From positions 1 to 64,000 of the forward strand of contig NZ_MINO01000012.1 in assembly GCF_001757355.1 (NCBI RefSeq): a stretch of DNA of 64,000 nt. The letters run 5' to 3'. A model generated the notes under the pieces. It was not told the DNA's origin and did not search any database. It saw only the letters and a list, made by a program, of their open reading frames with translations. Every line of letters begins with the position of its first letter. The first letter of the stretch is position 1. Shown here one piece after another: positions 1 to 64,000 of this stretch. Origin of the DNA: Sphingobium phenoxybenzoativorans. Lineage in GTDB: Bacteria > Pseudomonadota > Alphaproteobacteria > Sphingomonadales > Sphingomonadaceae. The position numbers were made by a program, and so were the translations under genes.

Positions 1-56
1 TGATTTCGAGTGAAATGAAACATTTCGCGGCTCGGAAATCACGGCATAACAAAGGA

Positions 57-212
57 CTAGGCCGTAGACTCATAAGTCCGGAGCCACAGCCGCATTGAGG
101 CGAGTTGGACCATGGCGAGGAAGTTCTCTGCCAACTTATCGTAGCGGGTGGCGACACGGCGGAAGTGCTTGAGTTTGGAGAAGAAGCGCTCGACATGCCG
201 ATGCGGAATCAT
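57..212 (-). pseudogene. 3' remnant of an IS5-family (IS427-like) transposase
   Basis: Reading the minus strand, an open frame ends at a TAG near base 57 and carries the typical C-terminal block of IS5/IS427-group DDE transposases: HRHVERFFSKLKHFRR, then RYDKLAENF, then MRLWLR. Only about 50 residues are present. The catalytic DDE core that should lie upstream (to the right) is missing, since the next unrelated gene begins at 279. No terminal inverted repeat is obvious, so this is a degraded leftover and not a working insertion sequence. The family call rests on the conserved C-terminal motif; the exact right-hand boundary of the homology is uncertain. Confidence 0.75.
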
Positions 213-278
213 TTTTTGCTCTGCGACGAAATAGGAATCGCGTAGCTTTGTGTTCGAAAGTTATGCTCGGAGACGGAA

Positions 279-611
279 ATGGCCTACGCCATCGGATACT
301 TGGTCGTTGTGACTGCAATAGCAGCCGCGCTCCGTTGGCAGAGACCGGCTTGGAGCAAACGGAAAGTCGTATTGACGACGACTTTGCCCGGTCCAGCCAT
401 CCTTCTCATTGCGGGCATTTACACGGCGATCTACGTCTTGCGCCAGCCCGCTGCTCCAAAAGAAATTGATGCTGGTGGAATGGCTATGGTTGCGATCCTT
501 ATGGTGTCCGCGGGAGCCGCTCTTGGAGCGTTATTAGGCGGCCTGATCGCTGCGTCCCTCAGTGTCTCACTCTTCCGAACGAGTGGCGATCAACCGACCT
601 CACGATCATAA
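279..611 (+). CDS. Small three-helix membrane protein, unknown function
   Basis: A 110-residue protein with three hydrophobic stretches (about residues 1-18, 40-56 and 68-100), the last rich in Ala and Gly with GAALGALLGG. The short basic loop between helices 1 and 2 contains RWQRPAWSKRK. No family is recognised. It starts just beyond the IS remnant, so the insertion may have removed its original upstream region; an earlier GTG or ATG is not available in frame. No clear Shine-Dalgarno sequence was seen, which lowers confidence that the annotated ATG is the native start. Confidence 0.5.
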   Translation: MAYAIGYLVVVTAIAAALRWQRPAWSKRKVVLTTTLPGPAILLIAGIYTAIYVLRQPAAPKEIDAGGMAMVAILMVSAGAALGALLGGLIAASLSVSLFRTSGDQPTSRS

Positions 612-667
612 TTTTATGAGTTCACAACCCAGACCGAGATTTTGATTCAATCAAAATCGGACAAGGT

Positions 668-1033
668 CTAGTCGCGCCTGCGCAGGGCGTCGAGCCGGTC
701 CAGAAGCGGGCCATGGACGGTATCGCCAATCGCAGCCTCGATAGCGCGAAAGGCGTTGAGCACATGCTGACCATCTTCGGTCAGGCGAGCACCCCGCCCG
801 GCGCCGCCGCCGGCCTGCGTCTCCACCAGCTTGCTCCGCCAGCTACGGTTCATCACATCGACCAGCATCCATGTCCGCCGGTAACTCATGCCGAGCATTC
901 TGCCGGCCGCGGAGATCGATCCCGTCTGGGCGATCGCATCAAGCAATGCGGCCTTTCCCGGCCCCATCGCGATCTCGTCGCCGTGCATCATTTGCACCTT
1001 GACCTTCACCCAATTCTCGTCCGCGTCCGCCAT
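668..1033 (-). CDS. ModE-type winged-helix DNA-binding protein (N-terminal domain only)
   Basis: A 121-residue protein resembling the N-terminal LysR-like winged helix of the molybdate regulator ModE. Features seen are GPGKAALLDAI, then TGSISAAGRMLGMSYRRTWMLVD as the helix-turn-helix, then the wing AGGGAGRGARLT. The C-terminal TOBE/Mop molybdate-binding domains of ModE are absent, so it may sense nothing itself or a different ligand. The ATG at 1033 is preferred: a much longer upstream reading runs into sequence unlike the family and against the glnB leader. It is transcribed away from glnB. A role in molybdenum metabolism is not supported by neighbours here. Confidence 0.75.
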   Translation of the reverse strand: MADADENWVKVKVQMMHGDEIAMGPGKAALLDAIAQTGSISAAGRMLGMSYRRTWMLVDVMNRSWRSKLVETQAGGGAGRGARLTEDGQHVLNAFRAIEAAIGDTVHGPLLDRLDALRRRD

Positions 1034-1198
1034 CCCGGCAGTGTAGCTTCGAGCAAATCGGTTGTGGAGCGGAAAGGATATAAGCCCATGCCAAAAAAAT
1101 AGGCAGGAAGTGCGATAATTGCCCGGATTCTGGGCATTCTGGACAAAAATTGCTGCATCGCCGAAGCTCGTCTGGCGATTCGGCATTTGGCACGGTAA

Positions 1199-1657
<459 letters not shown>

Positions 1658-1749
1658 TCATTATAGGTTTCGCACATGGGCCAAGGGGGGCCCGCGGAAA
1701 ATTGGCCAATCAATCGCTTCTATAAGCCACAACCAAGGAAGGGTTACTC

Positions 1750-3162
1750 ATGGCGAACACGCCCAAAGACATTCTGAGCATGATCAAGGAAAAGGAGATC
1801 GAATGGGTCGATGTCCGTTTCACCGATCCCAAAGGCGTTTGGCATCACCTGACCATGTGTTCGGGCGTGATCGGCGAGGATGAACTGACCGACGGCCTGA
1901 TGTTCGACGGTTCCTCGATCGAGGGCTGGAAGGCGATCAACGAGTCCGACATGATCCTGAAGCCGGATCTGGATGCGGTCTATGTCGATCCGTTCAGCGC
2001 CACGCCGATGATGATCCTGGTGTGCGACATCGTCGAGCCTTCGGACGGTTCGCTTTATTCGCGCGATCCGCGCTCGACCGCCAAGCGCGCCGAAGCCTAT
2101 CTGCAGTCGACCGGCCTGGGCGACACCGTATATATCGGCCCTGAGCCGGAATTCTTCATGTTCGACGACGTGAAGTTCGATAACACCTACAATTCCAGCT
2201 ATTACAAGCTGGACGACGTCGAACTGCCGACCAACACCGGCACGTCTTACGAGAGCGGCAACCTCGGCCACCGTCCGCGCGCCAAGGGCGGCTATTTCCC
2301 GGTCGGCCCGGTCGACGTTACCACCGACATCCGCGCCGAAATGGTCACCACGCTGCTGGAAATGGGCCTGCCCATGGACAAGCATCACCACGAAGTCGCG
2401 GGCAGCCAGCATGAGCTGGGCCTGACCTTCGGCAAGCTGGTGGAAACCTGCGACCGCATCCAGATCTACAAATATGTCGTGAAGATGGTTGCGCAGGCCT
2501 ATGGCAAGACCGCGACCTTCATGCCGAAGCCGATCAAGGCCGACAATGGTTCGGGCATGCACACGCATATCTCGATCTGGAACAAGGGCACCAACACCTT
2601 CGCTGGCGACGGCTATGCCGGTCTTTCCGAGACCTGCCTGTTCTTCATCGGCGGCGTCATCAAGCACGCCAAGGCGCTGAACGCCTTCACCAACCCGACC
2701 ACCAACAGCTACAAGCGTCTGGTGCCGGGCTATGAAGCCCCCGTGCTGCTCGCCTACTCGGCGCGCAACCGTTCCGCCTCCTGCCGTATTCCCTACGGCG
2801 CAGGCACCAAGGCGAAGCGCGTCGAGTTCCGCTTCCCCGATCCGCTCGCCAACTCCTACCTGTCGACCGCAGCGCTGCTGATGGCCGGCATCGACGGCAT
2901 CCAGAACAAGATTCATCCGGGCGAAGCCATGGACAAGAATCTGTACGATCTGCCGCCGGTGGAACTGGCCAAGGTGCCGACCGTCTGCGGTTCGCTCCGC
3001 GAGGCGCTGAACGCCCTAGAAGCCGATCAGGAATTCCTGCTGAAGGGCGGCGTGTTCACCAAGGACCAGATCGACGCCTATCTGGAACTGAAGTGGCCGG
3101 AAGTCGCGCGTTGGGAAATGTCCCCGTCGCCGGTTGAATTCGACATGTATTACAGCGGCTGA
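1750..3162 (+). CDS. glnA: Glutamine synthetase, type I
   Basis: A 470-residue GSI subunit that makes glutamine from glutamate, ammonia and ATP as a cytosolic dodecamer. Visible motifs are DGSSIEGW, the metal/glutamate region with [20 protein letters not shown], the ATP-binding block and [10 protein letters not shown]. Tyr399 in NLYDLPP matches the adenylylation site, so control by GlnE adenylyltransferase together with PII is expected. A good ribosome site (AAGGAAGG) lies 8-10 bases before the ATG. It follows glnB and is closed by a strong terminator at 3186. No NtrC or sigma-54 site was recognised in the short gap between the two genes. Confidence 0.98.
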
Positions 3163-3185
3163 TCCCTTGATCAGACGTTGAACGG

Positions 3186-3222
3186 AAAGACCCGGCTGTG
3201 CGAGGCAGCCGGGTCTTTTTTG
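3186..3222 (+). terminator. Rho-independent terminator after glnA
   Basis: A perfect 13-bp stem, AAAGACCCGGCTG paired with CAGCCGGGTCTTT, around a 7-base loop, running into a T tract. It starts 23 bases after the glnA stop. Confidence 0.93.
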
Positions 3223-3298
3223 TTATCGCTTAATGATCAACGTGCCCTGACCCGCCATCGGGATCAGCGTTCCGGCGCGGCGTGGCGGAAACCTCCGC

Positions 3299-3493
3299 TC
3301 AATCTTCCTGCATATGTTTGATTGGAGACGGGATCGCGCCCTCCCGCTCCCGCCTTGCGCGCCGTTCCTTGTCCTGCTCGATATATTCTTTCCAGGCGCG
3401 CTTATGACCGAGGCGGGCCATAAACAGGAAAATGCCGAACGCCACAAATCCGGCCAATACAATGCCAAGGATGATCAAGCCCAATATATGCAT
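3299..3493 (-). CDS. Small single-pass membrane protein, unknown function
   Basis: A 64-residue protein with one N-terminal membrane helix (residues about 3-26, LGLIILGIVLAGFVAFGIFLF) and a strongly charged cytoplasmic tail (KRAWKEYIEQDKERRARRERE). The layout suggests a membrane-anchored adaptor or small assembly factor, but no family is recognised. It lies 36 bases downstream of the next minus-strand gene (start at 3781) and may be cotranscribed with it. An AAAGAG stretch before the ATG can act as ribosome site. Confidence 0.6.
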   Translation of the reverse strand: MHILGLIILGIVLAGFVAFGIFLFMARLGHKRAWKEYIEQDKERRARREREGAIPSPIKHMQED

Positions 3494-3529
3494 GAGACGC
3501 TCTTTGGTCTGAGGACAATTTTGCGGGCG

Positions 3530-3781
3530 TCAGCCCTTGCGGAAACCAACTGTTGATTCCACAGCTTCAATCTTGTTGGCGCGCACAGCGACAAGGCCGG
3601 TGGCGGAGACGAGGAATTGCGTCTCATCCATCCCTTCCCCGCTTAACATGCCCGGCATGTCTGGGCTAACCGCCAGTGTCTTCGCCAATAGGGAATGCGA
3701 TCCAAAGAACAGCGTGACAGTGTGGCCTTCCGCAATGCGTTCGAGGGCATAGGTTTCAAGCGCTGCAGCGATATCGGTCAT
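3530..3781 (-). CDS. Conserved-looking hypothetical protein (83 aa)
   Basis: An 83-residue soluble protein with no signal peptide or membrane helix. It starts MTDIAAALETYALERIAEG and includes the basic/hydrophobic segment TVTLFFGSHSLLAKTLAVS. No family is recognised. It runs divergently from the small membrane gene at 3848 and sits upstream of the 64-residue membrane protein on the same strand with a 36-base gap, so the two minus-strand genes may form a pair. Confidence 0.5.
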   Translation of the reverse strand: MTDIAAALETYALERIAEGHTVTLFFGSHSLLAKTLAVSPDMPGMLSGEGMDETQFLVSATGLVAVRANKIEAVESTVGFRKG

Positions 3782-3847
3782 GGCGCAACCCTAGCCCATA
3801 TGCGGAATGGGGATCAATCCGCGACGGGAGCTGATATAGGCCCGTAC

Positions 3848-4165
3848 ATGTTCGCCCATGTTCCCGTCGCGATCGCCATACAATTTCTGTGCTGGGCATT
3901 GGGACGTCGCCTCCGCATACCGACGGCCCCCGCCCTCTGGATGGGCTGCTTCGCGGCAAGCATAGCCTGCATTATCCGTGAGATAACGCAGCATGAATAT
4001 CGATGGATCGAAGCCTATGGGCACGGCCTGAGGGCCAATATGCCGGTGCTGGAGGGCCTGAAATTCTGGGACTGGAATCGCCATTCGATCGAGGAGACGA
4101 TTGTAGCGGTCGGCGCCGCGGTGCTGGTGGCGCTGGTGGGAAATTGGTGGAGCCGGAGGGGTTAA
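3848..4165 (+). CDS. Hypothetical membrane protein (105 aa)
   Basis: A 105-residue protein with hydrophobic segments at about residues 3-17 (PVAIAIQFLCWALG), 25-41 (LWMGCFAASIACIIREI) and near the C-terminus (IVAVGAAVLVALVGNWW). Between them lies a polar loop with HEYRWIEAYGHG and KFWDWNRHS. It recalls small integral membrane proteins often seen in sphingomonads, but no named family is recognised. An earlier in-frame ATG at 3800 would add 16 polar residues; neither start has a strong ribosome site, so the N-terminus is uncertain. Confidence 0.55.
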   Translation: MFAHVPVAIAIQFLCWALGRRLRIPTAPALWMGCFAASIACIIREITQHEYRWIEAYGHGLRANMPVLEGLKFWDWNRHSIEETIVAVGAAVLVALVGNWWSRRG

Positions 4166-4347
4166 CGGACACACGGCTGCTATGTGGGGCAGCGGCGGCG
4201 AAGGGCAAATTCCTGTCCTACATCCCGGCGTCCATGCTCTACTTCCGCACATGGAACAGCATCAGGCACATACCCTGCGCCACGCCCAGGCGATGATCCA
4301 ACCCGTGCTTCCGATGCTATGCAACCGGGGCGCATATGGCGCTCCCC

Positions 4348-4621
4348 TGCGAACACAGTGCGACGCAGGTGCGACGCGCATGAGACCTACATGCGACGCA
4401 GATGAGACTCAGGTGAGACGCACCTGCGACGTGGATGAGACGCACATGCGACCCAAGTGCGACGTGGGTGAGACTCAAGTGAGACGTACATGCGACGCAA
4501 GTGAGACGCATGTGAGACGTAAGTGCGACGTAAGTGCGACGCACATGAGACTTACATGCGACGTACGTGCGACACATGTGAGACCAACATGCGACTTTGT
4601 GCGACCTACATGCGATTTCCC
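4348..4621. repeat. Tandem array of about 25 degenerate 11-bp units, TG(C/A)GAC-N5
   Basis: From 4348 to 4621 the sequence reads as uninterrupted 11-bp units that each begin TGCGAC or TGAGAC followed by five variable bases, most often (C/G)(C/T)A(C/A/G)(A/G). Examples are TGCGACGCAGG at 4359, TGAGACTCAGG at 4403, TGAGACGTACA at 4480 and TGCGACGTACG at 4557. One unit (4590) is 10 bp; the first (TGCGAACACAG) and last (TGCGATTTCCC) are diverged. All units point the same way. Two further isolated TGCGAC sites follow at 4692 and 4725. The rest of the 4166-4775 gap holds no convincing gene; open frames cross the array on both strands because the unit length is not a multiple of three (see findings). 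The array ends 155 bp before the TonB receptor gene. Confidence 0.95.
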
Positions 4622-4775
4622 GGCCAAAACCGCTCACAACCCGCAACTTCCGCAACTTCGCCCTCCGGCCGGTCGCATCCCCGTTACACTTTGCGACAAA
4701 CTGCCCCATGCCCTGCCACTGTTCTGCGACAGTTCATTTCTAGGAGGGCAGGGCTGAACATCATTTGGGGGTTTC

Positions 4776-7607
4776 ATGATTCGTCGTTCTTCTGCGCTGT
4801 GCCTTTCCCTGATGCTGGGCACTGCGCCCGGCGCGGTGCTGGCACAGGATGCCGACCGTCCCCGCATGGCGACGGGCGCCTCGCAGGACATGGCGGGGGA
4901 CGATCTGGGCGAGGAAATATTCGTTACCGGTGAGCGGCAGCGCGGATCGGTGATGGGGGATATCAAGCCGGAGCAGCAGCTAAGCCCCGCCGATATCCGC
5001 GCCTTCGGCGTGACATCCGTGTCCGAATTGCTGAGCGAACTCGCTCCGCAGGTCAACGCCGCGGGCGGAAGCCCCGTAGTGTTGCTGAACGGGAAGCGCA
5101 TATCCGCCTTCGCCGAAATCCAGGACTTGCCGACGGAAGCCATAGCGCGCGTGGATATCCTGCCGGAGCAGGTGGCGCTCAGCTATGGCTATTCCCCCAA
5201 TCAGAAGGTCGTGAACATTGTCCTGCGCCAGCGATTTCGCGCCGAATTGGCGGATATGCGCGGCGGCATCGCCACTGATGGCGGGCGGGAGAATGGCAAT
5301 CTGAACGGCAGCATATTGCGGATCAGGGGCGACAACCGCTTTACCTTGGATCTGAAATACAGCCGGGCGGCGCAATTGCTGGAAAGTGAGAGGGGCGTCA
5401 CATCCGCGGCCCCTTCCCGTCCATTCGCCCTGGGCGGCAATATCACTGCATTGACCACCGGCGGCGAGATCGATCCGTCGCTCTCCGCGCTGGCCGGTCA
5501 AACCGTGACGGTGGCTCCAGTGCCGGGAGGCGCGGCGAACGCAGCGCCCGCACTGGGCGATTTTGTGGCGGGGGCCAATAGCGCCAGCGTAAGCGATGTC
5601 AGCCGCTATCGCACGCTCAGCCCCGCGACGGAGAGCTTTTCCGCCAATGCTACGCTGGCCCGCGCGCTGGGCAATGTCTCGACCTCGATTAACGGCAGGA
5701 TCGAGTTGAGCGATAGCGATTCCCTTCAGGGGTTGCCGTCACTGGCGCTCACGCTGCCGGGTGGAAGCCCCTTTTCGCCCTTCGTCAATGACACGCGGCT
5801 CTACCGCTATCTCGATCAGGCCGGCGCGCTGGCGCAGCAGGTGCGCGGGACGACCGGCCATGTTGGCGTGACGCTGAACGGCGGGTTGATGAAGGGGTGG
5901 CAATGGTCCTTCACCGGTGCGGGCGACCTGTCCGACACCCGCACGCGAACGGATCGCGGATTTTCTCCGAATGCCGCTCAATCCTTGCTGAATGCTGGTG
6001 ACGGAACATTCAATCCCTATGGCGCGCTGCCCGACGCTGTGCTGTCGGACCGTCTGACCGATCGGGCAAAATCGCGGTATCGCGCCGTTGTCGGTGACCT
6101 GCTGCTCAGCGGGTCGCTGTTCGACCTCCCCGCAGGCACGGCAACGACATCGATCACTTTGGGCGCGTCGGCCAATGGCTTCGACAGCAGTTCGATGCGA
6201 TCAGGGACAGCGTTCAATGCCAGCTATTCCCGCGAGATTGTGAGCGGACAGGCGAGCATCGATCTGCCGATCACAAGCCGCAGCCGGGACGTTCTTGGCG
6301 CGATCGGCGACCTGGGCGTCAACATCAATGCAGGCGTGCAGGAGCTGTCGGATTTCGGCACGCTGTCCACGCTCGGTTATGGCCTGCGCTGGACTCCGGT
6401 GACACAGGTCCGATTCCTCGTTTCCGCAAGTCAGGACCGCGCCGCGCCGACCGGACAGCAGATCAACGACCCGTCGATCATCACGCCCAACGTGTCGGTA
6501 TTCGACTATGCTCGTGGCGAAACGGTGTTCATCACCCAGATTTCCGGTGGCAACGCAGCCCTGAATGAAAGCGTGCGCGACCAGTTCCGGGTGGGGGTCA
6601 CGATCAAGCCGCTGCAGAAAACCAACCTGACACTGACCGCCAACTATCTTAACAGCCGGACCAGCAATCCTATTTCCGCCTTCCCCTCGCCCACTCCAGC
6701 GATCGAGGCGGCCTTCCCGCAACGCTTCATGCGGGACGAGGATGGAGCGTTGCTGCAAATCGATTCCCGGCCCATCAATTTCCTGCGGTCGCAAAGCGAA
6801 CAACTGCGCTGGGGCGTCGACCTCTCCATCCCGATCAAGTCGGCGATCCAGAAAAAGTTCGAAGCATGGCGCGCGAATGGATCGAAGCCTGAAGAACGCC
6901 CGACGGACCTGCGCGCGCTGTTCGGCAATCGCGGTCCCGGTGGAGACCGGCCGGGCGGCGAAGGCGGCAACCGGGATGACAATAACCAGCGCAATCAGGG
7001 ACCGGGCGGTCCCGGTCAAGGCGCCGGCGGCGATCGTGGCCCAGGCGGTGGTGGTCCGGGTGGCGGTGGACCCGGCGGCGGCGGATTTGGCGGCGGCCGG
7101 GGACCGGGCGGCGGTCAGGGCGGCGGGCGCATTCAGCTCAGCCTCTACCACACCTGGCATCTGACGGAATCGATCCTCATCGCGCCGGGCGTGCCGATGC
7201 TTGATCTGTTGGACGGCGACGCCACCGGATCATCGGGCGGCCAGCCAAGGCATGAGATTGAGGCGCGGGCAGGCTATGTGAATAACGGCCTTGGCGCGCG
7301 GCTGAGCGTCAATTGGGAGAGCGGCACGCATGTCGATGGCGCGCTGGGCGGCAATTCGCGATTGGATTTCGGCAGCCTCGCCACCGCCGACCTGCGCCTG
7401 TTCGCCAATCTGGGCCAGATGCCGGCGTTGGTGAAAAACCATCCCTTCCTGCGCGGCGCGCGCGTTTCGCTGGGCATCACCAACATCTTCAACACCCGCC
7501 GCAATGTGACGGATGCGACGGGCGCGACGCCATTGCGCTATCAGCCCGGCTATCTTGATCCAATCGGCCGCGCCGTGACGCTCAGCTTCCGCAAATTATT
7601 CTTTTAG
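4776..7607 (+). CDS. TonB-dependent outer-membrane receptor with Gly-rich insertion
   Basis: A 943-residue protein. Residues 1-24 form a signal peptide (ending AVLAQ), followed by a TonB-box-like EEIFVTGER. The plug domain includes VVLLNGKRISAF, LPTEAIARVDILPEQ and QKVVNIVLR; the rest is a predicted beta-barrel ending in YLDPIGRAVTLSFRKLFF, with the terminal aromatic typical of outer-membrane proteins. Such receptors import siderophores, sugars or other large solutes using TonB energy; the ligand here is unknown. About residues 715-790 are a low-complexity Gly/Pro/Arg/Asn segment that must be an exposed loop or periplasmic linker, which is unusual. The gene follows the 11-bp repeat array. Its 3' end overlaps the convergent amidase gene by 4 bp. 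Confidence 0.9.
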   Translation: MIRRSSALCLSLMLGTAPGAVLAQDADRPRMATGASQDMAGDDLGEEIFVTGERQRGSVMGDIKPEQQLSPADIRAFGVTSVSELLSELAPQVNAAGGSPVVLLNGKRISAFAEIQDLPTEAIARVDILPEQVALSYGYSPNQKVVNIVLRQRFRAELADMRGGIATDGGRENGNLNGSILRIRGDNRFTLDLKYSRAAQLLESERGVTSAAPSRPFALGGNITALTTGGEIDPSLSALAGQTVTVAPVPGGAANAAPALGDFVAGANSASVSDVSRYRTLSPATESFSANATLARALGNVSTSINGRIELSDSDSLQGLPSLALTLPGGSPFSPFVNDTRLYRYLDQAGALAQQVRGTTGHVGVTLNGGLMKGWQWSFTGAGDLSDTRTRTDRGFSPNAAQSLLNAGDGTFNPYGALPDAVLSDRLTDRAKSRYRAVVGDLLLSGSLFDLPAGTATTSITLGASANGFDSSSMRSGTAFNASYSREIVSGQASIDLPITSRSRDVLGAIGDLGVNINAGVQELSDFGTLSTLGYGLRWTPVTQVRFLVSASQDRAAPTGQQINDPSIITPNVSVFDYARGETVFITQISGGNAALNESVRDQFRVGVTIKPLQKTNLTLTANYLNSRTSNPISAFPSPTPAIEAAFPQRFMRDEDGALLQIDSRPINFLRSQSEQLRWGVDLSIPIKSAIQKKFEAWRANGSKPEERPTDLRALFGNRGPGGDRPGGEGGNRDDNNQRNQGPGGPGQGAGGDRGPGGGGPGGGGPGGGGFGGGRGPGGGQGGGRIQLSLYHTWHLTESILIAPGVPMLDLLDGDATGSSGGQPRHEIEARAGYVNNGLGARLSVNWESGTHVDGALGGNSRLDFGSLATADLRLFANLGQMPALVKNHPFLRGARVSLGITNIFNTRRNVTDATGATPLRYQPGYLDPIGRAVTLSFRKLFF

Positions 7608-9031
7608 GCGAACAGTTTCTCGACCGCTGCGGCGATCTGAAAAAGCCGGTGATCCTGTCCATTGCGGGCGACCAGCATCAGACCGGCTGGCAGGTCGCCT
7701 GACGATGCCGGGGGCATAGGCAATGAGATGGCGCACAGGTCGAAGAAATTGGCAATCGCGGTATTGCGCAGCAGGAGCCGGTTCCGGGCAATGAAAGCGT
7801 CCGGATCAGCGACTTCAGCCATCAGCGGCGCGACAATTGGCGTAGTCGGGAGAACAAGCACATCGATATCTGCAAGCTCGGCGTCCATCGCCCTTATCAG
7901 CCGCTTCCGTTCTTCCAGCATATGAGCATGATAATCTGCGGTAACGCTGCGCGCCGTCTCTATCCGGCTGCGCACGAAAGGATCGAAATCCGGTCCTCGC
8001 GCAGCAAGCCGCTCCCGGTGAACGGCATAGGCCTCCACCGACACGAGCGGCACAGGCGAGTTCACACGGGCCATGTCGTCCAGGATTGCGAACCGCAGGT
8101 CGGACAGCTTGGCGCTCGCCCGGCCGAGGGCGGTAAGGGCCTTCGAGAATCGATCCGCAACCGTCCGGTCGAGATCGTTGAGCGGTAGCCCCTGCATAAC
8201 GCCGAAGCGCACACCGTCGAGAGAGGCCGCCTGTAAATCCCAGGGCGTTTCCCCTGCTATGACGGCATCTGCGCGAGCGCACTGCGCCACATTGGTCGCC
8301 AGCGGGCCAATAGAATCCAGCGCTGTTGAAAGCGGAAAAGCGCCATCCGTCGGGATGCGGGCTTTGCTGGGCTTGAACCCCACCACGCCACACAACGCCG
8401 CAGGAATGCGCGTCGAGCCGCCAGTGTCCGTACCAATCGCAATCTCGCACATTGCATCGGCGACGGCGACTCCCGCGCCGGAGGACGACCCACCGGGCAC
8501 CCGTCGGCGGTCTGCCGGGCTGCCCGGCGTGCCATAATGCGGGTTAACGCCAATGCCGGAAAAGGCGAATTCCACCATATTGGTCTTGCCGATGATCACC
8601 GCGCCTGCGCGACGCAGCCGCTGCACGACCACGGCATCCACCCTCGCTGGCGGCGCATCGCTCAGGATACGGGAACCCGCGCGGGTCGCTTCGCCCGCGA
8701 CATCAAACAGATCCTTGATGCTGATCACCGTTCCGTCGACGGGGCCGAGAGAGGTTCCGGACGCAAAGCGCGCATCAGCAGCATCGGTTGCGCCGCGGGC
8801 ATCATCGCGATAGACGGTAAGAAAAGCGCGCGCCCCCTCACCCGCAGGATCGGCTATACGCGCGAGTGACGCTTCGAGACTATCTCGCGACGGGCGCTGC
8901 TTTCCGATCGCTGGCGCTGTCACGGGCGGCATCCCGGTCGAGCAGCCCGTTGCAGCGAACAACGCTCCAGCCCCACCGGCGCGCAACACCGCCCGCCTTG
9001 TGACGACCCGTTTTCCCGTCTCATCGCCCAT
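7604..9031 (-). CDS. Exported amidase (amidase-signature family), likely lipoprotein
   Basis: A 475-residue amidase-signature enzyme hydrolysing a carboxylic amide. The catalytic Lys106 (ISIKDLFD), cis-Ser183 in GGSSSGAG and nucleophile Ser206 in GTDTGGSTRIP are all present. The N-terminus has TRRAVLRAGG, a Tat-like twin-arginine signal, and a lipobox ATGC at Cys30, so export and lipid anchoring are plausible. The ATG at 9031 has AAGGGG a few bases upstream; an earlier GTG at 9070 would overlap the end of sdaA by 7 bp. It lies 32 bases downstream of sdaA on the same strand and may share its transcript. The substrate cannot be told from sequence. Confidence 0.88.
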   Translation of the reverse strand: MGDETGKRVVTRRAVLRAGGAGALFAATGCSTGMPPVTAPAIGKQRPSRDSLEASLARIADPAGEGARAFLTVYRDDARGATDAADARFASGTSLGPVDGTVISIKDLFDVAGEATRAGSRILSDAPPARVDAVVVQRLRRAGAVIIGKTNMVEFAFSGIGVNPHYGTPGSPADRRRVPGGSSSGAGVAVADAMCEIAIGTDTGGSTRIPAALCGVVGFKPSKARIPTDGAFPLSTALDSIGPLATNVAQCARADAVIAGETPWDLQAASLDGVRFGVMQGLPLNDLDRTVADRFSKALTALGRASAKLSDLRFAILDDMARVNSPVPLVSVEAYAVHRERLAARGPDFDPFVRSRIETARSVTADYHAHMLEERKRLIRAMDAELADIDVLVLPTTPIVAPLMAEVADPDAFIARNRLLLRNTAIANFFDLCAISLPMPPASSGDLPAGLMLVARNGQDHRLFQIAAAVEKLFA

Positions 9032-9063
9032 CCCCTTCCCCCTCGCCTGACCAATCCTCCGCC

Positions 9064-10455
9064 TCAGCACTCCACCACATTAACCGCCAGGCCGCCGAGG
9101 CTGGTTTCCTTGTAGCGCGTGGCCATATCCTCTCCGGTCTGGCGCATCGTCTCTATAACCGCATCCAGGCTGACGATATGGCGGCCATCGCCCTGGAGGG
9201 CGAGATAGGCGGCGTTGATCGCCTTCACCGCTCCCATCGTATTGCGTTCGATGCAGGGTATCTGAACAAGGCCGCCGATCGGATCACAGGTGAGGCCGAG
9301 ATTATGCTCCATGCCTATCTCCGCCGCATTCTCCACCTGCTGATTGGTGCCCCCAAGAACCGCCGCAAGTCCGGCGGCCGCCATGGAGCAAGCAACGCCG
9401 ACCTCCCCCTGACAGCCCATCTCCGCCGCAGAGATTGAGGCGCGTTTCTTGTAAAGGAAGCCGATGGCGGCGGCGGTAAGCAGGATGGTGCGCTCACCTT
9501 CCCGATCCGCGCCGGGCACGAATTTGCGGTAATAGGCAAGCACCGCCGGGATGACGCCCGCTGCGCCATTGGTGGGCGCTGTGACGACACGACCGCCAGC
9601 CGCATTCTCCTCATTCACCGCGAGCGCAAACAGGCTGACCCATTCGAACACGGCGGCGGGTTGCATCCCTTCCTGTCCCGCGCGCAGGCGGGCATGAATG
9701 GCCTTGGCGCGCCGCCGAACCTTCAAGCCGCCAGGCAGAATGCCCTCCTGCCGCAACCCCCGGTCAATCGATGCAGACATCGCATCGGCAACCCGATCCA
9801 GAAACGCCTCTGTTTCCGCGCGCGTCCGCCAAGCGGCTTCGTTGCGCATCACCAGCGTCGCGATCGACAGGCCGGTTTCTTCACCCTGAGCCAACATCTC
9901 GGCAGCGGACGAAAAAGGAAAAGGCTGGACGATATTGTGACCAATAGGACCGTCCGAACCCATTGCCTCACCCGCGAGCACAGCCCCGCCGCCTACCGAG
10001 AAATAATCGCGGCTGATCTCCCGTCCATCCCCAAGCCATGCCGTGAAACGCATGCCGTTGCTATGTTCATCAAGAAACTCACCCATCCGAAAGAGGAGAT
10101 CGCGATCCCCTTCAAACGGGATCGTCCAGTCGTCGAAGGTGAGCGCATGGAAGGAACGGATACGATCCACCAATATCTCGACCGCATCAGGATCGACGGT
10201 TTCCGGCCGCTCTCCTGACAAGCCGAGTAGGATAGCCTTGTCCGTCGCGTGGCCGCGGCCGGTGAGGGCGAGAGACCCGAACAATTCACAGGAAATGCGC
10301 TCCGGCTGAGACGGCAGGCTTTCCATGAACATGCGCGCCGCGCGCATCGGCCCGACTGTATGCGAACTGGATGGGCCGATGCCGATCGTGAACAGGTCCG
10401 TTACGCTGATTGCAGCAGTTGCGTCTATCCGCAGACGCTGGCGGGCGCCGGCCAT
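9064..10455 (-). CDS. sdaA: L-serine ammonia-lyase (iron-sulfur type)
   Basis: A 463-residue single-chain L-serine dehydratase converting serine to pyruvate and ammonia with a 4Fe-4S cluster. The beta domain begins [20 protein letters not shown]; the alpha domain carries the cluster cysteines in [20 protein letters not shown] and QIPCIERN. The ATG at 10455 is chosen because it gives the standard N-terminus and sits one base after the tamB stop; a longer reading would overlap tamB by about 120 bases. Tight spacing with tamB suggests translational coupling, although the functional link is unclear. Confidence 0.95.
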
Positions 10456-10456
10456 A

Positions 10457-13400
10457 TCAATAATCCTTTGAAACGCGGACGTTGGCGCTTTGCCGCCCGA
10501 TGGTGGAAACACTGGCCAGCAGGGAAAGCCAGCGAGTAACCTGATATTCGATACGGGTTGCGGAATAGCCCTGCCCATCCGTAATCAGTTCGACATAGGT
10601 TTTTCGCGTCAGATATTTGCCTGCGGCGACCGAGGTTCCCTGTCCGACTGTCGGATCGGCGGGGAGGATGCGCAGGCGGTCGAGGCCGGTAGCCTTGCGC
10701 ACAGCATTGATCGGATCAAGCCCGCCGCCTCCGCTCTGCAGCGCCGCCACCGCAGATGCCAATTGCAATGCCTCCGGCGCGGAGAGATCCGTTATCGAAC
10801 TGCCGAACAGGATGCGCGACAATAATTCATCCTCCGGCAGCGCAGGGATGCTGGTGAAGCTGATTTGTGGCGCAAGGCCAGTGCCAGTCACCTTTATGGT
10901 GGCGCTAATGTCGTTGACGTCCGCCTCCGCCTCGATGTCCAGCGTCGGGTTGACTGGCGTCGATCCGTCAAAGCGGATCATGCCTTCGGTCAGATCAAAA
11001 CGGCGGCCCGCAAATTCATAGCCGCCCCGCACAAGCTGCGCTGTGCCCTTGATGGCGGGATTGACCACCGTCCCGCCCAGTTGCAGATCGGCACGCCATT
11101 CACTGTCGAGACCAAGCCCCGTCACCGTCAGCCGGTTGCGCGCGCGTGCGTGAATGTCGAGATTCCATGGTGCCGCGGGCGCTTCCCGCTCAAACTCCGT
11201 CCCCCGCCGGTCAACCTCGATCACGCGCAGTTCTGGAATCTGGGCCACGGCCGCCGCGCGACCCATTGTGAAGCGACTGCGGATCAGATCCAGATCACCG
11301 CCAATGGTGCCTCCATTACCATTTGACTTGATCGTGATCGGCCCGGTGACAGTGGCGGCGATATCATCACGTTCCAGCAGAGATGCGTTATCCGCCTGCA
11401 TAGCGAGGTCGATGCCAACGCCCTGTGCGCTGAATTCGAAACGGCCGCTGCCCGTAACTGTCCCGCCGCCTTTCGCTGTGCCGGACAGGTTGGAAATGAC
11501 GAGTTGAGACCCGTTGAAACGGCCCTGCGCCTTCACATTGGTCAGGTGCATACCCGTCACCGGGCTGTCTATGACTGCGTTGGTGCTGGAAAGCGAACCG
11601 GAAATGACCGGATTGTCCAAGGTGCCATGCACGTCTGCACTCACCGCCGCCGGTCCGCTAAGATCGATAATCTCCACCCCGGTCAGACGCCAAAGCGTAT
11701 CGGCCGTGCCATTATAGCGGAGCTGGGCAAAGAGCGGCGCAGTGCGAAGACGCGTCGCAAGGTCGCCGGACCCCAGCGGGCTGATCAACGCTTGCGCGCG
11801 ACCAATGGTTTTGCCCTCACTCACCACCACGGCGCGTGCGCCGAGACGTTCGGCGGTTAGCGCCGCATTGAGGCCGAGATCAATCGGCTTGGAGCTGAGC
11901 GCCAGGCCCGATCGCGAAAGGCCGCGGATGCGCAAATCCGCCTTGCCGGTCGGCGCACCCTCGCGAGGTTTGAGGAAACTAAGGGTACCGGTCGCGGTGC
12001 CGCCAAGGCCAAGTTCATCCTTCGCAATATCCAGAAGCGAGAGCGGAAGCCGTTGCAGTCTTGCCTCAATCTGTGTCGTTTCCCCACCCATGCGACCGGC
12101 AAATTGCGCAGTGCCGCCCATATAGCTGACTGTCGCGGGCGAGAGCCGCCAGCCATCCTCCGTTTGTGTAAGGACTGCGGGGACCGTCAGCGTGATCGGC
12201 TTGCGATCCAGCATGCCGGTCATAGCGATACGCACTTTCTCCGGCGCAACATCCGCATTGAATTGCAGCCGGAACTGACGCCCGCGCTGCCCGATCAGCG
12301 TAGCGTTGGCCGTGCCGGAACCGTTCACAAGCTTTGCCGTGCCGGTAAGGCGTCCGATCCGCACCGTTCCTGCAAGAAGTCCCCGTGCGTCAGCGTTCGC
12401 ATCAATCGTCGTGCCCGCCGGATCGAGCATGATCGTCGCAGTCAACTTTCCTCGCGAAACTCCAATAGGCAAAGGCCCGTCGAAGCGCGCATCGCGGGCG
12501 GTAAGTTCCGTCGCGATTTTCTGCACGCCATTGACCGGTGCAAGCGCGACAAAGCCCGTAAGCGCGCCGCTAATGTCCAGCCGGCCGTTGAGTCCGCCAG
12601 TCACCGGATGAATATTGCCCCGCGCGACCGTGCCACTGACAGCAAGCCGTTCTACCGCAATGGTGGCGTCCGCACCGCGTGGCAGATCAATGCGGCCATC
12701 CCCCGTAAACGGCCCCAGCACCGATCCGCCCTGGACCGTGAAATCATAGCCAGTCGTTGTCGGATCCAGATAAAGCTTCACATCTTTCAGGCCGCCGGGA
12801 TCAAACGGGCGGGCGAGAAGCAGATCCACTTCCGGCCGGTCGATCTTGCCTTCCAGCTTCAAATCCAGTGGACCATAGGTTTTATGCGCGCCTTTACCGT
12901 CGAAATGGAAAGTGCCGTCGGGCCGGCGATACCCGTTGGCGGAAAGGGTGAGCAGCGGCGTATCGAGCTTGAGACCCGATAGCAGCAGCCGTCCATCCGG
13001 CCCCAGTGAAAGGCCGGAGCGCAAGCGCGGCAAGCCACCGCCCAACGTCCGGAAGAAACTATTGTCCAGACGGCGCATATTGGCCTGTGCCTGCCCCTTC
13101 AGCGTGAAAGCGCCTTTTATGCCGGGCACCGCCTGCACCTTGGACCGGACGTCGACAATGCCAAGGCCGGGGATGACCAAGCCGCGAATATCTCCGGTCA
13201 GGCCGACATCGTAACGGCCGCTTTTCAGGTCGGCGAGAGCGACTATTTCGCCATTCAGCTTATCGGCGCGCACCCGCATCGGATTGCTGACGATCCGCTG
13301 GCCCTGAATCTGGAGCGTACCGTCCAGCCGGAAGTTCCGCAGGATCGACGCAACAATATCTCCCTGGCCGTCAAGCCGTCGCGCCGAGAGACTGAGCGGC

Positions 13401-14623
13401 AGGACCAGAGGAGCGCCGGTGGCTTTCCTGCCCTTGCCCGCCGCGCGCACATCGCTGAGCGCCGTCTTGCCGAATATGAGTTGGCGAGCGGACAGGATAT
13501 ATTCGAAACCGGGGCTTGCGAACGCACCATCCAACCGCGCACGGCCAATCACGTCGCGCCCGGTCATATTTTTGAGCAGGGCTTGAGGGCGATCAAGCCG
13601 CAGGTTGAGCAGCAGATTGTCGAACGCATTGCGCGCCAGATCGATGCCACCATCTGCAGTCATCGTCATGGACGCCGAACTGGCCGTCAACGAACCTTTG
13701 ATAAGGCGATTTTCGAACGTGCCCTTTGCCGAGAGCAGGAGTTGCGGCGCTGTCATGCGCTGAACAAGACCATTGCCTGCAATCGCCGCGCCCTCGACAT
13801 TGCCGGTCAGGGTATAAAAGCCGCGCCGGGCGACAATACGCATCGCTGCTGCGGATTTGCGGTCGAGCGTCGCGATCAGCCCACCCCGCCATTCGGTCCA
13901 GCTACCCTTGCCTCTCACCCGCAGATTCGCGTCCTGACGCAGGCCGCCCATAGCCGCCAGCACGCCGCCCTTTGGCGCATTCATGGTGATATCGACATCA
14001 AACTTGTCATCATCCGGCCTGCTATCCAGCGACAGGAGCATCACATCCGCCCCGTCCAGAACACGGACCGAAAGGTCTATAACGGCGCGGCCGGACCGTA
14101 TGTCGGCATCCCCCCGCAATGTCGCCACGCGACGCTGCCCTGCGATCGGCTTTTCGATGACAAGCCTGCCGACCGAAAACTCCATCATGCGGATATCGAA
14201 ATCCGGGAGGATCGGCCCCTCTCTGCCTGTGGGCCTCAGCTTCGGCAATTTGTGCAGGGTGGCCGAAGGAATGATGAGCCGGTCAATGTCCAGGCGATTG
14301 TAAAACCAGGCGAAGGGCCACCAGTCGAGTTGAACGCGCGGCGCGGTGAAAAAGGCTCCGGTCGGGTCGGACAAACGCAGGTCGCGCAGCACCGCTTTGC
14401 TGTAAATGCTGCCATCAATACCGCTGACCTCTATCCGCAGGCCGGATTGCGGCGAAATCCGGGCGATCCGCCCGGCAAGGAAACGATGGCCGGAAGTTGT
14501 GTCGAGCCAAAGCATCGCCCCCGCGACGATCAGTACCACAGCGAGAAGCGCACCGAACAGCCATTGCTGCCAGCCGATCCGGCTGCGCGGCGTCGGCGTT
14601 TCGATGGCAGCCTCATCCACCAT
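10457..14623 (-). CDS. tamB: Translocation and assembly module protein TamB
   Basis: A 1388-residue AsmA-like protein. One inner-membrane helix at about residues 20-41 ([18 protein letters not shown]) is followed by a very long periplasmic beta-rich region and the C-terminal TamB/DUF490 domain ([44 protein letters not shown]). TamB spans the periplasm, pairs with TamA in the outer membrane, and is implicated in outer-membrane protein insertion and phospholipid transport. Its ATG overlaps the tamA stop by one base (TGATG), a normal tamAB operon. The length is within the usual range. Confidence 0.95.
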
Positions 14624-16677
14624 CAGAAGGCCTGCCCCAGCGAGACATAGACAGCAACGCGCGGATCGCCCCGTTGCGGGTTGATGGGCGTTCCCACATC
14701 AACCCGGATTGGTCCGAAGCTGCTGTAATAGCGGACGCCTACGCCAGCGCCGATCCGCAGGTCGCGGAAGTCCGGCAGGAACTGGGTGGAGATATTGCCC
14801 GCATCGACAAAAGGCACGACACCGAAATTTCCGAAACGGATTCGGGATTCCAAGGAAAATTCCGCCAGACTTTTGCCACCGATCGGATCATTATTGGCGT
14901 CACGCGGACCAATATCCTGATAGCCATAGCCGCGCACTGAACCGCCGCCGCCAGCATAGAAGCGGCGGGATGGCGCGATCCGGCGAACGCTGGACCCGAA
15001 GATGCTGCCGAACCGGGCGCGTGCAGCCATTACAACCCGGTCACCGACAGGCTGATAGACGCTGCCGTCGAGTTGCGCGCGGACGTAGCCGAAAGTGCTG
15101 TTCTGGAAAGACAGCTCTGGGCTGACCCGCCCGCCCAGCCGAAACCCGGTGGATGGATTCAGGAGGTCATCGCTGCCGTCATACGTCAGGTTGGCCGGCA
15201 GGGCGCCGATAAGGAAAGTGCGGCGGCCGCCGCCCGCAATACGGCTAAAACTGTCCCGCTCGTCCGACGCAACCAGTTCTGCGCCAATGCTCCAGACCCA
15301 CTTTTTCTGAAAAATGATGTTGGTCTGGCGCTCCAGCGTGCCGGACAAAGTAAGCGTCCGCGCGGCATAGGCGTCACGATTGGTATTGGCCGCGGAAAGT
15401 AGCGCAGTGAACACCTGATCCCGGCGGCGGAAATTGTTCCGGCGGAACGTAAATGACGCAAGCTGCTCCTGCGTGCCCACTACGCCGCGCACGAGCACCG
15501 CGCCCTCCGGCGGGAAGAAGTTGCGATGCTGCCAGTTACCCTCAACCCTCACGCCTTCGCCCGTGCCATAGCCAAATTCACCCGCAATCGTACGGAATGG
15601 CGCAGGCGACACGTCAATCGCGACATCGACATGCTCACCATCCCCCGCATCCTGAGGCGTCAGCGTGGCGGAGGAGACCAGCCCGGTGGCGATAATCGCC
15701 TTGCGCAGATCCTCAACATCCGACGCCATATACGTGTCGCCGGGGTCGAAACGCGCGATCCGCTGAATATGCCGGGCGCTGAACAGGGAATCATCCTTGA
15801 CCAGAATATGGCCGAAAGTGCGGTAACCACCGGTCGCAATGATCATGTCGAGATCACCCTTGCGCGCTTCATGGTCGATGCGAACGACCGGTTCCTCCAC
15901 CTTGGCGAAGGGGAACCCATTCTCACCGAGCGCATGTGTCAGCGCGCCCTGAGCCATTACGATATTGTCGGCATCGACCGGATCATCGGCTTTCACCGGG
16001 AAGGCAGCGCGAAGAATATCGGCGCGATCGCCTGCAGCCTCCAGCCCCGACAAATCTACCGAAGCTAGTAAATATTGCGTTCCAGGCGTAATCTCGAACA
16101 CAGCGCGGAGCTTGCCATCGACCGGCGCGCGGATGCTGCCGCGAATGCGCGCATCATAATAGCCTTTGGCCCGTAACAGCCGGTCCAGAAGATCACTGTC
16201 CTCTTTTATCCGCCGATTGATCTGAGCAACATTCGCCGGCTTCCCTTCGCCCTGCTTCAATACGGAAAGTTCATTGAAGCGCGTGCGAAACTGGTCGTTC
16301 AGAATGGCATCCAGGCCATTGAGGACGGTGGTGTAGCGCTGCTCCGCCATTCCGTCGGAGCGGCCGGCGGACTGCGCGTCCGGCTGGTCCTCCGCCATAT
16401 CCCCCGGTTCCTGCCCAGGGGCGGCCGCCTGATCAACTACGGCTTCGGGCTGGGCATCGCCTGGTTCGGGTTCGATAGGCGATACCGTGTCCGCTTCTCC
16501 CATGTCAGGCCAATCAACGCCAATTCCCGGTTCATTGGCGAGCGGCGTCTCTGTGTCCGGCACAATTTGATCCTGCGCCACAACCCCCATGGGAAGAAGC
16601 GCCACAGCCAGCAAAATGGATCGGACAAAGCGGGAATAGCGCGCGCGATGGCGAAGAAACCGCGGGCTTAAGGACAT
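14623..16677 (-). CDS. tamA: Outer-membrane assembly factor TamA (BamA/Omp85 family)
   Basis: A protein of about 684 residues. The predicted signal peptide (FVRSILLAVALLPMGVVAQ) is followed by an acidic, proline-rich linker, POTRA-like repeats (for example DDPVDADNIVMAQGALTHAL and FGHILVKDDSLFSARH), and an Omp85 barrel with GGGGSVRGYGYQDIGP and a C-terminal VYVSLGQAF. It works with TamB. Start: the ATG at 16677 puts the hydrophobic core about 20 residues in, while earlier ATGs at 16698 and 16731 add a Cys/Arg-rich extension that looks unlike a signal peptide. The acidic spacer of about 90 residues before the POTRA region is longer than in enterobacterial TamA. Confidence 0.93.
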   Translation of the reverse strand: MSLSPRFLRHRARYSRFVRSILLAVALLPMGVVAQDQIVPDTETPLANEPGIGVDWPDMGEADTVSPIEPEPGDAQPEAVVDQAAAPGQEPGDMAEDQPDAQSAGRSDGMAEQRYTTVLNGLDAILNDQFRTRFNELSVLKQGEGKPANVAQINRRIKEDSDLLDRLLRAKGYYDARIRGSIRAPVDGKLRAVFEITPGTQYLLASVDLSGLEAAGDRADILRAAFPVKADDPVDADNIVMAQGALTHALGENGFPFAKVEEPVVRIDHEARKGDLDMIIATGGYRTFGHILVKDDSLFSARHIQRIARFDPGDTYMASDVEDLRKAIIATGLVSSATLTPQDAGDGEHVDVAIDVSPAPFRTIAGEFGYGTGEGVRVEGNWQHRNFFPPEGAVLVRGVVGTQEQLASFTFRRNNFRRRDQVFTALLSAANTNRDAYAARTLTLSGTLERQTNIIFQKKWVWSIGAELVASDERDSFSRIAGGGRRTFLIGALPANLTYDGSDDLLNPSTGFRLGGRVSPELSFQNSTFGYVRAQLDGSVYQPVGDRVVMAARARFGSIFGSSVRRIAPSRRFYAGGGGSVRGYGYQDIGPRDANNDPIGGKSLAEFSLESRIRFGNFGVVPFVDAGNISTQFLPDFRDLRIGAGVGVRYYSSFGPIRVDVGTPINPQRGDPRVAVYVSLGQAF

Positions 16678-16773
16678 CCGGCGATATCTAGACCACATAC
16701 CCCTCAAGACGCCAGTGCAGAAGCTACACAATCATCGCTTTTTTGCGGCCAGCCGAGGCCATAGGCATGCTTG

Positions 16774-17238
16774 TCAGAAGGCCTGCTCCAGCCGGTCCAT
16801 AAGCGCGCGGGCGCCCTCCGCCGCATCGCGCTCCCCCTGCATCATCGCCTGAAGGCGGGCAACGCGATCATAGAGGTCGGCGCTTCCTTCGATCAAAGCG
16901 CGGGCGGCGAAAGGAAAATCGGCCAGAACGGCTGCATCTGTCGGAGCAGCTTCGCCGAGCAGATATTTCGGATCGGCAAGGGCATGCTCCCCTATTTCGC
17001 CGCGTTGCCAGCCGCGTTGCGCCATCAACCAGGCGATCACATGCATAAGCCGGGTGGTCACTTTCAGAGACTCGCAGGAAAATCCGATCCGGGCGGGGAC
17101 CGCCAGTTCATCGCGATCGGCATCGCCCTGCGCGGAAAAATATGCGCGCGCTTCGTCCGCCATGACCATGGCTTCGATATACAGGCTGTTGACCAGGCGA
17201 CCATGCAGGCCGCGATTCATATGTCCCGAAAATGGCAT
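16774..17238 (-). CDS. rcdA: DUF1465 protein, RcdA-like protease adaptor
   Basis: A 154-residue, mostly helical protein of the DUF1465 family. In Caulobacter this family includes RcdA, an adaptor that helps ClpXP degrade the cell-cycle regulator CtrA. The family core is seen in SCESLKVTTRLMHVIAWLMAQRGWQRGE. No membrane or signal segment is present. It precedes tamA on the same strand with a gap of about 100 bases. The cell-cycle role is inferred from the family; alphaproteobacterial homologues outside Caulobacter may differ. An alternative start at 17220 removes six residues. Confidence 0.75.
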   Translation of the reverse strand: MPFSGHMNRGLHGRLVNSLYIEAMVMADEARAYFSAQGDADRDELAVPARIGFSCESLKVTTRLMHVIAWLMAQRGWQRGEIGEHALADPKYLLGEAAPTDAAVLADFPFAARALIEGSADLYDRVARLQAMMQGERDAAEGARALMDRLEQAF

Positions 17239-17343
17239 GAGAAAAACGCTGCCACAGCGACGCGGCGCTGTCAGTCGCGTTAATCTTCTTGTTACAGAGC
17301 GGTTACGAAAGCGTCCCGGATCGGCACATCAACGATAATGGGA

Positions 17344-17541
17344 TCAGGCGATGATATCGGGGACCAGATGGTCCTCAAGCATGGCGATTTCATCGCGCAG
17401 AAGCAGTTTACGCTTCTTTAAGCGGGCGAGTTGAAGCTGGTCGCTGGTCCCGCTGTCCGACAACGCCATGATGGCGCTGTCCAGATCGCGATGTTCCACC
17501 CGGAGGATTTCCAGACGGCGCATGATGTCTTCAGTGGTCAT
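17344..17541 (-). CDS. YdcH/DUF465 small coiled-coil protein
   Basis: A 65-residue charged helical protein of the DUF465 (YdcH) family, recognised by the pattern LRVEHRDLDSAIMAL followed by LARLKKRKLLLRDEIAMLE. The function of the family is unknown; members are very common small proteins in proteobacteria. A second DUF465 gene lies 196 bases away on the opposite strand (17738), so the two are divergent paralogues. Confidence 0.85.
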   Translation of the reverse strand: MTTEDIMRRLEILRVEHRDLDSAIMALSDSGTSDQLQLARLKKRKLLLRDEIAMLEDHLVPDIIA

Positions 17542-17737
17542 TACCCCGCCATCTCAACCTCGGTCCCGCAATCGGCCGCCCTTGCGCCGCTTACAAAACT
17601 CCTGCGCAGCGCAATATCCGCAAAGCGGATCATCGCAGCCACGATTGCAAATATCGCAAACCGCGATTCGCCTAAAGACAGACTCTAAAATTCGTGATCT
17701 ACTCGATTATCCAGACCCCTCAAGCAAGGAGATTGTC

Positions 17738-17893
17738 ATGGAAGCAAGCCACATCTCAGCACTGCAGGCAAAGCATGCGGGCCTCGACGCCCGAATCAAG
17801 GCGGAAGTGAGTCGGCCAATGCCCGACGCCGTTCTGGTTGCCACCCTGAAGAAGCAGAAGTTGCGGCTAAAAGAGGAGATGCGTCCGCGTTAG
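17738..17893 (+). CDS. Second YdcH/DUF465 small protein (51 aa)
   Basis: A 51-residue member of DUF465: ALQAKHAGLDARIKAEVSRP followed by VATLKKQKLRLKEEM. The ATG at 17738 follows AAGGAGATTGTC, giving a good ribosome site with 7-base spacing; the longer upstream reading has no family similarity. It is shorter than the divergent paralogue at 17344 because the C-terminal tail is cut to MRPR. Function unknown. Confidence 0.85.
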   Translation: MEASHISALQAKHAGLDARIKAEVSRPMPDAVLVATLKKQKLRLKEEMRPR

Positions 17894-17961
17894 GCGCATC
17901 CCGATCGCGTCCGGCGGGGCAATTGCTCCGCCTGGGCGCGTAATTTCCGGCCCATAACCGC

Positions 17962-18336
17962 CTAGCGGCGCAGGGTCTTTCCTGTCATACGAAGATAATC
18001 CGGCATTTTATGCGACCCGCGGCCCTCGGCCACCGGTTTACGCGCCAATTGCGGATCTATGGCCTGATCAAAGACAATGCCGACCCGGTCATTGCGGGTC
18101 CAGGCGATCTTGCCAAACACCTGACCCACGCCGCGCAGATCCATAATAACCTGCTGCCCTTTGGCCAGCGCGGCTTCGCAATCGGCCATCATGCCGGTCG
18201 CCGAAAGATTACGGATGCGCGCCTTGCCCAGCGAAGCGCCCTGCAAGGTGGTGAGCGAGGTCAGCAGAAACAGGCTGTCGCGCGGCGCGATACGCGCCGG
18301 GCCTCTTTCGTCCGAATCTTCCAATTCCGTTCCCAT
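17962..18336 (-). CDS. PilZ-domain protein
   Basis: A 124-residue cytosolic protein made of one PilZ domain. The segment RNLSATGMMADCE matches the PilZ (D/N)xSxxG motif and GKIAWTRNDRVGIVFDQ the second half of the fold. In c-di-GMP-binding PilZ proteins an RxxxR motif precedes this; here ERGPARIAPRDS offers only RIAPR, so binding is possible but unproven. PilZ proteins with WTRNDRVGIxF are widespread in sphingomonads as stand-alone genes. Confidence 0.85.
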   Translation of the reverse strand: MGTELEDSDERGPARIAPRDSLFLLTSLTTLQGASLGKARIRNLSATGMMADCEAALAKGQQVIMDLRGVGQVFGKIAWTRNDRVGIVFDQAIDPQLARKPVAEGRGSHKMPDYLRMTGKTLRR

Positions 18337-18503
18337 GATTTCTGCCCGATAGGGTGTTCCACCGTCCGATCGGGACTGTCAGAAAAGCATGGAAAAACCG
18401 TTAACTAGACAAGATTCTCCGCCCGATCATCACGCCGCTGACCGGAGTTGCGCGGAGCGGTATCGAATTGTACGGATTATTCAGCGGCTTGCCGAATATG
18501 GCG

Positions 18504-18968
18504 TTAATCGTCGCGTGAGACTTTTTCCTGACGCTCATGACGTTCCTGCGCCTCGACCGTCATAGTGGCGATCGGCCGGGCTTCCAGCCTTCCGAGCGAG
18601 ATCGGCTCACCGGTTACCTCGCAATAGCCATATTCCCCGTCATCGATGCGGCGAAGCGCCGAGTCGATTTTCGAGATAAGTTTGCGCTGGCGGTCGCGGG
18701 TGCGCAGTTCGATCGACCAGTCCGTCTCGCTCGACGCCCGGTCATTCAGGTCCGGCTCCCGCAAAGGCTCATTCTGGAGAACAGCCAGAGTGCCTTCGGC
18801 TTCGCTCAGAATTTGCTTCTTCCAGGCCAGAAGGCGCTGGCGGAAATATTCGAGCTGCCGGGGGTTCATGAACTCCTCGTCGGCCGAGGGTCGGTAATCA
18901 TCGGGCAAATCTATGGCTGCCTTCGAAGGAGGGACTCCGCCCTTGTCAGGGCTTTGGACCGTTGCCAT
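18504..18968 (-). CDS. dksA: RNA polymerase-binding transcription factor DksA
   Basis: A 154-residue DksA/TraR-family protein that binds RNA polymerase through the secondary channel and mediates the ppGpp response. It has the coiled-coil segment NPRQLEYFRQRLLAWKKQIL, the acidic pair NDRASSETDWSIE, and the globular part YGYCEVTGEPISLGRLEARP. Only one cysteine of the classical four-Cys zinc finger is present, as in many alphaproteobacterial DksA proteins, so metal binding is probably lost. The ATG at 18968 gives the family N-terminus (polar tail, then DDYRPSADEEFMN); an upstream ATG at 19061 is rejected. Confidence 0.92.
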   Translation of the reverse strand: MATVQSPDKGGVPPSKAAIDLPDDYRPSADEEFMNPRQLEYFRQRLLAWKKQILSEAEGTLAVLQNEPLREPDLNDRASSETDWSIELRTRDRQRKLISKIDSALRRIDDGEYGYCEVTGEPISLGRLEARPIATMTVEAQERHERQEKVSRDD

Positions 18969-19344
18969 CTGGCTCTCCGAAACGAGGGGCGGCAGGTGGA
19001 TCGTCCTGCCGACCGATACTGCTGATTGAGCGGGCCTATAGCCAGCGGCATAGGGCGACACAAGCGTTCAATAACTGCAACGGCAAGACCGTTAACGATG
19101 GCTGGGGATAAGTCGGCATAACGGCCCGCAGCCAACCCCCTGTTTACCTTTGCCAATCACCGCGTCCCGGCGCGGAACATTAACCATATTCGTTGATCGG
19201 ACTGTTCAATGTTTCCCGATCCGGCACGCACATTCAGGGTTAATATGGTTGCAGTTAACCCGTCTTTTGCGTTTCTGACCCTAATAGATGCCTCCGCGCG
19301 CCAAGGACCAGGCGTTGGACGGGGTGATAACAAGAGTGTCGGAT

Positions 19345-20349
19345 ATGTCGGTTAGAATGGCTATGGCGAAACTCTGCGCATGTGCATGTGGTGGAGCAAT
19401 CATCGGTGGCGGCGCGGTCCATGTCGCTGAATCGCCGCGTCCTGCGGTCGTCAAGCAGACGAAGAAAGCCTATGCCAAGCCGCGTCATGTTGCGCGGACC
19501 GTGAAGCGCAAGACGGTGCGGACAGTCACGTCCTGCACGCCCGCCGTCGTCACAGTCGCCGGGCAGCCCGTTCCGCCAATGCCGATGGCTCCCGTCGCAC
19601 CGCTGGCCGCTGGACCTTCGATCGTGTCCGGCGGCGGGCCGGTTCCTGTCGTGATGGGCGGCAGCGGCGGCTTCGGCGGCGGGTCGAGCGGATTTTTCGG
19701 CGGTTTCTTTGGCGGAAGCGGCGGCGGTAGCGGCGGAAGCGTCGTGGTTTCCTCGACCAGCAGTTCTACCGGATCGACAAGCACCTCCAGCGGCGTGTCC
19801 ACCTCAACTGGCGGCGTGTCGACATCCACAGGCGGTGTTTCCACATCTACAGGGGGCGTTTCGACCTCCACCGGCGGCGTGTCGACTTCAACCTCTACCG
19901 GTGGCGTATCCACGTCTACGGGCGGCGTATCGACATCTTCGGGCAATGTCAGCACATCGTCCGGCGTGAGCAGCACGTCCTCCTCGTCCAGCTCATCCTC
20001 ATCCAGTTCTTCATCGTCCTCATCATCCTCGTCGAGCAGCTCCGGTGGCACGACCAGCAATGGCGGATCGACAGGATCGTCATCCTCGACCGGCAGCAGC
20101 GGGTCGTCGAGCACGTCGACGGGCTCCTCCAGCTTCGGCACCACTACGTCGAGCAGTTCAGGCAGCAGCTCCAGCAGTTCTTCGTCTAGCAGCTCCTCCT
20201 CCGGTGGATCGAGCAGCAGCAGCGGCGGCACAGACGTTCCCGCGCCGCCAATGATCCTGCTATTCGGTGCTGCCGCGGCGGCTTTGGTCGCTCGCCGCCG
20301 CTTCGCTGCTAAGGCAAAGGCGGACGACACGGTTTCGGACGCAGCCTGA
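19345..20349 (+). CDS. Ser/Thr-repeat exported protein with VPAP (PEP-CTERM-like) sorting tail
   Basis: A protein of about 334 residues. The N-terminal hydrophobic stretch (AKLCACACGGAIIGGGAVHV) may be a signal segment. A Gly-rich region (FGGGSSGFFGGFFGG) leads into seven GVSTSTG repeats, then long Ser tracts built from mixed Ser codons. The C-terminus has VPAPPMILLFG, a hydrophobic helix and then ARRRF: the Pro motif, helix and Arg cluster of PEP-CTERM/exosortase sorting signals. This suggests a surface or exopolysaccharide-associated protein, possibly O-glycosylated on Ser/Thr. Start is uncertain; an earlier ATG at 19288 adds 19 residues. Confidence 0.7.
   Translation: MSVRMAMAKLCACACGGAIIGGGAVHVAESPRPAVVKQTKKAYAKPRHVARTVKRKTVRTVTSCTPAVVTVAGQPVPPMPMAPVAPLAAGPSIVSGGGPVPVVMGGSGGFGGGSSGFFGGFFGGSGGGSGGSVVVSSTSSSTGSTSTSSGVSTSTGGVSTSTGGVSTSTGGVSTSTGGVSTSTSTGGVSTSTGGVSTSSGNVSTSSGVSSTSSSSSSSSSSSSSSSSSSSSSSGGTTSNGGSTGSSSSTGSSGSSSTSTGSSSFGTTTSSSSGSSSSSSSSSSSSSGGSSSSSGGTDVPAPPMILLFGAAAAALVARRRFAAKAKADDTVSDAA
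19792..19944 (+). repeat. 21-bp tandem repeat coding GVSTSTG
   Basis: Seven in-frame copies begin GGCGT(G/T/A)TC(C/G)AC, each 21 bp except the fifth, which is 27 bp with an extra Ser-Thr pair. Third positions vary between copies while the amino acids are conserved, which points to selection on the protein repeat and not recent slippage alone. Confidence 0.9.
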
Positions 20350-20439
20350 CTGCAGTCCAATCATCCGCAGCCCTTGCCGGGCGCGGATGCAAGGGCGGGC
20401 CTTCGGGGGAGGGCCCGCCCTTTCCATATCCCGGCCGCG

Positions 20440-21471
20440 TCAGACCTTTGAAAAAAGATAATAGTCGTGCGCTGCGCGAGCAGCCTCCGCCATGATGCGG
20501 TCACGGACGTCCCTGCCCTTGCTGTCCTTCATAACAAAGACAGCGATTGCCATCGCAGAACCATCCGGCAGGGTTACAACACCCACATCATTGGCGAGAC
20601 CGTTCAGCGTTCCGGTCTTGTGCGCAACCGGCGTCCCCGGCGGCAATAAAGCTTTCAGCCTGTTCTGGCCGGTATGGCACCGCGCCATGATATCGAGCAG
20701 AGTGCGTGTCGTATCCGGCTTCAACGCCCTGCCCTGCGCGATCCTCGTCAGCAGATCGAGCATCGCCTCCGGGGTGGAGGTGTCGCGCGGGTCTGCGGCG
20801 AAGGCCAGGTTGGGCAAATCCCGCGCGTCGCGTTCGCGCAGAACCGGATCAGTCTCCAGCGCCATGTCCACATTGCGCGCGAAGCTGCCGCCCGCCGGGG
20901 AAATGCCCATGGCGCGGTAGAGAAGCTGGGCCGTATTCCCGTCCACCCGTTGATCGCGAATGCCGACTGAACGGAGCCATCCGGTGATCGCCTGCGGACC
21001 GCCAGCCTGCTTCACCAGCACATCAGTCGCGCTGTTGTCGCTGCGCGTCAGCATCAGTTCGAGAAGATTGTAGACGGACAAGGAAAGGCCGGGATGCGGC
21101 ATCATGTCCGCGATGCCATCCGACACCATCATGCTCCGATCGACGGGGATCATGGTGTCCAGCGTCACCCGCCCCCTGTCCACCTGGGCAAGGATCGCGC
21201 CTGCGACAGCGACCTTGTAAGTGCTCGCCATCGGGAACAGCGTGTTACCATTCAGCATCACCGCATGATCGTCGCCGATCCGGCGTACGGCAATGCCGAC
21301 CGTGCCGTCGGTCATCGCGGCGAAGCGGGCAAATTCGGCGCGCAGGCTGTCTTCCGCGCTCATATGCGGGGCGGGCGCGTTCGCCGGTCCTATCGCGAAT
21401 GCCGTCGGCAGCGGAGACACTGCCAGCATCAGCGAAAGCAGGAATGCCGAACCGGAGCGGAAAAGAAGCAT
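20440..21471 (-). CDS. Class A beta-lactamase-like serine hydrolase
   Basis: A 343-residue exported enzyme (signal peptide about residues 1-27, ending TAFA). The class A motifs are clear: Ser83-Thr-Tyr-Lys86 (SxxK), Ser144-Asp-Asn146 (SDN), DPRDTSTPEAM (227-237) and Lys285-Thr-Gly287. The Glu166 general base expected shortly after SDN is not evident: the aligned stretch reads VDGNTAQLL. About 37 extra residues lie between it and DPRDT. It may therefore be a penicillin-interactive or slowly acylating hydrolase and not an efficient beta-lactamase. The start at 21471 gives a clean signal peptide; the longer frame runs antisense into ung. Confidence 0.82.
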   Translation of the reverse strand: MLLFRSGSAFLLSLMLAVSPLPTAFAIGPANAPAPHMSAEDSLRAEFARFAAMTDGTVGIAVRRIGDDHAVMLNGNTLFPMASTYKVAVAGAILAQVDRGRVTLDTMIPVDRSMMVSDGIADMMPHPGLSLSVYNLLELMLTRSDNSATDVLVKQAGGPQAITGWLRSVGIRDQRVDGNTAQLLYRAMGISPAGGSFARNVDMALETDPVLRERDARDLPNLAFAADPRDTSTPEAMLDLLTRIAQGRALKPDTTRTLLDIMARCHTGQNRLKALLPPGTPVAHKTGTLNGLANDVGVVTLPDGSAMAIAVFVMKDSKGRDVRDRIMAEAARAAHDYYLFSKV

Positions 21472-21573
21472 GGCCGGACAGTCGAGCAATAAAAGTCTGC
21501 AGGCAAGCCCTTTCCGGCCAGTAAGCGCGACCATGGTTGACTTGATCCAGCGCCTCAGGGACAGAGGGGATCG

Positions 21574-22272
21574 ATGAGCGACAGCGTCAAACTGCATGAA
21601 AGCTGGAAGACGCCGCTGGCCGGCGAGTTCGCCGCGCCGCATATGCAGAAGCTCCGGCAGTTCCTGATCGACCGCAAGGCGGCCGGGGCGCGAGTCTTCC
21701 CCAAGGGCAGTGAGTATTTCCGGGCGCTTGACCTCACGCCGCTCGATCAGGTCCGCGTCGTCATATTGGGGCAGGATCCCTATCATGGCGAAGGGCAGGC
21801 GCACGGCCTATGCTTCAGCGTCAGGCCAGGGGTGCGTACGCCACCGTCGCTGGTCAACATCTACAAGGAGCTGGGCACCGATCTGGGCGTCCGCCCGGCG
21901 CGGCATGGCTTTCTGGAGCATTGGGCGAAACAGGGCGTACTACTGCTGAACAGCGTTCTGACTGTCGAGATGGGGCAGGCCGCCGCGCATCAGGGCAAGG
22001 GGTGGGAGCTTTTCACGGACGCTGTGATCCGGCTGGTAAACCAAAAACAGGACCCGGTCGTTTTCATGCTGTGGGGCGCCTATGCCCAGCGCAAGGCCGG
22101 GTTTGTGGACGGCAGCCGGCACTTGGTATTGAAAGCGCCCCATCCCTCGCCGCTGTCGGCACATAACGGCTTTTTCGGATGCCGGCATTTCTCCCAAGCC
22201 AATGCCTTTCTGGAATCGAAGGGGATCGAACCGATCGACTGGGCGTTGCCGGAAATCGCCGCATCTGCATGA
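21574..22272 (+). CDS. ung: Uracil-DNA glycosylase, family 1
   Basis: A 232-residue base-excision repair enzyme removing uracil from DNA. The water-activating motif [18 protein letters not shown] and the Leu-loop motif [19 protein letters not shown] are both intact, as is [10 protein letters not shown] for uracil recognition. Length is normal. An AGGGGATCG stretch precedes the ATG. It is divergent from the beta-lactamase-like gene and 25 bases upstream of the DUF808 gene, possibly cotranscribed with it. Confidence 0.97.
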
Positions 22273-22297
22273 TCACATATATTCCAAGGGAGTTTCC

Positions 22298-23245
22298 ATG
22301 CCTTCTGGCCTGATGGCGCTGCTCGACGATGTCGCAGCAATCGCAAAACTGGCGGCGTCATCGATCGACGATGTGGCGGGCGCGACCGGCAAGGCGAGCG
22401 CGAAGGCCGCCGGGGTCGTGATTGACGATGCCGCTGTCACCCCTCGCTATGTGACGGGCCTGTCGCCAGCGCGCGAGTTGCCGGTGATTGCAAAGATCGC
22501 TCGCGGATCGCTGAAGAACAAGCTGCTGTTCATCCTGCCCGGCGCGATGGCGCTGAGCGCTTTCGCGCCCTGGGCGTTGACGCCGCTGCTGATGATCGGC
22601 GGCAGCTATCTATGCTTCGAAGCGGCAGAAAAGGTCGCTGAAAGCTTCCTGCCACATCATGATGCGGGCGGAGAGGCGCAGCAATTTTCCGACCCCGCCG
22701 AATTGGAGGAAGCCAGCGTCAACGGCGCAATTCGCACTGACTTCATCCTGTCGGCGGAGATCATGGCGATCGCACTGGGCACGTTGAGCGGCGAGCCTCT
22801 ATTGGATCAGGCCATCGCGCTGCTGGCGGTGGCTATCGTCATAACGGCGGGCGTCTACGGCGTGGTCGGTTTGATTGTGAAGATGGACGATATCGGCCTG
22901 AAAATGGCGAGCGCCGGTAGTGGCGCGCGCCGGGCAATTGGCCGCGGGCTTGTGCATGCCATGCCGCGCATACTTGCAGTGATGGGACCGGTCGGCACGG
23001 CGGCGATGCTGTGGGTCGGCGGCGGCATATTGGTCCACGGGATGGAGCATTTCCATATCACCGCCCTGCCCCACGCCATCCACGCTATCGCCGAAAGCGC
23101 GGGCCGCGCCGCGCCCTTTGCGCAAGGCGCTGTCGAATGGATCGTCAGTGCAGGCGCGTCGGCCATATTGGGTCTGGCCGTCGGCGCAGTCATTGTGGTT
23201 GCAGTGATCGGAATAGGACGGTTGCGGGGAAAAAGCGCACACTAA
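22298..23245 (+). CDS. DUF808 (YedI-like) inner-membrane protein
   Basis: A 315-residue membrane protein of the DUF808 family (E. coli YedI). The family N-terminus SGLMALLDDVAAIAKLAASSIDD is followed by VTGLSPARELPVI and several hydrophobic helices (for example KLLFILPGAMALSAFAPWALTPLLMIGG, AIALLAVAIVITAGVYGVVG, AILGLAVGAVIVVAVIGIG). Function unknown. The ATG at 22298 follows AAGGGAGTTTCC, a good ribosome site. It follows ung closely. Confidence 0.88.
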   Translation: MPSGLMALLDDVAAIAKLAASSIDDVAGATGKASAKAAGVVIDDAAVTPRYVTGLSPARELPVIAKIARGSLKNKLLFILPGAMALSAFAPWALTPLLMIGGSYLCFEAAEKVAESFLPHHDAGGEAQQFSDPAELEEASVNGAIRTDFILSAEIMAIALGTLSGEPLLDQAIALLAVAIVITAGVYGVVGLIVKMDDIGLKMASAGSGARRAIGRGLVHAMPRILAVMGPVGTAAMLWVGGGILVHGMEHFHITALPHAIHAIAESAGRAAPFAQGAVEWIVSAGASAILGLAVGAVIVVAVIGIGRLRGKSAH

Positions 23246-23335
23246 CCGCCGGATATCGAAGGCGGGTGCGCCAGGAAACAAGCCGCATTTCCGCATGACC
23301 CACCCCCTTATGCGGGATACGAAGTTGCGGAAGTT

Positions 23336-23365
23336 GCGGGGTTAGAAATCCGCTCCTAACCCCGC
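23336..23365. terminator. Perfect 10-bp hairpin between DUF808 gene and ahpF
   Basis: GCGGGGTTAG pairs exactly with CTAACCCCGC around a 10-base loop, between two convergent genes. There is no T tract on either side, so it may be a rho-dependent or RNA-stabilising structure and not a classical terminator. Confidence 0.5.
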
Positions 23366-23387
23366 CCGCAAAGCGTTTATCAGCGCG

Positions 23388-24971
23388 TTACGCTGCCTCG
23401 GCCTCTGCATCCGCCGGGGCGAGACGGATCAGATAGTCGAAGGCGGACAGCGCCGCAGTCGATCCAGCGCCCATGGCGATCACGATCTGCTTGTACGGCA
23501 CAGTCGTCGCATCGCCCGCTGCGAAGATGCCCGGCTGTGATGTTTCGCCGCGATGGTCGATCTCGATCTCTCCGCGCGGCGACAGGGCAACCGCGCCCTT
23601 CAGCCACTCGGTATTGGGCACCAAGCCGATCTGGACGAATATCCCCTCCAGGTCGACATCATGCCGGGTATCGCGGTTGCGGTCCTTGTAGCTGAGGCCC
23701 GTCACCTTTTCGCCATCGCCATGCACTTCCGTTGTAAGCGCAGAGGTGATGACCTTGACGTTCGGCAGGCTGGCCAGCTTGCGCTGGAGTACGGCGTCGG
23801 CGCGCAGGTCACTGTCAAATTCGATCAGGGTGACGTGAGCAACGATGCCGGCAAGATCGATCGCCGCCTCGACACCGCTATTGCCGCCGCCGATCACCGC
23901 GACGCGCTTGCCCTTGAACAGCGGGCCGTCGCAATGCGGGCAATAGGCGACACCCTTGTTCCGATATTCGTCCTCGCCGGGCACGTTCATCTGCCTCCAG
24001 CGCGCGCCGGTGGACAGGATGACCGTGCGGGCTTTCAACGACGCGCCATTTTCCAGGTGCACCTCGTGCAGGCCGCCTTCCGTACGCGCCGGGATCAGCT
24101 TCTCCGCACGCTGCAGGTTCATGATGTCGACGTCATAGTCCTTGACATGCTGCTCCAGATGCGCGGCAAGCTTCGGCCCTTCCGTATGGGGCACGGAGAT
24201 GAAATTCTCGATCGCCATCGTGTCGAGCACCTGGCCGCCGAAACGCTCAGCCGCGACACCGGTGCGGATTCCCTTGCGGGCGGCATAGATCGCCGCGGCA
24301 GCCCCGGCAGGTCCGCCGCCAACCACCAGAACGTCGAAGGGGTCCTTCGCCTTGATCTTTTCGGCAGCGCGGGAGGAGGCGCCGCTGTCTATCTTTGCGA
24401 CGATCTGCTCTAGTTCCATCCGCCCCTGGCCGAAGGGTTCGCCGTTGAGGAAGATGGTAGGCACCGCCATCACCTTGCGCTCGCTGACCTCATCCTGAAA
24501 CAGGCCTCCGTCGATGGCGGTATGGGTGATGCGGGGATTGAGCACGCTCATCAGGTTCAGCGCCTGCACGACGTCCGGGCAGTTCTGGCAGGAGAGCGAG
24601 AAATAGGTTTCGAAAGCAAAGTCGCCGTCCAGATCCTTGACCTGCTGGATGACGTCCTGCGCCGCCTTCGACGGATGGCCGCCGACCTGCAGCAGGGCCA
24701 ACACCAGCGAGGTGAATTCATGGCCCATCGGGATGCCCGCGAAGCGGACGCCGATGTCGGTGCCGACCCGGCGGATCATGAAGGATGGCTTGCGCTTGTC
24801 ATCATCCTTGCGAACCACCGAAACCTTGTCCGACAACGCGGCGATGTCGTTCAAAAGCCCAAAGAGTTCGGTCGACTTGGCGCCGTCATCGAGCGAGGCG
24901 ACCAGTTCGATCGGCTGTGTGATGTTGGTCAGATAGCCCGTGAGCTGCTGCTTGAGATTGGCGTCCAACAT
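23388..24971 (-). CDS. ahpF: Alkyl hydroperoxide reductase subunit F
   Basis: A 527-residue NADH-dependent flavoprotein that reduces AhpC. The N-terminal tandem thioredoxin-like domain has Cys128-Gln-Asn-Cys131; the FAD motif [15 protein letters not shown] is near 218-232; the second redox centre is Cys344-Pro-His-Cys347; and the NAD motif [16 protein letters not shown] follows. The ATG at 24971 gives the canonical [10 protein letters not shown] start. ahpC lies 145 bases upstream on the same strand, so ahpC-ahpF form an operon with a hairpin between them. Confidence 0.97.
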
Positions 24972-25060
24972 GATGACGGCTCCATTTTCGATAAGGGGTA
25001 AAAAAAGGCGCGCCAAAGGCCGCGCCGGAAGGGATCGGCGCCATGCGCCTCCCCTTACGT

Positions 25061-25088
25061 TCCGGGACCGGCCGAAACCGGCCCCGGA
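25061..25088. other. GC-rich hairpin in the ahpC-ahpF spacer
   Basis: TCCGGGACCGG pairs with CCGGCCCCGGA with one mismatch around a short loop. Its place between ahpC and ahpF fits an mRNA processing or partial-termination element that raises AhpC over AhpF; this role is inference. Confidence 0.5.
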
Positions 25089-25115
25089 GACGCTGCGACC
25101 CCAAGGGGGATGTGT

Positions 25116-25679
25116 TTAGATCTTGCCGACGAGGTCGAGCGAAGGGGCAAGCGTGGCTTCGCCCTCTTCCCACTTGGCCGGGCAGACTTCACCGGGATGG
25201 CTGACCCAATATTGCAGCGCCTTGATCTTGCGCAGCAGTTCGGTCGCGTTCCGGCCCACGCCCTCCGGCGTGATTTCGAGAAGCTGGATCGTGCCTTCCG
25301 GATCGACCACGAAGGTACCGCGATCGGCCAGGCCGACGCCAGGACGCAGAACCTCGAAATTGTTCGAGATGCTGTGGTTCTGGTCACCAACCATGTAGTA
25401 ATTGATCTTGCCGATGGCAGGCGACGTGTCGTGCCATGCCTTGTGGCAGAAATGCGTGTCGGTCGAGACCGAGAACACCTCTACGCCCATGCCCTGAAGG
25501 GTCGGGTAGATGTCAGCCAGATCCTCAAGTTCGGTCGGGCAGACGAAGGTGAAGTCGGCCGGATAGAAAAAGAAAACCGCCCATTTGCCTTTGACATCGG
25601 CGTCGGTCACGTCAACGAACTTGCCCTGCTTGAAGGCGGTCGCGGTGAACGGCTTGATGGGTGTATTGAGTACGGACAT
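25116..25679 (-). CDS. ahpC: Alkyl hydroperoxide reductase subunit C (2-Cys peroxiredoxin)
   Basis: A 187-residue typical 2-Cys peroxiredoxin reducing H2O2, organic peroxides and peroxynitrite. The peroxidatic Cys47 is in DFTFVCPTE and the resolving Cys166 in GEVCPAKW. Family length is standard. It is the first gene of ahpCF. OxyR is the usual regulator in relatives, but no OxyR site could be assigned by eye in the 110-base gap to the neighbouring TetR gene. Confidence 0.97.
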
Positions 25680-25789
25680 GAACGCTCCTGTCTTGTTGTG
25701 TGGCAGAGCGTATTTATGTGCGGTTGCACAAATGTCGAAATTGTTTTTTTGGTCCGCAAAGATAGAAAAAATCGATCAAAGCGCGTCGG

Positions 25790-26392
25790 CTATGAATCGA
25801 GCAGATCAGATATCCATTTCCGGGTCATGTCGCAGGCCTCTGCAGCCGTAAAACTGCTGGTATCCAGGCAAAGTTCAAGCCAGAAGCCATCCACCAGAGC
25901 GGTGATGGCGACGGCATTCAGGCGCACTTTACAAGGCTCCATTTCGGGCCTGCAGGCCGCGATCAATCGCTCCATAGCATCCCGGTAAGCGGCATAAATT
26001 TCCGCATGTGCTTCCGCAATCGGCGGGGTGGATTTGACCAGACTCCAGAATGCCACCCACGTCGCAAGCAGATCGGGGTCCAGTACCGGAGGACGAAAAC
26101 TGGCGGTGGCATAAGCGTCCAGCCGCGCCCTGGGGTCGTCTCCGGCGCTCTCCGCCGCGGCATCCATCGCCTCCCCGACACGCCGGCCGACATCGCGATA
26201 TGTCGCCAGGATCAGCGCTTCAATACCTTCATAATAATGGGTGAGGAGACCGGGAGACACGCCGGCCATCGCGCAGATCACACGCACGGATGCGCCGCCC
26301 GCCCCACGTTCGGCCAGGCATCGCGCCGTCGCGTCGATCAGCGCCTGACGCCTGACGTCCGCTGATTCCCTTACAAATGATGCCCTGCCCAC
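25790..26392 (-). CDS. TetR/AcrR family regulator with BetI-type C-terminus
   Basis: A 200-residue repressor. The N-terminal helix-turn-helix is RRQALIDATARCLAERGAGGASVRVICAMAGVSPGLLTHYYEG, the pattern of the BetI subgroup; the C-terminal half contains WVAFWSLVKSTPPIAEAH and ALVDGFWLELCLD, also BetI-like. A GTG at 26392 is taken as start because AAGGGGGACAAG precedes it at good distance and the homology begins there. BetI controls choline-glycine betaine genes in enterics, but no bet genes are nearby, so the target is open. It is divergent from the lipoprotein at 26545. Confidence 0.85.
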   Translation of the reverse strand: MGRASFVRESADVRRQALIDATARCLAERGAGGASVRVICAMAGVSPGLLTHYYEGIEALILATYRDVGRRVGEAMDAAAESAGDDPRARLDAYATASFRPPVLDPDLLATWVAFWSLVKSTPPIAEAHAEIYAAYRDAMERLIAACRPEMEPCKVRLNAVAITALVDGFWLELCLDTSSFTAAEACDMTRKWISDLLDS

Positions 26393-26544
26393 CTTGTCCC
26401 CCTTGCACGACCCGTTTTCATGCTGCCCCGCACCATCTTTAGTCAGGCTTGTGCGACGGGCAAGGGAAAGACATGGTTGCGGCGGCATACAGGATCAAAG
26501 CGGCCGCTCGTCCGTTCGGTCAGCCTGAATGGAGACCAAAGATC

Positions 26545-27015
26545 ATGAAGAAATCCGCTATCATCGGACTGCCATTATTCTTTTTGGCGGTGTCTTGCGG
26601 TCAGCCGCAGAATCCTGCTGGCAATGAAAGCACGACCGAGAATGCCGCTGCGTCCGATGCAGACATCACCAATATCGCAGAGGACAGCGATTCGGTGAAT
26701 GCAGGGGATAACATCGCGGCGGCTGCAGCAGTGGCCGGATGGGCAGGACGCTGGACGGGACCGGAAGGGCTGTTCCTGGACATCAAACCATCAAAGGACG
26801 GACAGCCCGGCCATTTCGCTCTGACCATCAAGGATAATCTGGACACCCAGGGCGACTATATGGGCACGGCGCAGGACGGGGCGATCGTTTTCGAGCGCAA
26901 CGGCAAGACGGAAACGATCCGGCCCGGCGCAGGTGCGGAGACCGGTTTCAAATATCTGGCGGACAAGACGGACTGCCTGATCGTGCAGAGCGGCAAGGAA
27001 GGATATTGCCGGTAA
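26545..27015 (+). CDS. Small lipoprotein, unknown function
   Basis: A 156-residue protein with a lipoprotein signal: KKSAIIGLPLFFLAVSCGQ with the lipobox Cys at residue 18. An Ala/Asp/Asn-rich linker follows, then a compact C-terminal domain starting GWAGRWTGPEGLFLDIKP, with two late cysteines (KTDCLIV and GYC) that could form a disulfide. The domain layout, a short extracellular beta sandwich after a linker, recalls small sphingomonad lipoproteins, but no named family is recognised. The ATG is chosen because the signal starts there; an upstream frame to 26449 is non-homologous. Confidence 0.75.
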   Translation: MKKSAIIGLPLFFLAVSCGQPQNPAGNESTTENAAASDADITNIAEDSDSVNAGDNIAAAAAVAGWAGRWTGPEGLFLDIKPSKDGQPGHFALTIKDNLDTQGDYMGTAQDGAIVFERNGKTETIRPGAGAETGFKYLADKTDCLIVQSGKEGYCR

Positions 27016-27596
27016 GACGCAGAGCAACAGACATAGCCAGATTATAGGATGGTCAGATGAGATGGGCGTCTGAAACAGAAAGCTCCAATATTCGCGCCTG
27101 ACCCCTCAATGCAAAATGGGGGCCGGCATTGCTGCCGGTCCCCACTTCCGCTGGTTCCTTCACTGGCGGCCCTTGCGGGTCTCCGGCGCTTTCCCCGGCG
27201 TGCCGCGCGCTTTTCTCCAAGGAGAACCGCATCGCGTTCGCAATACCATCCCGAAAGACAGTGATTGCTGGAAATAACGTCCTTTCAACCCGGCGTTCGC
27301 TTGCGCGCGCACTTGATTGTCTGTCGGTTCTTTCCCGCCTTCCCCTTCGATCCGGCATCTTGCGACGCCCTTTCTCCGGCTCCAGCATCATCGGCTGACT
27401 TCGCTTCCGGTTTCCCTTCCGCAACCCCGGATCGCTCCGGCGTCCTATCCGTCTTCCGATGTCTTGAAGCTGTCATGAAAAGCGAGTCGCACAAAGGGAA
27501 TTCAGATGGATCTTCAACCACCTATGCGCGAAAGCTGTGGATTGATGTGGATAAAAATCCGGCCCGAAAGCAGCCGCGAGCAATAAGCGGCCAAGA
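27016..27596. other. 580-bp gap without a convincing gene; hairpin and two DnaA-box-like sites
   Basis: Open frames exist on both strands but none resembles a protein or has a good ribosome site. Two things stand out. First, a strong hairpin at 27118-27143: GGGGGCCGGCA against TGCCGGTCCCC with a 4-base loop and no T tract. Second, at 27536-27554 there is TGTGGATTG, one base, then TGTGGATAA; the latter is an exact consensus DnaA box on the minus strand and the former a near match. No replication gene is nearby. I recognise no known RNA family here. Confidence 0.5.
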
Positions 27597-28028
27597 TCAA
27601 CGGGATGCCGGGTCCCAGCCCGGCGGCGCAAGGGTGAAGCCCTGAAATTCAAAGCCCGGCGTCACCGTGCAACTGACCAGCACCCAGCCCTTGTCCGCCT
27701 CCGCCGATTGCCAGTGACCGGCGGTTATGACGCCCTGCGGACTTTCTCCGGCAAATATGTCAGGCCCAAGCACCATATCGCTGATTGGCCCCGCATCGGT
27801 CGCGGCCGTGGCGAGACGAAGGGCATGGCCCGCATGCCAGAACCATATCTCCGTCGCATCGACACGATGCCAATGCGACCTTTGCCCTTCCTCCAGCAGA
27901 AACAGGATCGCCGTTCCCCCGGCTCGATCCCCTTCCGCATGCGGCGCGCGCCATGTTTCGCGATACCAGCCGCCCTCAGGATGCGGTTGCAGATCAAGTG
28001 CGGCGATCAGCGCCCTTGCGTCCGTCAT
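27597..28028 (-). CDS. DUF985 cupin-family protein
   Basis: A 143-residue cupin of the DUF985 (cupin_5) family: LQPHPEGGWYRETWRAP, SHWHRVDATEIWFWHAG, then the second cupin half with VLVSCTVTPGFEFQGFTLA. Family members bind metals or sugars, but a reaction is not established. The ATG at 28028 overlaps the stop of the STAS-like gene (ATGA), so the two are translationally coupled. Confidence 0.88.
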   Translation of the reverse strand: MTDARALIAALDLQPHPEGGWYRETWRAPHAEGDRAGGTAILFLLEEGQRSHWHRVDATEIWFWHAGHALRLATAATDAGPISDMVLGPDIFAGESPQGVITAGHWQSAEADKGWVLVSCTVTPGFEFQGFTLAPPGWDPASR

Positions 28029-28381
28029 GCCGCGAGCCATGCGCGCGCGCCGGCAATCTCCGACAGAGGAAAGGTCTTGAGCTTGACCGGGAAGGCCAGC
28101 GCAGCCGTCGCCGCCAGGCTGGCGAGCCAGCTTGTGTCCGTCACCAGCGCCACGCGGGAAAAGGATCCCATGTGCCGGGATGACCAGAACAGATCCTCCA
28201 GCCATATCTCCGGGCTGATCCAGCCTATGCTGTGGATCGTTTCCAGAACGGCGATCTTCCCCCTGGCCTTGATCTCCGCCTCCAGGTTCTGAACCACGGA
28301 ACGATAGCTGTCAGCGTCGATGCTGCCATCGACTTCTATCTCGAAAATGCCATCGGCATCATCCATCCGGTGTTTCAACAC
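28025..28381 (-). CDS. STAS/SEC14-like (SpoIIAA-like) protein
   Basis: A 118-residue protein of the SpoIIAA-like group (STAS/SEC14 fold): FEIEVDGSIDADSYRSVVQNLEAEIKARGKIAVLE followed by WLEDLFWSS and RVALVTDTSWLASL. These proteins are small alpha/beta domains without known catalysis, often listed as STAS/SEC14 domain-containing. It overlaps the cupin gene by 4 bp. Confidence 0.82.
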   Translation of the reverse strand: MLKHRMDDADGIFEIEVDGSIDADSYRSVVQNLEAEIKARGKIAVLETIHSIGWISPEIWLEDLFWSSRHMGSFSRVALVTDTSWLASLAATAALAFPVKLKTFPLSEIAGARAWLAA

Positions 28382-28578
28382 ATGCGACCTCCAAAGCCGG
28401 TGTGAGCATATACCCGGCGCGCTGGATTTGCATCAGTCCGGCGTACGGTTTCAACGGCCTGTCTCGTAAAAAGACGGTATTTATTTCAGACATTTGGCTT
28501 GTTGCCGGAGGTTCATGCAACCCCCGTCATGATGAGCGGGTTCACTGATTGAAGTTAAGTACCAGGAAGGAGCAACCC

Positions 28579-28887
28579 ATGCGTACTCTCATACTTTCCC
28601 TCGCTGCCGCCGCGGTTGCGATCCCCGCGACCTTTGTGCTGCCCACCGACCAGGCGGAGGCGCGCCGGCATCGCGACTATGAATATCGCGAATGGCGCGG
28701 CCGCGACGGCCGCCAATATTGCCGCAAGTCCGACGGCACCACCGGCCTGATCATCGGCGGCGTCGGCGGCGCTCTGGCCGGCCGCGCCATCGATACGGAT
28801 GGCAACCGCACCACCGGTACCGTGCTTGGCGCGGCCGCAGGTGCGCTGCTCGGCAAGGAAATCGACAGCAAGCGTCGCTGCCGCTAA
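28579..28887 (+). CDS. Exported glycine-zipper 2TM protein
   Basis: A 102-residue exported protein: signal peptide to about residue 27 (ending QAEA), a basic/aromatic stretch HRDYEYREWRGRDGRQYC, then a glycine-zipper (GLIIGGVGGALAGRAI, GTVLGAAAGALLGKEI) of the Rick_17kDa/2TM type found in outer-membrane-associated antigens. A strong ribosome site AGGAAGGAG precedes the ATG. It is closed by a strong terminator shared with the convergent gene. Confidence 0.88.
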   Translation: MRTLILSLAAAAVAIPATFVLPTDQAEARRHRDYEYREWRGRDGRQYCRKSDGTTGLIIGGVGGALAGRAIDTDGNRTTGTVLGAAAGALLGKEIDSKRRCR

Positions 28888-28903
28888 AAGGCCGATCATG
28901 ACG

Positions 28904-28941
28904 AAAAAGGGGCGATCCAGATGCTGGATCGCCCCTTTTTT
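28904..28941. terminator. Bidirectional terminator
   Basis: AAAAAGGGGCGATCCAG pairs with CTGGATCGCCCCTTTTTT around a very short loop, flanked by A on the left and T on the right, so it can end both the gene at 28579 and the convergent gene at 28973. Confidence 0.92.
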
Positions 28942-28972
28942 CATCACTGCCGGCTGAACCGGCGCGATCTGA

Positions 28973-29257
28973 TCAGTTGGCTGCGCCGCGCGCTTCCTCA
29001 ACATTGAAAGCAACCGACTGGCCGCCGGAAATGCCCGAAACCTTGCCGTCACGAACGCGCAGGTTGAAAGCAGTGGCGCCAGGGTAGCGGGTGCCGGAAA
29101 TGGTCTGCTTGCCGTCCTTGCTGTCCTTCACCTGGTATACATAGGTATAGCCTTCGTGAACGAAGCGGGACTTGGCGGCGTCTTCGGCAATTGCCGGAGC
29201 AGCCAGGGAAACGGAACCGGCAACACCGGCGATAACAATCTTGGACAGCATTCGCAT
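28973..29257 (-). CDS. Small exported protein, unknown function
   Basis: A 94-residue secreted protein: a signal peptide with VIAGVAGSVSLAAPAIAED (cut near residue 24) and a small, probably beta-rich mature part with YTYVYQVKDSKDGKQTISG and FNLRVRDGKVSGISGGQ. No Cys and no membrane segment. AAGGAGTAAACCT gives a strong ribosome site. Similar short periplasmic proteins are common in sphingomonads; I do not recognise a named family. Confidence 0.75.
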   Translation of the reverse strand: MRMLSKIVIAGVAGSVSLAAPAIAEDAAKSRFVHEGYTYVYQVKDSKDGKQTISGTRYPGATAFNLRVRDGKVSGISGGQSVAFNVEEARGAAN

Positions 29258-29407
29258 AGGTTTACTCCTTTGGAATGCCGATCAAACACCTCTGTCTTTT
29301 CTTTCGAGGCCCGACTTATTGTGCAATGCAATGTCGCGGCAATCGCAAAAACCGTTCGAACGATTGCACGCTGCGCAATCGTCACGCTTCCGTTACGGAA
29401 ACCGGCG

Positions 29408-29815
29408 TCATCTGTTTGATAATGCCAGGATATGGCGGAATTCCGCCTCGCTGACCGGGGACACCGACAGACGGGACTGACGCAGCATTGCCATATCGGC
29501 AAGCTTCGGATCAGCCTTCATGGCCTTGAGCGTCACCGGTTTCGCCAATTTATCCCGCGCCGCGACATGAACCGCGATCCATTTTCCACTGTCGTCGGTG
29601 CTGTCGGGCGCGGCTTCTTCCACGATCTCCATGACGCCCACCGCCTCAAGCCCGATATTGCTGTGATAGAAGAAGGACAGGTCGCCCTTCTTCATCGCCT
29701 TCATATTAAGCTGCGCTTGATGGTTGCGGACGCCATCCCATTCCGCCTTGCCCTTCTTGACGAGATCGTCCCAGGAAAAAACGTCCGGTTCCGATTTCAT
29801 CAGCCAATAGTGCAT
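29408..29815 (-). CDS. EVE-domain protein
   Basis: A 135-residue protein of the EVE (PUA-like) fold: YWLMKSEPDVFSWDDLVK, WDGVRNHQAQLNMKAMKKGD, SFFYHSNIGLEAVG, then LRQSRLSVSPVSEAEF. EVE domains resemble the YTH fold and are thought to bind modified DNA or RNA bases; many occur as single small proteins next to repair genes. A start three codons earlier (29824) is possible. No helicase or restriction partner adjoins it here. Confidence 0.92.
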   Translation of the reverse strand: MHYWLMKSEPDVFSWDDLVKKGKAEWDGVRNHQAQLNMKAMKKGDLSFFYHSNIGLEAVGVMEIVEEAAPDSTDDSGKWIAVHVAARDKLAKPVTLKAMKADPKLADMAMLRQSRLSVSPVSEAEFRHILALSNR

Positions 29816-29934
29816 GTGGGCCATCCTGCATTGGGGTCTGCCCGGCCAATAGCGGGGCGAAGCGCGCTTGTCCAAGATGACATCCGCATGCCGCGCCGTT
29901 AGAATGCTGAGATCAGACCAAGGAGATATAACCG

Positions 29935-30879
29935 GTGCCGCAGTCCATTCTGGACACCATGCCCACGCTTTCGATGGCGAACAGCGGCAAGGCGGATTTC
30001 GCCCAGGCGCTTGGCGAATCCTTTCATCGCTTCGGCTTTGCGATGGTGCGCGACCATGGCATGGACCGGGCGCTGATTGCGGACGGGTGGGAGAAGGCCG
30101 AGGCCTTTTTCGCACTGCCGGAGGCCGCCAAGCAGACCTATAACGCCGCCGCCAATGGCGGGCAGCGCGGCTATACGGCTTTCGGCACGGAAATCGCCAA
30201 GGATGCGACCGAGAATGATCTGAAGGAGTTTTGGCATGTCGGCCGCGACCTGCCAGCCGGCGATCCGCTGGCTGCGACTATGCCGCCCAATGTCTGGCCG
30301 CAGGAGATAGCGGGATTTCAGGATAGCTTTACCCGGCTCTATGCGGAGTTCGACCGGGTAGGCGGCCTGCTGCTTTCAGCAATCGCGCTTTATCTCGGCC
30401 TTCCGGAGAACTGGTTCGCCGAGCCGGTGCATAACGGCAACAGCATCCTGCGCCTGCTCCACTACCCGCCGGTGTCCGCCGACGCGCCTGGCGTGCGCGC
30501 CGGGGCGCATGAAGACATCAACCTGATCACCCTGCTGCTCGGCGCGGAGGAAGGCGGGCTGCAACTGCTGACTCGCGATGGGGAATGGCTGCCGGTCAAT
30601 CCGCCGGAGGGCGCACTGGTGATCAATGTCGGCGACATGCTGCAACGGCTGACCAACCATATGCTGCCGTCCACCAGCCATCGCGTTGTGAACCCGCCGC
30701 CGGATCGGCGCGGCTTTTCCCGCTATTCCATGCCCTTCTTCCTGCACCTGCGCCCGGACTTCATCATCGACGCGTTGCCGCAGTGCGTCAGCGCGGACAA
30801 TCCGCGCCGCGACCCGCCGATCAGCGCGCATGACTATCTGCGCCAGCGGCTGATGGAGATCGGCCTCATCAAGACCTGA
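29935..30879 (+). CDS. 2OG-Fe(II) oxygenase, isopenicillin N synthase-like family
   Basis: A 314-residue enzyme of the isopenicillin-N-synthase/2-oxoglutarate dioxygenase group. The N-terminal DIOX region has FHRFGFAMVRDHGM; the iron ligands are His192 and Asp194 (AHEDINLITLL) and the distal His249 (TSHRVV), and a downstream Arg with SRYS fits 2-oxoglutarate binding. The GTG start at 29935 lies 9 bases after AAGGAG. The substrate is not known; bacterial members act on varied small molecules. It is divergent from the EVE gene and convergent with folB. Confidence 0.9.
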   Translation: MPQSILDTMPTLSMANSGKADFAQALGESFHRFGFAMVRDHGMDRALIADGWEKAEAFFALPEAAKQTYNAAANGGQRGYTAFGTEIAKDATENDLKEFWHVGRDLPAGDPLAATMPPNVWPQEIAGFQDSFTRLYAEFDRVGGLLLSAIALYLGLPENWFAEPVHNGNSILRLLHYPPVSADAPGVRAGAHEDINLITLLLGAEEGGLQLLTRDGEWLPVNPPEGALVINVGDMLQRLTNHMLPSTSHRVVNPPPDRRGFSRYSMPFFLHLRPDFIIDALPQCVSADNPRRDPPISAHDYLRQRLMEIGLIKT

Positions 30880-30911
30880 GCGCCCGGACATTCGAAGCTC
30901 GTTGGCCGCGG

Positions 30912-31295
30912 TTATTTCCGGCGGCGCGACATGGTGATGCCGATATTCTCGCCCCGTTCGCTCAGTGCCAGTTTCACGATCTTCACTTCGACCTGATCGA
31001 CCTTGTCGTCCTGCAGAAAAACCGTGTCGATGATATGTTCGGCCACTGCCTCGATCAGCGTGAAATGCCGGTCGGAGGGAATCGCGGCAGTCGCCGCATG
31101 TTTCAGGTCCATGTAATTTTTCGACGCGCGCAACGGCGCTTCGGGATCATAGCGATCCGCCATCTTAAGCCGCGCCCTGATGGAGATGCGCAACGGCTGC
31201 GGAAGATGGGTCTCCTCCGAATAGATGCCGGTAAGCACGTTGACGTCGAGATTCTCGACCTCAAGGATCAGATAGTCTTCGTTCTGCAATTCCAT
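30912..31295 (-). CDS. folB: Dihydroneopterin aldolase-like protein
   Basis: A 127-residue protein of the FolB/dihydroneopterin aldolase family (T-fold): LILEVENLDVNVLTGIYSEE, a middle KNYMDLKHAATAAI, then FTLIEAVAEHII with the Glu of the active site, and VEVKIVKLAL. It forms 6-hydroxymethyl-dihydropterin for folate synthesis in characterised members. The C-terminus ends with MSRRRK. No other folate gene adjoins it, so it may be a divergent paralogue; symbol by family. Confidence 0.8.
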   Translation of the reverse strand: MELQNEDYLILEVENLDVNVLTGIYSEETHLPQPLRISIRARLKMADRYDPEAPLRASKNYMDLKHAATAAIPSDRHFTLIEAVAEHIIDTVFLQDDKVDQVEVKIVKLALSERGENIGITMSRRRK

Positions 31296-31398
31296 GATGC
31301 CATGCCCGTTGGGGGAGGCGCACGCCGACCCGTTTGTTTTTACTTTTCATTTGAACGTGGGGCGCTAAAGCCCCGCGCTTCGGGGCGCTCATGCCCCT

Positions 31399-31938
31399 TT
31401 GCACACGGAACAGCAAGACTTGGCAACGATTCTCCCTCTCCAGTCCCAGACGACGATCGCGATCGAGCAATTGCTCGACGCAGCCTTCGGCACGGACCGG
31501 CGAGGCCGAACCGCCTATGCCATTCGCAACGGCATGGAATGGCTGCCCGAACTGTCTTTCGCGGCGCTGGACGAAGCCGGAGCGCTGGTGGGCACATTGC
31601 AAAGCTGGCCCGTGTCGCTGCGCAGGCCCGACGGGAGCAGCGACCCGCTGATCATGGTCGGCCCGGTGGCTGTCGTGCCGGAGCGGCAGGGCGGCGGATA
31701 TGGCCGCGCGCTGATGGACAAGGTGGTGGCCGAGGCGCGCGCGTTGCGCAGCGCGCCGCTGATGATGATCGGCGATCCAGAATATTATGGCCGGTTTTGG
31801 GGTTTTTCGGCCGATTCGACGGGCGTCTGGGCCGTGCCTGGCCCGGTTGAGCGGCGGCGGCTGCTGGCGCTTTCCGTGGACGGCGGGCCTGTTCCGAACG
31901 AAGGATTGCTGGGTCCACGGCAGAAGGTCGCGGCCTGA
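31399..31938 (+). CDS. GNAT N-acetyltransferase (YhbS-like)
   Basis: A protein of about 179 residues with a GNAT fold: TIAIEQLLDAAFG, LVGTLQSWPV, then the acetyl-CoA loop VVPERQGGGYGRALM (Q/RxxGxG/A pattern) and MMIGDPEYYGRFWGFS. YhbS-type enzymes acetylate small molecules or proteins; the substrate is unknown. No ATG gives the right frame: TTG at 31399 is used here, and TTG at 31420 is an alternative, so the N-terminus is uncertain. A GC hairpin at about 31360-31395 precedes it. Confidence 0.8.
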   Translation: MHTEQQDLATILPLQSQTTIAIEQLLDAAFGTDRRGRTAYAIRNGMEWLPELSFAALDEAGALVGTLQSWPVSLRRPDGSSDPLIMVGPVAVVPERQGGGYGRALMDKVVAEARALRSAPLMMIGDPEYYGRFWGFSADSTGVWAVPGPVERRRLLALSVDGGPVPNEGLLGPRQKVAA

Positions 31939-31998
31939 ACCTTCGCGTCACCGCTATTCCCTTTTGCGTTCGCGCGCCGGGCACCCTATCTCGGCCCT

Positions 31999-32565
31999 AT
32001 GCCGATGGATGCTCCCCCTGACCTGGCGACGCTTTCCCTGAGTGATATCGCGCGCCTGTTGCAGGAAAAGAAATTGCCCCCGGTGGAGCAATGGAATCCG
32101 GACCATTGTGGCGACAGCGAAATGCGGATCGCGCGCGACGGCACCTGGTTTCATCAGGGATCGCCGATCGGGCGGGAGGCGATGGTCCGCCTGTTCTCCA
32201 CCATATTGCGGCGCGAATCCGACGGATCGTTCGTACTGGTCACACCAGTCGAAAAACTTTCCATTACGGTGGAGGACGCGCCGTTCGTTGCTGTCGAAGT
32301 GAAGATAGAAGGCGAAGGAAATACGACCGATCTGGCATTTCGCCTGAACACCGGCGACATCGTGGTAGCCGGACGGGACAATCCCATCACGATAAGGCAG
32401 GGCGCGGACGGTCCCCACCCCTATCTGGCGGTGCGCGGCGGGCTGGAGGCGTTGATCGCGCGCAGCGTCTATTATGAACTGGCCAATATCGCGCTGGACG
32501 AGGCAGGTGAAACACCCGGCATCTGGAGCGGGGGCGTGTTTTTCCCGCTAGAGGGCAGCGCATGA
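31999..32565 (+). CDS. DUF1285 protein
   Basis: A 188-residue soluble protein of the DUF1285 family, recognised by LPPVEQWNPDHCGDSEMRIARDGTWFHQGSPIGRE and VEVKIEGEGNTTDLAFRLNTGDIV. Its function is not known, though the fold is often compared to small ligand-binding domains. It overlaps the Nudix gene by 4 bp (ATGA), and Nudix then overlaps cca, so the three form one coupled operon. Confidence 0.92.
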   Translation: MPMDAPPDLATLSLSDIARLLQEKKLPPVEQWNPDHCGDSEMRIARDGTWFHQGSPIGREAMVRLFSTILRRESDGSFVLVTPVEKLSITVEDAPFVAVEVKIEGEGNTTDLAFRLNTGDIVVAGRDNPITIRQGADGPHPYLAVRGGLEALIARSVYYELANIALDEAGETPGIWSGGVFFPLEGSA

Positions 32566-33176
32566 CGCTGGCCGACCGGTTGCGTTTCCAGTTGAAGGAA
32601 GGGCATGCGCATGAAGCGATGCTGGTCCCGGCGGAAGTGCGCGACCCGCGCATCGTCGGAGACATAGCCCTTTCCCCGGCGGCCGTCCTGGTGGCGATCA
32701 CCGACCGGCCGGAACCCGGCCTGATTCTGACCCAAAGGTCAGCCGCCCTGCGCAAACATCCGGGCCAGATCGCTTTCCCCGGCGGCCGCGTGGACCAGAG
32801 CGACGCGGGTGAGATCGCCGCCGCCCTGCGGGAAGCGGAAGAGGAAATCGCCCTGCCCCGCGATGCGGTCGACATTATCGGCGTATCCGACCGCTATCAT
32901 ACCTTCACCGGCTTCGACATTGTGCCTGTCCTGGGCGTGGTGCCGCCCGACCTTCCGCTCATCGCCCAGCCGGAGGAAGTGGATAGCTGGTTCGAACTCC
33001 CTCTGGCCTATGCGCTCGACCCGGTGAACCGGATGCGCAGAACCATGGAGTTTCAGGGCACGGCGCGCTCCTATTATGAGATCATGTGGGAGGATCGCCG
33101 CATCTGGGGCGTGACTGCCGCCATCCTCGCCAATCTTTCCAAACGCCTTGGCTATGACCGCGCAGACGCTGCCTGA
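32562..33176 (+). CDS. CoA pyrophosphatase, Nudix family
   Basis: A 204-residue Nudix hydrolase of the NudL/CoA-diphosphatase subgroup. The Nudix box GGRVDQSDAGEIAAALREAEEEI is complete, preceded by LTQRSAALRKHPGQIAFPGG, the UPF0035-type signature for CoA diphosphatases. It probably cleaves CoA or related dinucleotide substrates. It is translationally coupled at both ends, to DUF1285 (4 bp) and cca (23 bp). Confidence 0.92.
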   Translation: MTLADRLRFQLKEGHAHEAMLVPAEVRDPRIVGDIALSPAAVLVAITDRPEPGLILTQRSAALRKHPGQIAFPGGRVDQSDAGEIAAALREAEEEIALPRDAVDIIGVSDRYHTFTGFDIVPVLGVVPPDLPLIAQPEEVDSWFELPLAYALDPVNRMRRTMEFQGTARSYYEIMWEDRRIWGVTAAILANLSKRLGYDRADAA

Positions 33177-34371
33177 CGCGCCGTGGCGGCATCGGCCGGG
33201 CCTGGACCGGCTGCTGGATGCGCTGGGCGCGCCCGGCGGCGATGCGCGATTTGTCGGCGGCGCCGTGCGCGACACGCTGCTGGGGCTGCCGGTCGAGGAT
33301 ATCGACATCGCCACCATTCATGTGCCGGACGAGATCGTCCGCCGTGTGAAGGCGGCTGGGATAAAGGCGGTTCCCACGGGCATTGCACATGGGACAGTGA
33401 CGGCAGTGATCGAGGGCAGGCCGGCCGAAGTCACCACCCTGCGCCGGGACGTATCCACCGACGGGCGGCGCGCCACCGTCGCCTTCACCACCGAATGGCG
33501 CGAGGACGCCGCCCGGCGGGACTTCACGATCAATGCGCTCTATGCTGATCCGGCGACCGGGGAGATCACTGATTTTTTCGGCGGGGTCGCTGATCTGGCC
33601 GCGCGCCACGTGCGCTTTATCGGCAAGGCGGAGGACCGGATCGCAGAGGATCATTTGCGTATCCTGCGCTTTTTCCGTTTCCTGGCGCGGTTCGGCGGCG
33701 GTGAGCCGGACCGGGAAGCCTATGCGGCATGCGTAGCGCAGGCGAACAGCCTGATGGCCCTCTCGCGGGAACGTATTGCGGACGAGCTGTTGAAATTGCT
33801 GGCAACCGCTGACCCTGCGCCAGTGGTCAGACTTATGGTTGATGGCGGCATATTGACGCCGATCCTGCCGGAAATCACCGAACCAGGAGTCACGCGTCTG
33901 GCCGATATGGTGCAGCGGGAGAAGCTGGCAGGCGTGGAGGGCGCAGCGCTGCGGAGGCTCTGCGCATTGCTGCCCCAGGATGCGGCGACGGGCGAAGCGG
34001 TGGCGGCCCGGCTGAAACTGTCCAACCGCGCGCGCAAGCGGATCGCGCTGGCGCTCGGCCCGGCTGTGGAAGGCGCGCGCTCGGTGGAGGCGCTGGCCTA
34101 CCGCATTGGAACAGAAGGCGCGATCGATCGGCTTTTGCTCGACAGGTCAATCGGTGTGGAAAGCGTCACTCCTCTGATAGACTGGCAACCGCCAGTGCTG
34201 GGCGTCACCGGCGGACGGCTCATCGCCGGAGGATTGACGGCAGGGCCGGACATTGCGGCCGCCCTGAAGGCGGTGGAAGATCAATGGGTGGCGGAGGGCT
34301 TTCCCGGCGAGACGCGGGTCGGCGAGATCGTCGATCAGATCGTTTCGAAGTTCCAGCGCGCGCGCCAGTAA
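33154..34371 (+). CDS. cca: CCA tRNA nucleotidyltransferase
   Basis: A 405-residue class II nucleotidyltransferase that adds or repairs the 3' CCA of tRNA. Motifs: RFVGGAVRDTLLG, DIDIAT as metal-binding DxD, RRDFTINALYADP, and FIGKAEDRIAEDHLRILRFFRFLARF. The downstream helical body is normal for the alphaproteobacterial short form without an HD domain. The ATG at 33154 is preferred over TTG at 33148. Its 3' end overlaps the convergent GGDEF/EAL gene by 37 bp. Confidence 0.95.
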   Translation: MTAQTLPDAPWRHRPGLDRLLDALGAPGGDARFVGGAVRDTLLGLPVEDIDIATIHVPDEIVRRVKAAGIKAVPTGIAHGTVTAVIEGRPAEVTTLRRDVSTDGRRATVAFTTEWREDAARRDFTINALYADPATGEITDFFGGVADLAARHVRFIGKAEDRIAEDHLRILRFFRFLARFGGGEPDREAYAACVAQANSLMALSRERIADELLKLLATADPAPVVRLMVDGGILTPILPEITEPGVTRLADMVQREKLAGVEGAALRRLCALLPQDAATGEAVAARLKLSNRARKRIALALGPAVEGARSVEALAYRIGTEGAIDRLLLDRSIGVESVTPLIDWQPPVLGVTGGRLIAGGLTAGPDIAAALKAVEDQWVAEGFPGETRVGEIVDQIVSKFQRARQ

Positions 34372-36143
34372 TCAAAGGCTTCCTGTTCCGGCATCGCCTG
34401 CGCGAAATAATAGCCCTGCCCCTGCCAGCAGCGCAGCTTCTGCAACGTCTGGGCAAGCGCCTGGGTCTCTATGCCTTCAGCCGTCACGTTGAGGTCAAGC
34501 GAGTCGGCAAGGGACAGGACAGCGCGGACAATGGCGTCCTTGTCCCGGTCCATCAGCATGCCGGACACGAAGCTACGGTCGATCTTCAGCGAATCGATCG
34601 GCAGGCTCTGCAGGCTGGCGAGGTTGGAAAAGCCGGTGCCGAAATCATCCATCGCGATGGAAACGTCCAGGCCCTTCAACGCGCCCAGAACATGGCGCGC
34701 CTTTTCAGGGTCGGCGACGATGGCGCTTTCGGTCAGCTCGATCGTCAGGCGCTTCCCTGAAATGCCGCCGAAACGCAGGGCCTCCTCGACAATCGAAGGC
34801 ACATCGTCACGCGCCATCTGGATCGCCGACAGGTTGACGTTCACGCCAACGGGCAGCGCTTCGCCATGCATCAGGTCCCAGCGCGCCAGCGTCTGGATCG
34901 CTTCATAGAGCGCCCAGCGGCCGAGCGGCACAATCAGGCCCGATTCCTCCGCAACAGGGATGAATTCGGTCGGCATGACCTCACCCAGTTCCGGGTCGAT
35001 CCAGCGCGCCAGCGCCTCGAAGCCCGTAACCTCTCCGGTCCGCAGATGGACAAGCGGCTGGAACGCCAGCGTCAGGCCGCCATTGGCCAAGGCTTCGCGC
35101 AGGCGGCTTTCCATCTTGAAGCGATGATGCGCTTCCTTGAGCGCACCGACGCGATAGATTTCCAGCTTGCCTGTGCGCTTGGCGACCTTCACCGAGGATT
35201 GCGCCTGCCGGACGATATCGTCCGGGTCGTCGCCCAGCGTATTGGACAGCGAACAGCCGATGGCGCAATCGACGCCGATTTGCAGGTTTGAGAGACGGAT
35301 CGGCGAGGACAGGCTGTCATTGATCCGCTGGACGATATGCAGGGCGTCGGACAACCCATTGTTCAGGCGCGCGAACACCGCAAATTCATTGCCGCCGATC
35401 CGGGCGAGCACATCGCCCTGACGCAGGCTGGATTTCAGCCGCTTCGCCACGGTGATGATCAGCTCGTCCCCGGCGAGCGCGCCAAGCGATTCGTTGATGC
35501 GGCTGAACCTCACCAGATCGATGGCGAGCACGGCATAGCCGCATTCGGACGGCCAATGGCCATTGGCGAGCCGGTCATCGATTTCCTCACCAAAACCTGT
35601 GCGGTTGGGCAATGCGGTCAGGCTGTCGGACAGGAGCTCGCGGCGCAGGTTGCGTTCGGTCTGGCGTTCGCTGCTCCGGTCGATGGCAGTGAACAGCAGG
35701 CGGTTGGGGCTGGGCAGGCGCCCCACCGTGCAGGCGAAAAATTCCGGACCAAGCTTTCCATCACGGCGGATTTCGAAGCTGTCCGACTTGCCTTTCGAAG
35801 CGTGAAATTCCGCGATTCGCTCGACCCATTTGGTTTCCGCGCCGAACAGGTCCGCCCCCCCGGATTGCTTGAATGCGGGAAAGGCCGTCAGCAGCAGGTC
35901 GTTGGCTTGCTCAACGGTCGGAACCTCGCCATCCATGCGCAAAATGGCGGCTGCCTGCGGCAAAGCATCGAGCCAATCGGCGCAGGGAGAGGCGCATGCC
36001 CGGTCCATCGGCGAATCGAAAGGAGCGGCGTCAAAGTCCGCACTTTCCCCTGTCCATGTTCGCACCGGCATGCCGTCCATGCGCACTAGATACGGCACGA
36101 TGGTAAATTTTTGTAAAAACAAAGATATGGTCAGTGCGATCAT
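34335..36143 (-). CDS. GGDEF/EAL protein, probably an active c-di-GMP phosphodiesterase
   Basis: A protein of about 602 residues. Layout: a sensory PAS-like region (about 60-175), a GGDEF domain (about 185-335) and an EAL domain (about 350-600). The cyclase signature reads GGNEF, so synthesis is doubtful. The EAL site looks complete: GFEALARW, NVNLSAIQ, IELTESAI, DDFGTGFSNLASL and LKIDRSFV. The likely role is c-di-GMP breakdown, perhaps tuned by GTP binding to the degenerate GGDEF. The start is uncertain; a later ATG at 36080 also fits. parC ends 17 bases before its start on the same strand. Confidence 0.9.
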   Translation of the reverse strand: MIALTISLFLQKFTIVPYLVRMDGMPVRTWTGESADFDAAPFDSPMDRACASPCADWLDALPQAAAILRMDGEVPTVEQANDLLLTAFPAFKQSGGADLFGAETKWVERIAEFHASKGKSDSFEIRRDGKLGPEFFACTVGRLPSPNRLLFTAIDRSSERQTERNLRRELLSDSLTALPNRTGFGEEIDDRLANGHWPSECGYAVLAIDLVRFSRINESLGALAGDELIITVAKRLKSSLRQGDVLARIGGNEFAVFARLNNGLSDALHIVQRINDSLSSPIRLSNLQIGVDCAIGCSLSNTLGDDPDDIVRQAQSSVKVAKRTGKLEIYRVGALKEAHHRFKMESRLREALANGGLTLAFQPLVHLRTGEVTGFEALARWIDPELGEVMPTEFIPVAEESGLIVPLGRWALYEAIQTLARWDLMHGEALPVGVNVNLSAIQMARDDVPSIVEEALRFGGISGKRLTIELTESAIVADPEKARHVLGALKGLDVSIAMDDFGTGFSNLASLQSLPIDSLKIDRSFVSGMLMDRDKDAIVRAVLSLADSLDLNVTAEGIETQALAQTLQKLRCWQGQGYYFAQAMPEQEAFDYWRARWNFETI

Positions 36144-36160
36144 CGCACCGCCGCGCTTTG

Positions 36161-38458
36161 TCAGCCGAAACGGTTATCCCTGGGGAAGCCATTGGGCGGC
36201 ATGCGGCCCGCAGCACCGCGGGTCACGCGCCACGGAACCATGTCCGCCTCTGTCCGGGTCCGGCCGCTTTCGCCGCCCATCGCCCAGCTCAGGCCGTCCT
36301 CCATCCGGAATGTGATGGCGTCGGATAGACCGCCGTCCCGGTAGCGCTGAAGCTGAACCCCCTGCCCGCGCGCCATTTCGGGCAGTTCAGAAATGCGGAA
36401 TACCAGCAGTTTGCGGTTGTCGCCGATAACGGCCACGCTGTCCGCCTCCGCCACGACAGGCCGGACGATGCGCAATTTCGCGCCCGCACGGACGTTGACG
36501 ACCTGACGCCCCTTGCGGGTTTCAGCGATGATCTCATCCATCGACGCCAGGAAACCGCGTCCATCGGAAGCAGCCAGCAGCAATTTGCCCCCGGATTTCG
36601 CCGGGAACAGCGTCACAATCTCGGTCGCATTGTCGAGGTCGATCATCAGCCGCACCGGCTCGCCAAAGCCCCGGCCGCCTGGCAGCTTGTCCGCGCCCAG
36701 CGTGTAGAAGCGGCCATCCGACCCGGCCAGCAACAGCTTGTCGGTCGTCTGCGCGTGAAAGGCATGGGCCGGGCCGTCGCCTTCCTTGAATTTCAGCGTG
36801 TCGGCGGCGGCGAGGTCGCGATGGCCACTCATCGCCCGTATCCAGCCGCGCTGGGACAGGATGACGGTGATTGGCTCCTTCTCGATAAAGGCCTCGATCG
36901 GGATCAGCTTGGCGGGGCCGGCCTCCTGCACCAGCGAACGGCGGCGGCCCTGCTCCGTTTCCGGCGCGTAGCGTTTGCGCAGTTCGGCAAGGTCGCGCTT
37001 CAGCCGGGTGCGCTGGCGGGCCGGGCTTTCGACCAGCTTCTGCAGCTCCTCGCGCTCCTTGACTAGCTCGGCATGCTCCTTGCGAAGCTCCATCTCCTCC
37101 AGTTTGCGCAAGGAGCGCAGGCGCATGTTGAGGATCGCCTCAGCCTGACGGTCCGTGAGCTGGAACTCCTCCATCATCACCGCCTTCGGTTCATCCTCGG
37201 TGCGGATGATCTCGATCACGCGATCAAGGTTGAGGAAGGCGATGATATAGCCGTCGAGCAGTTCGAGGCGGGCGGCGATCTTGTCCAGCCGGTGATTGGC
37301 GCGGCGGACCAGCACATCAATCTGATGCGCCAGCCATTCGGTCAGCACCTGCTTCAGCCCCATGACGCGCGGCGTATGCGTGGCGTCGAGGACATTGAGA
37401 TTGAGGCCGAAGCGATTTTCCAGATCGCTCATCCGGAACAGGCTGTCCATCAGCACGTCGGGATCAACCGCGCGGGTGCGCGGTTCGATGACGATGCGGA
37501 TTTCGGCGTCGGACTCGTCCCGGACGTCGGCGAGGATCGGCAGCTTCTTGTCGTTGATCAGCGCGGCGATCTGCTCGATCAGTTTCGACTTGGGGACCTG
37601 GAACGGAATCTCGGTGACGATCGCCACCCAGGTTCCCCGGCTGCCTTCCTCCTTGTGCCATCGCGCGCGCACGCGGAAGGATCCGCGGCCGGTGGCATAG
37701 GCTTCGGAGAAGATGGCGGGACCGTCGACCAGCACGCCGCCGGTCGGGAAGTCCGGCCCCTGTACGATCTCCATAAGCTGAGCATGTTCGGCCGCTGGAT
37801 TGTCGATCAGCAGCACGGCCGCGTCGATCAGTTCGGCGACATTATGCGGCGGGATGCTGGTCGCCATGCCGACGGCGATGCCGGACGCGCCATTGGCGAG
37901 GAGGTTGGGGAACAGGCCGGGGAAAATCTCCGGCTCCTCATCCTCTCCATTATAGGTCGGGCGATAGTCGGTCGCGCCTTCGTCCAGACCCTGCATCAGG
38001 TCCGACGCCGCCTGGGTCAGCCGCGCCTCCGTATAGCGCATGGCCGCGGCATTATCGCCGTCGATATTGCCGAAATTCCCCTGCCCCTCGACAAGGGGTG
38101 TCCGGAGCGAGAAGTCCTGCGCCAGACGGACCATGGCGTCATAAACGGAGGCATCGCCATGCGGATGGTATTTACCGATGACGTCGCCGACGACGCGGGC
38201 GCATTTCTTGTATGCGGTGGTGTTGCGCGCCGGGGCCGCCGCCGCCGTGCCCGCCGCCGCATCCGCATTGCTGGGCTCCAGCTTCAGAAGGCGCATTGCC
38301 CACAGCAGGCGGCGATGAACAGGCTTCAGCCCGTCGCGAAGATCCGGCAGCGAACGGGCCGTGATCGTCGAGAGGGCATAGACAAGATAGCGTTCGGACA
38401 GCGCAGCGTCGAAGGGATGGTCTTTGATGCTGTCGAAGGGATCGCGAAAGTCGGTCAT
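36161..38458 (-). CDS. parC: DNA topoisomerase IV subunit A
   Basis: A 765-residue type IIA topoisomerase subunit that decatenates daughter chromosomes with ParE. It begins [37 protein letters not shown]; the catalytic tyrosine lies in [12 protein letters not shown]. The quinolone-determining region reads [17 protein letters not shown]. The C-terminal half shows the beta-pinwheel blades. The start at 38458 gives the family N-terminus. The shorter, TopoIV-type tail separates it from GyrA. Confidence 0.94.
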
Positions 38459-38565
38459 CGTTAACCGCGATAGCAGGGGTTTTGGCGGGAGGCGAGAGTG
38501 CAAAGGCGAAGGGGAATGCGAGGGTATATTGCATAGGCGACAACTGTATTATATAAATAATACAC

Positions 38566-39318
38566 ATGAGCCTGTTTACCGCCCTGCTTCTCGCCGTTTC
38601 GCCCGATGCCGTGGGAGAAATCCGCCATTATGTGCGGTCCAACAGCGACGGGAGCGAGGCCGAGGCGGTGCATGTATACCGCAAGGATGAAACCACGCTG
38701 GAAGTGGTGAAGATACGGGCGCGCTGCACCAACGCCGCCTATGTCATCGCAAAGCTGAACCCGGAAACATGGGAGGCGACGCATCTGTCCGGCGGACGCC
38801 TGTTGCCCGGCGCCGGGCGGGAGGCGTTCGCGACGCTGGCCGAGGAGAATGGCCGCATCGTGATGACGTTCGACAGGGACGGCCGGACAGTGCGGGAGCA
38901 GGTGGCCATCGGGTCCCGGCCCTGGCACCTGTATGATTTCGACCTCGCCAGCCTGTCCGTGGCGACGGAGCATCTGAAAGACCCCCAAAAGAGCGTCGCG
39001 TTCAGCCTCGCATTAGTGTGGCTGGACCCGGCGCGGCCGGACGACATGCTGCATTGGCTGGGCGCGGCGCAGGCGCGCTACACGGGCACGAAGAACGGGC
39101 TGATCAGCTATGCGGTCGAAGGGCCGGCCTTTGGCGGCGAAGGCGGCGGCGTAATGCAGATCGACGCCAAGCGCGGACATATTGTTTCGGCGCGGTTCGA
39201 GCGGCCCAATCATGCGGAATATAAGGATTTCCGGCTGGAGCTGACCGGCGTGGACCGGGGGGCGGCGGCATGGCGGCAATTGCTGACGGCGCATTGGGAA
39301 GGATGCGCGGGGGAGTAA
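38566..39318 (+). CDS. Hypothetical exported protein (250 aa)
   Basis: A 250-residue protein with a short hydrophobic N-terminus (SLFTALLLAVSP) that may act as a signal peptide. The body looks beta-rich: IRHYVRSNSDGSEAEAVHVYRKDETTLEVVKIRARC, a central VAIGSRPWHLYDFDLASLS and the end YKDFRLELTGVDRG. No family is recognised. It starts about 107 bases from the divergent parC, in a noticeably AT-rich promoter region with repeated ATAATAC. Confidence 0.65.
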   Translation: MSLFTALLLAVSPDAVGEIRHYVRSNSDGSEAEAVHVYRKDETTLEVVKIRARCTNAAYVIAKLNPETWEATHLSGGRLLPGAGREAFATLAEENGRIVMTFDRDGRTVREQVAIGSRPWHLYDFDLASLSVATEHLKDPQKSVAFSLALVWLDPARPDDMLHWLGAAQARYTGTKNGLISYAVEGPAFGGEGGGVMQIDAKRGHIVSARFERPNHAEYKDFRLELTGVDRGAAAWRQLLTAHWEGCAGE

Positions 39319-39381
39319 GGCGGCGTGTTGGCCTCTCGGCCTTGTTCGACACGAACGGAGTGGGGAAATCATGTGCAATCC

Positions 39382-39524
39382 CCGTTCGCCCTGAGTTTGT
39401 CGAAGGGCTGTCCTGAGCGCCTGCCGCAGGCCGGCAGTCGAAGGGGGCTGTCCTGCCCTTCAAGAAAAGAACAGGGCTTCGACAAGCTCAGCCCGAACCG
39501 GTGTGCATATCCAGCCCGAACGGA
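39382..39524. repeat. Sphingomonad-type palindromic intergenic repeat
   Basis: CGTTCGCCCTGAGTTTGTCGAAGGGCTGT at the left and its near inverse CAGGGCTTCGACAAGCTCAGCCCGAAC at the right can fold into one long stem; a second palindrome (TGCCGCAGGCCGGCAG) sits in the loop and an extra partial arm (CAGCCCGAACGG) follows at 39512. The same element recurs at 51271. Confidence 0.9.
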
Positions 39525-39640
39525 TGTGAGTATGTTGCCGTGCGGCAAGTTGGACGACCATGCTTCCACTGGCGCGCTTTGCCTGTTCGCTCGTTTCCCG
39601 TCATAGGTGTCGCAAGAAAAGACAGGTGGGAGGTTCGCCA

Positions 39641-39949
39641 ATGGATGAGGATATGCTGGCAAGGATCGAGGCCGATCCGCGCTATCACCGGCTCACCAAG
39701 GCGCGGACGCGGCTCGCCTGGCTGCTCACAGCCATCATGCTCGGCGCTTTTTTCAGCTTCACCGCGCTGGTCGCGTTCAACAAGGAACTGCTTGCAGCGC
39801 CCATCGGCGCAGGCGTCACATCGCTGGGCATTCCTATCGGTTTCGGCCTGATCCTGCTCGCGATCCTGCTGACCGCCATCTATGTGCGGCAGGCCAACGG
39901 CGCGTTCGACCGGCTGACGCAGGAGATTATCGCCGGGGCGGAAGCATGA
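39641..39949 (+). CDS. DUF485 membrane protein, partner of ActP
   Basis: A 102-residue protein with two membrane helices ([23 protein letters not shown] and [21 protein letters not shown]) and the family start [23 protein letters not shown]485 genes (YjcH) are nearly always next to actP; here the stop overlaps the actP start by 4 bp. It probably assists or stabilises the transporter. GGTGGGAGG before the ATG is the ribosome site. Confidence 0.93.
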
Positions 39950-41652
39950 GGCGGGCGTCCGGCATTGCGCTTGCCGCCATCCTGCTGATCCTGCCGGGAC
40001 CTGCGCTCGCCGCCGCCCTTGAAGGCGAGGCGGAGCAGCAACAGACCAACTGGATCGCGATCGGCATGTTCGCGCTGTTCGTGGCGCTGACGCTGTGGAT
40101 CACGCGCCGGGCGGCGCAGAGGACCAAGACGGCGTCGGATTTCTACACGGCGGGCGGCGGCATCAGCGGGTTTCAGAACGGGCTGGCGATGGCTGGCGAT
40201 TATATGTCGGCGGCGTCCTTTCTGGGCATTTCTGCGCAGATTTTCACTGACGGCTATGATGGGCTGATCTATTCCACCGGCTTTCTGGTGGGCTGGCCGA
40301 TCATCCTGTTCCTGATGGCGGAAAAGCTGCGGAACCTGGGCCGTTATACTTTCGCCGACGTAGCCTCCTACCGCTTCGCCCAGCCGCCAGTGCGCAGCTT
40401 CGCGGCGATCAGCACGCTCCTCGTCGTCGCCTTCTACCTGATCGCGCAGATGGTGGGCGCGGGGCAGCTCATCAAATTGCTGTTCGGCCTGCCCTATAGC
40501 TACGCCGTCATCATCGTCGGCGTGCTGATGATGCTCTACGTCCTGTTCGGCGGCATGCGGGCGACGACATGGGTGCAGATCATCAAGGCGATCATGCTGC
40601 TCGCCGGGGCGACCTTCATCGCGGTGATGGTGCTGGCCCGCTTCGGCTTCTCGCCCGAAGCGCTGTTCGCCAAGGCGGTGGAGGTCAAGACCGGTCTGGC
40701 GGCCGCCAAGGGTGCAACGCCCGCCGACGCCGCAGTTCAGGGCCGGTCGATCATGGGGCCGGGCAATTTCATCAAGGACCCCATATCCGCCATATCCTTC
40801 GGCATGGCGCTGATGTTCGGGACCGCCGGGCTGCCGCATATCCTGATGCGCTTCTTCACCGTGCCCAATGCCCGCGAAGCGCGGAAATCCGTGCTGTGGG
40901 CGACGACCTGGATCGGCTATTTCTATTTGCTGACCTTCATTATCGGCTTCGGCGCGATTGTGCTGGTGGCCACTGACACCAGCTATCTGGACCCCAGTGG
41001 CGGGCTGCGCGGCGGCGGCAACATGGCCGCGATCCACCTGGCCCACGCCATTGGCGGCGATGCGTTCCTGGGGTTCATCTCCGCCGTCGCCTTCGCCACC
41101 ATATTGGCGGTGGTGGCGGGGCTGACGCTGTCCGGCGCGTCGGCGGTGAGCCATGATCTCTACGCCACGGTATTCCGCAAGGGAGAAGTAAGCTCCAAGG
41201 ATGAACTGCGCGTGTCGCGGGTGACGACGCTGGTGCTGGGCGGCGTCGCGGTGCTGCTGGGCATCGCGTTCGAGAAGCAGAATGTCGCCTTCATGGTCAG
41301 CCTTGCCTTCGCGCTGGCGGCGTCCGGCAATTTCCCGGTGCTGATCCTGTCGCTGCTGTGGAAGGGATGCACCGGGCGGGGCGCGATGATCGGCGGCCTG
41401 CTGGGGCTGGCGACCGCCTTCATACTGACGGTGCTGTCGCCCGCGATCTGGGTGAATGTGCTGCATCTTGAGGCGGCGCCCTTCCCCTACACCTCCCCGG
41501 CGATCATTTCCGTGCCTGTCGGCTTCTTCGCGATCTGGCTGTTCTCAGTGCTGGACAGGTCACCCCGCGCGGCCGTGGACAAGGCAGGGTATCGGGAACA
41601 GCGGATACGGTCGGAAACGGGGATCGGGGCCTACCGGGCGGCGGAGCATTAG
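39946..41652 (+). CDS. actP: Cation/acetate symporter (SSS family)
   Basis: A 568-residue sodium:solute symporter. The N-terminus has a signal-like stretch ([20 protein letters not shown]) as in ActP, then about 13 membrane helices with [41 protein letters not shown] and [23 protein letters not shown]. ActP takes up acetate, glycolate and related short carboxylates. It is coupled to DUF485. Substrate choice is inferred from the family. Confidence 0.93.
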
Positions 41653-41704
41653 GGGACGTGTTCACCAATTGAGAATTTAGATCGGGTGGCCGCCAAACAT
41701 CACC

Positions 41705-42627
41705 CTACCCCCTCGGCAAAAACCGTCCCTCCGGGTCCTTCGCGATTTCCGCAGCGAACTCCGCGCTGATCCAGTCGCGGAAGGCCTTCACCTTTGGCGT
41801 GTTGCGGGCATGGTGCGGGTTCACCACCCAATAGGCGCGGATTTCGATGACATCGGATGGCACCGCCTCCACCAGCAGGCCCGCCTCTATCTCTGCCTTC
41901 CACAAATAGGTGTTGAGGATGGCGATCCCCTGCCCCGCTATCGCCGCCCTGCCCTCCATCACCTGGGAATCGAGCGCGATCGAAGGCGGAATGACGGAAG
42001 CGTCGACCCCACCCCCATGTCCGCGAACCATTCATACCACCAGATATCATTGGGCGAGAGCCGGGGCAAAGCCAGCAGGGCGCGGGCGTCGGCCAGCGGC
42101 CCATTGGCGGCGAGGAAGGCCGGACTGCACAGCGGCGCGAGGCGGTTGTGCGAAAGCAGGCGCGCGTCGAGGCCGGGCCATTCGCCCTTGCCGCCCCGGA
42201 TCGCCACATCGATCCCATCCCGCGCGAAATCGACCAGCGCGTCCGATGAACTGATCCGCACGGCAAGGCCCGGCTGCCGCATCTGAAAGCCGCCGATGCG
42301 CGGAGCCAGCCACAGATTGGCAAAGCTGTTGGTGCAGCTTATCGTCAGCACGGAGCTGTCCTCGCCCGCCAGTGCAGCGAAACCCTGGCGCATCTCGTCA
42401 AAGGCGCGGATGATGACCGGGGCGAGCGAACGGCCGCGCTCCGTCAGTTGCACCTTGCGTCCCGCGCGGTGGAAAAGGCTGACGCCCAGCCGCTCCTCCA
42501 ACAACTTCACCTGATAGCTGACCGCCGCCTGGGTCATGCCCAGTTCCTGTCCCGCAGCCGTAAAATTCTCCAGCCGCGCGGCGGCTTCGAACACGCGGAC
42601 TGATGCCAATGGCGGAAGATTGGACAT
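41705..42627 (-). pseudogene. LysR-family regulator (GcvA-like) broken by a frameshift
   Basis: Two overlapping minus-strand frames together give one complete LysR protein. The first (start 42627) carries the helix-turn-helix LASVRVFEAAARLENFTAAGQELGMTQAAVSYQVKLLEERLG and effector domain to WWYEWFADMGVG. The second continues with VDASVIPPSIALDSQVMEGRA to a normal C-terminus. The frames meet near 42010 in a G-rich run (GGGGTGGGG); one missing G would explain it. It could be a true mutation, a phase-variable tract or a sequencing error. It is divergent from two tiny genes. Confidence 0.85.
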
Positions 42628-42766
42628 ATCCGATCCATAAATTGAGCTTATATATGCTGTCCAGCCTTTTGTTGGCGCGCCGTTACGGTTTTCGCCATAT
42701 GGGCGGGGCCGGAACGACCGGCAAACACAGGCTGCACACAAGGAAGATCACAAGAAAGACAGGAAA

Positions 42767-42931
42767 ATGCATGACGACAATCACGCCATAGGCAGCAAGC
42801 TGGCCGCCGCGCTTTTCGCGCTGCTGCTAAGCTCCACCGTGCTGCTGAGCGCCATCGGCCCGGCCAGCGCCGCCAGCCTCTCGCACCCCCAGACGGCGGC
42901 GAGCGGCCATTTCCAACCGGGCCTCGCCTGA
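42767..42931 (+). CDS. Small exported or membrane peptide (54 aa)
   Basis: A 54-residue reading frame: ATG at 42767 after AGGAAA, an N-terminal HDDNHAIGSK, a hydrophobic core LAAALFALLLSSTVLLSAIG ending PASAAS, then a short polar tail. This looks like a signal peptide with a short mature peptide or a single membrane anchor. It lies divergent from the LysR gene and 46 bases before a second small gene, so both may be targets of that regulator. Confidence 0.6.
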   Translation: MHDDNHAIGSKLAAALFALLLSSTVLLSAIGPASAASLSHPQTAASGHFQPGLA

Positions 42932-42976
42932 GCGGACCATAATTTACAACCCATTGATAGAAGAAAGGAATTGACC

Positions 42977-43138
42977 ATGCGCGATGAAATTGACGGCCGC
43001 ATCTGGGCCGATAATCACAAGGCGATTTCCGCCGGTTTCGGCGATCTGCTGAAGGCGATCATGCAGGCGTTCTGCGTGCTCAACCATATCGAATATGCGG
43101 CACCCTGGCGCGCCGTGGCGGGACGCACCACCAAGTGA
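42977..43138 (+). CDS. Small soluble protein (53 aa)
   Basis: A 53-residue frame with a good ribosome site (AAGAAAGGAA, 5-7 bases before ATG). The sequence reads IDGRIWADNHKAISAGFGDLL, then KAIMQAFCVLNHIEYAAPW and a basic end; amphipathic helices are likely. No family recognised. It follows the 54-residue peptide and probably shares its transcript. Confidence 0.6.
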   Translation: MRDEIDGRIWADNHKAISAGFGDLLKAIMQAFCVLNHIEYAAPWRAVAGRTTK

Positions 43139-43394
43139 CGGCTGGTCCGCGAATTGGCACCCCGGCGTAGTCCTGGGTCCGGGCGCATGGCCCGGATCCT
43201 GGTCTGCGCCGGGGTTTCATTATGAGTAAGCCGGAAAAGGCGGGATGCGGCTAGGGCCAATCGGCATTCAGCCCTGACGACCTGCAAATGGCGGTTTTCC
43301 GCGCTTCCGGTGCTCACGTGCATTCAGCACGCTGCGCTCCGGGTCACGAAACACCACCATTTTCGGCACGTCATCTTCTGAATGTCGATTGGCC

Positions 43395-44102
43395 CTATTG
43401 CGCGAGCACCGGTCCCATCTGGGCGGCCCATGTGTAATAGCCGCGCCAGCCGAGATGGACGCCATCAATCGCCATCTCCGGCCTGATCCTGCCCTGGATG
43501 GACATGGCTTTGTTCAGGTCAACAAAGGTGCATGCGCCGGTTTTGCATAGTTCGGCCTCATACCGGTTCATCTGCGTCACGGCTGCGTTGCTATAGTCGA
43601 ACCCGGTATAGAGGGTTGAGAGCAGGATGATCCGGCGGCCGCGCAACATATGGACGATCGCCTTCAGATTGTCCTTCGTCTGAGCCAGCGGGATGCCTTG
43701 CATTGGATCGTTTACTCCAATCATCACGGCCACGACGGGAAGGATCTTTTCTCCCCGTTCAAGCCGCTCCCGCACACCGGCGGTGGTTTCGCCCGCTATG
43801 CCTCTTTTCTGAATGGAGTAGCCGGGCAGCAATATCCGCCAGTCGCCAAAAGCGATGAGGGAGTCGCCCAGGAACGTGACGTCGCCCTCCAGCGGCTGTT
43901 GACGAAACAACTGGCTCTGCACGCGCCAGATGACATCATTGTCCGGCCGGAAGGGTATGACCCAGCGAACCGCCCGGATCGTGTTGCGATATATGAAGCC
44001 CATTTGATAGGCCGAGGCAAAGCCCGCGGCAAAGGACAGGATCAGGGCGCAAACAGCGACGCCCGATACAATAATCCATTTCTTGCGCGTCCAAATGTGC
44101 AT
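43395..44102 (-). CDS. SGNH/GDSL hydrolase with membrane anchor
   Basis: A 235-residue protein with one N-terminal membrane helix (WIIVSGVAVCALILSFAAGFASAYQMGF) and a GDSL-type SGNH hydrolase domain. Block I is FLGDSLIAFG with the nucleophile Ser, block II has GIAGETTAG with Gly, block III is MIGVNDPM with Asn, and block V is DGVHLGWRGY with Asp and His. The domain faces the periplasm. Such enzymes deacylate lipids, sugars or peptidoglycan; the substrate is unknown. Confidence 0.88.
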   Translation of the reverse strand: MHIWTRKKWIIVSGVAVCALILSFAAGFASAYQMGFIYRNTIRAVRWVIPFRPDNDVIWRVQSQLFRQQPLEGDVTFLGDSLIAFGDWRILLPGYSIQKRGIAGETTAGVRERLERGEKILPVVAVMIGVNDPMQGIPLAQTKDNLKAIVHMLRGRRIILLSTLYTGFDYSNAAVTQMNRYEAELCKTGACTFVDLNKAMSIQGRIRPEMAIDGVHLGWRGYYTWAAQMGPVLAQ

Positions 44103-44292
44103 TATGGTCGATGAATAGCGACTTTTGGACAGCGCAACATCCATTTTGGGTGATTCCAGGGCGGGGGGAATCCACAGCGATGAATCTCAACGACTATTTT
44201 TTGGGCGGCGGCCGCCCTCCCGGATGCCGGCATTCAGACCGGCGGAAATCCTGTTCGCCTGTCTGCGGGATTGGCGCGGATCGGACCAGAGG

Positions 44293-45690
44293 TCAGGCGG
44301 CCGTTTCTGCCTCCGCAGGGCTGAGGACTTCGCCCGTCAGCCGTCCCGTGAAGCAGGTCCGCCACCAGATCACATCCTGCTGCTCCACGCTGTCCATCAT
44401 CTTGCGCCAGCGGCGCTTGCGTTCGTCGAGCGGCATGGCCAGCGCCTTCAATATCGCGTCCGCCATCTCCTCCGGCGAATAGGGATTGATGAGCAGCGCA
44501 TCCTTTAGCTGAAGCGCGGCGCCCGCAAAGCGAGAGAGGACAAGGACGCCGGGGTCCTCCGGGTCCTGCGCGGCGACATATTCCTTCGCGACCAGGTTCA
44601 TGCCGTCGCGCAAGGGAGTGACAAGCCCGATCCGGGCGGCGCGGTAAACGCCCGCCAGCCGGTCGCGCGGATAGCCCTGATTCACATAACGGATCGGCGT
44701 CCAGTCAACGTCGCTATATTCGCCATTCAACCGCCCGGCGAGCGAGTCCAGCGTCGCGCGGATCTCCTGATAGCTTTCCACCTCCCCGCGCGAGGGCGGC
44801 GCGATTTGCAGCAGCACGACATTACGGTGGCATTCCGGATTGTCTTTCAGCAGGCGTGCATAGCCGTTGAAGCGTTCTTCAAGCCCCTTCGAATAATCCA
44901 GCCGGTCGACACCCACGATAAGGGAACGGCCCTGCATCGAAACGCCGACCTGCTCGCGCATCACCGCCGCCTCCTCGCTATTGCTGGCGGCCACAAATTC
45001 CTGTGTGTCGATGCCGATCGGGCAGGCGACCGCCTGTATGGTGCGATCCCCCACGGTGATGAAATCGCCACTGACCGTACCGCCCATCTCCCGCTCGGCA
45101 TAATGGCGGAAGGATTCCAGCCATTCCTCGGTATGGAAGCCAACGACATCATAGGCGAACATCGTCTCGACCAGCTTGCTGTGGTGAGGCAGCGAGACCA
45201 GCAAGCGCGTCGGCGGCCAGGGGATGTGCAGGAAGAAGCCGATGCGGTTGTTGTGACCGCGCGCGCGGAGCATCTCCCCCAGCGGGATCATATGATAGTC
45301 GTGGACCCACACGACATCGTCCGGCTCGATCAGCGGGCTGGCGGTGTCGGCGAAGCGCTCATTGACCCGGTTATAGCCGCCCTCAAAATCGCGGGCATAT
45401 TCGGCCAGGTCGATACGAAAATGGAACAGCGGCCACAGCGTCTTGTTGGCGTAGCCGTTATAATATTCATCGACGTCCTGCTCCTCCAGGTCGATCGTCG
45501 CGGTCTTGACGCCGAGATCCTCGTTGAAGGCGATCTGGCCGGTGAACTTTTCCGTGGTCTCGCCCGACCAACCGACCCAGATACCCCGGCTCTCGCGCAG
45601 GGCGGAGGATAGCGCGACGGCCAGACCGCCCTGCTCTGCGCCAGTGCCGGGGCGTTTGACCCGGTTGGAGATCACGATCAGGCGGCTCAT
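44293..45690 (-). CDS. otsA: Trehalose-6-phosphate synthase
   Basis: A 465-residue GT20 enzyme joining UDP-glucose and glucose-6-phosphate. Seen: RLIVISNRVKRP, VWVHDYHMIPLGEMLR, YSDVDWTPIRYVNQGYPRD, PLRDGMNLVAKEYVAAQ and SRFAGAALQL. The ATG at 45690 gives the family start, and overlaps the GH15 stop by 4 bp. It is the last gene of the otsB-GH15-otsA set. Confidence 0.97.
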   Translation of the reverse strand: MSRLIVISNRVKRPGTGAEQGGLAVALSSALRESRGIWVGWSGETTEKFTGQIAFNEDLGVKTATIDLEEQDVDEYYNGYANKTLWPLFHFRIDLAEYARDFEGGYNRVNERFADTASPLIEPDDVVWVHDYHMIPLGEMLRARGHNNRIGFFLHIPWPPTRLLVSLPHHSKLVETMFAYDVVGFHTEEWLESFRHYAEREMGGTVSGDFITVGDRTIQAVACPIGIDTQEFVAASNSEEAAVMREQVGVSMQGRSLIVGVDRLDYSKGLEERFNGYARLLKDNPECHRNVVLLQIAPPSRGEVESYQEIRATLDSLAGRLNGEYSDVDWTPIRYVNQGYPRDRLAGVYRAARIGLVTPLRDGMNLVAKEYVAAQDPEDPGVLVLSRFAGAALQLKDALLINPYSPEEMADAILKALAMPLDERKRRWRKMMDSVEQQDVIWWRTCFTGRLTGEVLSPAEAETAA

Positions 45691-47573
45691 CGGCACTCAC
45701 TCCAAGGCTTGCTCAGCAGGACGGCGCAGTTAATGATGCCGACGAGCGAATAGGTCTGGGGATAATTGCCCCAAAGCTCTCCCGTATCCGGGTCGATATC
45801 CTCCGAGAGGAGGCCCGCCGCCGTTCTTCGCGACAGCATCTCCTCAAACAGGGTGCGCGCCTCGACCTTGCGCCCTGTTCTATACAAAGCCTCGATCAGC
45901 CAGAAGGTGCACACGTTGAACGCTGTCACAGGCGCGCCGAAATCATCCGGGGCGGAGTAGCGCAGCATATTGGAGCCACGCCGCAAATCCTTTTCCAGCG
46001 CGACGAGCGTACCAGTGAATTTCGGATCGTCGGCGGTCAGGAAGCGCAGGTCGAGCAATTGAAGCAGGGAGGCGTCGCGGGCGTCATCCTCAAAATTCGC
46101 AGACAGCGCGCCACTTTCCGGCCGCCAGGCAGCCTGAAGAATCGCCTCCTTCATGATGCTTGCGCGATGCGCCCAATAGGTTTCCCGCTCATAGAGGCCC
46201 AATGCTTGCGCCGCATGCGCAAGGCGGTCGCAGGCGGCCCAGCACATGACGGCGCTGTAGCTGTGGACATGCAGGCGGGTGCGCAGCTCCCACATGCCGG
46301 CGTCGGGCTGATTATAGACTTTCCATGCCCGTTCGCCCACGGCCTCCAGAGCCTCAAAGTCCGAATGGCCGGCCATGCGCAGCAGCCGTTCATCAATGAA
46401 ACCCTGAACCGAGGAAAGAACGATCTGGCCATAGGCGTCGTGCTGGACCTGACTGTAAGCGGCATTGCCCACACGGACCGGCCCCATGCCGCGATAGCCG
46501 GGCAGCTTTTCCGCCTCCCACTCCTCCAGCGTCGCATTGCCGCGCACATCATAGAGCGGCTGGATATGGCCGCCCTTCGCGCCGTCGACAATGTTGCGCA
46601 GATAGGCGAGATAGCCCTCCAGCACGTCGAGCGCGCCAAGGCGGTTCAGCGCCTCCACCGTGTAATAGGCGTCGCGCACCCAGCAATAGCGATAGTCCCA
46701 GTTCCGTCCGCTGTCGGCATGTTCCGGGATGGAGGTGGTGAGCGCCGCGACGATCGCGCCGGTTTCCTCATGCTGGCAGAGTTTCAGGGTGATGGCGGAA
46801 CGGATCACCGCCTCCTGCCATTCCGGCGGGATCGCGAGACCGCGCACCCAGAGCTGCCAATGCTGGACGGTCTCGTCATACATACGTTCGACGGCCGGGC
46901 GCAGGGCGTCGGAAAAACTTTCGTCCGGTCCCAGGAAGAAATGAGTCACATGTTCTAGGCGGAAAAAGCTTTCCTGGCTGATCAGGCCGATGGGCGCATC
47001 GGTGGTGAGGCGCATCGCCATATAGGAGAGGACCATACGGACATGGTTGGAGCCGTAGGTGATGGGCACATGCTCCGCGTTCCAGCTCGTTGTCGGGCGC
47101 AGCTTTATGCGGATGCGGGGGGAGCCGGCGACTGGCCGCACGATCCGCGCGAAAGCGACCGGGCGATACATACGCCCCTTGTGCGGATGGCGGGGGCAGA
47201 AGTCATAGGTTTCGATGGCGTTGCCATCCCCGTCGGTCTGGCGCGTCATCAGGATCGGCGTGTTGCGGACGTAGGATTGCTCAACCTTCGCGCAATTTTC
47301 CAGCTCTATCGCCCAGAAGCCGCGCGTGTCCTTCGCGTCATAGTCGCCCTGATCCAGCAGGGCGGAAAACACCGGATCGCCATCGACGCGGGGTACGCAG
47401 GCCCAAATCATGCGACCGGCGCGATCGATCAGCGCCGATGCCTGACAATTACCGATAGGCCAGAGGTCAAGATCGCGCGCATGCCCCGGCGCCCAAGGCT
47501 CCGGTTTCTCCGTGTCCAGCGTGTCCTCGCCCGATCGGTCGGGCGCCAGGAGCGGCTCCTGCTCTTTCCTCAC
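45687..47573 (-). CDS. Glycoside hydrolase family 15 protein
   Basis: A 628-residue GH15-type enzyme. The N-terminal super-beta-sandwich starts WPIGNCQASALIDRAGRMIWACVPRVD; the (alpha/alpha)6 barrel shows NWDYRYCWVRDAYYTVEALNRLG, and LEEWEAEKLPGYRGMGPVRVGN matches the catalytic region. Family members are glucoamylases, glucodextranases and trehalases. Between otsB and otsA it may hydrolyse trehalose or a glucan linked to trehalose turnover. It is coupled to otsA by ATGA. Confidence 0.92.
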   Translation of the reverse strand: MRKEQEPLLAPDRSGEDTLDTEKPEPWAPGHARDLDLWPIGNCQASALIDRAGRMIWACVPRVDGDPVFSALLDQGDYDAKDTRGFWAIELENCAKVEQSYVRNTPILMTRQTDGDGNAIETYDFCPRHPHKGRMYRPVAFARIVRPVAGSPRIRIKLRPTTSWNAEHVPITYGSNHVRMVLSYMAMRLTTDAPIGLISQESFFRLEHVTHFFLGPDESFSDALRPAVERMYDETVQHWQLWVRGLAIPPEWQEAVIRSAITLKLCQHEETGAIVAALTTSIPEHADSGRNWDYRYCWVRDAYYTVEALNRLGALDVLEGYLAYLRNIVDGAKGGHIQPLYDVRGNATLEEWEAEKLPGYRGMGPVRVGNAAYSQVQHDAYGQIVLSSVQGFIDERLLRMAGHSDFEALEAVGERAWKVYNQPDAGMWELRTRLHVHSYSAVMCWAACDRLAHAAQALGLYERETYWAHRASIMKEAILQAAWRPESGALSANFEDDARDASLLQLLDLRFLTADDPKFTGTLVALEKDLRRGSNMLRYSAPDDFGAPVTAFNVCTFWLIEALYRTGRKVEARTLFEEMLSRRTAAGLLSEDIDPDTGELWGNYPQTYSLVGIINCAVLLSKPWSECR

Positions 47574-47717
47574 GCCCGTGCGTCCTGGCCCAGAAAACGG
47601 GCGGAAGCTGTTCTCAAGAAAGGCGGGGCCCCAAGCCCAGCCTGCACGGGAATAACGAAAGACTGCAAGATTTCACCCCCGGAGCGGACGCAGGACAAAA
47701 GCGCCCGGACCGGCAGG

Positions 47718-48473
47718 TCAGGGCATTATAGAGAGATAATGCCTGACGGCCCCAACCTGTTCCAAATGCCATTGCGCAGCCGTAACGCGCAGCGGCCCGA
47801 CCAATATGCCGCATCCGCCCAGCGCCTTCGCCGCCAGCATCCCCTCCTCATCGGTCAGGTCGTCGCCGACGAAAATAGGCATGCCGCCAGCCATCGGCGC
47901 GGATTTCATCAGTTCCGCCACAGCCGTCCCCTTGTCCGCGCCGCCGGGGCGCAGCTCATACAGCATCTTGCCCGGCTGGATCATCAGACCGGTCGCCAGC
48001 GCCACTTCCTCGGCGAGCGCGCGGCACGCCTCCATCCATTCCGGGGCGCGGCGGAAATGAAGGCCGACGCTCAGCGTCTTGCGTTCCACGAGCAGGCCGG
48101 ACTTGTCCGCAATGAAACTGGTGAAGATGGCCTCAGCTTCGTCCACCGCCTTCAGCCGTTCGGGGCCATGCGCGGGCCTTCCCGGCTCGGCGAACTCCAG
48201 TCCGTGCGTACCAGCCAGCAGGAAATCGCCCAGCCCGAACAGGCCCCGCAAGGTCGCCACGGAGCGCCCGCTGACGATGGCCAGCCGCCCGCCAAGCGCA
48301 TCGCGCGCACGGGCGAGAAGGCCGATCAGGGCAGCGTCCACCTCCACCGATTCCGGCGCGTCGGTCAGCGGCACCAGCGTTCCGTCAAAGTCGAGGAACA
48401 GCGCGGCGCCGTGGAGGAGGGAAGGTGGCGGCGGAGGAAGCCCGGCAAGATCCGGCGAGTCAGATAGTGTCAC
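47718..48473 (-). CDS. otsB: Trehalose-6-phosphate phosphatase
   Basis: A HAD-superfamily phosphatase of about 251 residues. The nucleophile motif ALFLDFDGTLVPL, GRLAIVSGRSVATL, KGTAVAELMKSAP and FVGDDLTDEEGM are complete. It releases trehalose from trehalose-6-phosphate. The start is uncertain: GTG at 48473 follows AAGG but with short spacing, and no ATG is at hand without a non-homologous extension. GH15 lies 144 bases downstream on the same strand. Confidence 0.93.
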   Translation of the reverse strand: MTLSDSPDLAGLPPPPPSLLHGAALFLDFDGTLVPLTDAPESVEVDAALIGLLARARDALGGRLAIVSGRSVATLRGLFGLGDFLLAGTHGLEFAEPGRPAHGPERLKAVDEAEAIFTSFIADKSGLLVERKTLSVGLHFRRAPEWMEACRALAEEVALATGLMIQPGKMLYELRPGGADKGTAVAELMKSAPMAGGMPIFVGDDLTDEEGMLAAKALGGCGILVGPLRVTAAQWHLEQVGAVRHYLSIMP

Positions 48474-48608
48474 GGCCCTTATGGTGGGGAGAGTAAGTGC
48501 AGAAGGCAATTGCCCCAAAAAAATTTGCGGCGGGATGCCGATTTCTGAAAAGCCGTTCGTCGTAACGATATAAGACCGGCTTGGCCGGTCCAAACCAGGA
48601 GACAGAAG

Positions 48609-48965
48609 ATGCGTGTGATGGTGCTGGTGAAAGCCACCGACGACAGCGAAAAGGGACTGTTCCCCGAACCCTGGACGACCGAAATGATGGCCGCGATGGG
48701 CAAGTTCAACAACGCATTGCGCGATGCCGGCATCCTGCTGATGGCCGACGGCCTGCAGCCCAGTTCGCAGGCGAAGCGCGTGGCGTTCGACGGCCCCGGC
48801 CGCACCGTCATAGATGGACCTTTCACCCCCGCGCGGGATCTGGTCGCGGGCTTCTGGCTCTGGGAAGTCAAGGATATGGAGGAGGCGATCGCCTGGGTGA
48901 AACGCTGCCCCAACCCTATGCCAGGACCCAGCGAGATCGAAATCAGGCCCTTTTACGATTTGTGA
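48609..48965 (+). CDS. YCII-related (DGPF-domain) protein
   Basis: A 118-residue dimeric ferredoxin-like protein: RVMVLVKATDDSEKGLFPEP, DGPGRTVIDGPFTPARDLVAGFWLWEV and the ending EIEIRPFYDL. YCII/DGPF proteins include enzymes and sigma-factor-linked proteins of unclear role. A strong ribosome site CAGGAGACAG is present. Divergent from otsB. Confidence 0.9.
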   Translation: MRVMVLVKATDDSEKGLFPEPWTTEMMAAMGKFNNALRDAGILLMADGLQPSSQAKRVAFDGPGRTVIDGPFTPARDLVAGFWLWEVKDMEEAIAWVKRCPNPMPGPSEIEIRPFYDL

Positions 48966-49134
48966 CCGGCATGTGAATTTGCACGCCAGTCGGGCCGGAT
49001 CGATCGCCGCCTCGCCCGCCCATTTGCACGCCCCCAAATATTGGTCTATGGGCCTGTCCGACCAGCCCCGGTGCTCGCCGATCATTCCGTGATTCGCGTG
49101 CCGGGGCGCATTGTTTTAAGGCAAGGACAGCGCA

Positions 49135-49914
49135 ATGGCCCGTCGCCGCCAGATCTACGAAGGCAAGGCAAAGATCCTGTACGAGGGTCCTGAGCCAGGC
49201 ACCCTGATCCAATATTTCAAGGATGACGCCACCGCGTTCAACGCCCAGAAGAAGGGCACGATTTCCGGCAAGGGCGTCCTCAATAACCGCATTTCCGAGC
49301 ATATCTTCACCTTGCTCGGCCAGATCGGCGTGCCCACGCACTTCATCCGCCGCCTCAATATGCGCGAACAGCTCGTCCGGCAGGTCGAGATCGTGCCGAT
49401 CGAGGTGGTGGTGCGCAATGTCGCTGCAGGCACGCTGTCCAAGCGCCTCGGCATCGAGGAAGGCACGCAGCTCCCCCGGACGCTGATCGAATATTGCTAC
49501 AAGGACGATGCGCTGGGCGACCCGCTGATCTCCGAGGAGCATATCGCCTGCTTCGGCTGGGCCAGCCAGGAAGAAATGCATGACATCGCCGACATGGCGA
49601 TCCGCGTGAACGACTTCATGTGCGGCCTGTTCGCAGGCATCGGCATCCGCCTGATCGACTTCAAGCTGGAGTTCGGACGCCTTTGGGACGGCGATTTCGC
49701 CCGCCTGATTTTGGCCGACGAGATCAGCCCGGACGGCTGCCGCCTGTGGGACATGGAAACCAACGAGAAACTGGACAAGGACCGGTTCCGCCGCGACCTG
49801 GGCGGCGAGGTAGAAGCCTATCAGGAAGTCGCGCGCCGTCTTGGCCTGCTGCCGGAAGGGGCCGACACGACGGTTCTCGACCTGGACACGCATCGCAAGA
49901 AGCGGGGCGGCTGA
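49135..49914 (+). CDS. purC: SAICAR synthetase
   Basis: A 259-residue ATP-dependent ligase that joins CAIR and aspartate in purine synthesis. Seen: [63 protein letters not shown] and [26 protein letters not shown] precedes the ATG. A terminator follows; purS-purQ lie 435 bases downstream, so the three may be separately transcribed. Confidence 0.97.
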
Positions 49915-49949
49915 GGGTTTTCAGCCTACCGCATTGCCGGAGACATCAG

Positions 49950-49981
49950 CCTCGCCCTTTCCGAAGGGCGGGGCTTTTCTT
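49950..49981 (+). terminator. Terminator after purC
   Basis: CCTCGCCCTT pairs with AAGGGCGGGG across a TCCG loop, followed by CTTTTCTTTT. It ends purC, and also faces the small minus-strand gene at 49986. Confidence 0.85.
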
Positions 49982-49985
49982 TTGC

Positions 49986-50117
49986 TCAGAGCACGTCGCC
50001 GAACATCAGCCAGAGCATTACGAACCAGGCGACGAGACCCACGATTCCGATAATCACGCCCAGACGTTCACGTATCCAGTGGGCGGGGCCGGAGGGATCG
50101 TCATTCTCTTCGTTCAT
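49986..50117 (-). CDS. Small single-pass membrane protein (43 aa)
   Basis: A 43-residue frame on the minus strand: NEENDDPSGPAHWIRERLG, then a hydrophobic helix VIIGIVGLVAWFVMLWLMFGDVL. Although short, the acidic head plus a single helix is typical of real small membrane proteins between purC and purS in sphingomonads; function unknown. The ATG at 50117 is favoured over a longer non-homologous extension. Confidence 0.6.
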   Translation of the reverse strand: MNEENDDPSGPAHWIRERLGVIIGIVGLVAWFVMLWLMFGDVL

Positions 50118-50349
50118 CCTTGCGGGATAGCGGAGCCACGCAAGCCCGCGCAATCGGCGATTGCCTTCACCGGAATGGGGGGAGAGTGCGGCGGCATGGC
50201 GGTCGTCAACCATGACGAGACGTTTCTTCAGGCAATCAATGTCCGGCACAGGATCGCGCTTGCGTGACAATCTCACACCCAACCCCCTTGCCCCTGCGCC
50301 CGCACCGGCCTATCGGGTGCGCGAACCCCCGCAAAGGAAGCGACCGGAC

Positions 50350-50583
50350 ATGAAAGCCCGCATCTTCGTCACCCTGAAAGGCGGCGTGCTCGACCCGCAA
50401 GGCCGGGCGATCCATCACGCGCTCGAAGGTCTTGGCTTTGACGCCGTCAATGACGTGCGCGCGGGCAAGCTGATCGAACTGGACCTGGCCGACGGCACCA
50501 GCGACGAAGATATCGACGCGATGTGCAAGAAGCTGCTCGCCAACACCGTCATCGAAAACTACCGGATCGAAAAGGGCATCTGA
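50350..50583 (+). CDS. purS: Phosphoribosylformylglycinamidine synthase subunit PurS
   Basis: A 77-residue small subunit of the FGAM synthetase complex: [38 protein letters not shown] and [13 protein letters not shown]. It bridges PurL and PurQ to channel ammonia. AAAGGAAGCG gives the ribosome site. purQ follows after two bases. purL is not in this window. Confidence 0.96.
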
Positions 50584-50585
50584 CC

Positions 50586-51260
50586 ATGAAAAGCGCGGTC
50601 ATCGTCTTTCCGGGAAGCAATTGCGACCGCGATTTGGCCGTCGCTTTCGAGAAAGTCAGCGGCCGCAAGCCGGAGATGGTCTGGCATCGCGAGACCGAGT
50701 TGCCTGACGACATCGACCTGATCGGCGTGCCGGGCGGCTTTTCCTATGGCGACTATCTGCGCTCCGGCGCGATGGCCGCCCGTTCCCCTGTGATGCAGGC
50801 CGTGGCGAAGGCGGCGGAACGCGGCGCGTTCGTGCTCGGCATCTGCAACGGTTTCCAGGTGTTGACCGAGACCGGTCTGCTGCCCGGCGCGCTGCTCCGC
50901 AATGCGGGCGGGCATTTCGTGTGCCGCGACGTGGCGCTGACCGTCGAGAACAGCCAGACCGCCTTCACCAGCCGCTATGAAACCGGCGAGGCCATCACCT
51001 ATCCGGTCGCGCATCATGACGGCAATTATTTCGCCGATGCGGATACGCTGGACCGGCTGGAAGGCGATGGCCGCGTGGCGCTGCGCTATGCCGAGCAGGT
51101 GAATGGATCGGCGCGCAACATCGCCGGCATATTGAATGACACCGGTAATGTGCTGGGCATGATGCCGCATCCGGAGCGCGTGATCGAACCGGCGCATGGC
51201 TGCACGGATGGCCGGCGGCTGTTCGAGGGGCTGGTCGAGAGTTTTCTGACGAAGGCTTGA
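50586..51260 (+). CDS. purQ: Phosphoribosylformylglycinamidine synthase subunit PurQ
   Basis: A 224-residue class I glutamine amidotransferase supplying ammonia for FGAM synthesis. [31 protein letters not shown], the nucleophile region [20 protein letters not shown] and MMPHPER with the catalytic His are seen. It starts two bases after the purS stop, a coupled pair. Confidence 0.97.
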
Positions 51261-51270
51261 GTAACTGCGC

Positions 51271-51348
51271 CCGTTCGCCCTGAGCTTGTCGAAGGGCTGT
51301 CCTTGTTACCAAGAGAGTGCAGGGCTTCGACAAGCTCAGCCCGAACGG
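51271..51348. repeat. Second copy of the palindromic intergenic repeat
   Basis: CCGTTCGCCCTGAGCTTGTC near 51271 and its inverse GACAAGCTCAGCCCGAACGG ending at 51348 pair over about 28 bp with a central AT-rich loop. It is the same family as 39382, in the gap between purQ and a convergent gene. Confidence 0.92.
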
Positions 51349-51374
51349 ATGTAAGCGTTACTGCCGCCGCCCTC

Positions 51375-51716
51375 CTACCCATCCGGCCGCATGAAGCTCC
51401 GGTTGCGCCACCGCAGCAATAGCATCAGCACCGTCGGCAGGAACATGGTGTTCAGGATATCGTGGCGCGACGCGGGCCAGTTGCTTTCGATACTGCCCAC
51501 CGGCTGGTTCATGTCGATGAACTCGTTCATGCACTCCACCACGAACAGCAGCACATAAGGCAGCGGGTGATAGAGCCGCCGCCGGGTGACCAGCGCAAAG
51601 AACAGCAGCAGCAGGATGCTGACATGCACATGCAGCGCGTCAGAGGAGAGGTCGAGATAATCCTCTACCGCTATTTTTATGCCGCCCCAGAAAATGGCGA
51701 TGTCCGTCACGCTCAT
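51375..51716 (-). CDS. Hypothetical membrane protein (113 aa)
   Basis: A 113-residue protein with hydrophobic segments ALHVHVSILLLLFFALVTR and YHPLPYVLLFVVECMNEFIDM and a C-terminal MFLPTVLMLLLRWRN. The polar motif WGGIKIAVEDYLDLS precedes them. No named family recognised. It follows the queuosine transporter gene with an 8-base gap on the same strand, so the two are probably cotranscribed. Confidence 0.65.
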   Translation of the reverse strand: MSVTDIAIFWGGIKIAVEDYLDLSSDALHVHVSILLLLFFALVTRRRLYHPLPYVLLFVVECMNEFIDMNQPVGSIESNWPASRHDILNTMFLPTVLMLLLRWRNRSFMRPDG

Positions 51717-51724
51717 GGAATGGA

Positions 51725-52435
51725 TCAGACCCGCGTGCGGAAGGGCGTGAAATCCGTGCCGCTGTCATAGACGTCCAGCCCCTCGCGGCGCTTGAGGAAG
51801 CCGACCACGGCATAGGTCACCGGCGTCAGCACGGCTTCCCAGCCGACCTTCATCGCCCAGTTCGTGACCATGACCAGCGCGACCTGATGCGTCTGCCAGA
51901 TGCCGAGAAATGCGAGCGGGTAGAAGATCAGGCTGTCCACCCCCTGCCCCACAATCGTCGAGCCGATGGTGCGCATCCACAGATGCCTGCCCTTCGTCAG
52001 CAGCTTCATTTTGGCGAGGACGAAGCTGTTGGCGAATTCGCCCGCCCAGAAGGCGAGCAGGGAAGCGGCAACGATCCGCCAGGTGTTACCGAACACCGCC
52101 TCATAGGCTTTTTGGTCCGGCCAGCCGTCGGCGGGCGGCAGGCTGACCACGACATAGCTCATCAGCGCCATGAACAGCATGGCGCCGAAGCCCGCCCAGA
52201 CGCATCGACGGGCGCGGGCATAGCCATAAACCTCCGTCAGCACGTCGCCGATCACATAGCCGAGCGGAAAGAACAAAATGCCCGCCCCAAAGGTGAAACT
52301 ACCGACTGTGGACAGCTTCGCCGCCCCGATCAGGTTCGACAGCAGCAGGATCGCAACGAAGGCGGCCATGAAGAAATCGAAATAGCGCAGGGGCCGGCCG
52401 CCAATGGCGTCCGCCTCCACCTTCATTATCGTCAT
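51725..52435 (-). CDS. Queuosine precursor transporter (VUT/YhhQ family)
   Basis: A 236-residue inner-membrane protein of the queuosine-precursor (VUT/YhhQ) group: FFMAAFVAILLLSNLIGAAK, AGILFFPLGYVIGDVLTEVYGYARARR, GEFANSFVLAKMKLLTKGRHLWMRTIGSTIVGQGVDSLIFYP. It imports preQ1/preQ0 for tRNA modification. Alternative starts at 52426 and 52459 are possible. No preQ1 riboswitch was recognised upstream. Confidence 0.88.
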   Translation of the reverse strand: MTIMKVEADAIGGRPLRYFDFFMAAFVAILLLSNLIGAAKLSTVGSFTFGAGILFFPLGYVIGDVLTEVYGYARARRCVWAGFGAMLFMALMSYVVVSLPPADGWPDQKAYEAVFGNTWRIVAASLLAFWAGEFANSFVLAKMKLLTKGRHLWMRTIGSTIVGQGVDSLIFYPLAFLGIWQTHQVALVMVTNWAMKVGWEAVLTPVTYAVVGFLKRREGLDVYDSGTDFTPFRTRV

Positions 52436-52556
52436 GGGTTCGTCCGCGGATATGGCCATGGCCCTGCATATCCTGCCCGTCCCACTTTGCAATGCATCCA
52501 TGGCGCATTGCAGCATTTGCAACGAAGCGCCGCCCCGGTTATTGCGCTGCCGGGGA

Positions 52557-52633
52557 GCGCCCGTAGCTCAGCTGGATAGAGCACCCGCCTTCTAAGCGGG
52601 TGGTCGCAGGTTCGAATCCTGCCGGGCGCGCCA
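52557..52633 (+). tRNA. tRNA-Arg (anticodon TCT)
   Basis: A 77-nt cloverleaf. The acceptor GCGCCCG pairs with CGGGCGC, D-arm GCTCAGCTGGATAGAGC, anticodon arm CCCGCCTTCTAAGCGGG with anticodon TCT, T-arm GCAGGTTCGAATCCTGC, and an encoded GCCA 3' end. The putative island begins right after it. Confidence 0.96.
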
Positions 52634-52682
52634 CACAGTCCAAATTTCTCGCCGATTTCAGAGACTTGCCACTCGGGGCAAA

Positions 52683-52706
52683 AAATCCCCGTATTTCCGG
52701 GGGTTT
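52683..52706 (+). terminator. Hairpin after tRNA-Arg
   Basis: AAATCCCCG pairs with (C)CGGGGGTTT around TATTT about 50 bases after the tRNA. Only a short T run follows, so it is a moderate terminator candidate. Confidence 0.55.
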
Positions 52707-52833
52707 GCAGAGGCGTTGTCGCGGCGGGGCGGACAGAGACCAATTTGTCCGCGCGATGTCGCAGAATAGGCGGATTTTTCTCAGAGTGCCGTTTTTGTGT
52801 CCACCCGATGCAGATCGGGGGATGTTTGCGAGG

Positions 52834-54537
52834 TCAGGAGAAGCCCAGAAGCTGCCGCTGCTCTGCCCAGATGAGCGGCAGATGTGGTGTCCGCAGCAAC
52901 TGGCGGGGCGTCAGCGACATGGGCTGAGTGCCGTCCAGGATGGCAGCGGTGATGTCCGGCGCGAGATAACAGAATCGCGCGAGCCGGGTGTGCTCCTTAC
53001 GAGCAGCGATGGAAGCCTTGTCGTTAAGGCCAGCCAGATCGTGAAGCTGGATTTGCGCCTGACGTGCCTTGACCAGCAGCGATATTAAGCCCTCATCGCG
53101 GTCGGATGCGCCAGCTCCACGCGCTGCCACGACCAGCCGCAGCTCCGGGCCGCGACGAACCAGGGTCGACACCTTCGGCATCGCTATGCGCGGGGTGCAA
53201 CCAATAACTGCGTCAACCACCCCCAATGCCTGCAGCAGCGCACGACCATCAAGCGAAGCTTTGATGTCAGCTTCATTGACTATAAGCTCGAGACCGAACT
53301 GATCGAGGAATCGCCGGCGAGCCGATTGCGGCAGAGTGCCGATCTCCGATTTCATGGCCTTCGCGACCTCTCGGAAGTTCCGGATGCTATTGGCATCAGC
53401 AAAGTGAAGATTCGTTTCCGCTGCCAACCGATCCGGATTCGCCAAGAGGCTTTTCAACCCGTCCATCACCGCAAGCTCGATCTCGCCAGCCGGTATGCGG
53501 AATGGGCGATGCGTCGTGTCGGTCATCTCCTCTGCTGGCGTCACATAATAGCGATACCGTCGTGGGCCCTTGGCGGCATGGCTCGGCGTCATCCGCCGAC
53601 CGTGACAGTCCCGGATGTGCCCAGCGAGCAGGCTCACCTCGGTAGCTGAGTCGTGATTGTGACGCTGCACCGATTGATCCTGCATCTGGCTCTGCACCGC
53701 ATCCCACAGTTCCTGGGGGACGATGGCCTCATGTTCGCCAGGGAAGATATTTTCGTTATGGACGATCTCGCCACGATAGAGCCGGTTCGAAAGCAGATGG
53801 TAGAGAGCACCTTTCCCGTATGTGCCGCCGCCGCTGATGCGCCCAGTTGACCAGGTTTGCCGCTTCGATCTGATGCCTTCGGCTTTGAGGTGGCTCTGCA
53901 GTTCCCGAACCGTGCCGCATTCCAGATAGCGGCGATAAATGAGCCGAACCGTCTCAGCTTCAGCCTCATTAATGACGAGCTTGCGATCGATCACGTCGTA
54001 GCCGAGCGGTATCCTGCCGCCCATCCACATGCCCTTGCGTTTGGACGCGGAGATCTTGTCGCGGACCCGCTCGCTGATCACCTCACGCTCGAACTGGGCG
54101 AAGGATAACAGCACGTTGAGCGTCAGCCTCCCCATGCTGCTTGTGGTGTTGAACGCCTGGGTGATGCTGACGAAGCTGGCGCCAGCCGCATCCAGCACTT
54201 CCACGATCTTGGCAAAGTCGGACAGGGCGCGGGTCAAGCGATCGACCTTGTAAACGACGATGACATCCACCCTGCCCGCCTTCACCTCAGCCAGCAGCTG
54301 CTTGAGGCCTGGTCTGTCCATATTGCCGCCGGAAAAGCCACCATCATCATAATGGTCAGGCAGCATGACCCAGCCCTCATGGCGTTGGCTGCTGATATAG
54401 GCGGCGCAGGCTTCCCGCTGCGCATCTAGGCTGTTGAACTCCTGGTCGAGCCCCTCCTCCGTCGATTTGCGGGTGTAGATCGCGCAACGGACGATCTGCT
54501 TGTTCGCTGCTGTCTTGGCTGGCTTAAGCCGCGCCAT
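52834..54537 (-). CDS. Large serine recombinase
   Basis: A 567-residue site-specific recombinase. The resolvase domain starts RCAIYTRKSTEEGLDQEFNSL with the catalytic Ser in YTRKS; DVIVVYKVDRLTRALSDF and NVLLSFAQFEREVISERVRDKI complete it. The middle recombinase domain (PLGYDVIDRKLVINEAEAETVRLIYRRYL) and the zinc-ribbon-like region (HIRDCHGRRM, partial) follow, then a coiled part. Start 54537 overlaps DUF2924 by 14 bp. It is the third gene of a DUF3489-DUF2924-recombinase operon. Confidence 0.92.
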   Translation of the reverse strand: MARLKPAKTAANKQIVRCAIYTRKSTEEGLDQEFNSLDAQREACAAYISSQRHEGWVMLPDHYDDGGFSGGNMDRPGLKQLLAEVKAGRVDVIVVYKVDRLTRALSDFAKIVEVLDAAGASFVSITQAFNTTSSMGRLTLNVLLSFAQFEREVISERVRDKISASKRKGMWMGGRIPLGYDVIDRKLVINEAEAETVRLIYRRYLECGTVRELQSHLKAEGIRSKRQTWSTGRISGGGTYGKGALYHLLSNRLYRGEIVHNENIFPGEHEAIVPQELWDAVQSQMQDQSVQRHNHDSATEVSLLAGHIRDCHGRRMTPSHAAKGPRRYRYYVTPAEEMTDTTHRPFRIPAGEIELAVMDGLKSLLANPDRLAAETNLHFADANSIRNFREVAKAMKSEIGTLPQSARRRFLDQFGLELIVNEADIKASLDGRALLQALGVVDAVIGCTPRIAMPKVSTLVRRGPELRLVVAARGAGASDRDEGLISLLVKARQAQIQLHDLAGLNDKASIAARKEHTRLARFCYLAPDITAAILDGTQPMSLTPRQLLRTPHLPLIWAEQRQLLGFS

Positions 54538-54970
54538 CGCCTTTGCCCTTCCGCTCGACCAGTCCAAAGAAGCGGGGTCCGGACCAGCTGGTGCCGGTTA
54601 TCTCCTTGGCAATCTGGCTGAGGGAGCGATAGGTGCGATCACCATAGATATAGCCCTCATCCTGAATGACGACCCTGTAGGTCTTGCCCCGCCATTCCCG
54701 TAGCAGGTGAGTGCCCGGCATATAGGCATTTGCAAGGTTCATGGGTGTCCTTCTCTCGTCGCCGTCCTGCTTCATCAGACGGTCGAGAAGCTTCTGATGA
54801 TTGGGAGCGAGACCACCATGCCATTGCTCCTGCATCTTGTAAGCAAGGCCCAGAGTGAGCAGTTGGTGGCTGTAGGGCGGCGCGGACTTTCCATAGAGCT
54901 GGAGCCATTCGCCGCAGAGCTGCGCTGGCGACAGGGTCGACAGCGCAGCCAGCTTATGCGCGATGGTCAT
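54524..54970 (-). CDS. DUF2924 protein
   Basis: A 148-residue protein of the DUF2924 family: GEWLQLYGKSAPPYSHQLLTLGLAYKMQEQWHGGL, PGTHLLREWRGKTYRVVIQDEGYIYGDRTYRSLSQIAKEITGTSWSGPRFFGL. The C-terminal part resembles a Bro/RAMA-like DNA-binding fold (TYRSLSQIAKEITGT, WSGPRFFGL). It is commonly next to serine recombinases of mobile elements. It overlaps both neighbours (4 bp with DUF3489, 14 bp with recombinase). Confidence 0.92.
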   Translation of the reverse strand: MTIAHKLAALSTLSPAQLCGEWLQLYGKSAPPYSHQLLTLGLAYKMQEQWHGGLAPNHQKLLDRLMKQDGDERRTPMNLANAYMPGTHLLREWRGKTYRVVIQDEGYIYGDRTYRSLSQIAKEITGTSWSGPRFFGLVERKGKGDGAA

Positions 54971-55485
54971 GCCGCAGCGACATGATAGCAGGTTTCGCTG
55001 CCCCGTTTGATCTTCGTGATGGTCCGGCCCTTCTTGCGGAGGCCGGTCAGGGCTGCCCGAGTGGTATGCGGCAACCAGCCGGTCGCGGTCAGAAGGTCTG
55101 CGAGGGTGGCACCCTCCGAGCGGGACAGAAGGTCGATGACCATAGCCGTCTTGGTGGGATAGGCAGGCGGCGAAGGTTGGGGTTCGACAATGGCAGTAAT
55201 ATTTTCAGTCGGTTGGGTTGAACCATTGCCATCTGGTGCGATTGCCGCGCGACCGGCGTGGGTGATGATTACTGCGATTCCCTGCCCGCCCTCCTCGCGC
55301 CAGCTTTCGGTGTCGGCGTTGCTAGCGATCTCTTCCGCGAGGCCAGATTTGATGAGGGCTGCGATCCCCTTGCGGATGCGGAGGGCGCTGGCGCCGAGAC
55401 TTTCCGGTGGCGGCAATAGGCTGCCATCTGGACGGCTGGCTGCGGTGCTGAGCAGAATGAGCTGAATGTCGGTCAATTTGGTCAT
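54967..55485 (-). CDS. DUF3489 protein
   Basis: A 172-residue protein with two DUF3489-type winged-helix halves: TDIQLILLSTAASRPDGSLLPPP with GASALRIRKGIAALIKSGLAEE, and PTKTAMVIDLLSRSEGATLADLLTATGWLPHTTRAALTGLRKKG. The second half is a DNA-binding MarR-like helix-turn-helix. It heads the operon with DUF2924 and the recombinase, suggesting a recombination directionality or regulatory role. The longer start at 55527 has no homology. Confidence 0.9.
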   Translation of the reverse strand: MTKLTDIQLILLSTAASRPDGSLLPPPESLGASALRIRKGIAALIKSGLAEEIASNADTESWREEGGQGIAVIITHAGRAAIAPDGNGSTQPTENITAIVEPQPSPPAYPTKTAMVIDLLSRSEGATLADLLTATGWLPHTTRAALTGLRKKGRTITKIKRGSETCYHVAAA

Positions 55486-55705
55486 AAGCGGTCTCCTCAC
55501 GGAGCGGCACCCTGCCGCTCCCACCACCCACAGCCCCGCCGATCAGGTCGGTCGGGGCAGCGGCCATATTTATGGGCCGCGATTCGATGACCCACCGTTC
55601 GCTCCGTTCGGCAGCGAAGTCGAATGGAATATCGAGGCAGCCTAAAAGCTGGTTATGGACTGTAGCGGCGGGTTCGTCCTTGGTGCGGTCAAGGAGGCCA
55701 CAGCT

Positions 55706-55924
55706 ATGGACGATCCTGATGCGCATGATCTGATCGGGCATTTGTTTGCGTTGATCACGGCCCGGCTGGAAGATGCAGCCACCTTGGCTGCCAATGGTCA
55801 GTCGGCAGACTTGACGCAAACGTCCAGGCTCATCGCTGATATCAGGCGGGAGATAGACGACGCCCTGTCATGCCTTGGCGCGGCGGAGGCGGTCGCTCGT
55901 GCAGCTGCCTCTTCGATCGACTGA
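55706..55924 (+). CDS. Small protein divergent from the recombinase operon
   Basis: A 72-residue acidic helical protein (DAHDLIGHLFALITARLEDAATLAANG, IADIRREIDDALSCLGAAEAVARAAAS). AAGGAGG lies 8-9 bases before the ATG, so translation is likely. No family recognised; place and charge suit a regulator or excision cofactor of the element, but that is a guess. Confidence 0.65.
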   Translation: MDDPDAHDLIGHLFALITARLEDAATLAANGQSADLTQTSRLIADIRREIDDALSCLGAAEAVARAAASSID

Positions 55925-56013
55925 TCCCTTCTCGCCTGCGTGGTGATCTATGATACTTGCATTGGGCGGCCCCGGTCTGCCACTGCATGGGCCGGACTTA
56001 ACGCGACGGAGCG

Positions 56014-56694
56014 ATGTTGGTGGCCCGCCGGGCAAGACGTAGACGGCCAAGCCGGAAGGCAAGGCGGGTTATCCGCAGACGCCTGGTTGGCTGCGCCATC
56101 ATCCTTTTTGGTCTGGCGACCGCAGGACTTGTAATCTGGAGTTCGGCGAGTTGGCTTGGGCTAGGGAAACCCGAGGCACCGCTCAACCTCACGATGGACG
56201 AGGCGCGCGCCATCAACGCCGACATCCCGTTCGTCGATGGCCCCGTTCGACCAGCGAAGCCCTACATTTTCCGCGGTTTGGCGAAAACCAGGCAGGAAGC
56301 CGTGGACTGCCTGGCGACGGCGGCGATCTATGAAACGGGCCGATCATCGGACGGGCAGCGGGCCGTTATTCAGGTCATCCTTAATCGTGTGCGCGGCGCT
56401 GGATTCCCGAAGACGATCTGTGGCGTAGTCTATCAGGGATCGGACAAGAGCACCGGATGCCAGTTCAGTTTTGCCTGCGACCGATCACTGACCCGCCGTC
56501 GTGAACCGCGTGGATGGGGCGCTGCGCGTCGCCGCGCGAGCCGCGCATTGCAGGGGTATGTGTATGCGGCGGTCGGCACCGCCACGCATTACCATACCGA
56601 CTGGGTGGTGCCCTATTGGAGTGCATCGCTGGATAAAATTGCGAAGGTGGACACCCACATATTTTATCGCAGACCGATGCCGAGGAAAGGATAG
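56014..56694 (+). CDS. SleB-type cell wall hydrolase
   Basis: A 226-residue protein. A very basic N-terminus ([15 protein letters not shown]) precedes one membrane helix (LVGCAIILFGLATAGLVIW), then a Hydrolase_2/SleB domain: CLATAAIYETGRSSDGQRAVIQVILNRVRGAGFPKTICGVVYQGS with the catalytic Glu, CQFSFACD, and HYHTDWVVPYW. It cleaves peptidoglycan in related proteins. It is the first cargo gene beyond the recombinase module; the frame-equivalent ATG at 56014 keeps the basic anchor. Confidence 0.85.
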   Translation: MLVARRARRRRPSRKARRVIRRRLVGCAIILFGLATAGLVIWSSASWLGLGKPEAPLNLTMDEARAINADIPFVDGPVRPAKPYIFRGLAKTRQEAVDCLATAAIYETGRSSDGQRAVIQVILNRVRGAGFPKTICGVVYQGSDKSTGCQFSFACDRSLTRRREPRGWGAARRRASRALQGYVYAAVGTATHYHTDWVVPYWSASLDKIAKVDTHIFYRRPMPRKG

Positions 56695-56944
56695 TCAGGG
56701 CAACGCCGGTGAACAGGCAGGCACCACGTTCCGGCAAGGCTTGGGACATTGCCGAATGTCCGCTTCAGAGTTACGAACCGACCTTAGCTGACATTCGCGG
56801 CGTCCGAACCATCGATCAATCTAATGGGGGCTATCCGTTCTATGTAGGTTGCGCCCAACTTGAGCGTCACCCAGAAGCGGTCGTTGAATAGCTATATCAA
56901 AGGTCCAACCCCAGGACCTTATCTGAGGCTTCAAACAGGCGCGA

Positions 56945-57640
56945 TCAATCAAACGGTTGCCACCAAGTGAGACGTGCTGGAGCATGTAGGTGTAATCGTT
57001 CCGATGCATCCCGAGTTGCGGTTTCAGCATCCGCGGGTGAAACACACAAACTCTGTAGAATCATAGTAGCCATGTGCTCGATGTAGCGACGCGATCTAGG
57101 CGCTCGCGTTAATTGTCGTATGGCTTCGGCTTTAGCGCCCATGATGAGGTCGATCGCCGTATCGAGGTCACTAATCTTAAAATCGCCTGATGCAATTCCA
57201 GCATTCAAATCCATCGCGATCTGTCGCAAGGTGCCCGCGTCACGACTAAGAAATTGCGCGTGGGAAACGAAGGATCCCCAATGTCGGTCAATTGCGGCAC
57301 GCGAGAGAAAAAGCTGAAAACCTGTTGCTGCCCGAAGCTTTGGATCGACCAGATCCTCATAGATCAACGCATAGGACACTGTCAGCTCGTCTGCGAGTTG
57401 GGCGCCAAGCTCTTCGACGGCTTGCTCGAGTGACGTAAAATATTTGTAGAACGTCGCACGGGAAAGCTTCGCTACGTTGAGAATGTCGTCAACGACGGCA
57501 GGCGAAGAAAGACTTTCGCCAGGGTAAGTCGCCAATACCGCGTCGAGAATCTGGGCCCTCGTACGAGTACGCTTTGTACGAGCCGCCCGCGTGCGGTGGT
57601 CCTCGGAACGCTTGGGTTCTGAAAAAGCCAGCTCTGTCAT
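56945..57640 (-). CDS. TetR/AcrR regulator of the catabolic cluster
   Basis: A 231-residue repressor. The HTH is RTRAQILDAVLATYPGESLSSPAVVDDILNVAKLSRATFYKYFTSLEQAVEELG; the C-terminal ligand region is not assignable. It is divergent from the TonB receptor with a 336-bp intergenic region holding inverted repeats, a typical autoregulated arrangement. The DNA is visibly AT-richer than the genes to the left. Confidence 0.85.
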   Translation of the reverse strand: MTELAFSEPKRSEDHRTRAARTKRTRTRAQILDAVLATYPGESLSSPAVVDDILNVAKLSRATFYKYFTSLEQAVEELGAQLADELTVSYALIYEDLVDPKLRAATGFQLFLSRAAIDRHWGSFVSHAQFLSRDAGTLRQIAMDLNAGIASGDFKISDLDTAIDLIMGAKAEAIRQLTRAPRSRRYIEHMATMILQSLCVSPADAETATRDASERLHLHAPARLTWWQPFD

Positions 57641-57976
57641 AGGTGCCGCTTATCAATAATATCGCGAGGCTGGCAATCTGCTTCTCATCAAAATAGACAT
57701 TAACGTACATCTTGACTACGAATGTATGCCTTGATAAGCAGCTTCTTGAGCGGAGGCTGCTGCCAAAAAGAAGGCGCGAAAACGCGTTCTTGTGTTTTCG
57801 ATAAGACGCCCGACAGCAATTTTTCGCTCCACCATTTGAGCGTTCTTCCCAGGCATGGCGCTGGGGAATGATGCGTTTGGAATGAGCGTTGGCGTGATTT
57901 TGCAATTGGCTGAGTCGAGCTCGGTGATTTTTAGGCAGCGTTGGAAGATTAGGTTTTTCTCAAGAGGGGACAGTTG
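57641..57976. promoter_or_regulatory. Divergent promoter region with TetR-like operators
   Basis: A 336-bp AT-rich gap. A perfect 9-bp inverted repeat GCTTATCAA (57648-57656) and TTGATAAGC (57731-57739) spans it, and a tighter one, CGTACAT-N11-ATGTATG (57704-57728), lies inside. TTGACT (57712) with 17-bp spacing to TAAGCA (57735) suggests a rightward sigma-70 promoter whose -35 falls within the second repeat. No start site can be proven by eye; no gene is evident in the gap. Confidence 0.55.
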
Positions 57977-60280
57977 GTGAGAAAGCAGAATATCAAATTC
58001 GGATCGTTGGGACTGGGTATTGGTGCCTCCCTGTTTGGTTCGGCCGCACTTGCGCAAACGACTGGCGTGAATGAAACACCGCCAGTGGCGTCTTCGACGA
58101 CGAGTGGCGGCATTGACGATATTGTTGTGACTGCTGAGCGTCGCGAGCAGAGCGTACAAAAAGTGCCTCTAACCATTCAGGTCGTCAGCGGCACTGAACT
58201 GGCTAAATCCGGCGTAACTTCGGCCATCGATCTGAATAAAATTACGACAGGCGTCGAGATAGGAAAGGGTGGATCAAACAATCAGATTTTTATCCGTGGC
58301 GTGGGTGCTTTTGCATTTAGCCCTTTGTCCAGTCCAGGCGTCGCTTTCAACGTTGATGGCATTTATGTGGGTCGGCCAAACGGTGTTGACGGCAATTTCT
58401 ACGACATTGCACGGGTGGAAGTGCTGAAAGGCCCTCAAGGGACACTTTACGGGCGAAACGCAAACGGAGGTTCGATAAACGTCATAACGAACGAGGCGAC
58501 ACTTGGTCGGCGTACCCTGGACTTGAACATTGAAGGAGGAAATTATAGCCTTCTACGCGCAAACGGCGCGATTAATCTGCCGGTGGGAGATAATGCAGCC
58601 ATTCGCGCCGCCTTTAACCTCGTGCATCGCAATGGATATCTTTCCGATGGCGCGAACGACGATATCCAGCAGTCTGCCCGACTGCGCTTCAAGTGGATGC
58701 CCGACCCGGATGTAACAATTCAGCTAAATGCCGACTATTCCCATCTCGGAGGGAAAGGCGGAGATTATGTATATCTTCCGCGTCGACCGGGTGCGAGCCC
58801 CTATGAGGCGCAAACTGCGCCGGCAGCAAATGCTTACATGCATGGTTTCGCGCCGCTTGGTCCGTTTGTAGCGGATTTGCAACCTGATACCGCACAAAAC
58901 ACAGTTCTTTATAATTTCAGTGCTCAGGTCGACTGGCGGATCGGTGATTTCGCGACATTGACCGTCCTCCCGGCATACCGACGCGTAGAGGCGCGCTATG
59001 TGACTCACTTTGCATCGCGCTTTCAGGGAGACGAGGACACGCGTCAGACTTCCGTGGAGGCGCGCCTGGGCAACAGCACGGCCGACTTTACTTGGGTAGT
59101 TGGTGCTTATTACTATAATGAAAAAGCGCCTAACTCAATCAATGACGTTTTTGTAAGCGATGTTCTCCAGAACTTTCACATCGTCTATTCCCCAAAAACC
59201 GAAGCTTATGCGACTTTCGGTCAGGCAACCGTCGGAATTGTAGATGGACTAAGGCTGATCGCAGGCGGCCGGTACACGTATGAGATGCGCCGATTGCAAG
59301 GATCTCTCACAAGTCTGCTGACCACCCCACCCACAGTTCTGGAGGAGTTTGGCGGCGCCAAGAATTTCCGAGGTTTCACTTACAAAGTGGGAGCTGAGTT
59401 TGATCTGTCACCGAGCAACATGGTCTTTTTGACCTACAGCACCGGCTTCAAATCCGGTGGTTTAGCACAGACTGTCGCTCCTCTGGCGGTTTTCAAACCG
59501 GAAAAGCTGGCATCCCTGGAGCTCGGTTTTCGGAACCGCTTTTTAAACAATCGTCTCCAGCTTAACTTTGGCGCCTATCATTGGAAATATAAGGCTTTGC
59601 AGGATCAGCGCGTCGGCATAGATCCGTTAGGCGTTGCAAATTTTCTGACTTTCAATTCGGGCGCAGCGACGATTTATGGTGCAACTGTCGATGTTTTGGC
59701 AAAACTAACGCCATCAGATACGCTGAGCTTTGCTGGCGAATATGCCCATTCACGCTATGACAGTTTCTTCATCCAGACACCTGCGCCTTTTTTCCAGGCA
59801 GGAAGTTTAGGGTGTCGCCAAGCTGGGCCGTTTGCACCAGGCGCGTCGCTTCCGTACCGCCAATCCACAGGTAGCACGACCAACGATGGACCGTTTCCCG
59901 TATTTGTAAATAATTGCGCCGGACTGCAAGTAGCTCGCGTGCCCGAGTGGACCGGGACGATCTCCTACGGCCATACTTTCGATTTGCCCAGTGGCGCATC
60001 TCTGTTAATTGATGCATCCGCAAAATATTCAAGCGCCCGCTGGATAAACACCGAATTCATACCGGTTGAGCGCGATGGTAAATATGCGGTGCTGGATGCG
60101 AATGTCACGTACACTGCCGCGGATGGAAAATACTCTATCGGTATTTTTGGCCGTAACCTGACAAAAACTGTATACTACACGGGCGGCGTACAGGCAGTTT
60201 TTGTTCCGGGCCTCTTTGCCGCGAATATAGCACCACCACGAACCTACGGCGTGCGAGCAGACTTTAAGTTTGGTCAGTAA
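57977..60280 (+). CDS. TonB-dependent receptor of the catabolic cluster
   Basis: A 767-residue outer-membrane receptor: signal to about residue 27 (SLFGSAALAQ), box DDIVVTAERREQSVQKVP, plug with GVTSAIDLNKITTGVEIGKGG, IFIRGVGAFAF and VEVLKGPQGTLYGRNANGGSINVIT, barrel to the end with TYGVRADFKFGQ. It resembles IroN/pesticin-type receptors used by sphingomonads for organic compounds. GTG at 57977 is favoured (AGAGGGGA 7 bases upstream); TTG at 57974 is possible. Confidence 0.9.
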   Translation: MRKQNIKFGSLGLGIGASLFGSAALAQTTGVNETPPVASSTTSGGIDDIVVTAERREQSVQKVPLTIQVVSGTELAKSGVTSAIDLNKITTGVEIGKGGSNNQIFIRGVGAFAFSPLSSPGVAFNVDGIYVGRPNGVDGNFYDIARVEVLKGPQGTLYGRNANGGSINVITNEATLGRRTLDLNIEGGNYSLLRANGAINLPVGDNAAIRAAFNLVHRNGYLSDGANDDIQQSARLRFKWMPDPDVTIQLNADYSHLGGKGGDYVYLPRRPGASPYEAQTAPAANAYMHGFAPLGPFVADLQPDTAQNTVLYNFSAQVDWRIGDFATLTVLPAYRRVEARYVTHFASRFQGDEDTRQTSVEARLGNSTADFTWVVGAYYYNEKAPNSINDVFVSDVLQNFHIVYSPKTEAYATFGQATVGIVDGLRLIAGGRYTYEMRRLQGSLTSLLTTPPTVLEEFGGAKNFRGFTYKVGAEFDLSPSNMVFLTYSTGFKSGGLAQTVAPLAVFKPEKLASLELGFRNRFLNNRLQLNFGAYHWKYKALQDQRVGIDPLGVANFLTFNSGAATIYGATVDVLAKLTPSDTLSFAGEYAHSRYDSFFIQTPAPFFQAGSLGCRQAGPFAPGASLPYRQSTGSTTNDGPFPVFVNNCAGLQVARVPEWTGTISYGHTFDLPSGASLLIDASAKYSSARWINTEFIPVERDGKYAVLDANVTYTAADGKYSIGIFGRNLTKTVYYTGGVQAVFVPGLFAANIAPPRTYGVRADFKFGQ

Positions 60281-60451
60281 TCCCTGCTGCTTAGATCTGA
60301 CATTTATATCTCACGGTGACGGGATAAGCTCAGAAGAACGTCAGAGTATTAATTCTAATCCAAGTAGTTTCCGGCGCTCGTAAAGTATTCTGATATCTAG
60401 GCGTCAGAGTTGGATCGCCGTTCCTCGAAATGAAAATCCTGGGAGCTTAAT

Positions 60452-62215
60452 TTGACTCGCAAGCGCATTCTGATTGTTGGTGCCGGACCTACGGGGCTTA
60501 CCCTCGCGATCCTACTTCGTCTTCGCGGCTTTGATCCGATTGTCGTCGAACGCCGTGAAAGCTTGACCAGCTTCCCGGCGGCGCATGTTATCAATACCCG
60601 CTCCCAGGAAATTCTAGCGGAAATGGGGCTCGCCCAGATCGTACACGATCGGGGCGATCCTTCCGCCTTGAGCAGCCTTGTTGCGTGGGTCGAAAGCATG
60701 GCGGGGCGGGAATATGGTATCCTGCCTATCCAGGTGCCGACCAGCGACGAGCGCGGACCACTAAGCGCTTTTTGCGCGGTCAATATGCCTCAAAATCACT
60801 TTGAACAGCTATTGTATCAAGAGCTAAATAAACTTGGCGGATCAGTCCGGTTTGGCGAAGAAGTTACCGGCATCGACAATTTAGACACGGGCGCTGTCGT
60901 GACGACTCAAACATTTGGTGGCTATAGCCAGACCACAATCGAGGCCGATTGGGTTATCGGTTGCGACGGAGCGGGGAGCGTGGTGCGAAGATCGCTTGGT
61001 ATCGACATGGTTGGGCCGCGTACTATCGCTCGCTTTATGACGATCTATTTTCGAGCAGATCTGGATCGTCTGCGCTTGGGCCGCCAAGGCTTGCTCTATT
61101 GGATTGGTGGTAAGGACTCTCGGGGGGTCTTCATCTGCTTCGACAAAGAAGGGCGAACTTGGGCGATGCTCGTCCCGATCGGTGAGGCTTCATTAGAAAC
61201 ATTCGGGGAGGAAGCTGCGCGTAACATCGTCCGGAAAGCGATCGGAAGTGAAGAGGTTCCTGTCGAGCTTCAGGGGCTTAGCAGCTGGAACATGAGTGCG
61301 CAGGTAGCAACCAGCTACCGACGGGGGGATGTCCTACTTGCAGGCGATGCCTGTCACCGCTTCCCGCCTACGGGCGGCTTGGGAATGAACACCGGGATTC
61401 AAGATGCTCACAACCTGGCTTGGAAGCTATCAGCAGTCATTAAGGGACAAGCCCCAGAGACGCTTCTCGATACATATGAACAGGAACGTCGACCGGTCGC
61501 TCAGCGAAACACCGATCAGAGCGTGCATAACCTGCAGAAGATGGGCATGATCGACGAGGCCCTTGGCATTCAGACTTTAGCGCCGGTCAGCCACCAAGCA
61601 GGAGAAGGCCCAATAACGCCTTACCCACCCGAAAAGTTGGGGATCGACGGCGGGTCCCAAGCGGCTGTCGCTAGACGGGCGTTGGTGCAAGGCGCCATCG
61701 ACGAGCAGGCGGAGCATTTCGCCCAAGGAGCCGGTATCGATCTTGGCTTCTCCTACGATGCAGGTGCTTTCATCCCAGATGGATCTGCGCCGCCATCAAA
61801 TAATCCCTGCCATTATCGTCCAGATGCGCATCCTGGAGCGCGATTGCCTTTTGCATCTGTGGATGGGAGCCATGCGCAGTCCACGCTCGCGGCAGTTCGT
61901 CGTGACGGGATCACGTTGTTTGTGAATGGACTTCTATGGTCCGATGTCGTCAATCAAGTTTCCAACGAGACGGGCATTCCTATCTATGCTGTCGTTCTCG
62001 ATACAAACCGCTTCGGCCCGTCTTGCACAAATTTATTGGGCATCAATCCTGGCGGCGCGGTTGCCGTGAGGCCTGATGGTCACGTTTTGTGGCGATCGCG
62101 CGACCTGCCGTCCGACCCCCATACTGCGCTACATCGCGCCGTTCGGGTCGGTCACGGTTGGTCCCTGCAGAACGACGGCCAGAATGATAAGACGCGGCTG
62201 AAGGAGACTTTGTAG
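60452..62215 (+). CDS. FAD-dependent aromatic hydroxylase (PheA/TfdB type)
   Basis: A 587-residue flavoprotein monooxygenase. GAGPTGL (residues 10-16) starts the FAD domain; GCDGAGSVVRRSLGI has the DG motif at 172-173; LLAGDACHRFPPTGGLGMNTGIQDAHNLAWKL contains the GD motif at 298-299; the C-terminus is thioredoxin-like. The class includes phenol, chlorophenol and hydroxybenzoate hydroxylases. TTG start at 60452 follows GGGAG. The amidase begins one base after its stop. Confidence 0.92.
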   Translation: MTRKRILIVGAGPTGLTLAILLRLRGFDPIVVERRESLTSFPAAHVINTRSQEILAEMGLAQIVHDRGDPSALSSLVAWVESMAGREYGILPIQVPTSDERGPLSAFCAVNMPQNHFEQLLYQELNKLGGSVRFGEEVTGIDNLDTGAVVTTQTFGGYSQTTIEADWVIGCDGAGSVVRRSLGIDMVGPRTIARFMTIYFRADLDRLRLGRQGLLYWIGGKDSRGVFICFDKEGRTWAMLVPIGEASLETFGEEAARNIVRKAIGSEEVPVELQGLSSWNMSAQVATSYRRGDVLLAGDACHRFPPTGGLGMNTGIQDAHNLAWKLSAVIKGQAPETLLDTYEQERRPVAQRNTDQSVHNLQKMGMIDEALGIQTLAPVSHQAGEGPITPYPPEKLGIDGGSQAAVARRALVQGAIDEQAEHFAQGAGIDLGFSYDAGAFIPDGSAPPSNNPCHYRPDAHPGARLPFASVDGSHAQSTLAAVRRDGITLFVNGLLWSDVVNQVSNETGIPIYAVVLDTNRFGPSCTNLLGINPGGAVAVRPDGHVLWRSRDLPSDPHTALHRAVRVGHGWSLQNDGQNDKTRLKETL

Positions 62216-62216
62216 G

Positions 62217-63656
62217 ATGACTACGACCGATGACGATCTGAGCTATCTATCAATTTCGCAGATTCAGCATGGCTTTTCCGCCGGTTCGCTGACCTCCCTA
62301 GTCCTTACGCGAGCATTTCTAGCTCGGATCGCAGCGCATGACGAGCACCTTAGATGCTTCGTTCGGGTCATGGCGGAAAGCGCTCTGGCCGAGGCGAAAC
62401 AAGCTGACGTCGAGCGGGAGTGCGGGTTTGCCCGCGGACCGCTGCACGGCATTCCAGTAGCGATCAAGGATTTGATCGAAACGAAGGGCGTGGTGACCAC
62501 GTCGGGAATGCCGATCCGCGCGGATTATGTACCGGACGAAGATGCGGCGGTAGTTAAACGGCTTCGCAACGCCGGCGCCGTAATTCTCGGCAAGCTGGCG
62601 ATGACCGAAGGCGCAACGCTTTTTCACCATCCGTCGATCGCGGTTCCTCGCAACCCATGGAATCCCGATCATGACCCCGGATTCTCATCCAGTGGGACCG
62701 GGGTTGCCGTATCGGCTGGTTTTTGCGTCGCGGCGCTGGGATCCGACACGGGTGGTTCGATCCGCATACCTTCGGCTTACAACGGCATCACAGGTTTGAA
62801 GCCGACTTGGGGTCGTGTGAGCCGCCACGGCAGTTTCCCTCTCGTGGAATGTCTCGACACGATCGGCCCTATGGCGAGATCGGCGGAAGCGGCGGCAACC
62901 ATACTTCGCTATATCGCAGGGCCTGACCCACTTGACCCCTCAGCCGAGAAGGTTGGCGTTCCAGATTACCTCGCTACCATCCGACAAGGCGTCAGCGGAG
63001 TGACGATTGGTGTGGATTGGAATGCTATTGAAGGCGATTGCTCCGCCGATGTGGTTCGAAATCTCCGGCATGTCGCGCATACACTTTCCGAAGAGGGCGC
63101 GAGATTTCGTTGTGTAACTTTGCCGGCAGCCGACCTCCCACTCATGATGACGGTCGCCGCCGCTGGCGCTGCAGAGGTGCATCGCGCATCCTATAAATCG
63201 CGATCGGCAGAATATGGACCTTCCATAAGACCGCTTTTGGATCAGGGATTGAGCGCATCTGGAACAGACGTGGCAACAGCGATCAATTCGATAAATATAT
63301 ATCGCGCTCAGTTACGGGCGTTGTTTACAGAAGTCGATCTGGTTTTGGCACCATCCATGACGACCACAGCGCCGCCGATCGGACTGATTGAGACCGAAAC
63401 TATGGCCGATCTGAACGCGCTGCTTCGACGCACGGCCTACACCATGCCGTTCAATGCATCGGGGAGCCCGACCATCACCTTTCCAACTGGCTTTGCAGAG
63501 GGTCTCCCAACCTCTGCCCAAATTATCGCGCCCCATTTTGATGAAGCGCTGTTATTTCGTGCTGCGCACAGCTTCCAATCGAGAACAGATTGGCATCTTC
63601 GTCGTCCTCCGATGTACCACGGCGCAGGTTTAAAAGAACAACCGAGGGCAACTTAA
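62217..63656 (+). CDS. Cytosolic amidase of the catabolic cluster
   Basis: A 479-residue amidase-signature enzyme. Lys84 (VAIKDLIE), cis-Ser near 158 in GFSSSGTG and nucleophile Ser181 in GSDTGGSIRIP are complete. No signal peptide, unlike the amidase at 7604. It starts one base after the hydroxylase stop (TAGGATG), so it is translationally coupled; substrate likely an aromatic amide, inferred from context. Confidence 0.93.
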   Translation: MTTTDDDLSYLSISQIQHGFSAGSLTSLVLTRAFLARIAAHDEHLRCFVRVMAESALAEAKQADVERECGFARGPLHGIPVAIKDLIETKGVVTTSGMPIRADYVPDEDAAVVKRLRNAGAVILGKLAMTEGATLFHHPSIAVPRNPWNPDHDPGFSSSGTGVAVSAGFCVAALGSDTGGSIRIPSAYNGITGLKPTWGRVSRHGSFPLVECLDTIGPMARSAEAAATILRYIAGPDPLDPSAEKVGVPDYLATIRQGVSGVTIGVDWNAIEGDCSADVVRNLRHVAHTLSEEGARFRCVTLPAADLPLMMTVAAAGAAEVHRASYKSRSAEYGPSIRPLLDQGLSASGTDVATAINSINIYRAQLRALFTEVDLVLAPSMTTTAPPIGLIETETMADLNALLRRTAYTMPFNASGSPTITFPTGFAEGLPTSAQIIAPHFDEALLFRAAHSFQSRTDWHLRRPPMYHGAGLKEQPRAT

Positions 63657-63777
63657 ACATTCCGCTTTGAAGTTCGGCGCCAATCGATTTTGGGCATGGT
63701 CATAACCACTGTTTATTCCAGCAGTTGAAAACCAATCCCCACAGGCGGCGATCAACACGTTTAGAGAGGGCAATAAT

Positions 63778-64000
63778 ATGACGACTGAAACTGTGGATCG
63801 GACGCACCCGGGCAGCACAATGGTCAGTCCTAGCAAGCTCGCGCATTTTGTCGTGCGTACCAGTCGGTACGCTGAGATGCTTGCATGGTATAAATATGTA
63901 CTGAATGCAAAACCGGCCTTTGAAAACGAGTCGTTGGCCTTTCTCTCATATGACGACGAACATCATCGCGTCGCGATCCTCAATGTTCCACAACTCGGTG
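63778..64000 (+). CDS. VOC/extradiol dioxygenase-like protein, cut by window end
   Basis: The first 74 residues of a vicinal-oxygen-chelate protein: SKLAHFVVRTSRYAEMLAWYKYVLNAKPAFENESLAFLSYDDEHHRVAIL. The first His of the metal site (LAHFV) and the first beta-alpha-beta repeat are present; the rest lies beyond 64000. Family members include catechol 2,3-dioxygenases and glyoxalases; context favours ring cleavage. TTTAGAGAGGG precedes the ATG. Confidence 0.85.
   Translation, partial: MTTETVDRTHPGSTMVSPSKLAHFVVRTSRYAEMLAWYKYVLNAKPAFENESLAFLSYDDEHHRVAILNVPQLG

Follow-up and report, generated by a model that had tools for sequence, protein, structure and literature searches.

Phage late regulators depend on direct repeats situated at their own gene's 3' end, as in the example of phi13 Ltr (PMC13123087). 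For TP901-1 Alt, the section of the same source consulted here gives four repeats in the region from -76 to -32, and each therefore takes up about 11 bp by our arithmetic. In phage SPP1, the pac site has direct repeats by the small-terminase gene (PMC4737164, consulted in part). StbA of plasmid R388 acts on two sets of five 9-bp direct repeats (stbDRs), which have a two-base spacing and lie beside its gene (PMC3098194, in part). Pneumococcal BOX elements are dispersed and modular, with fixed ends and variable inner units, and are often found between convergent genes (PMC3049150, in part). In this article, we describe a chromosomal element in which a small HTH protein gene is followed by an 11-bp array. 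A search of the open literature, outside of which most subscription papers lie, found no description of this element.

The array is found in the window, which is the whole stretch of 64,000 nucleotides of Sphingobium phenoxybenzoativorans DNA that was analysed. On the + strand at 4348-4621, 25 units of TG(A/C)GAC-N5 follow one another with a period of 11 bp and a single 10-bp step, from 4590 to 4600, as the first-pass annotation had correctly reported. The sequence TG(A/C)GAC is exact in 23 of the 25 units, the exceptions being the first (TGCGAA) and the last (TGCGAT). T1, G2, G4, and A5 of the core are each present in 25/25 units, and position 3 is split between C (15 units) and A (10 units). 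Up to the slip, TGC recurs at every third unit, and for this reason a 33-bp period outscores the 11-bp period in Tandem Repeats Finder (215 vs 119). Among 100 random 64-kb sequences with matching first-order composition, one had a longest exact run of two units, and in the other 99 the longest was one unit. The array is not a product of chance.

The DNA helix has approximately 10.5 bp per turn. An 11-bp step therefore rotates each core by about 17 degrees, so that 23 units make about one winding and only neighbours share a face. The earlier proposal that every core lies on nearly the same face is not borne out by this geometry. The GACTC sites that it noted in the units starting at 4403 and 4469 are present, at 4406 and 4472. 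However, GANTC is not a fixed feature of the arrays: units acquire it through a TC spacer, and the TGTCGC units that were read lack it. Two lone TGCGACA sites, at 4692-4698 and 4725-4731, lie on the array strand between the array and a downstream receptor-like gene.

A dispersed element spans approximately 4214-4665, and the window array serves as its repeat module, with flanks conserved beyond the array itself. All parts lie on the + strand. The 5' block (4214-4250) contains TGTCCTAC at 4214-4221 and TCTACTTCC at 4238-4246 and is promoter-like by position only. It is followed by a left-over start, ATGGAACAG (4251-4259), and a spacer that reaches to 4347. After the array, the 3' block (4616-4665) runs from TTTCCCGGCCAAAACC to CCGCAACTTCCGCAACTTCG and overlaps the last unit. 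No clear -10 sequence is seen by eye after the window array, unlike the phage arrays described below. The receptor-like gene at 4776-7607 lies outside the element.

Similarity searching of the own genome (G000) gave 18 matches, which correspond to 16 arrays after joining two split ones. The copies that were read with their flanks share a common plan of 5' block, array, and 3' block. TGTCCTAC is present in 15/16 copies and missing in L077, and CCGCAACTTCCGCAAC is found in the 3' block of 16/16. One copy, L080, bears an HTH gene. In this copy, ATGGAACAG opens the gene for a protein of 104 amino acids (P0001), whose stop codon is located 50 bp before the array. Since the own genome has a single close copy of this gene, plus two weak matches elsewhere, the other 15 arrays, including that of the window, are gene-less. 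A second species of the genus, G364, has an HTH relative that is 85% identical and likewise stands before an array. This genome appears to be that of the Sphingobium MAG nzgw534, since the arrays on its contigs have identical readings.

Four exact TGMGAC units were found in the own genome only, among 298 sampled genomes of the family, and the element itself was matched clearly in the own genome and in G364 among 94 genomes of the genus. One marginal match each was obtained in G352 and G373 (E 4e-4 and 5.5e-4), in a search that scored up to seven candidates per genome. The neutral microsatellite that the first-pass annotation gave as its alternative does not fit either, although the unit number does vary. 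Whole units have been gained or lost between G000 and G364 at shared sites. Four arrays occupy the same sites in both species, where their flanks are 77 to 89% identical, and the core is conserved. In the one array pair that was counted, the five other core positions differed in 1/65 cases, position 3 in 2/13, and the spacers in 7/65 (p 0.06 for core against spacer).

The surroundings of the copies vary. Simple gene calls based on GC by codon position place a convergent gene on the 3' side of 11 of the 16 own-genome copies and a codirectional one on that of five, some of these genes being far away. Of nine neighbouring genes scanned, one has no match and eight match unrelated cellular families, for example pyruvate kinase, prephenate dehydratase, and a transporter. 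No packaging or phage gene was found among these nine, with the neighbours of L080 partly covered. The copies near gene ends are more likely to be tolerated insertions than operators of their neighbours. The fact that gene-less copies mostly face gene ends fits a parasitic repeat as well.

P0001 is predicted to fold into four helices with an HTH (mean pLDDT 72 in the structure model), and a fold search with this model gave no PDB match at E ≤ 0.001. The closest PHROG is the small terminase phrog_4044 (E 5.6e-6), and the match is limited to residues 25-81, the HTH region. No Pfam family was found above the cut-off for P0001, and one relative matches Pfam Terminase_2 below the cut-off (E 9.6e-4). 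P0001 has no match to phrog_36 or phrog_248, which represent activators of the RinA/Ltr/ArpU type. No relatives were detected in the phage and plasmid records searched or by a single-protein scan of viral contigs. Across the 25 closest pairs of HTH genes, dN/dS ranges from 0.15 to 0.82, and the value for the pair of the window lineage is 0.62.

Relatives of the HTH protein occur in 72/94 genomes of the genus at E 1e-6, a count that includes longer homologues. For loci chosen by protein similarity, the periodicity was measured over 300 bp downstream of the HTH stop codon. In the first set, where the 11-bp periodicity was first noticed and from which the unparsed L264 and L270 are left out, 11 bp was the best lag in 22.5/27 loci (ties shared), and z > 3 was reached in 21/27. 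The control stretches of this set gave z > 3 in 0/27, 0/26, and 0/27. A second set of 20 paralogues was taken from the same list, and 16 were parsed (L500, L501, L504, and L509 were left out). In this set, the best lag was 11 in 16/16 loci and z exceeded 3 in 15/16, compared with 1/16 in the upstream control; one of these loci, L518, is not blind, since it overlaps a place already listed as an array match. Two small HTH relatives from other genera gave z of 5.5 and 5.9 at 11 bp, and 12 longer homologues gave at most 2.8, in a test in which 14/28 loci were unparsed.

In 27/30 loci, the start is immediately preceded by a block resembling TCTGATCTATCCT-N4-GATG, as judged by eye with substitutions allowed, and AACTTC follows within 420 bp in 26/30. 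At 12/27 loci, the stop codon coincides with the beginning of the first unit found, a count that is favoured by the stop TGA contributing two of the unit's letters. A neighbour is common to the members of several groups of loci, while the other loci have none in common. Because of these groups, the HTH loci are not all independent, and those that share a neighbour probably represent the same site in different species. The complete element consists of a 5' block, a gene for an HTH protein of about 100 amino acids, an 11-bp array (general core TGNSRC) that begins at the stop codon or shortly downstream of it, and a 3' block that is conserved.

The core of the array varies with the recognition helix of the HTH protein. 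The comparison covered 47 loci, and the types are defined by the residues at the start of this helix. Beside SR-type helices, xGTCGC is found in 114/226 units. Beside SP-type helices, xGGCGC is found in 40/88 and xGTCGC in 9/88. The SR and SP types (27 and 15 loci) differ with p 4.6e-7, in a statistic that ignores ancestry. The only two proteins of the T(S/A)R type that were seen are accompanied by GA cores in 18/18 and 10/12 units.

Cores are also shared among the dispersed arrays of one genome. GA occupies core positions 4-5 in 220/234 units of 13 arrays of G000 and in 65/72 units of six arrays of G364. CG occupies these positions in 69/77 units of eight arrays of G331 and in 59/65 units of nine arrays of G325, although a single array served as the query in finding the arrays of these two genomes, a procedure biased towards the query's own core. 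These counts leave out L083, L084, and the window array. The window's element had no match in G331 or G325, and the TGTCGC array had none in G000 or G364, where an empty match list by itself shows nothing. Dispersed arrays of the TGTCGC kind gave 16 matches in G331, including the query's own place, and 13 in G325. One match was obtained in G372, three in G334, and none in G254, which belongs to another genus, so that many dispersed copies are documented for only part of the genomes. At five loci of this kind that were read, the gap between leader and array is too small for an HTH gene, by eye. The sharing of a core within a genome, seen with one query per genome, is the trace expected of a partner that acts in trans and has a specificity of its own.

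We favour, with moderate confidence, a model in which the HTH protein of the dispersed element fills its own array co-operatively and acts in trans on the gene-less copies, in the manner of phage late regulators. The protein would bind one core per 11 bp. The filled array would form a slowly winding nucleoprotein filament rather than one flat face, because 11 bp exceeds the helical turn by about 17 degrees. The protein may act first on its own transcription unit and also on gene-less arrays elsewhere. It would work like the late regulators, whose function depends on direct repeats where their own gene ends (3'). The array is probably the own docking site of the HTH protein that the complete form encodes. 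Possible outcomes of the putative filling are regulation, a nucleoprotein mark, DNA packaging, and selfish spread. The idea of a multi-site platform, put forward in the first-pass annotation, thus gains indirect support from the HTH gene beside the array, the recurrent pairs, and the covariation of core and helix, while its tie to the receptor gene finds no support.

The layout of the element resembles that of the phage late regulators (RinA, Ltr, the DUF1492/ArpU type, and TP901-1 Alt), in which a small DNA-binding protein gene stands directly before direct repeats. Here too, the repeats are located at the end of the HTH gene or directly after it. Unlike these systems, P0001 has no match to the activator PHROGs, and the arrays are longer, lie, by the neighbours scanned, among ordinary chromosomal genes instead of before phage packaging or late genes, and include many gene-less copies. 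The late regulators thus offer a precedent of layout rather than a family assignment, since the closest PHROG of P0001 is a small terminase and its Pfam scan gave no family above the cut-off. REPs are palindromes, and RAYTs are tyrosine transposases. One gene-bearing place plus many gene-less dispersed copies is a pattern that the element has in common with REP/RAYT, but it has a lone HTH protein and direct arrays, and Pfam gave no tyrosine transposase domain in P0001, which has an HTH only. The repeats of the element and the stbDRs both have an 11-bp period and adjoin the gene of a DNA-binding protein (PMC3098194, in part). In contrast, the R388 repeats precede the gene, are found on plasmids, and have the core TTGCATCAT, and the StbA model has no match in the Pfam scan of P0001.

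A broader reading, which we offer only tentatively, regards the element as a self-contained dispersing recognition system. A lone HTH protein, perhaps derived from a phage small terminase or late regulator, would co-evolve with 11-bp arrays of up to 25 sites and mark at least a dozen chromosomal places per genome. The system might be an interspersed element that relies on a non-catalytic binding protein for its spread or upkeep, or a set of packaging or nucleoid-organising sites. If the proposed pairing of HTH protein and array is right, it would provide protein-operator pairs in a natural series, with the recognition helix and the core of the array changing in step, and this series would help in the study of HTH specificity and of the co-operative filling of helically spaced sites. 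The pairing also poses the question of how a repeat without its own transposase spreads and keeps one core genome-wide.

Another explanation is an interspersed repeat of the BOX or MITE kind, whose ends spread with outside help and whose tandem middle expands freely, the HTH gene being a passenger. The 16 copies with common ends and the gain and loss of units between species suit this explanation, as does the convergent 3'-side gene in 11/16 copies, an orientation often seen for pneumococcal BOX (PMC3049150, in part). Both are dispersed and modular, with ends that are fixed and inner units that vary in number, which we take as an analogy of form and not as sequence kinship. The element differs from BOX in its 11-bp inner unit, whose core is fixed, and in having a full-length form that carries an HTH gene. 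A passenger gene does not account for a periodicity that follows the HTH gene at many different loci or for a core that varies with the HTH helix, and we regard this explanation as unlikely. The ends of an rve-type insertion sequence were rejected as the main reading, as no pairs of TGVGAC units were found at the nine rve-domain loci that were searched for a parent transposon with the same ends.

The similarity of P0001 to small terminases invites the view that the arrays are pac-like sites for a phage or gene-transfer particle that packages chromosomal DNA. The PHROG match, the sub-threshold Terminase_2 match of a relative, and the direct repeats by the small-terminase gene in SPP1 pac (PMC4737164, in part) speak for it. 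However, the element protein has about 100 amino acids and its match covers the HTH only, no relative appeared in the phage and plasmid records searched or in the viral-contig scan, and the arrays lie among ordinary genes, with no phage or packaging gene among the scanned neighbours. We consider a packaging mark very improbable.

The left-over start opens a frame of 168 amino acids (4251-4757, + strand) that passes through the array as an 11-residue repeat, and gene-less copies might accordingly be read as genes for a repeat protein. Such a frame is open through the array in 10/16 gene-less copies with a start (8/12 in G000 and 2/4 in G364, one of them doubtful), and the in-phase third base is never A in four related copies (28/28). 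Against this, the frame is closed in the remaining 6/16, an in-phase A occurs in 11/73 overall, the core persists in every one of the three codon phases, for which a protein by itself would have no need, and the array follows the stop codon in full-length copies. The frame is probably a by-product, and a conserved repeat protein, rejected as the main reading on the closed copies, has little credibility. A known structured RNA was likewise rejected: five loci gave no Rfam match at the gathering threshold, and the folding of the window transcript barely beats that of shuffles (z -2.3; 2/100 shuffles as good).

The view of the first-pass annotation, in which the receptor gene at 4776 is served by the array as a multi-site operator or a nucleoid platform, is equally hard to credit: the array ends about 155 bp before this start on the same strand, but the upstream regions of 28 related receptor-like genes contain no stretch reaching z 3, compared with 9.6 in the window, so that 0/28 have an 11-bp array (L281, without a gene match, is left out of this count), and other copies lie beside unrelated genes, mostly facing gene ends. 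This result led us to reject a receptor operator as the main reading and does not bear out the expectation that such arrays stand before outer-membrane receptor genes. Searches of Pfam (E ≤ 1e-5), of NCBIfam (E ≤ 0.1), and of the PDB sequences (E ≤ 0.01) gave no match behind the receptor label itself. The protein contains a Gly/Pro-rich stretch of the GPGGG type at 7036-7096.

Arrays of similar form are found beyond the genus. A scan of genome contigs for five TGVGAC units gave at least 111 stretches in many phyla, which is no census because many of the 80 listed are near-perfect tandem repeats. In viral contigs, 10/23 TGVGAC-N5 loci have variable spacers (entropy above 0.75), compared with 0/9 for the reversed core and 0/5 for 10-bp spacing. 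At 12-bp spacing, variable spacers were seen in nine among the 80 listed of 120 loci, mostly codon-phased by eye. An HTH-like frame ends at the array in three of the 10 variable-spacer viral loci (L220, L222, and L227), and strong family support exists for L222 only. In L222, a DUF1492-type gene that matches a phage transcriptional activator (E 2.9e-20) stands directly before a TGGGAC-N5 array. By eye, a -10-like sequence is located a short distance downstream of the array in several of the variable-spacer viral loci, and the arrays of L222, L220, and L227, after HTH-type genes and before such sequences, are possible late-gene operators. Phage-wide scans for an HTH gene plus array, with a single protein each, found one and two loci. 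Among five DUF1492-type loci read, a long array was present only at the query's own (L444, on the same contig as L222).

Further arrays were observed in passing. In a viral contig of 47 kb (L219), a TGCGAC array at 7234-7294 has spacers like those of the window element and sits inside a frame weakly similar to replication initiators. The Dehalococcoidia sequence OY282365.1 contains many dispersed TGCGAC-N5 arrays with common flanking blocks, apparently a separate family of the same form, at 15 loci (L109, L113, L114, L123, L125, L128, L131, L139, L140, L144, L149, L152, L160, L168, and L184). Erysipelotrichaceae MAGs (L156 and L161) have several TGAGAC-N5 arrays per contig, mostly after GGTGGACAA or close variants. 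Intergenic TGCGAC-N5 or TGAGAC-N5 arrays with variable spacers and flanks similar within each group are seen in one Bacteroidetes MAG (L111, L127, and L154) and in Achromobacter (L115 and L130). Elsewhere in the window, the translations of frames at 1199-3162 resemble, by eye, a PII signal protein and glutamine synthetase. A protein of 353 amino acids encoded at 19288-20349 has STSTGGV-type repeats, with tandem repeats at 19790-19938, and ends in what we take, by eye, to be a C-terminal PEP-CTERM sorting signal.
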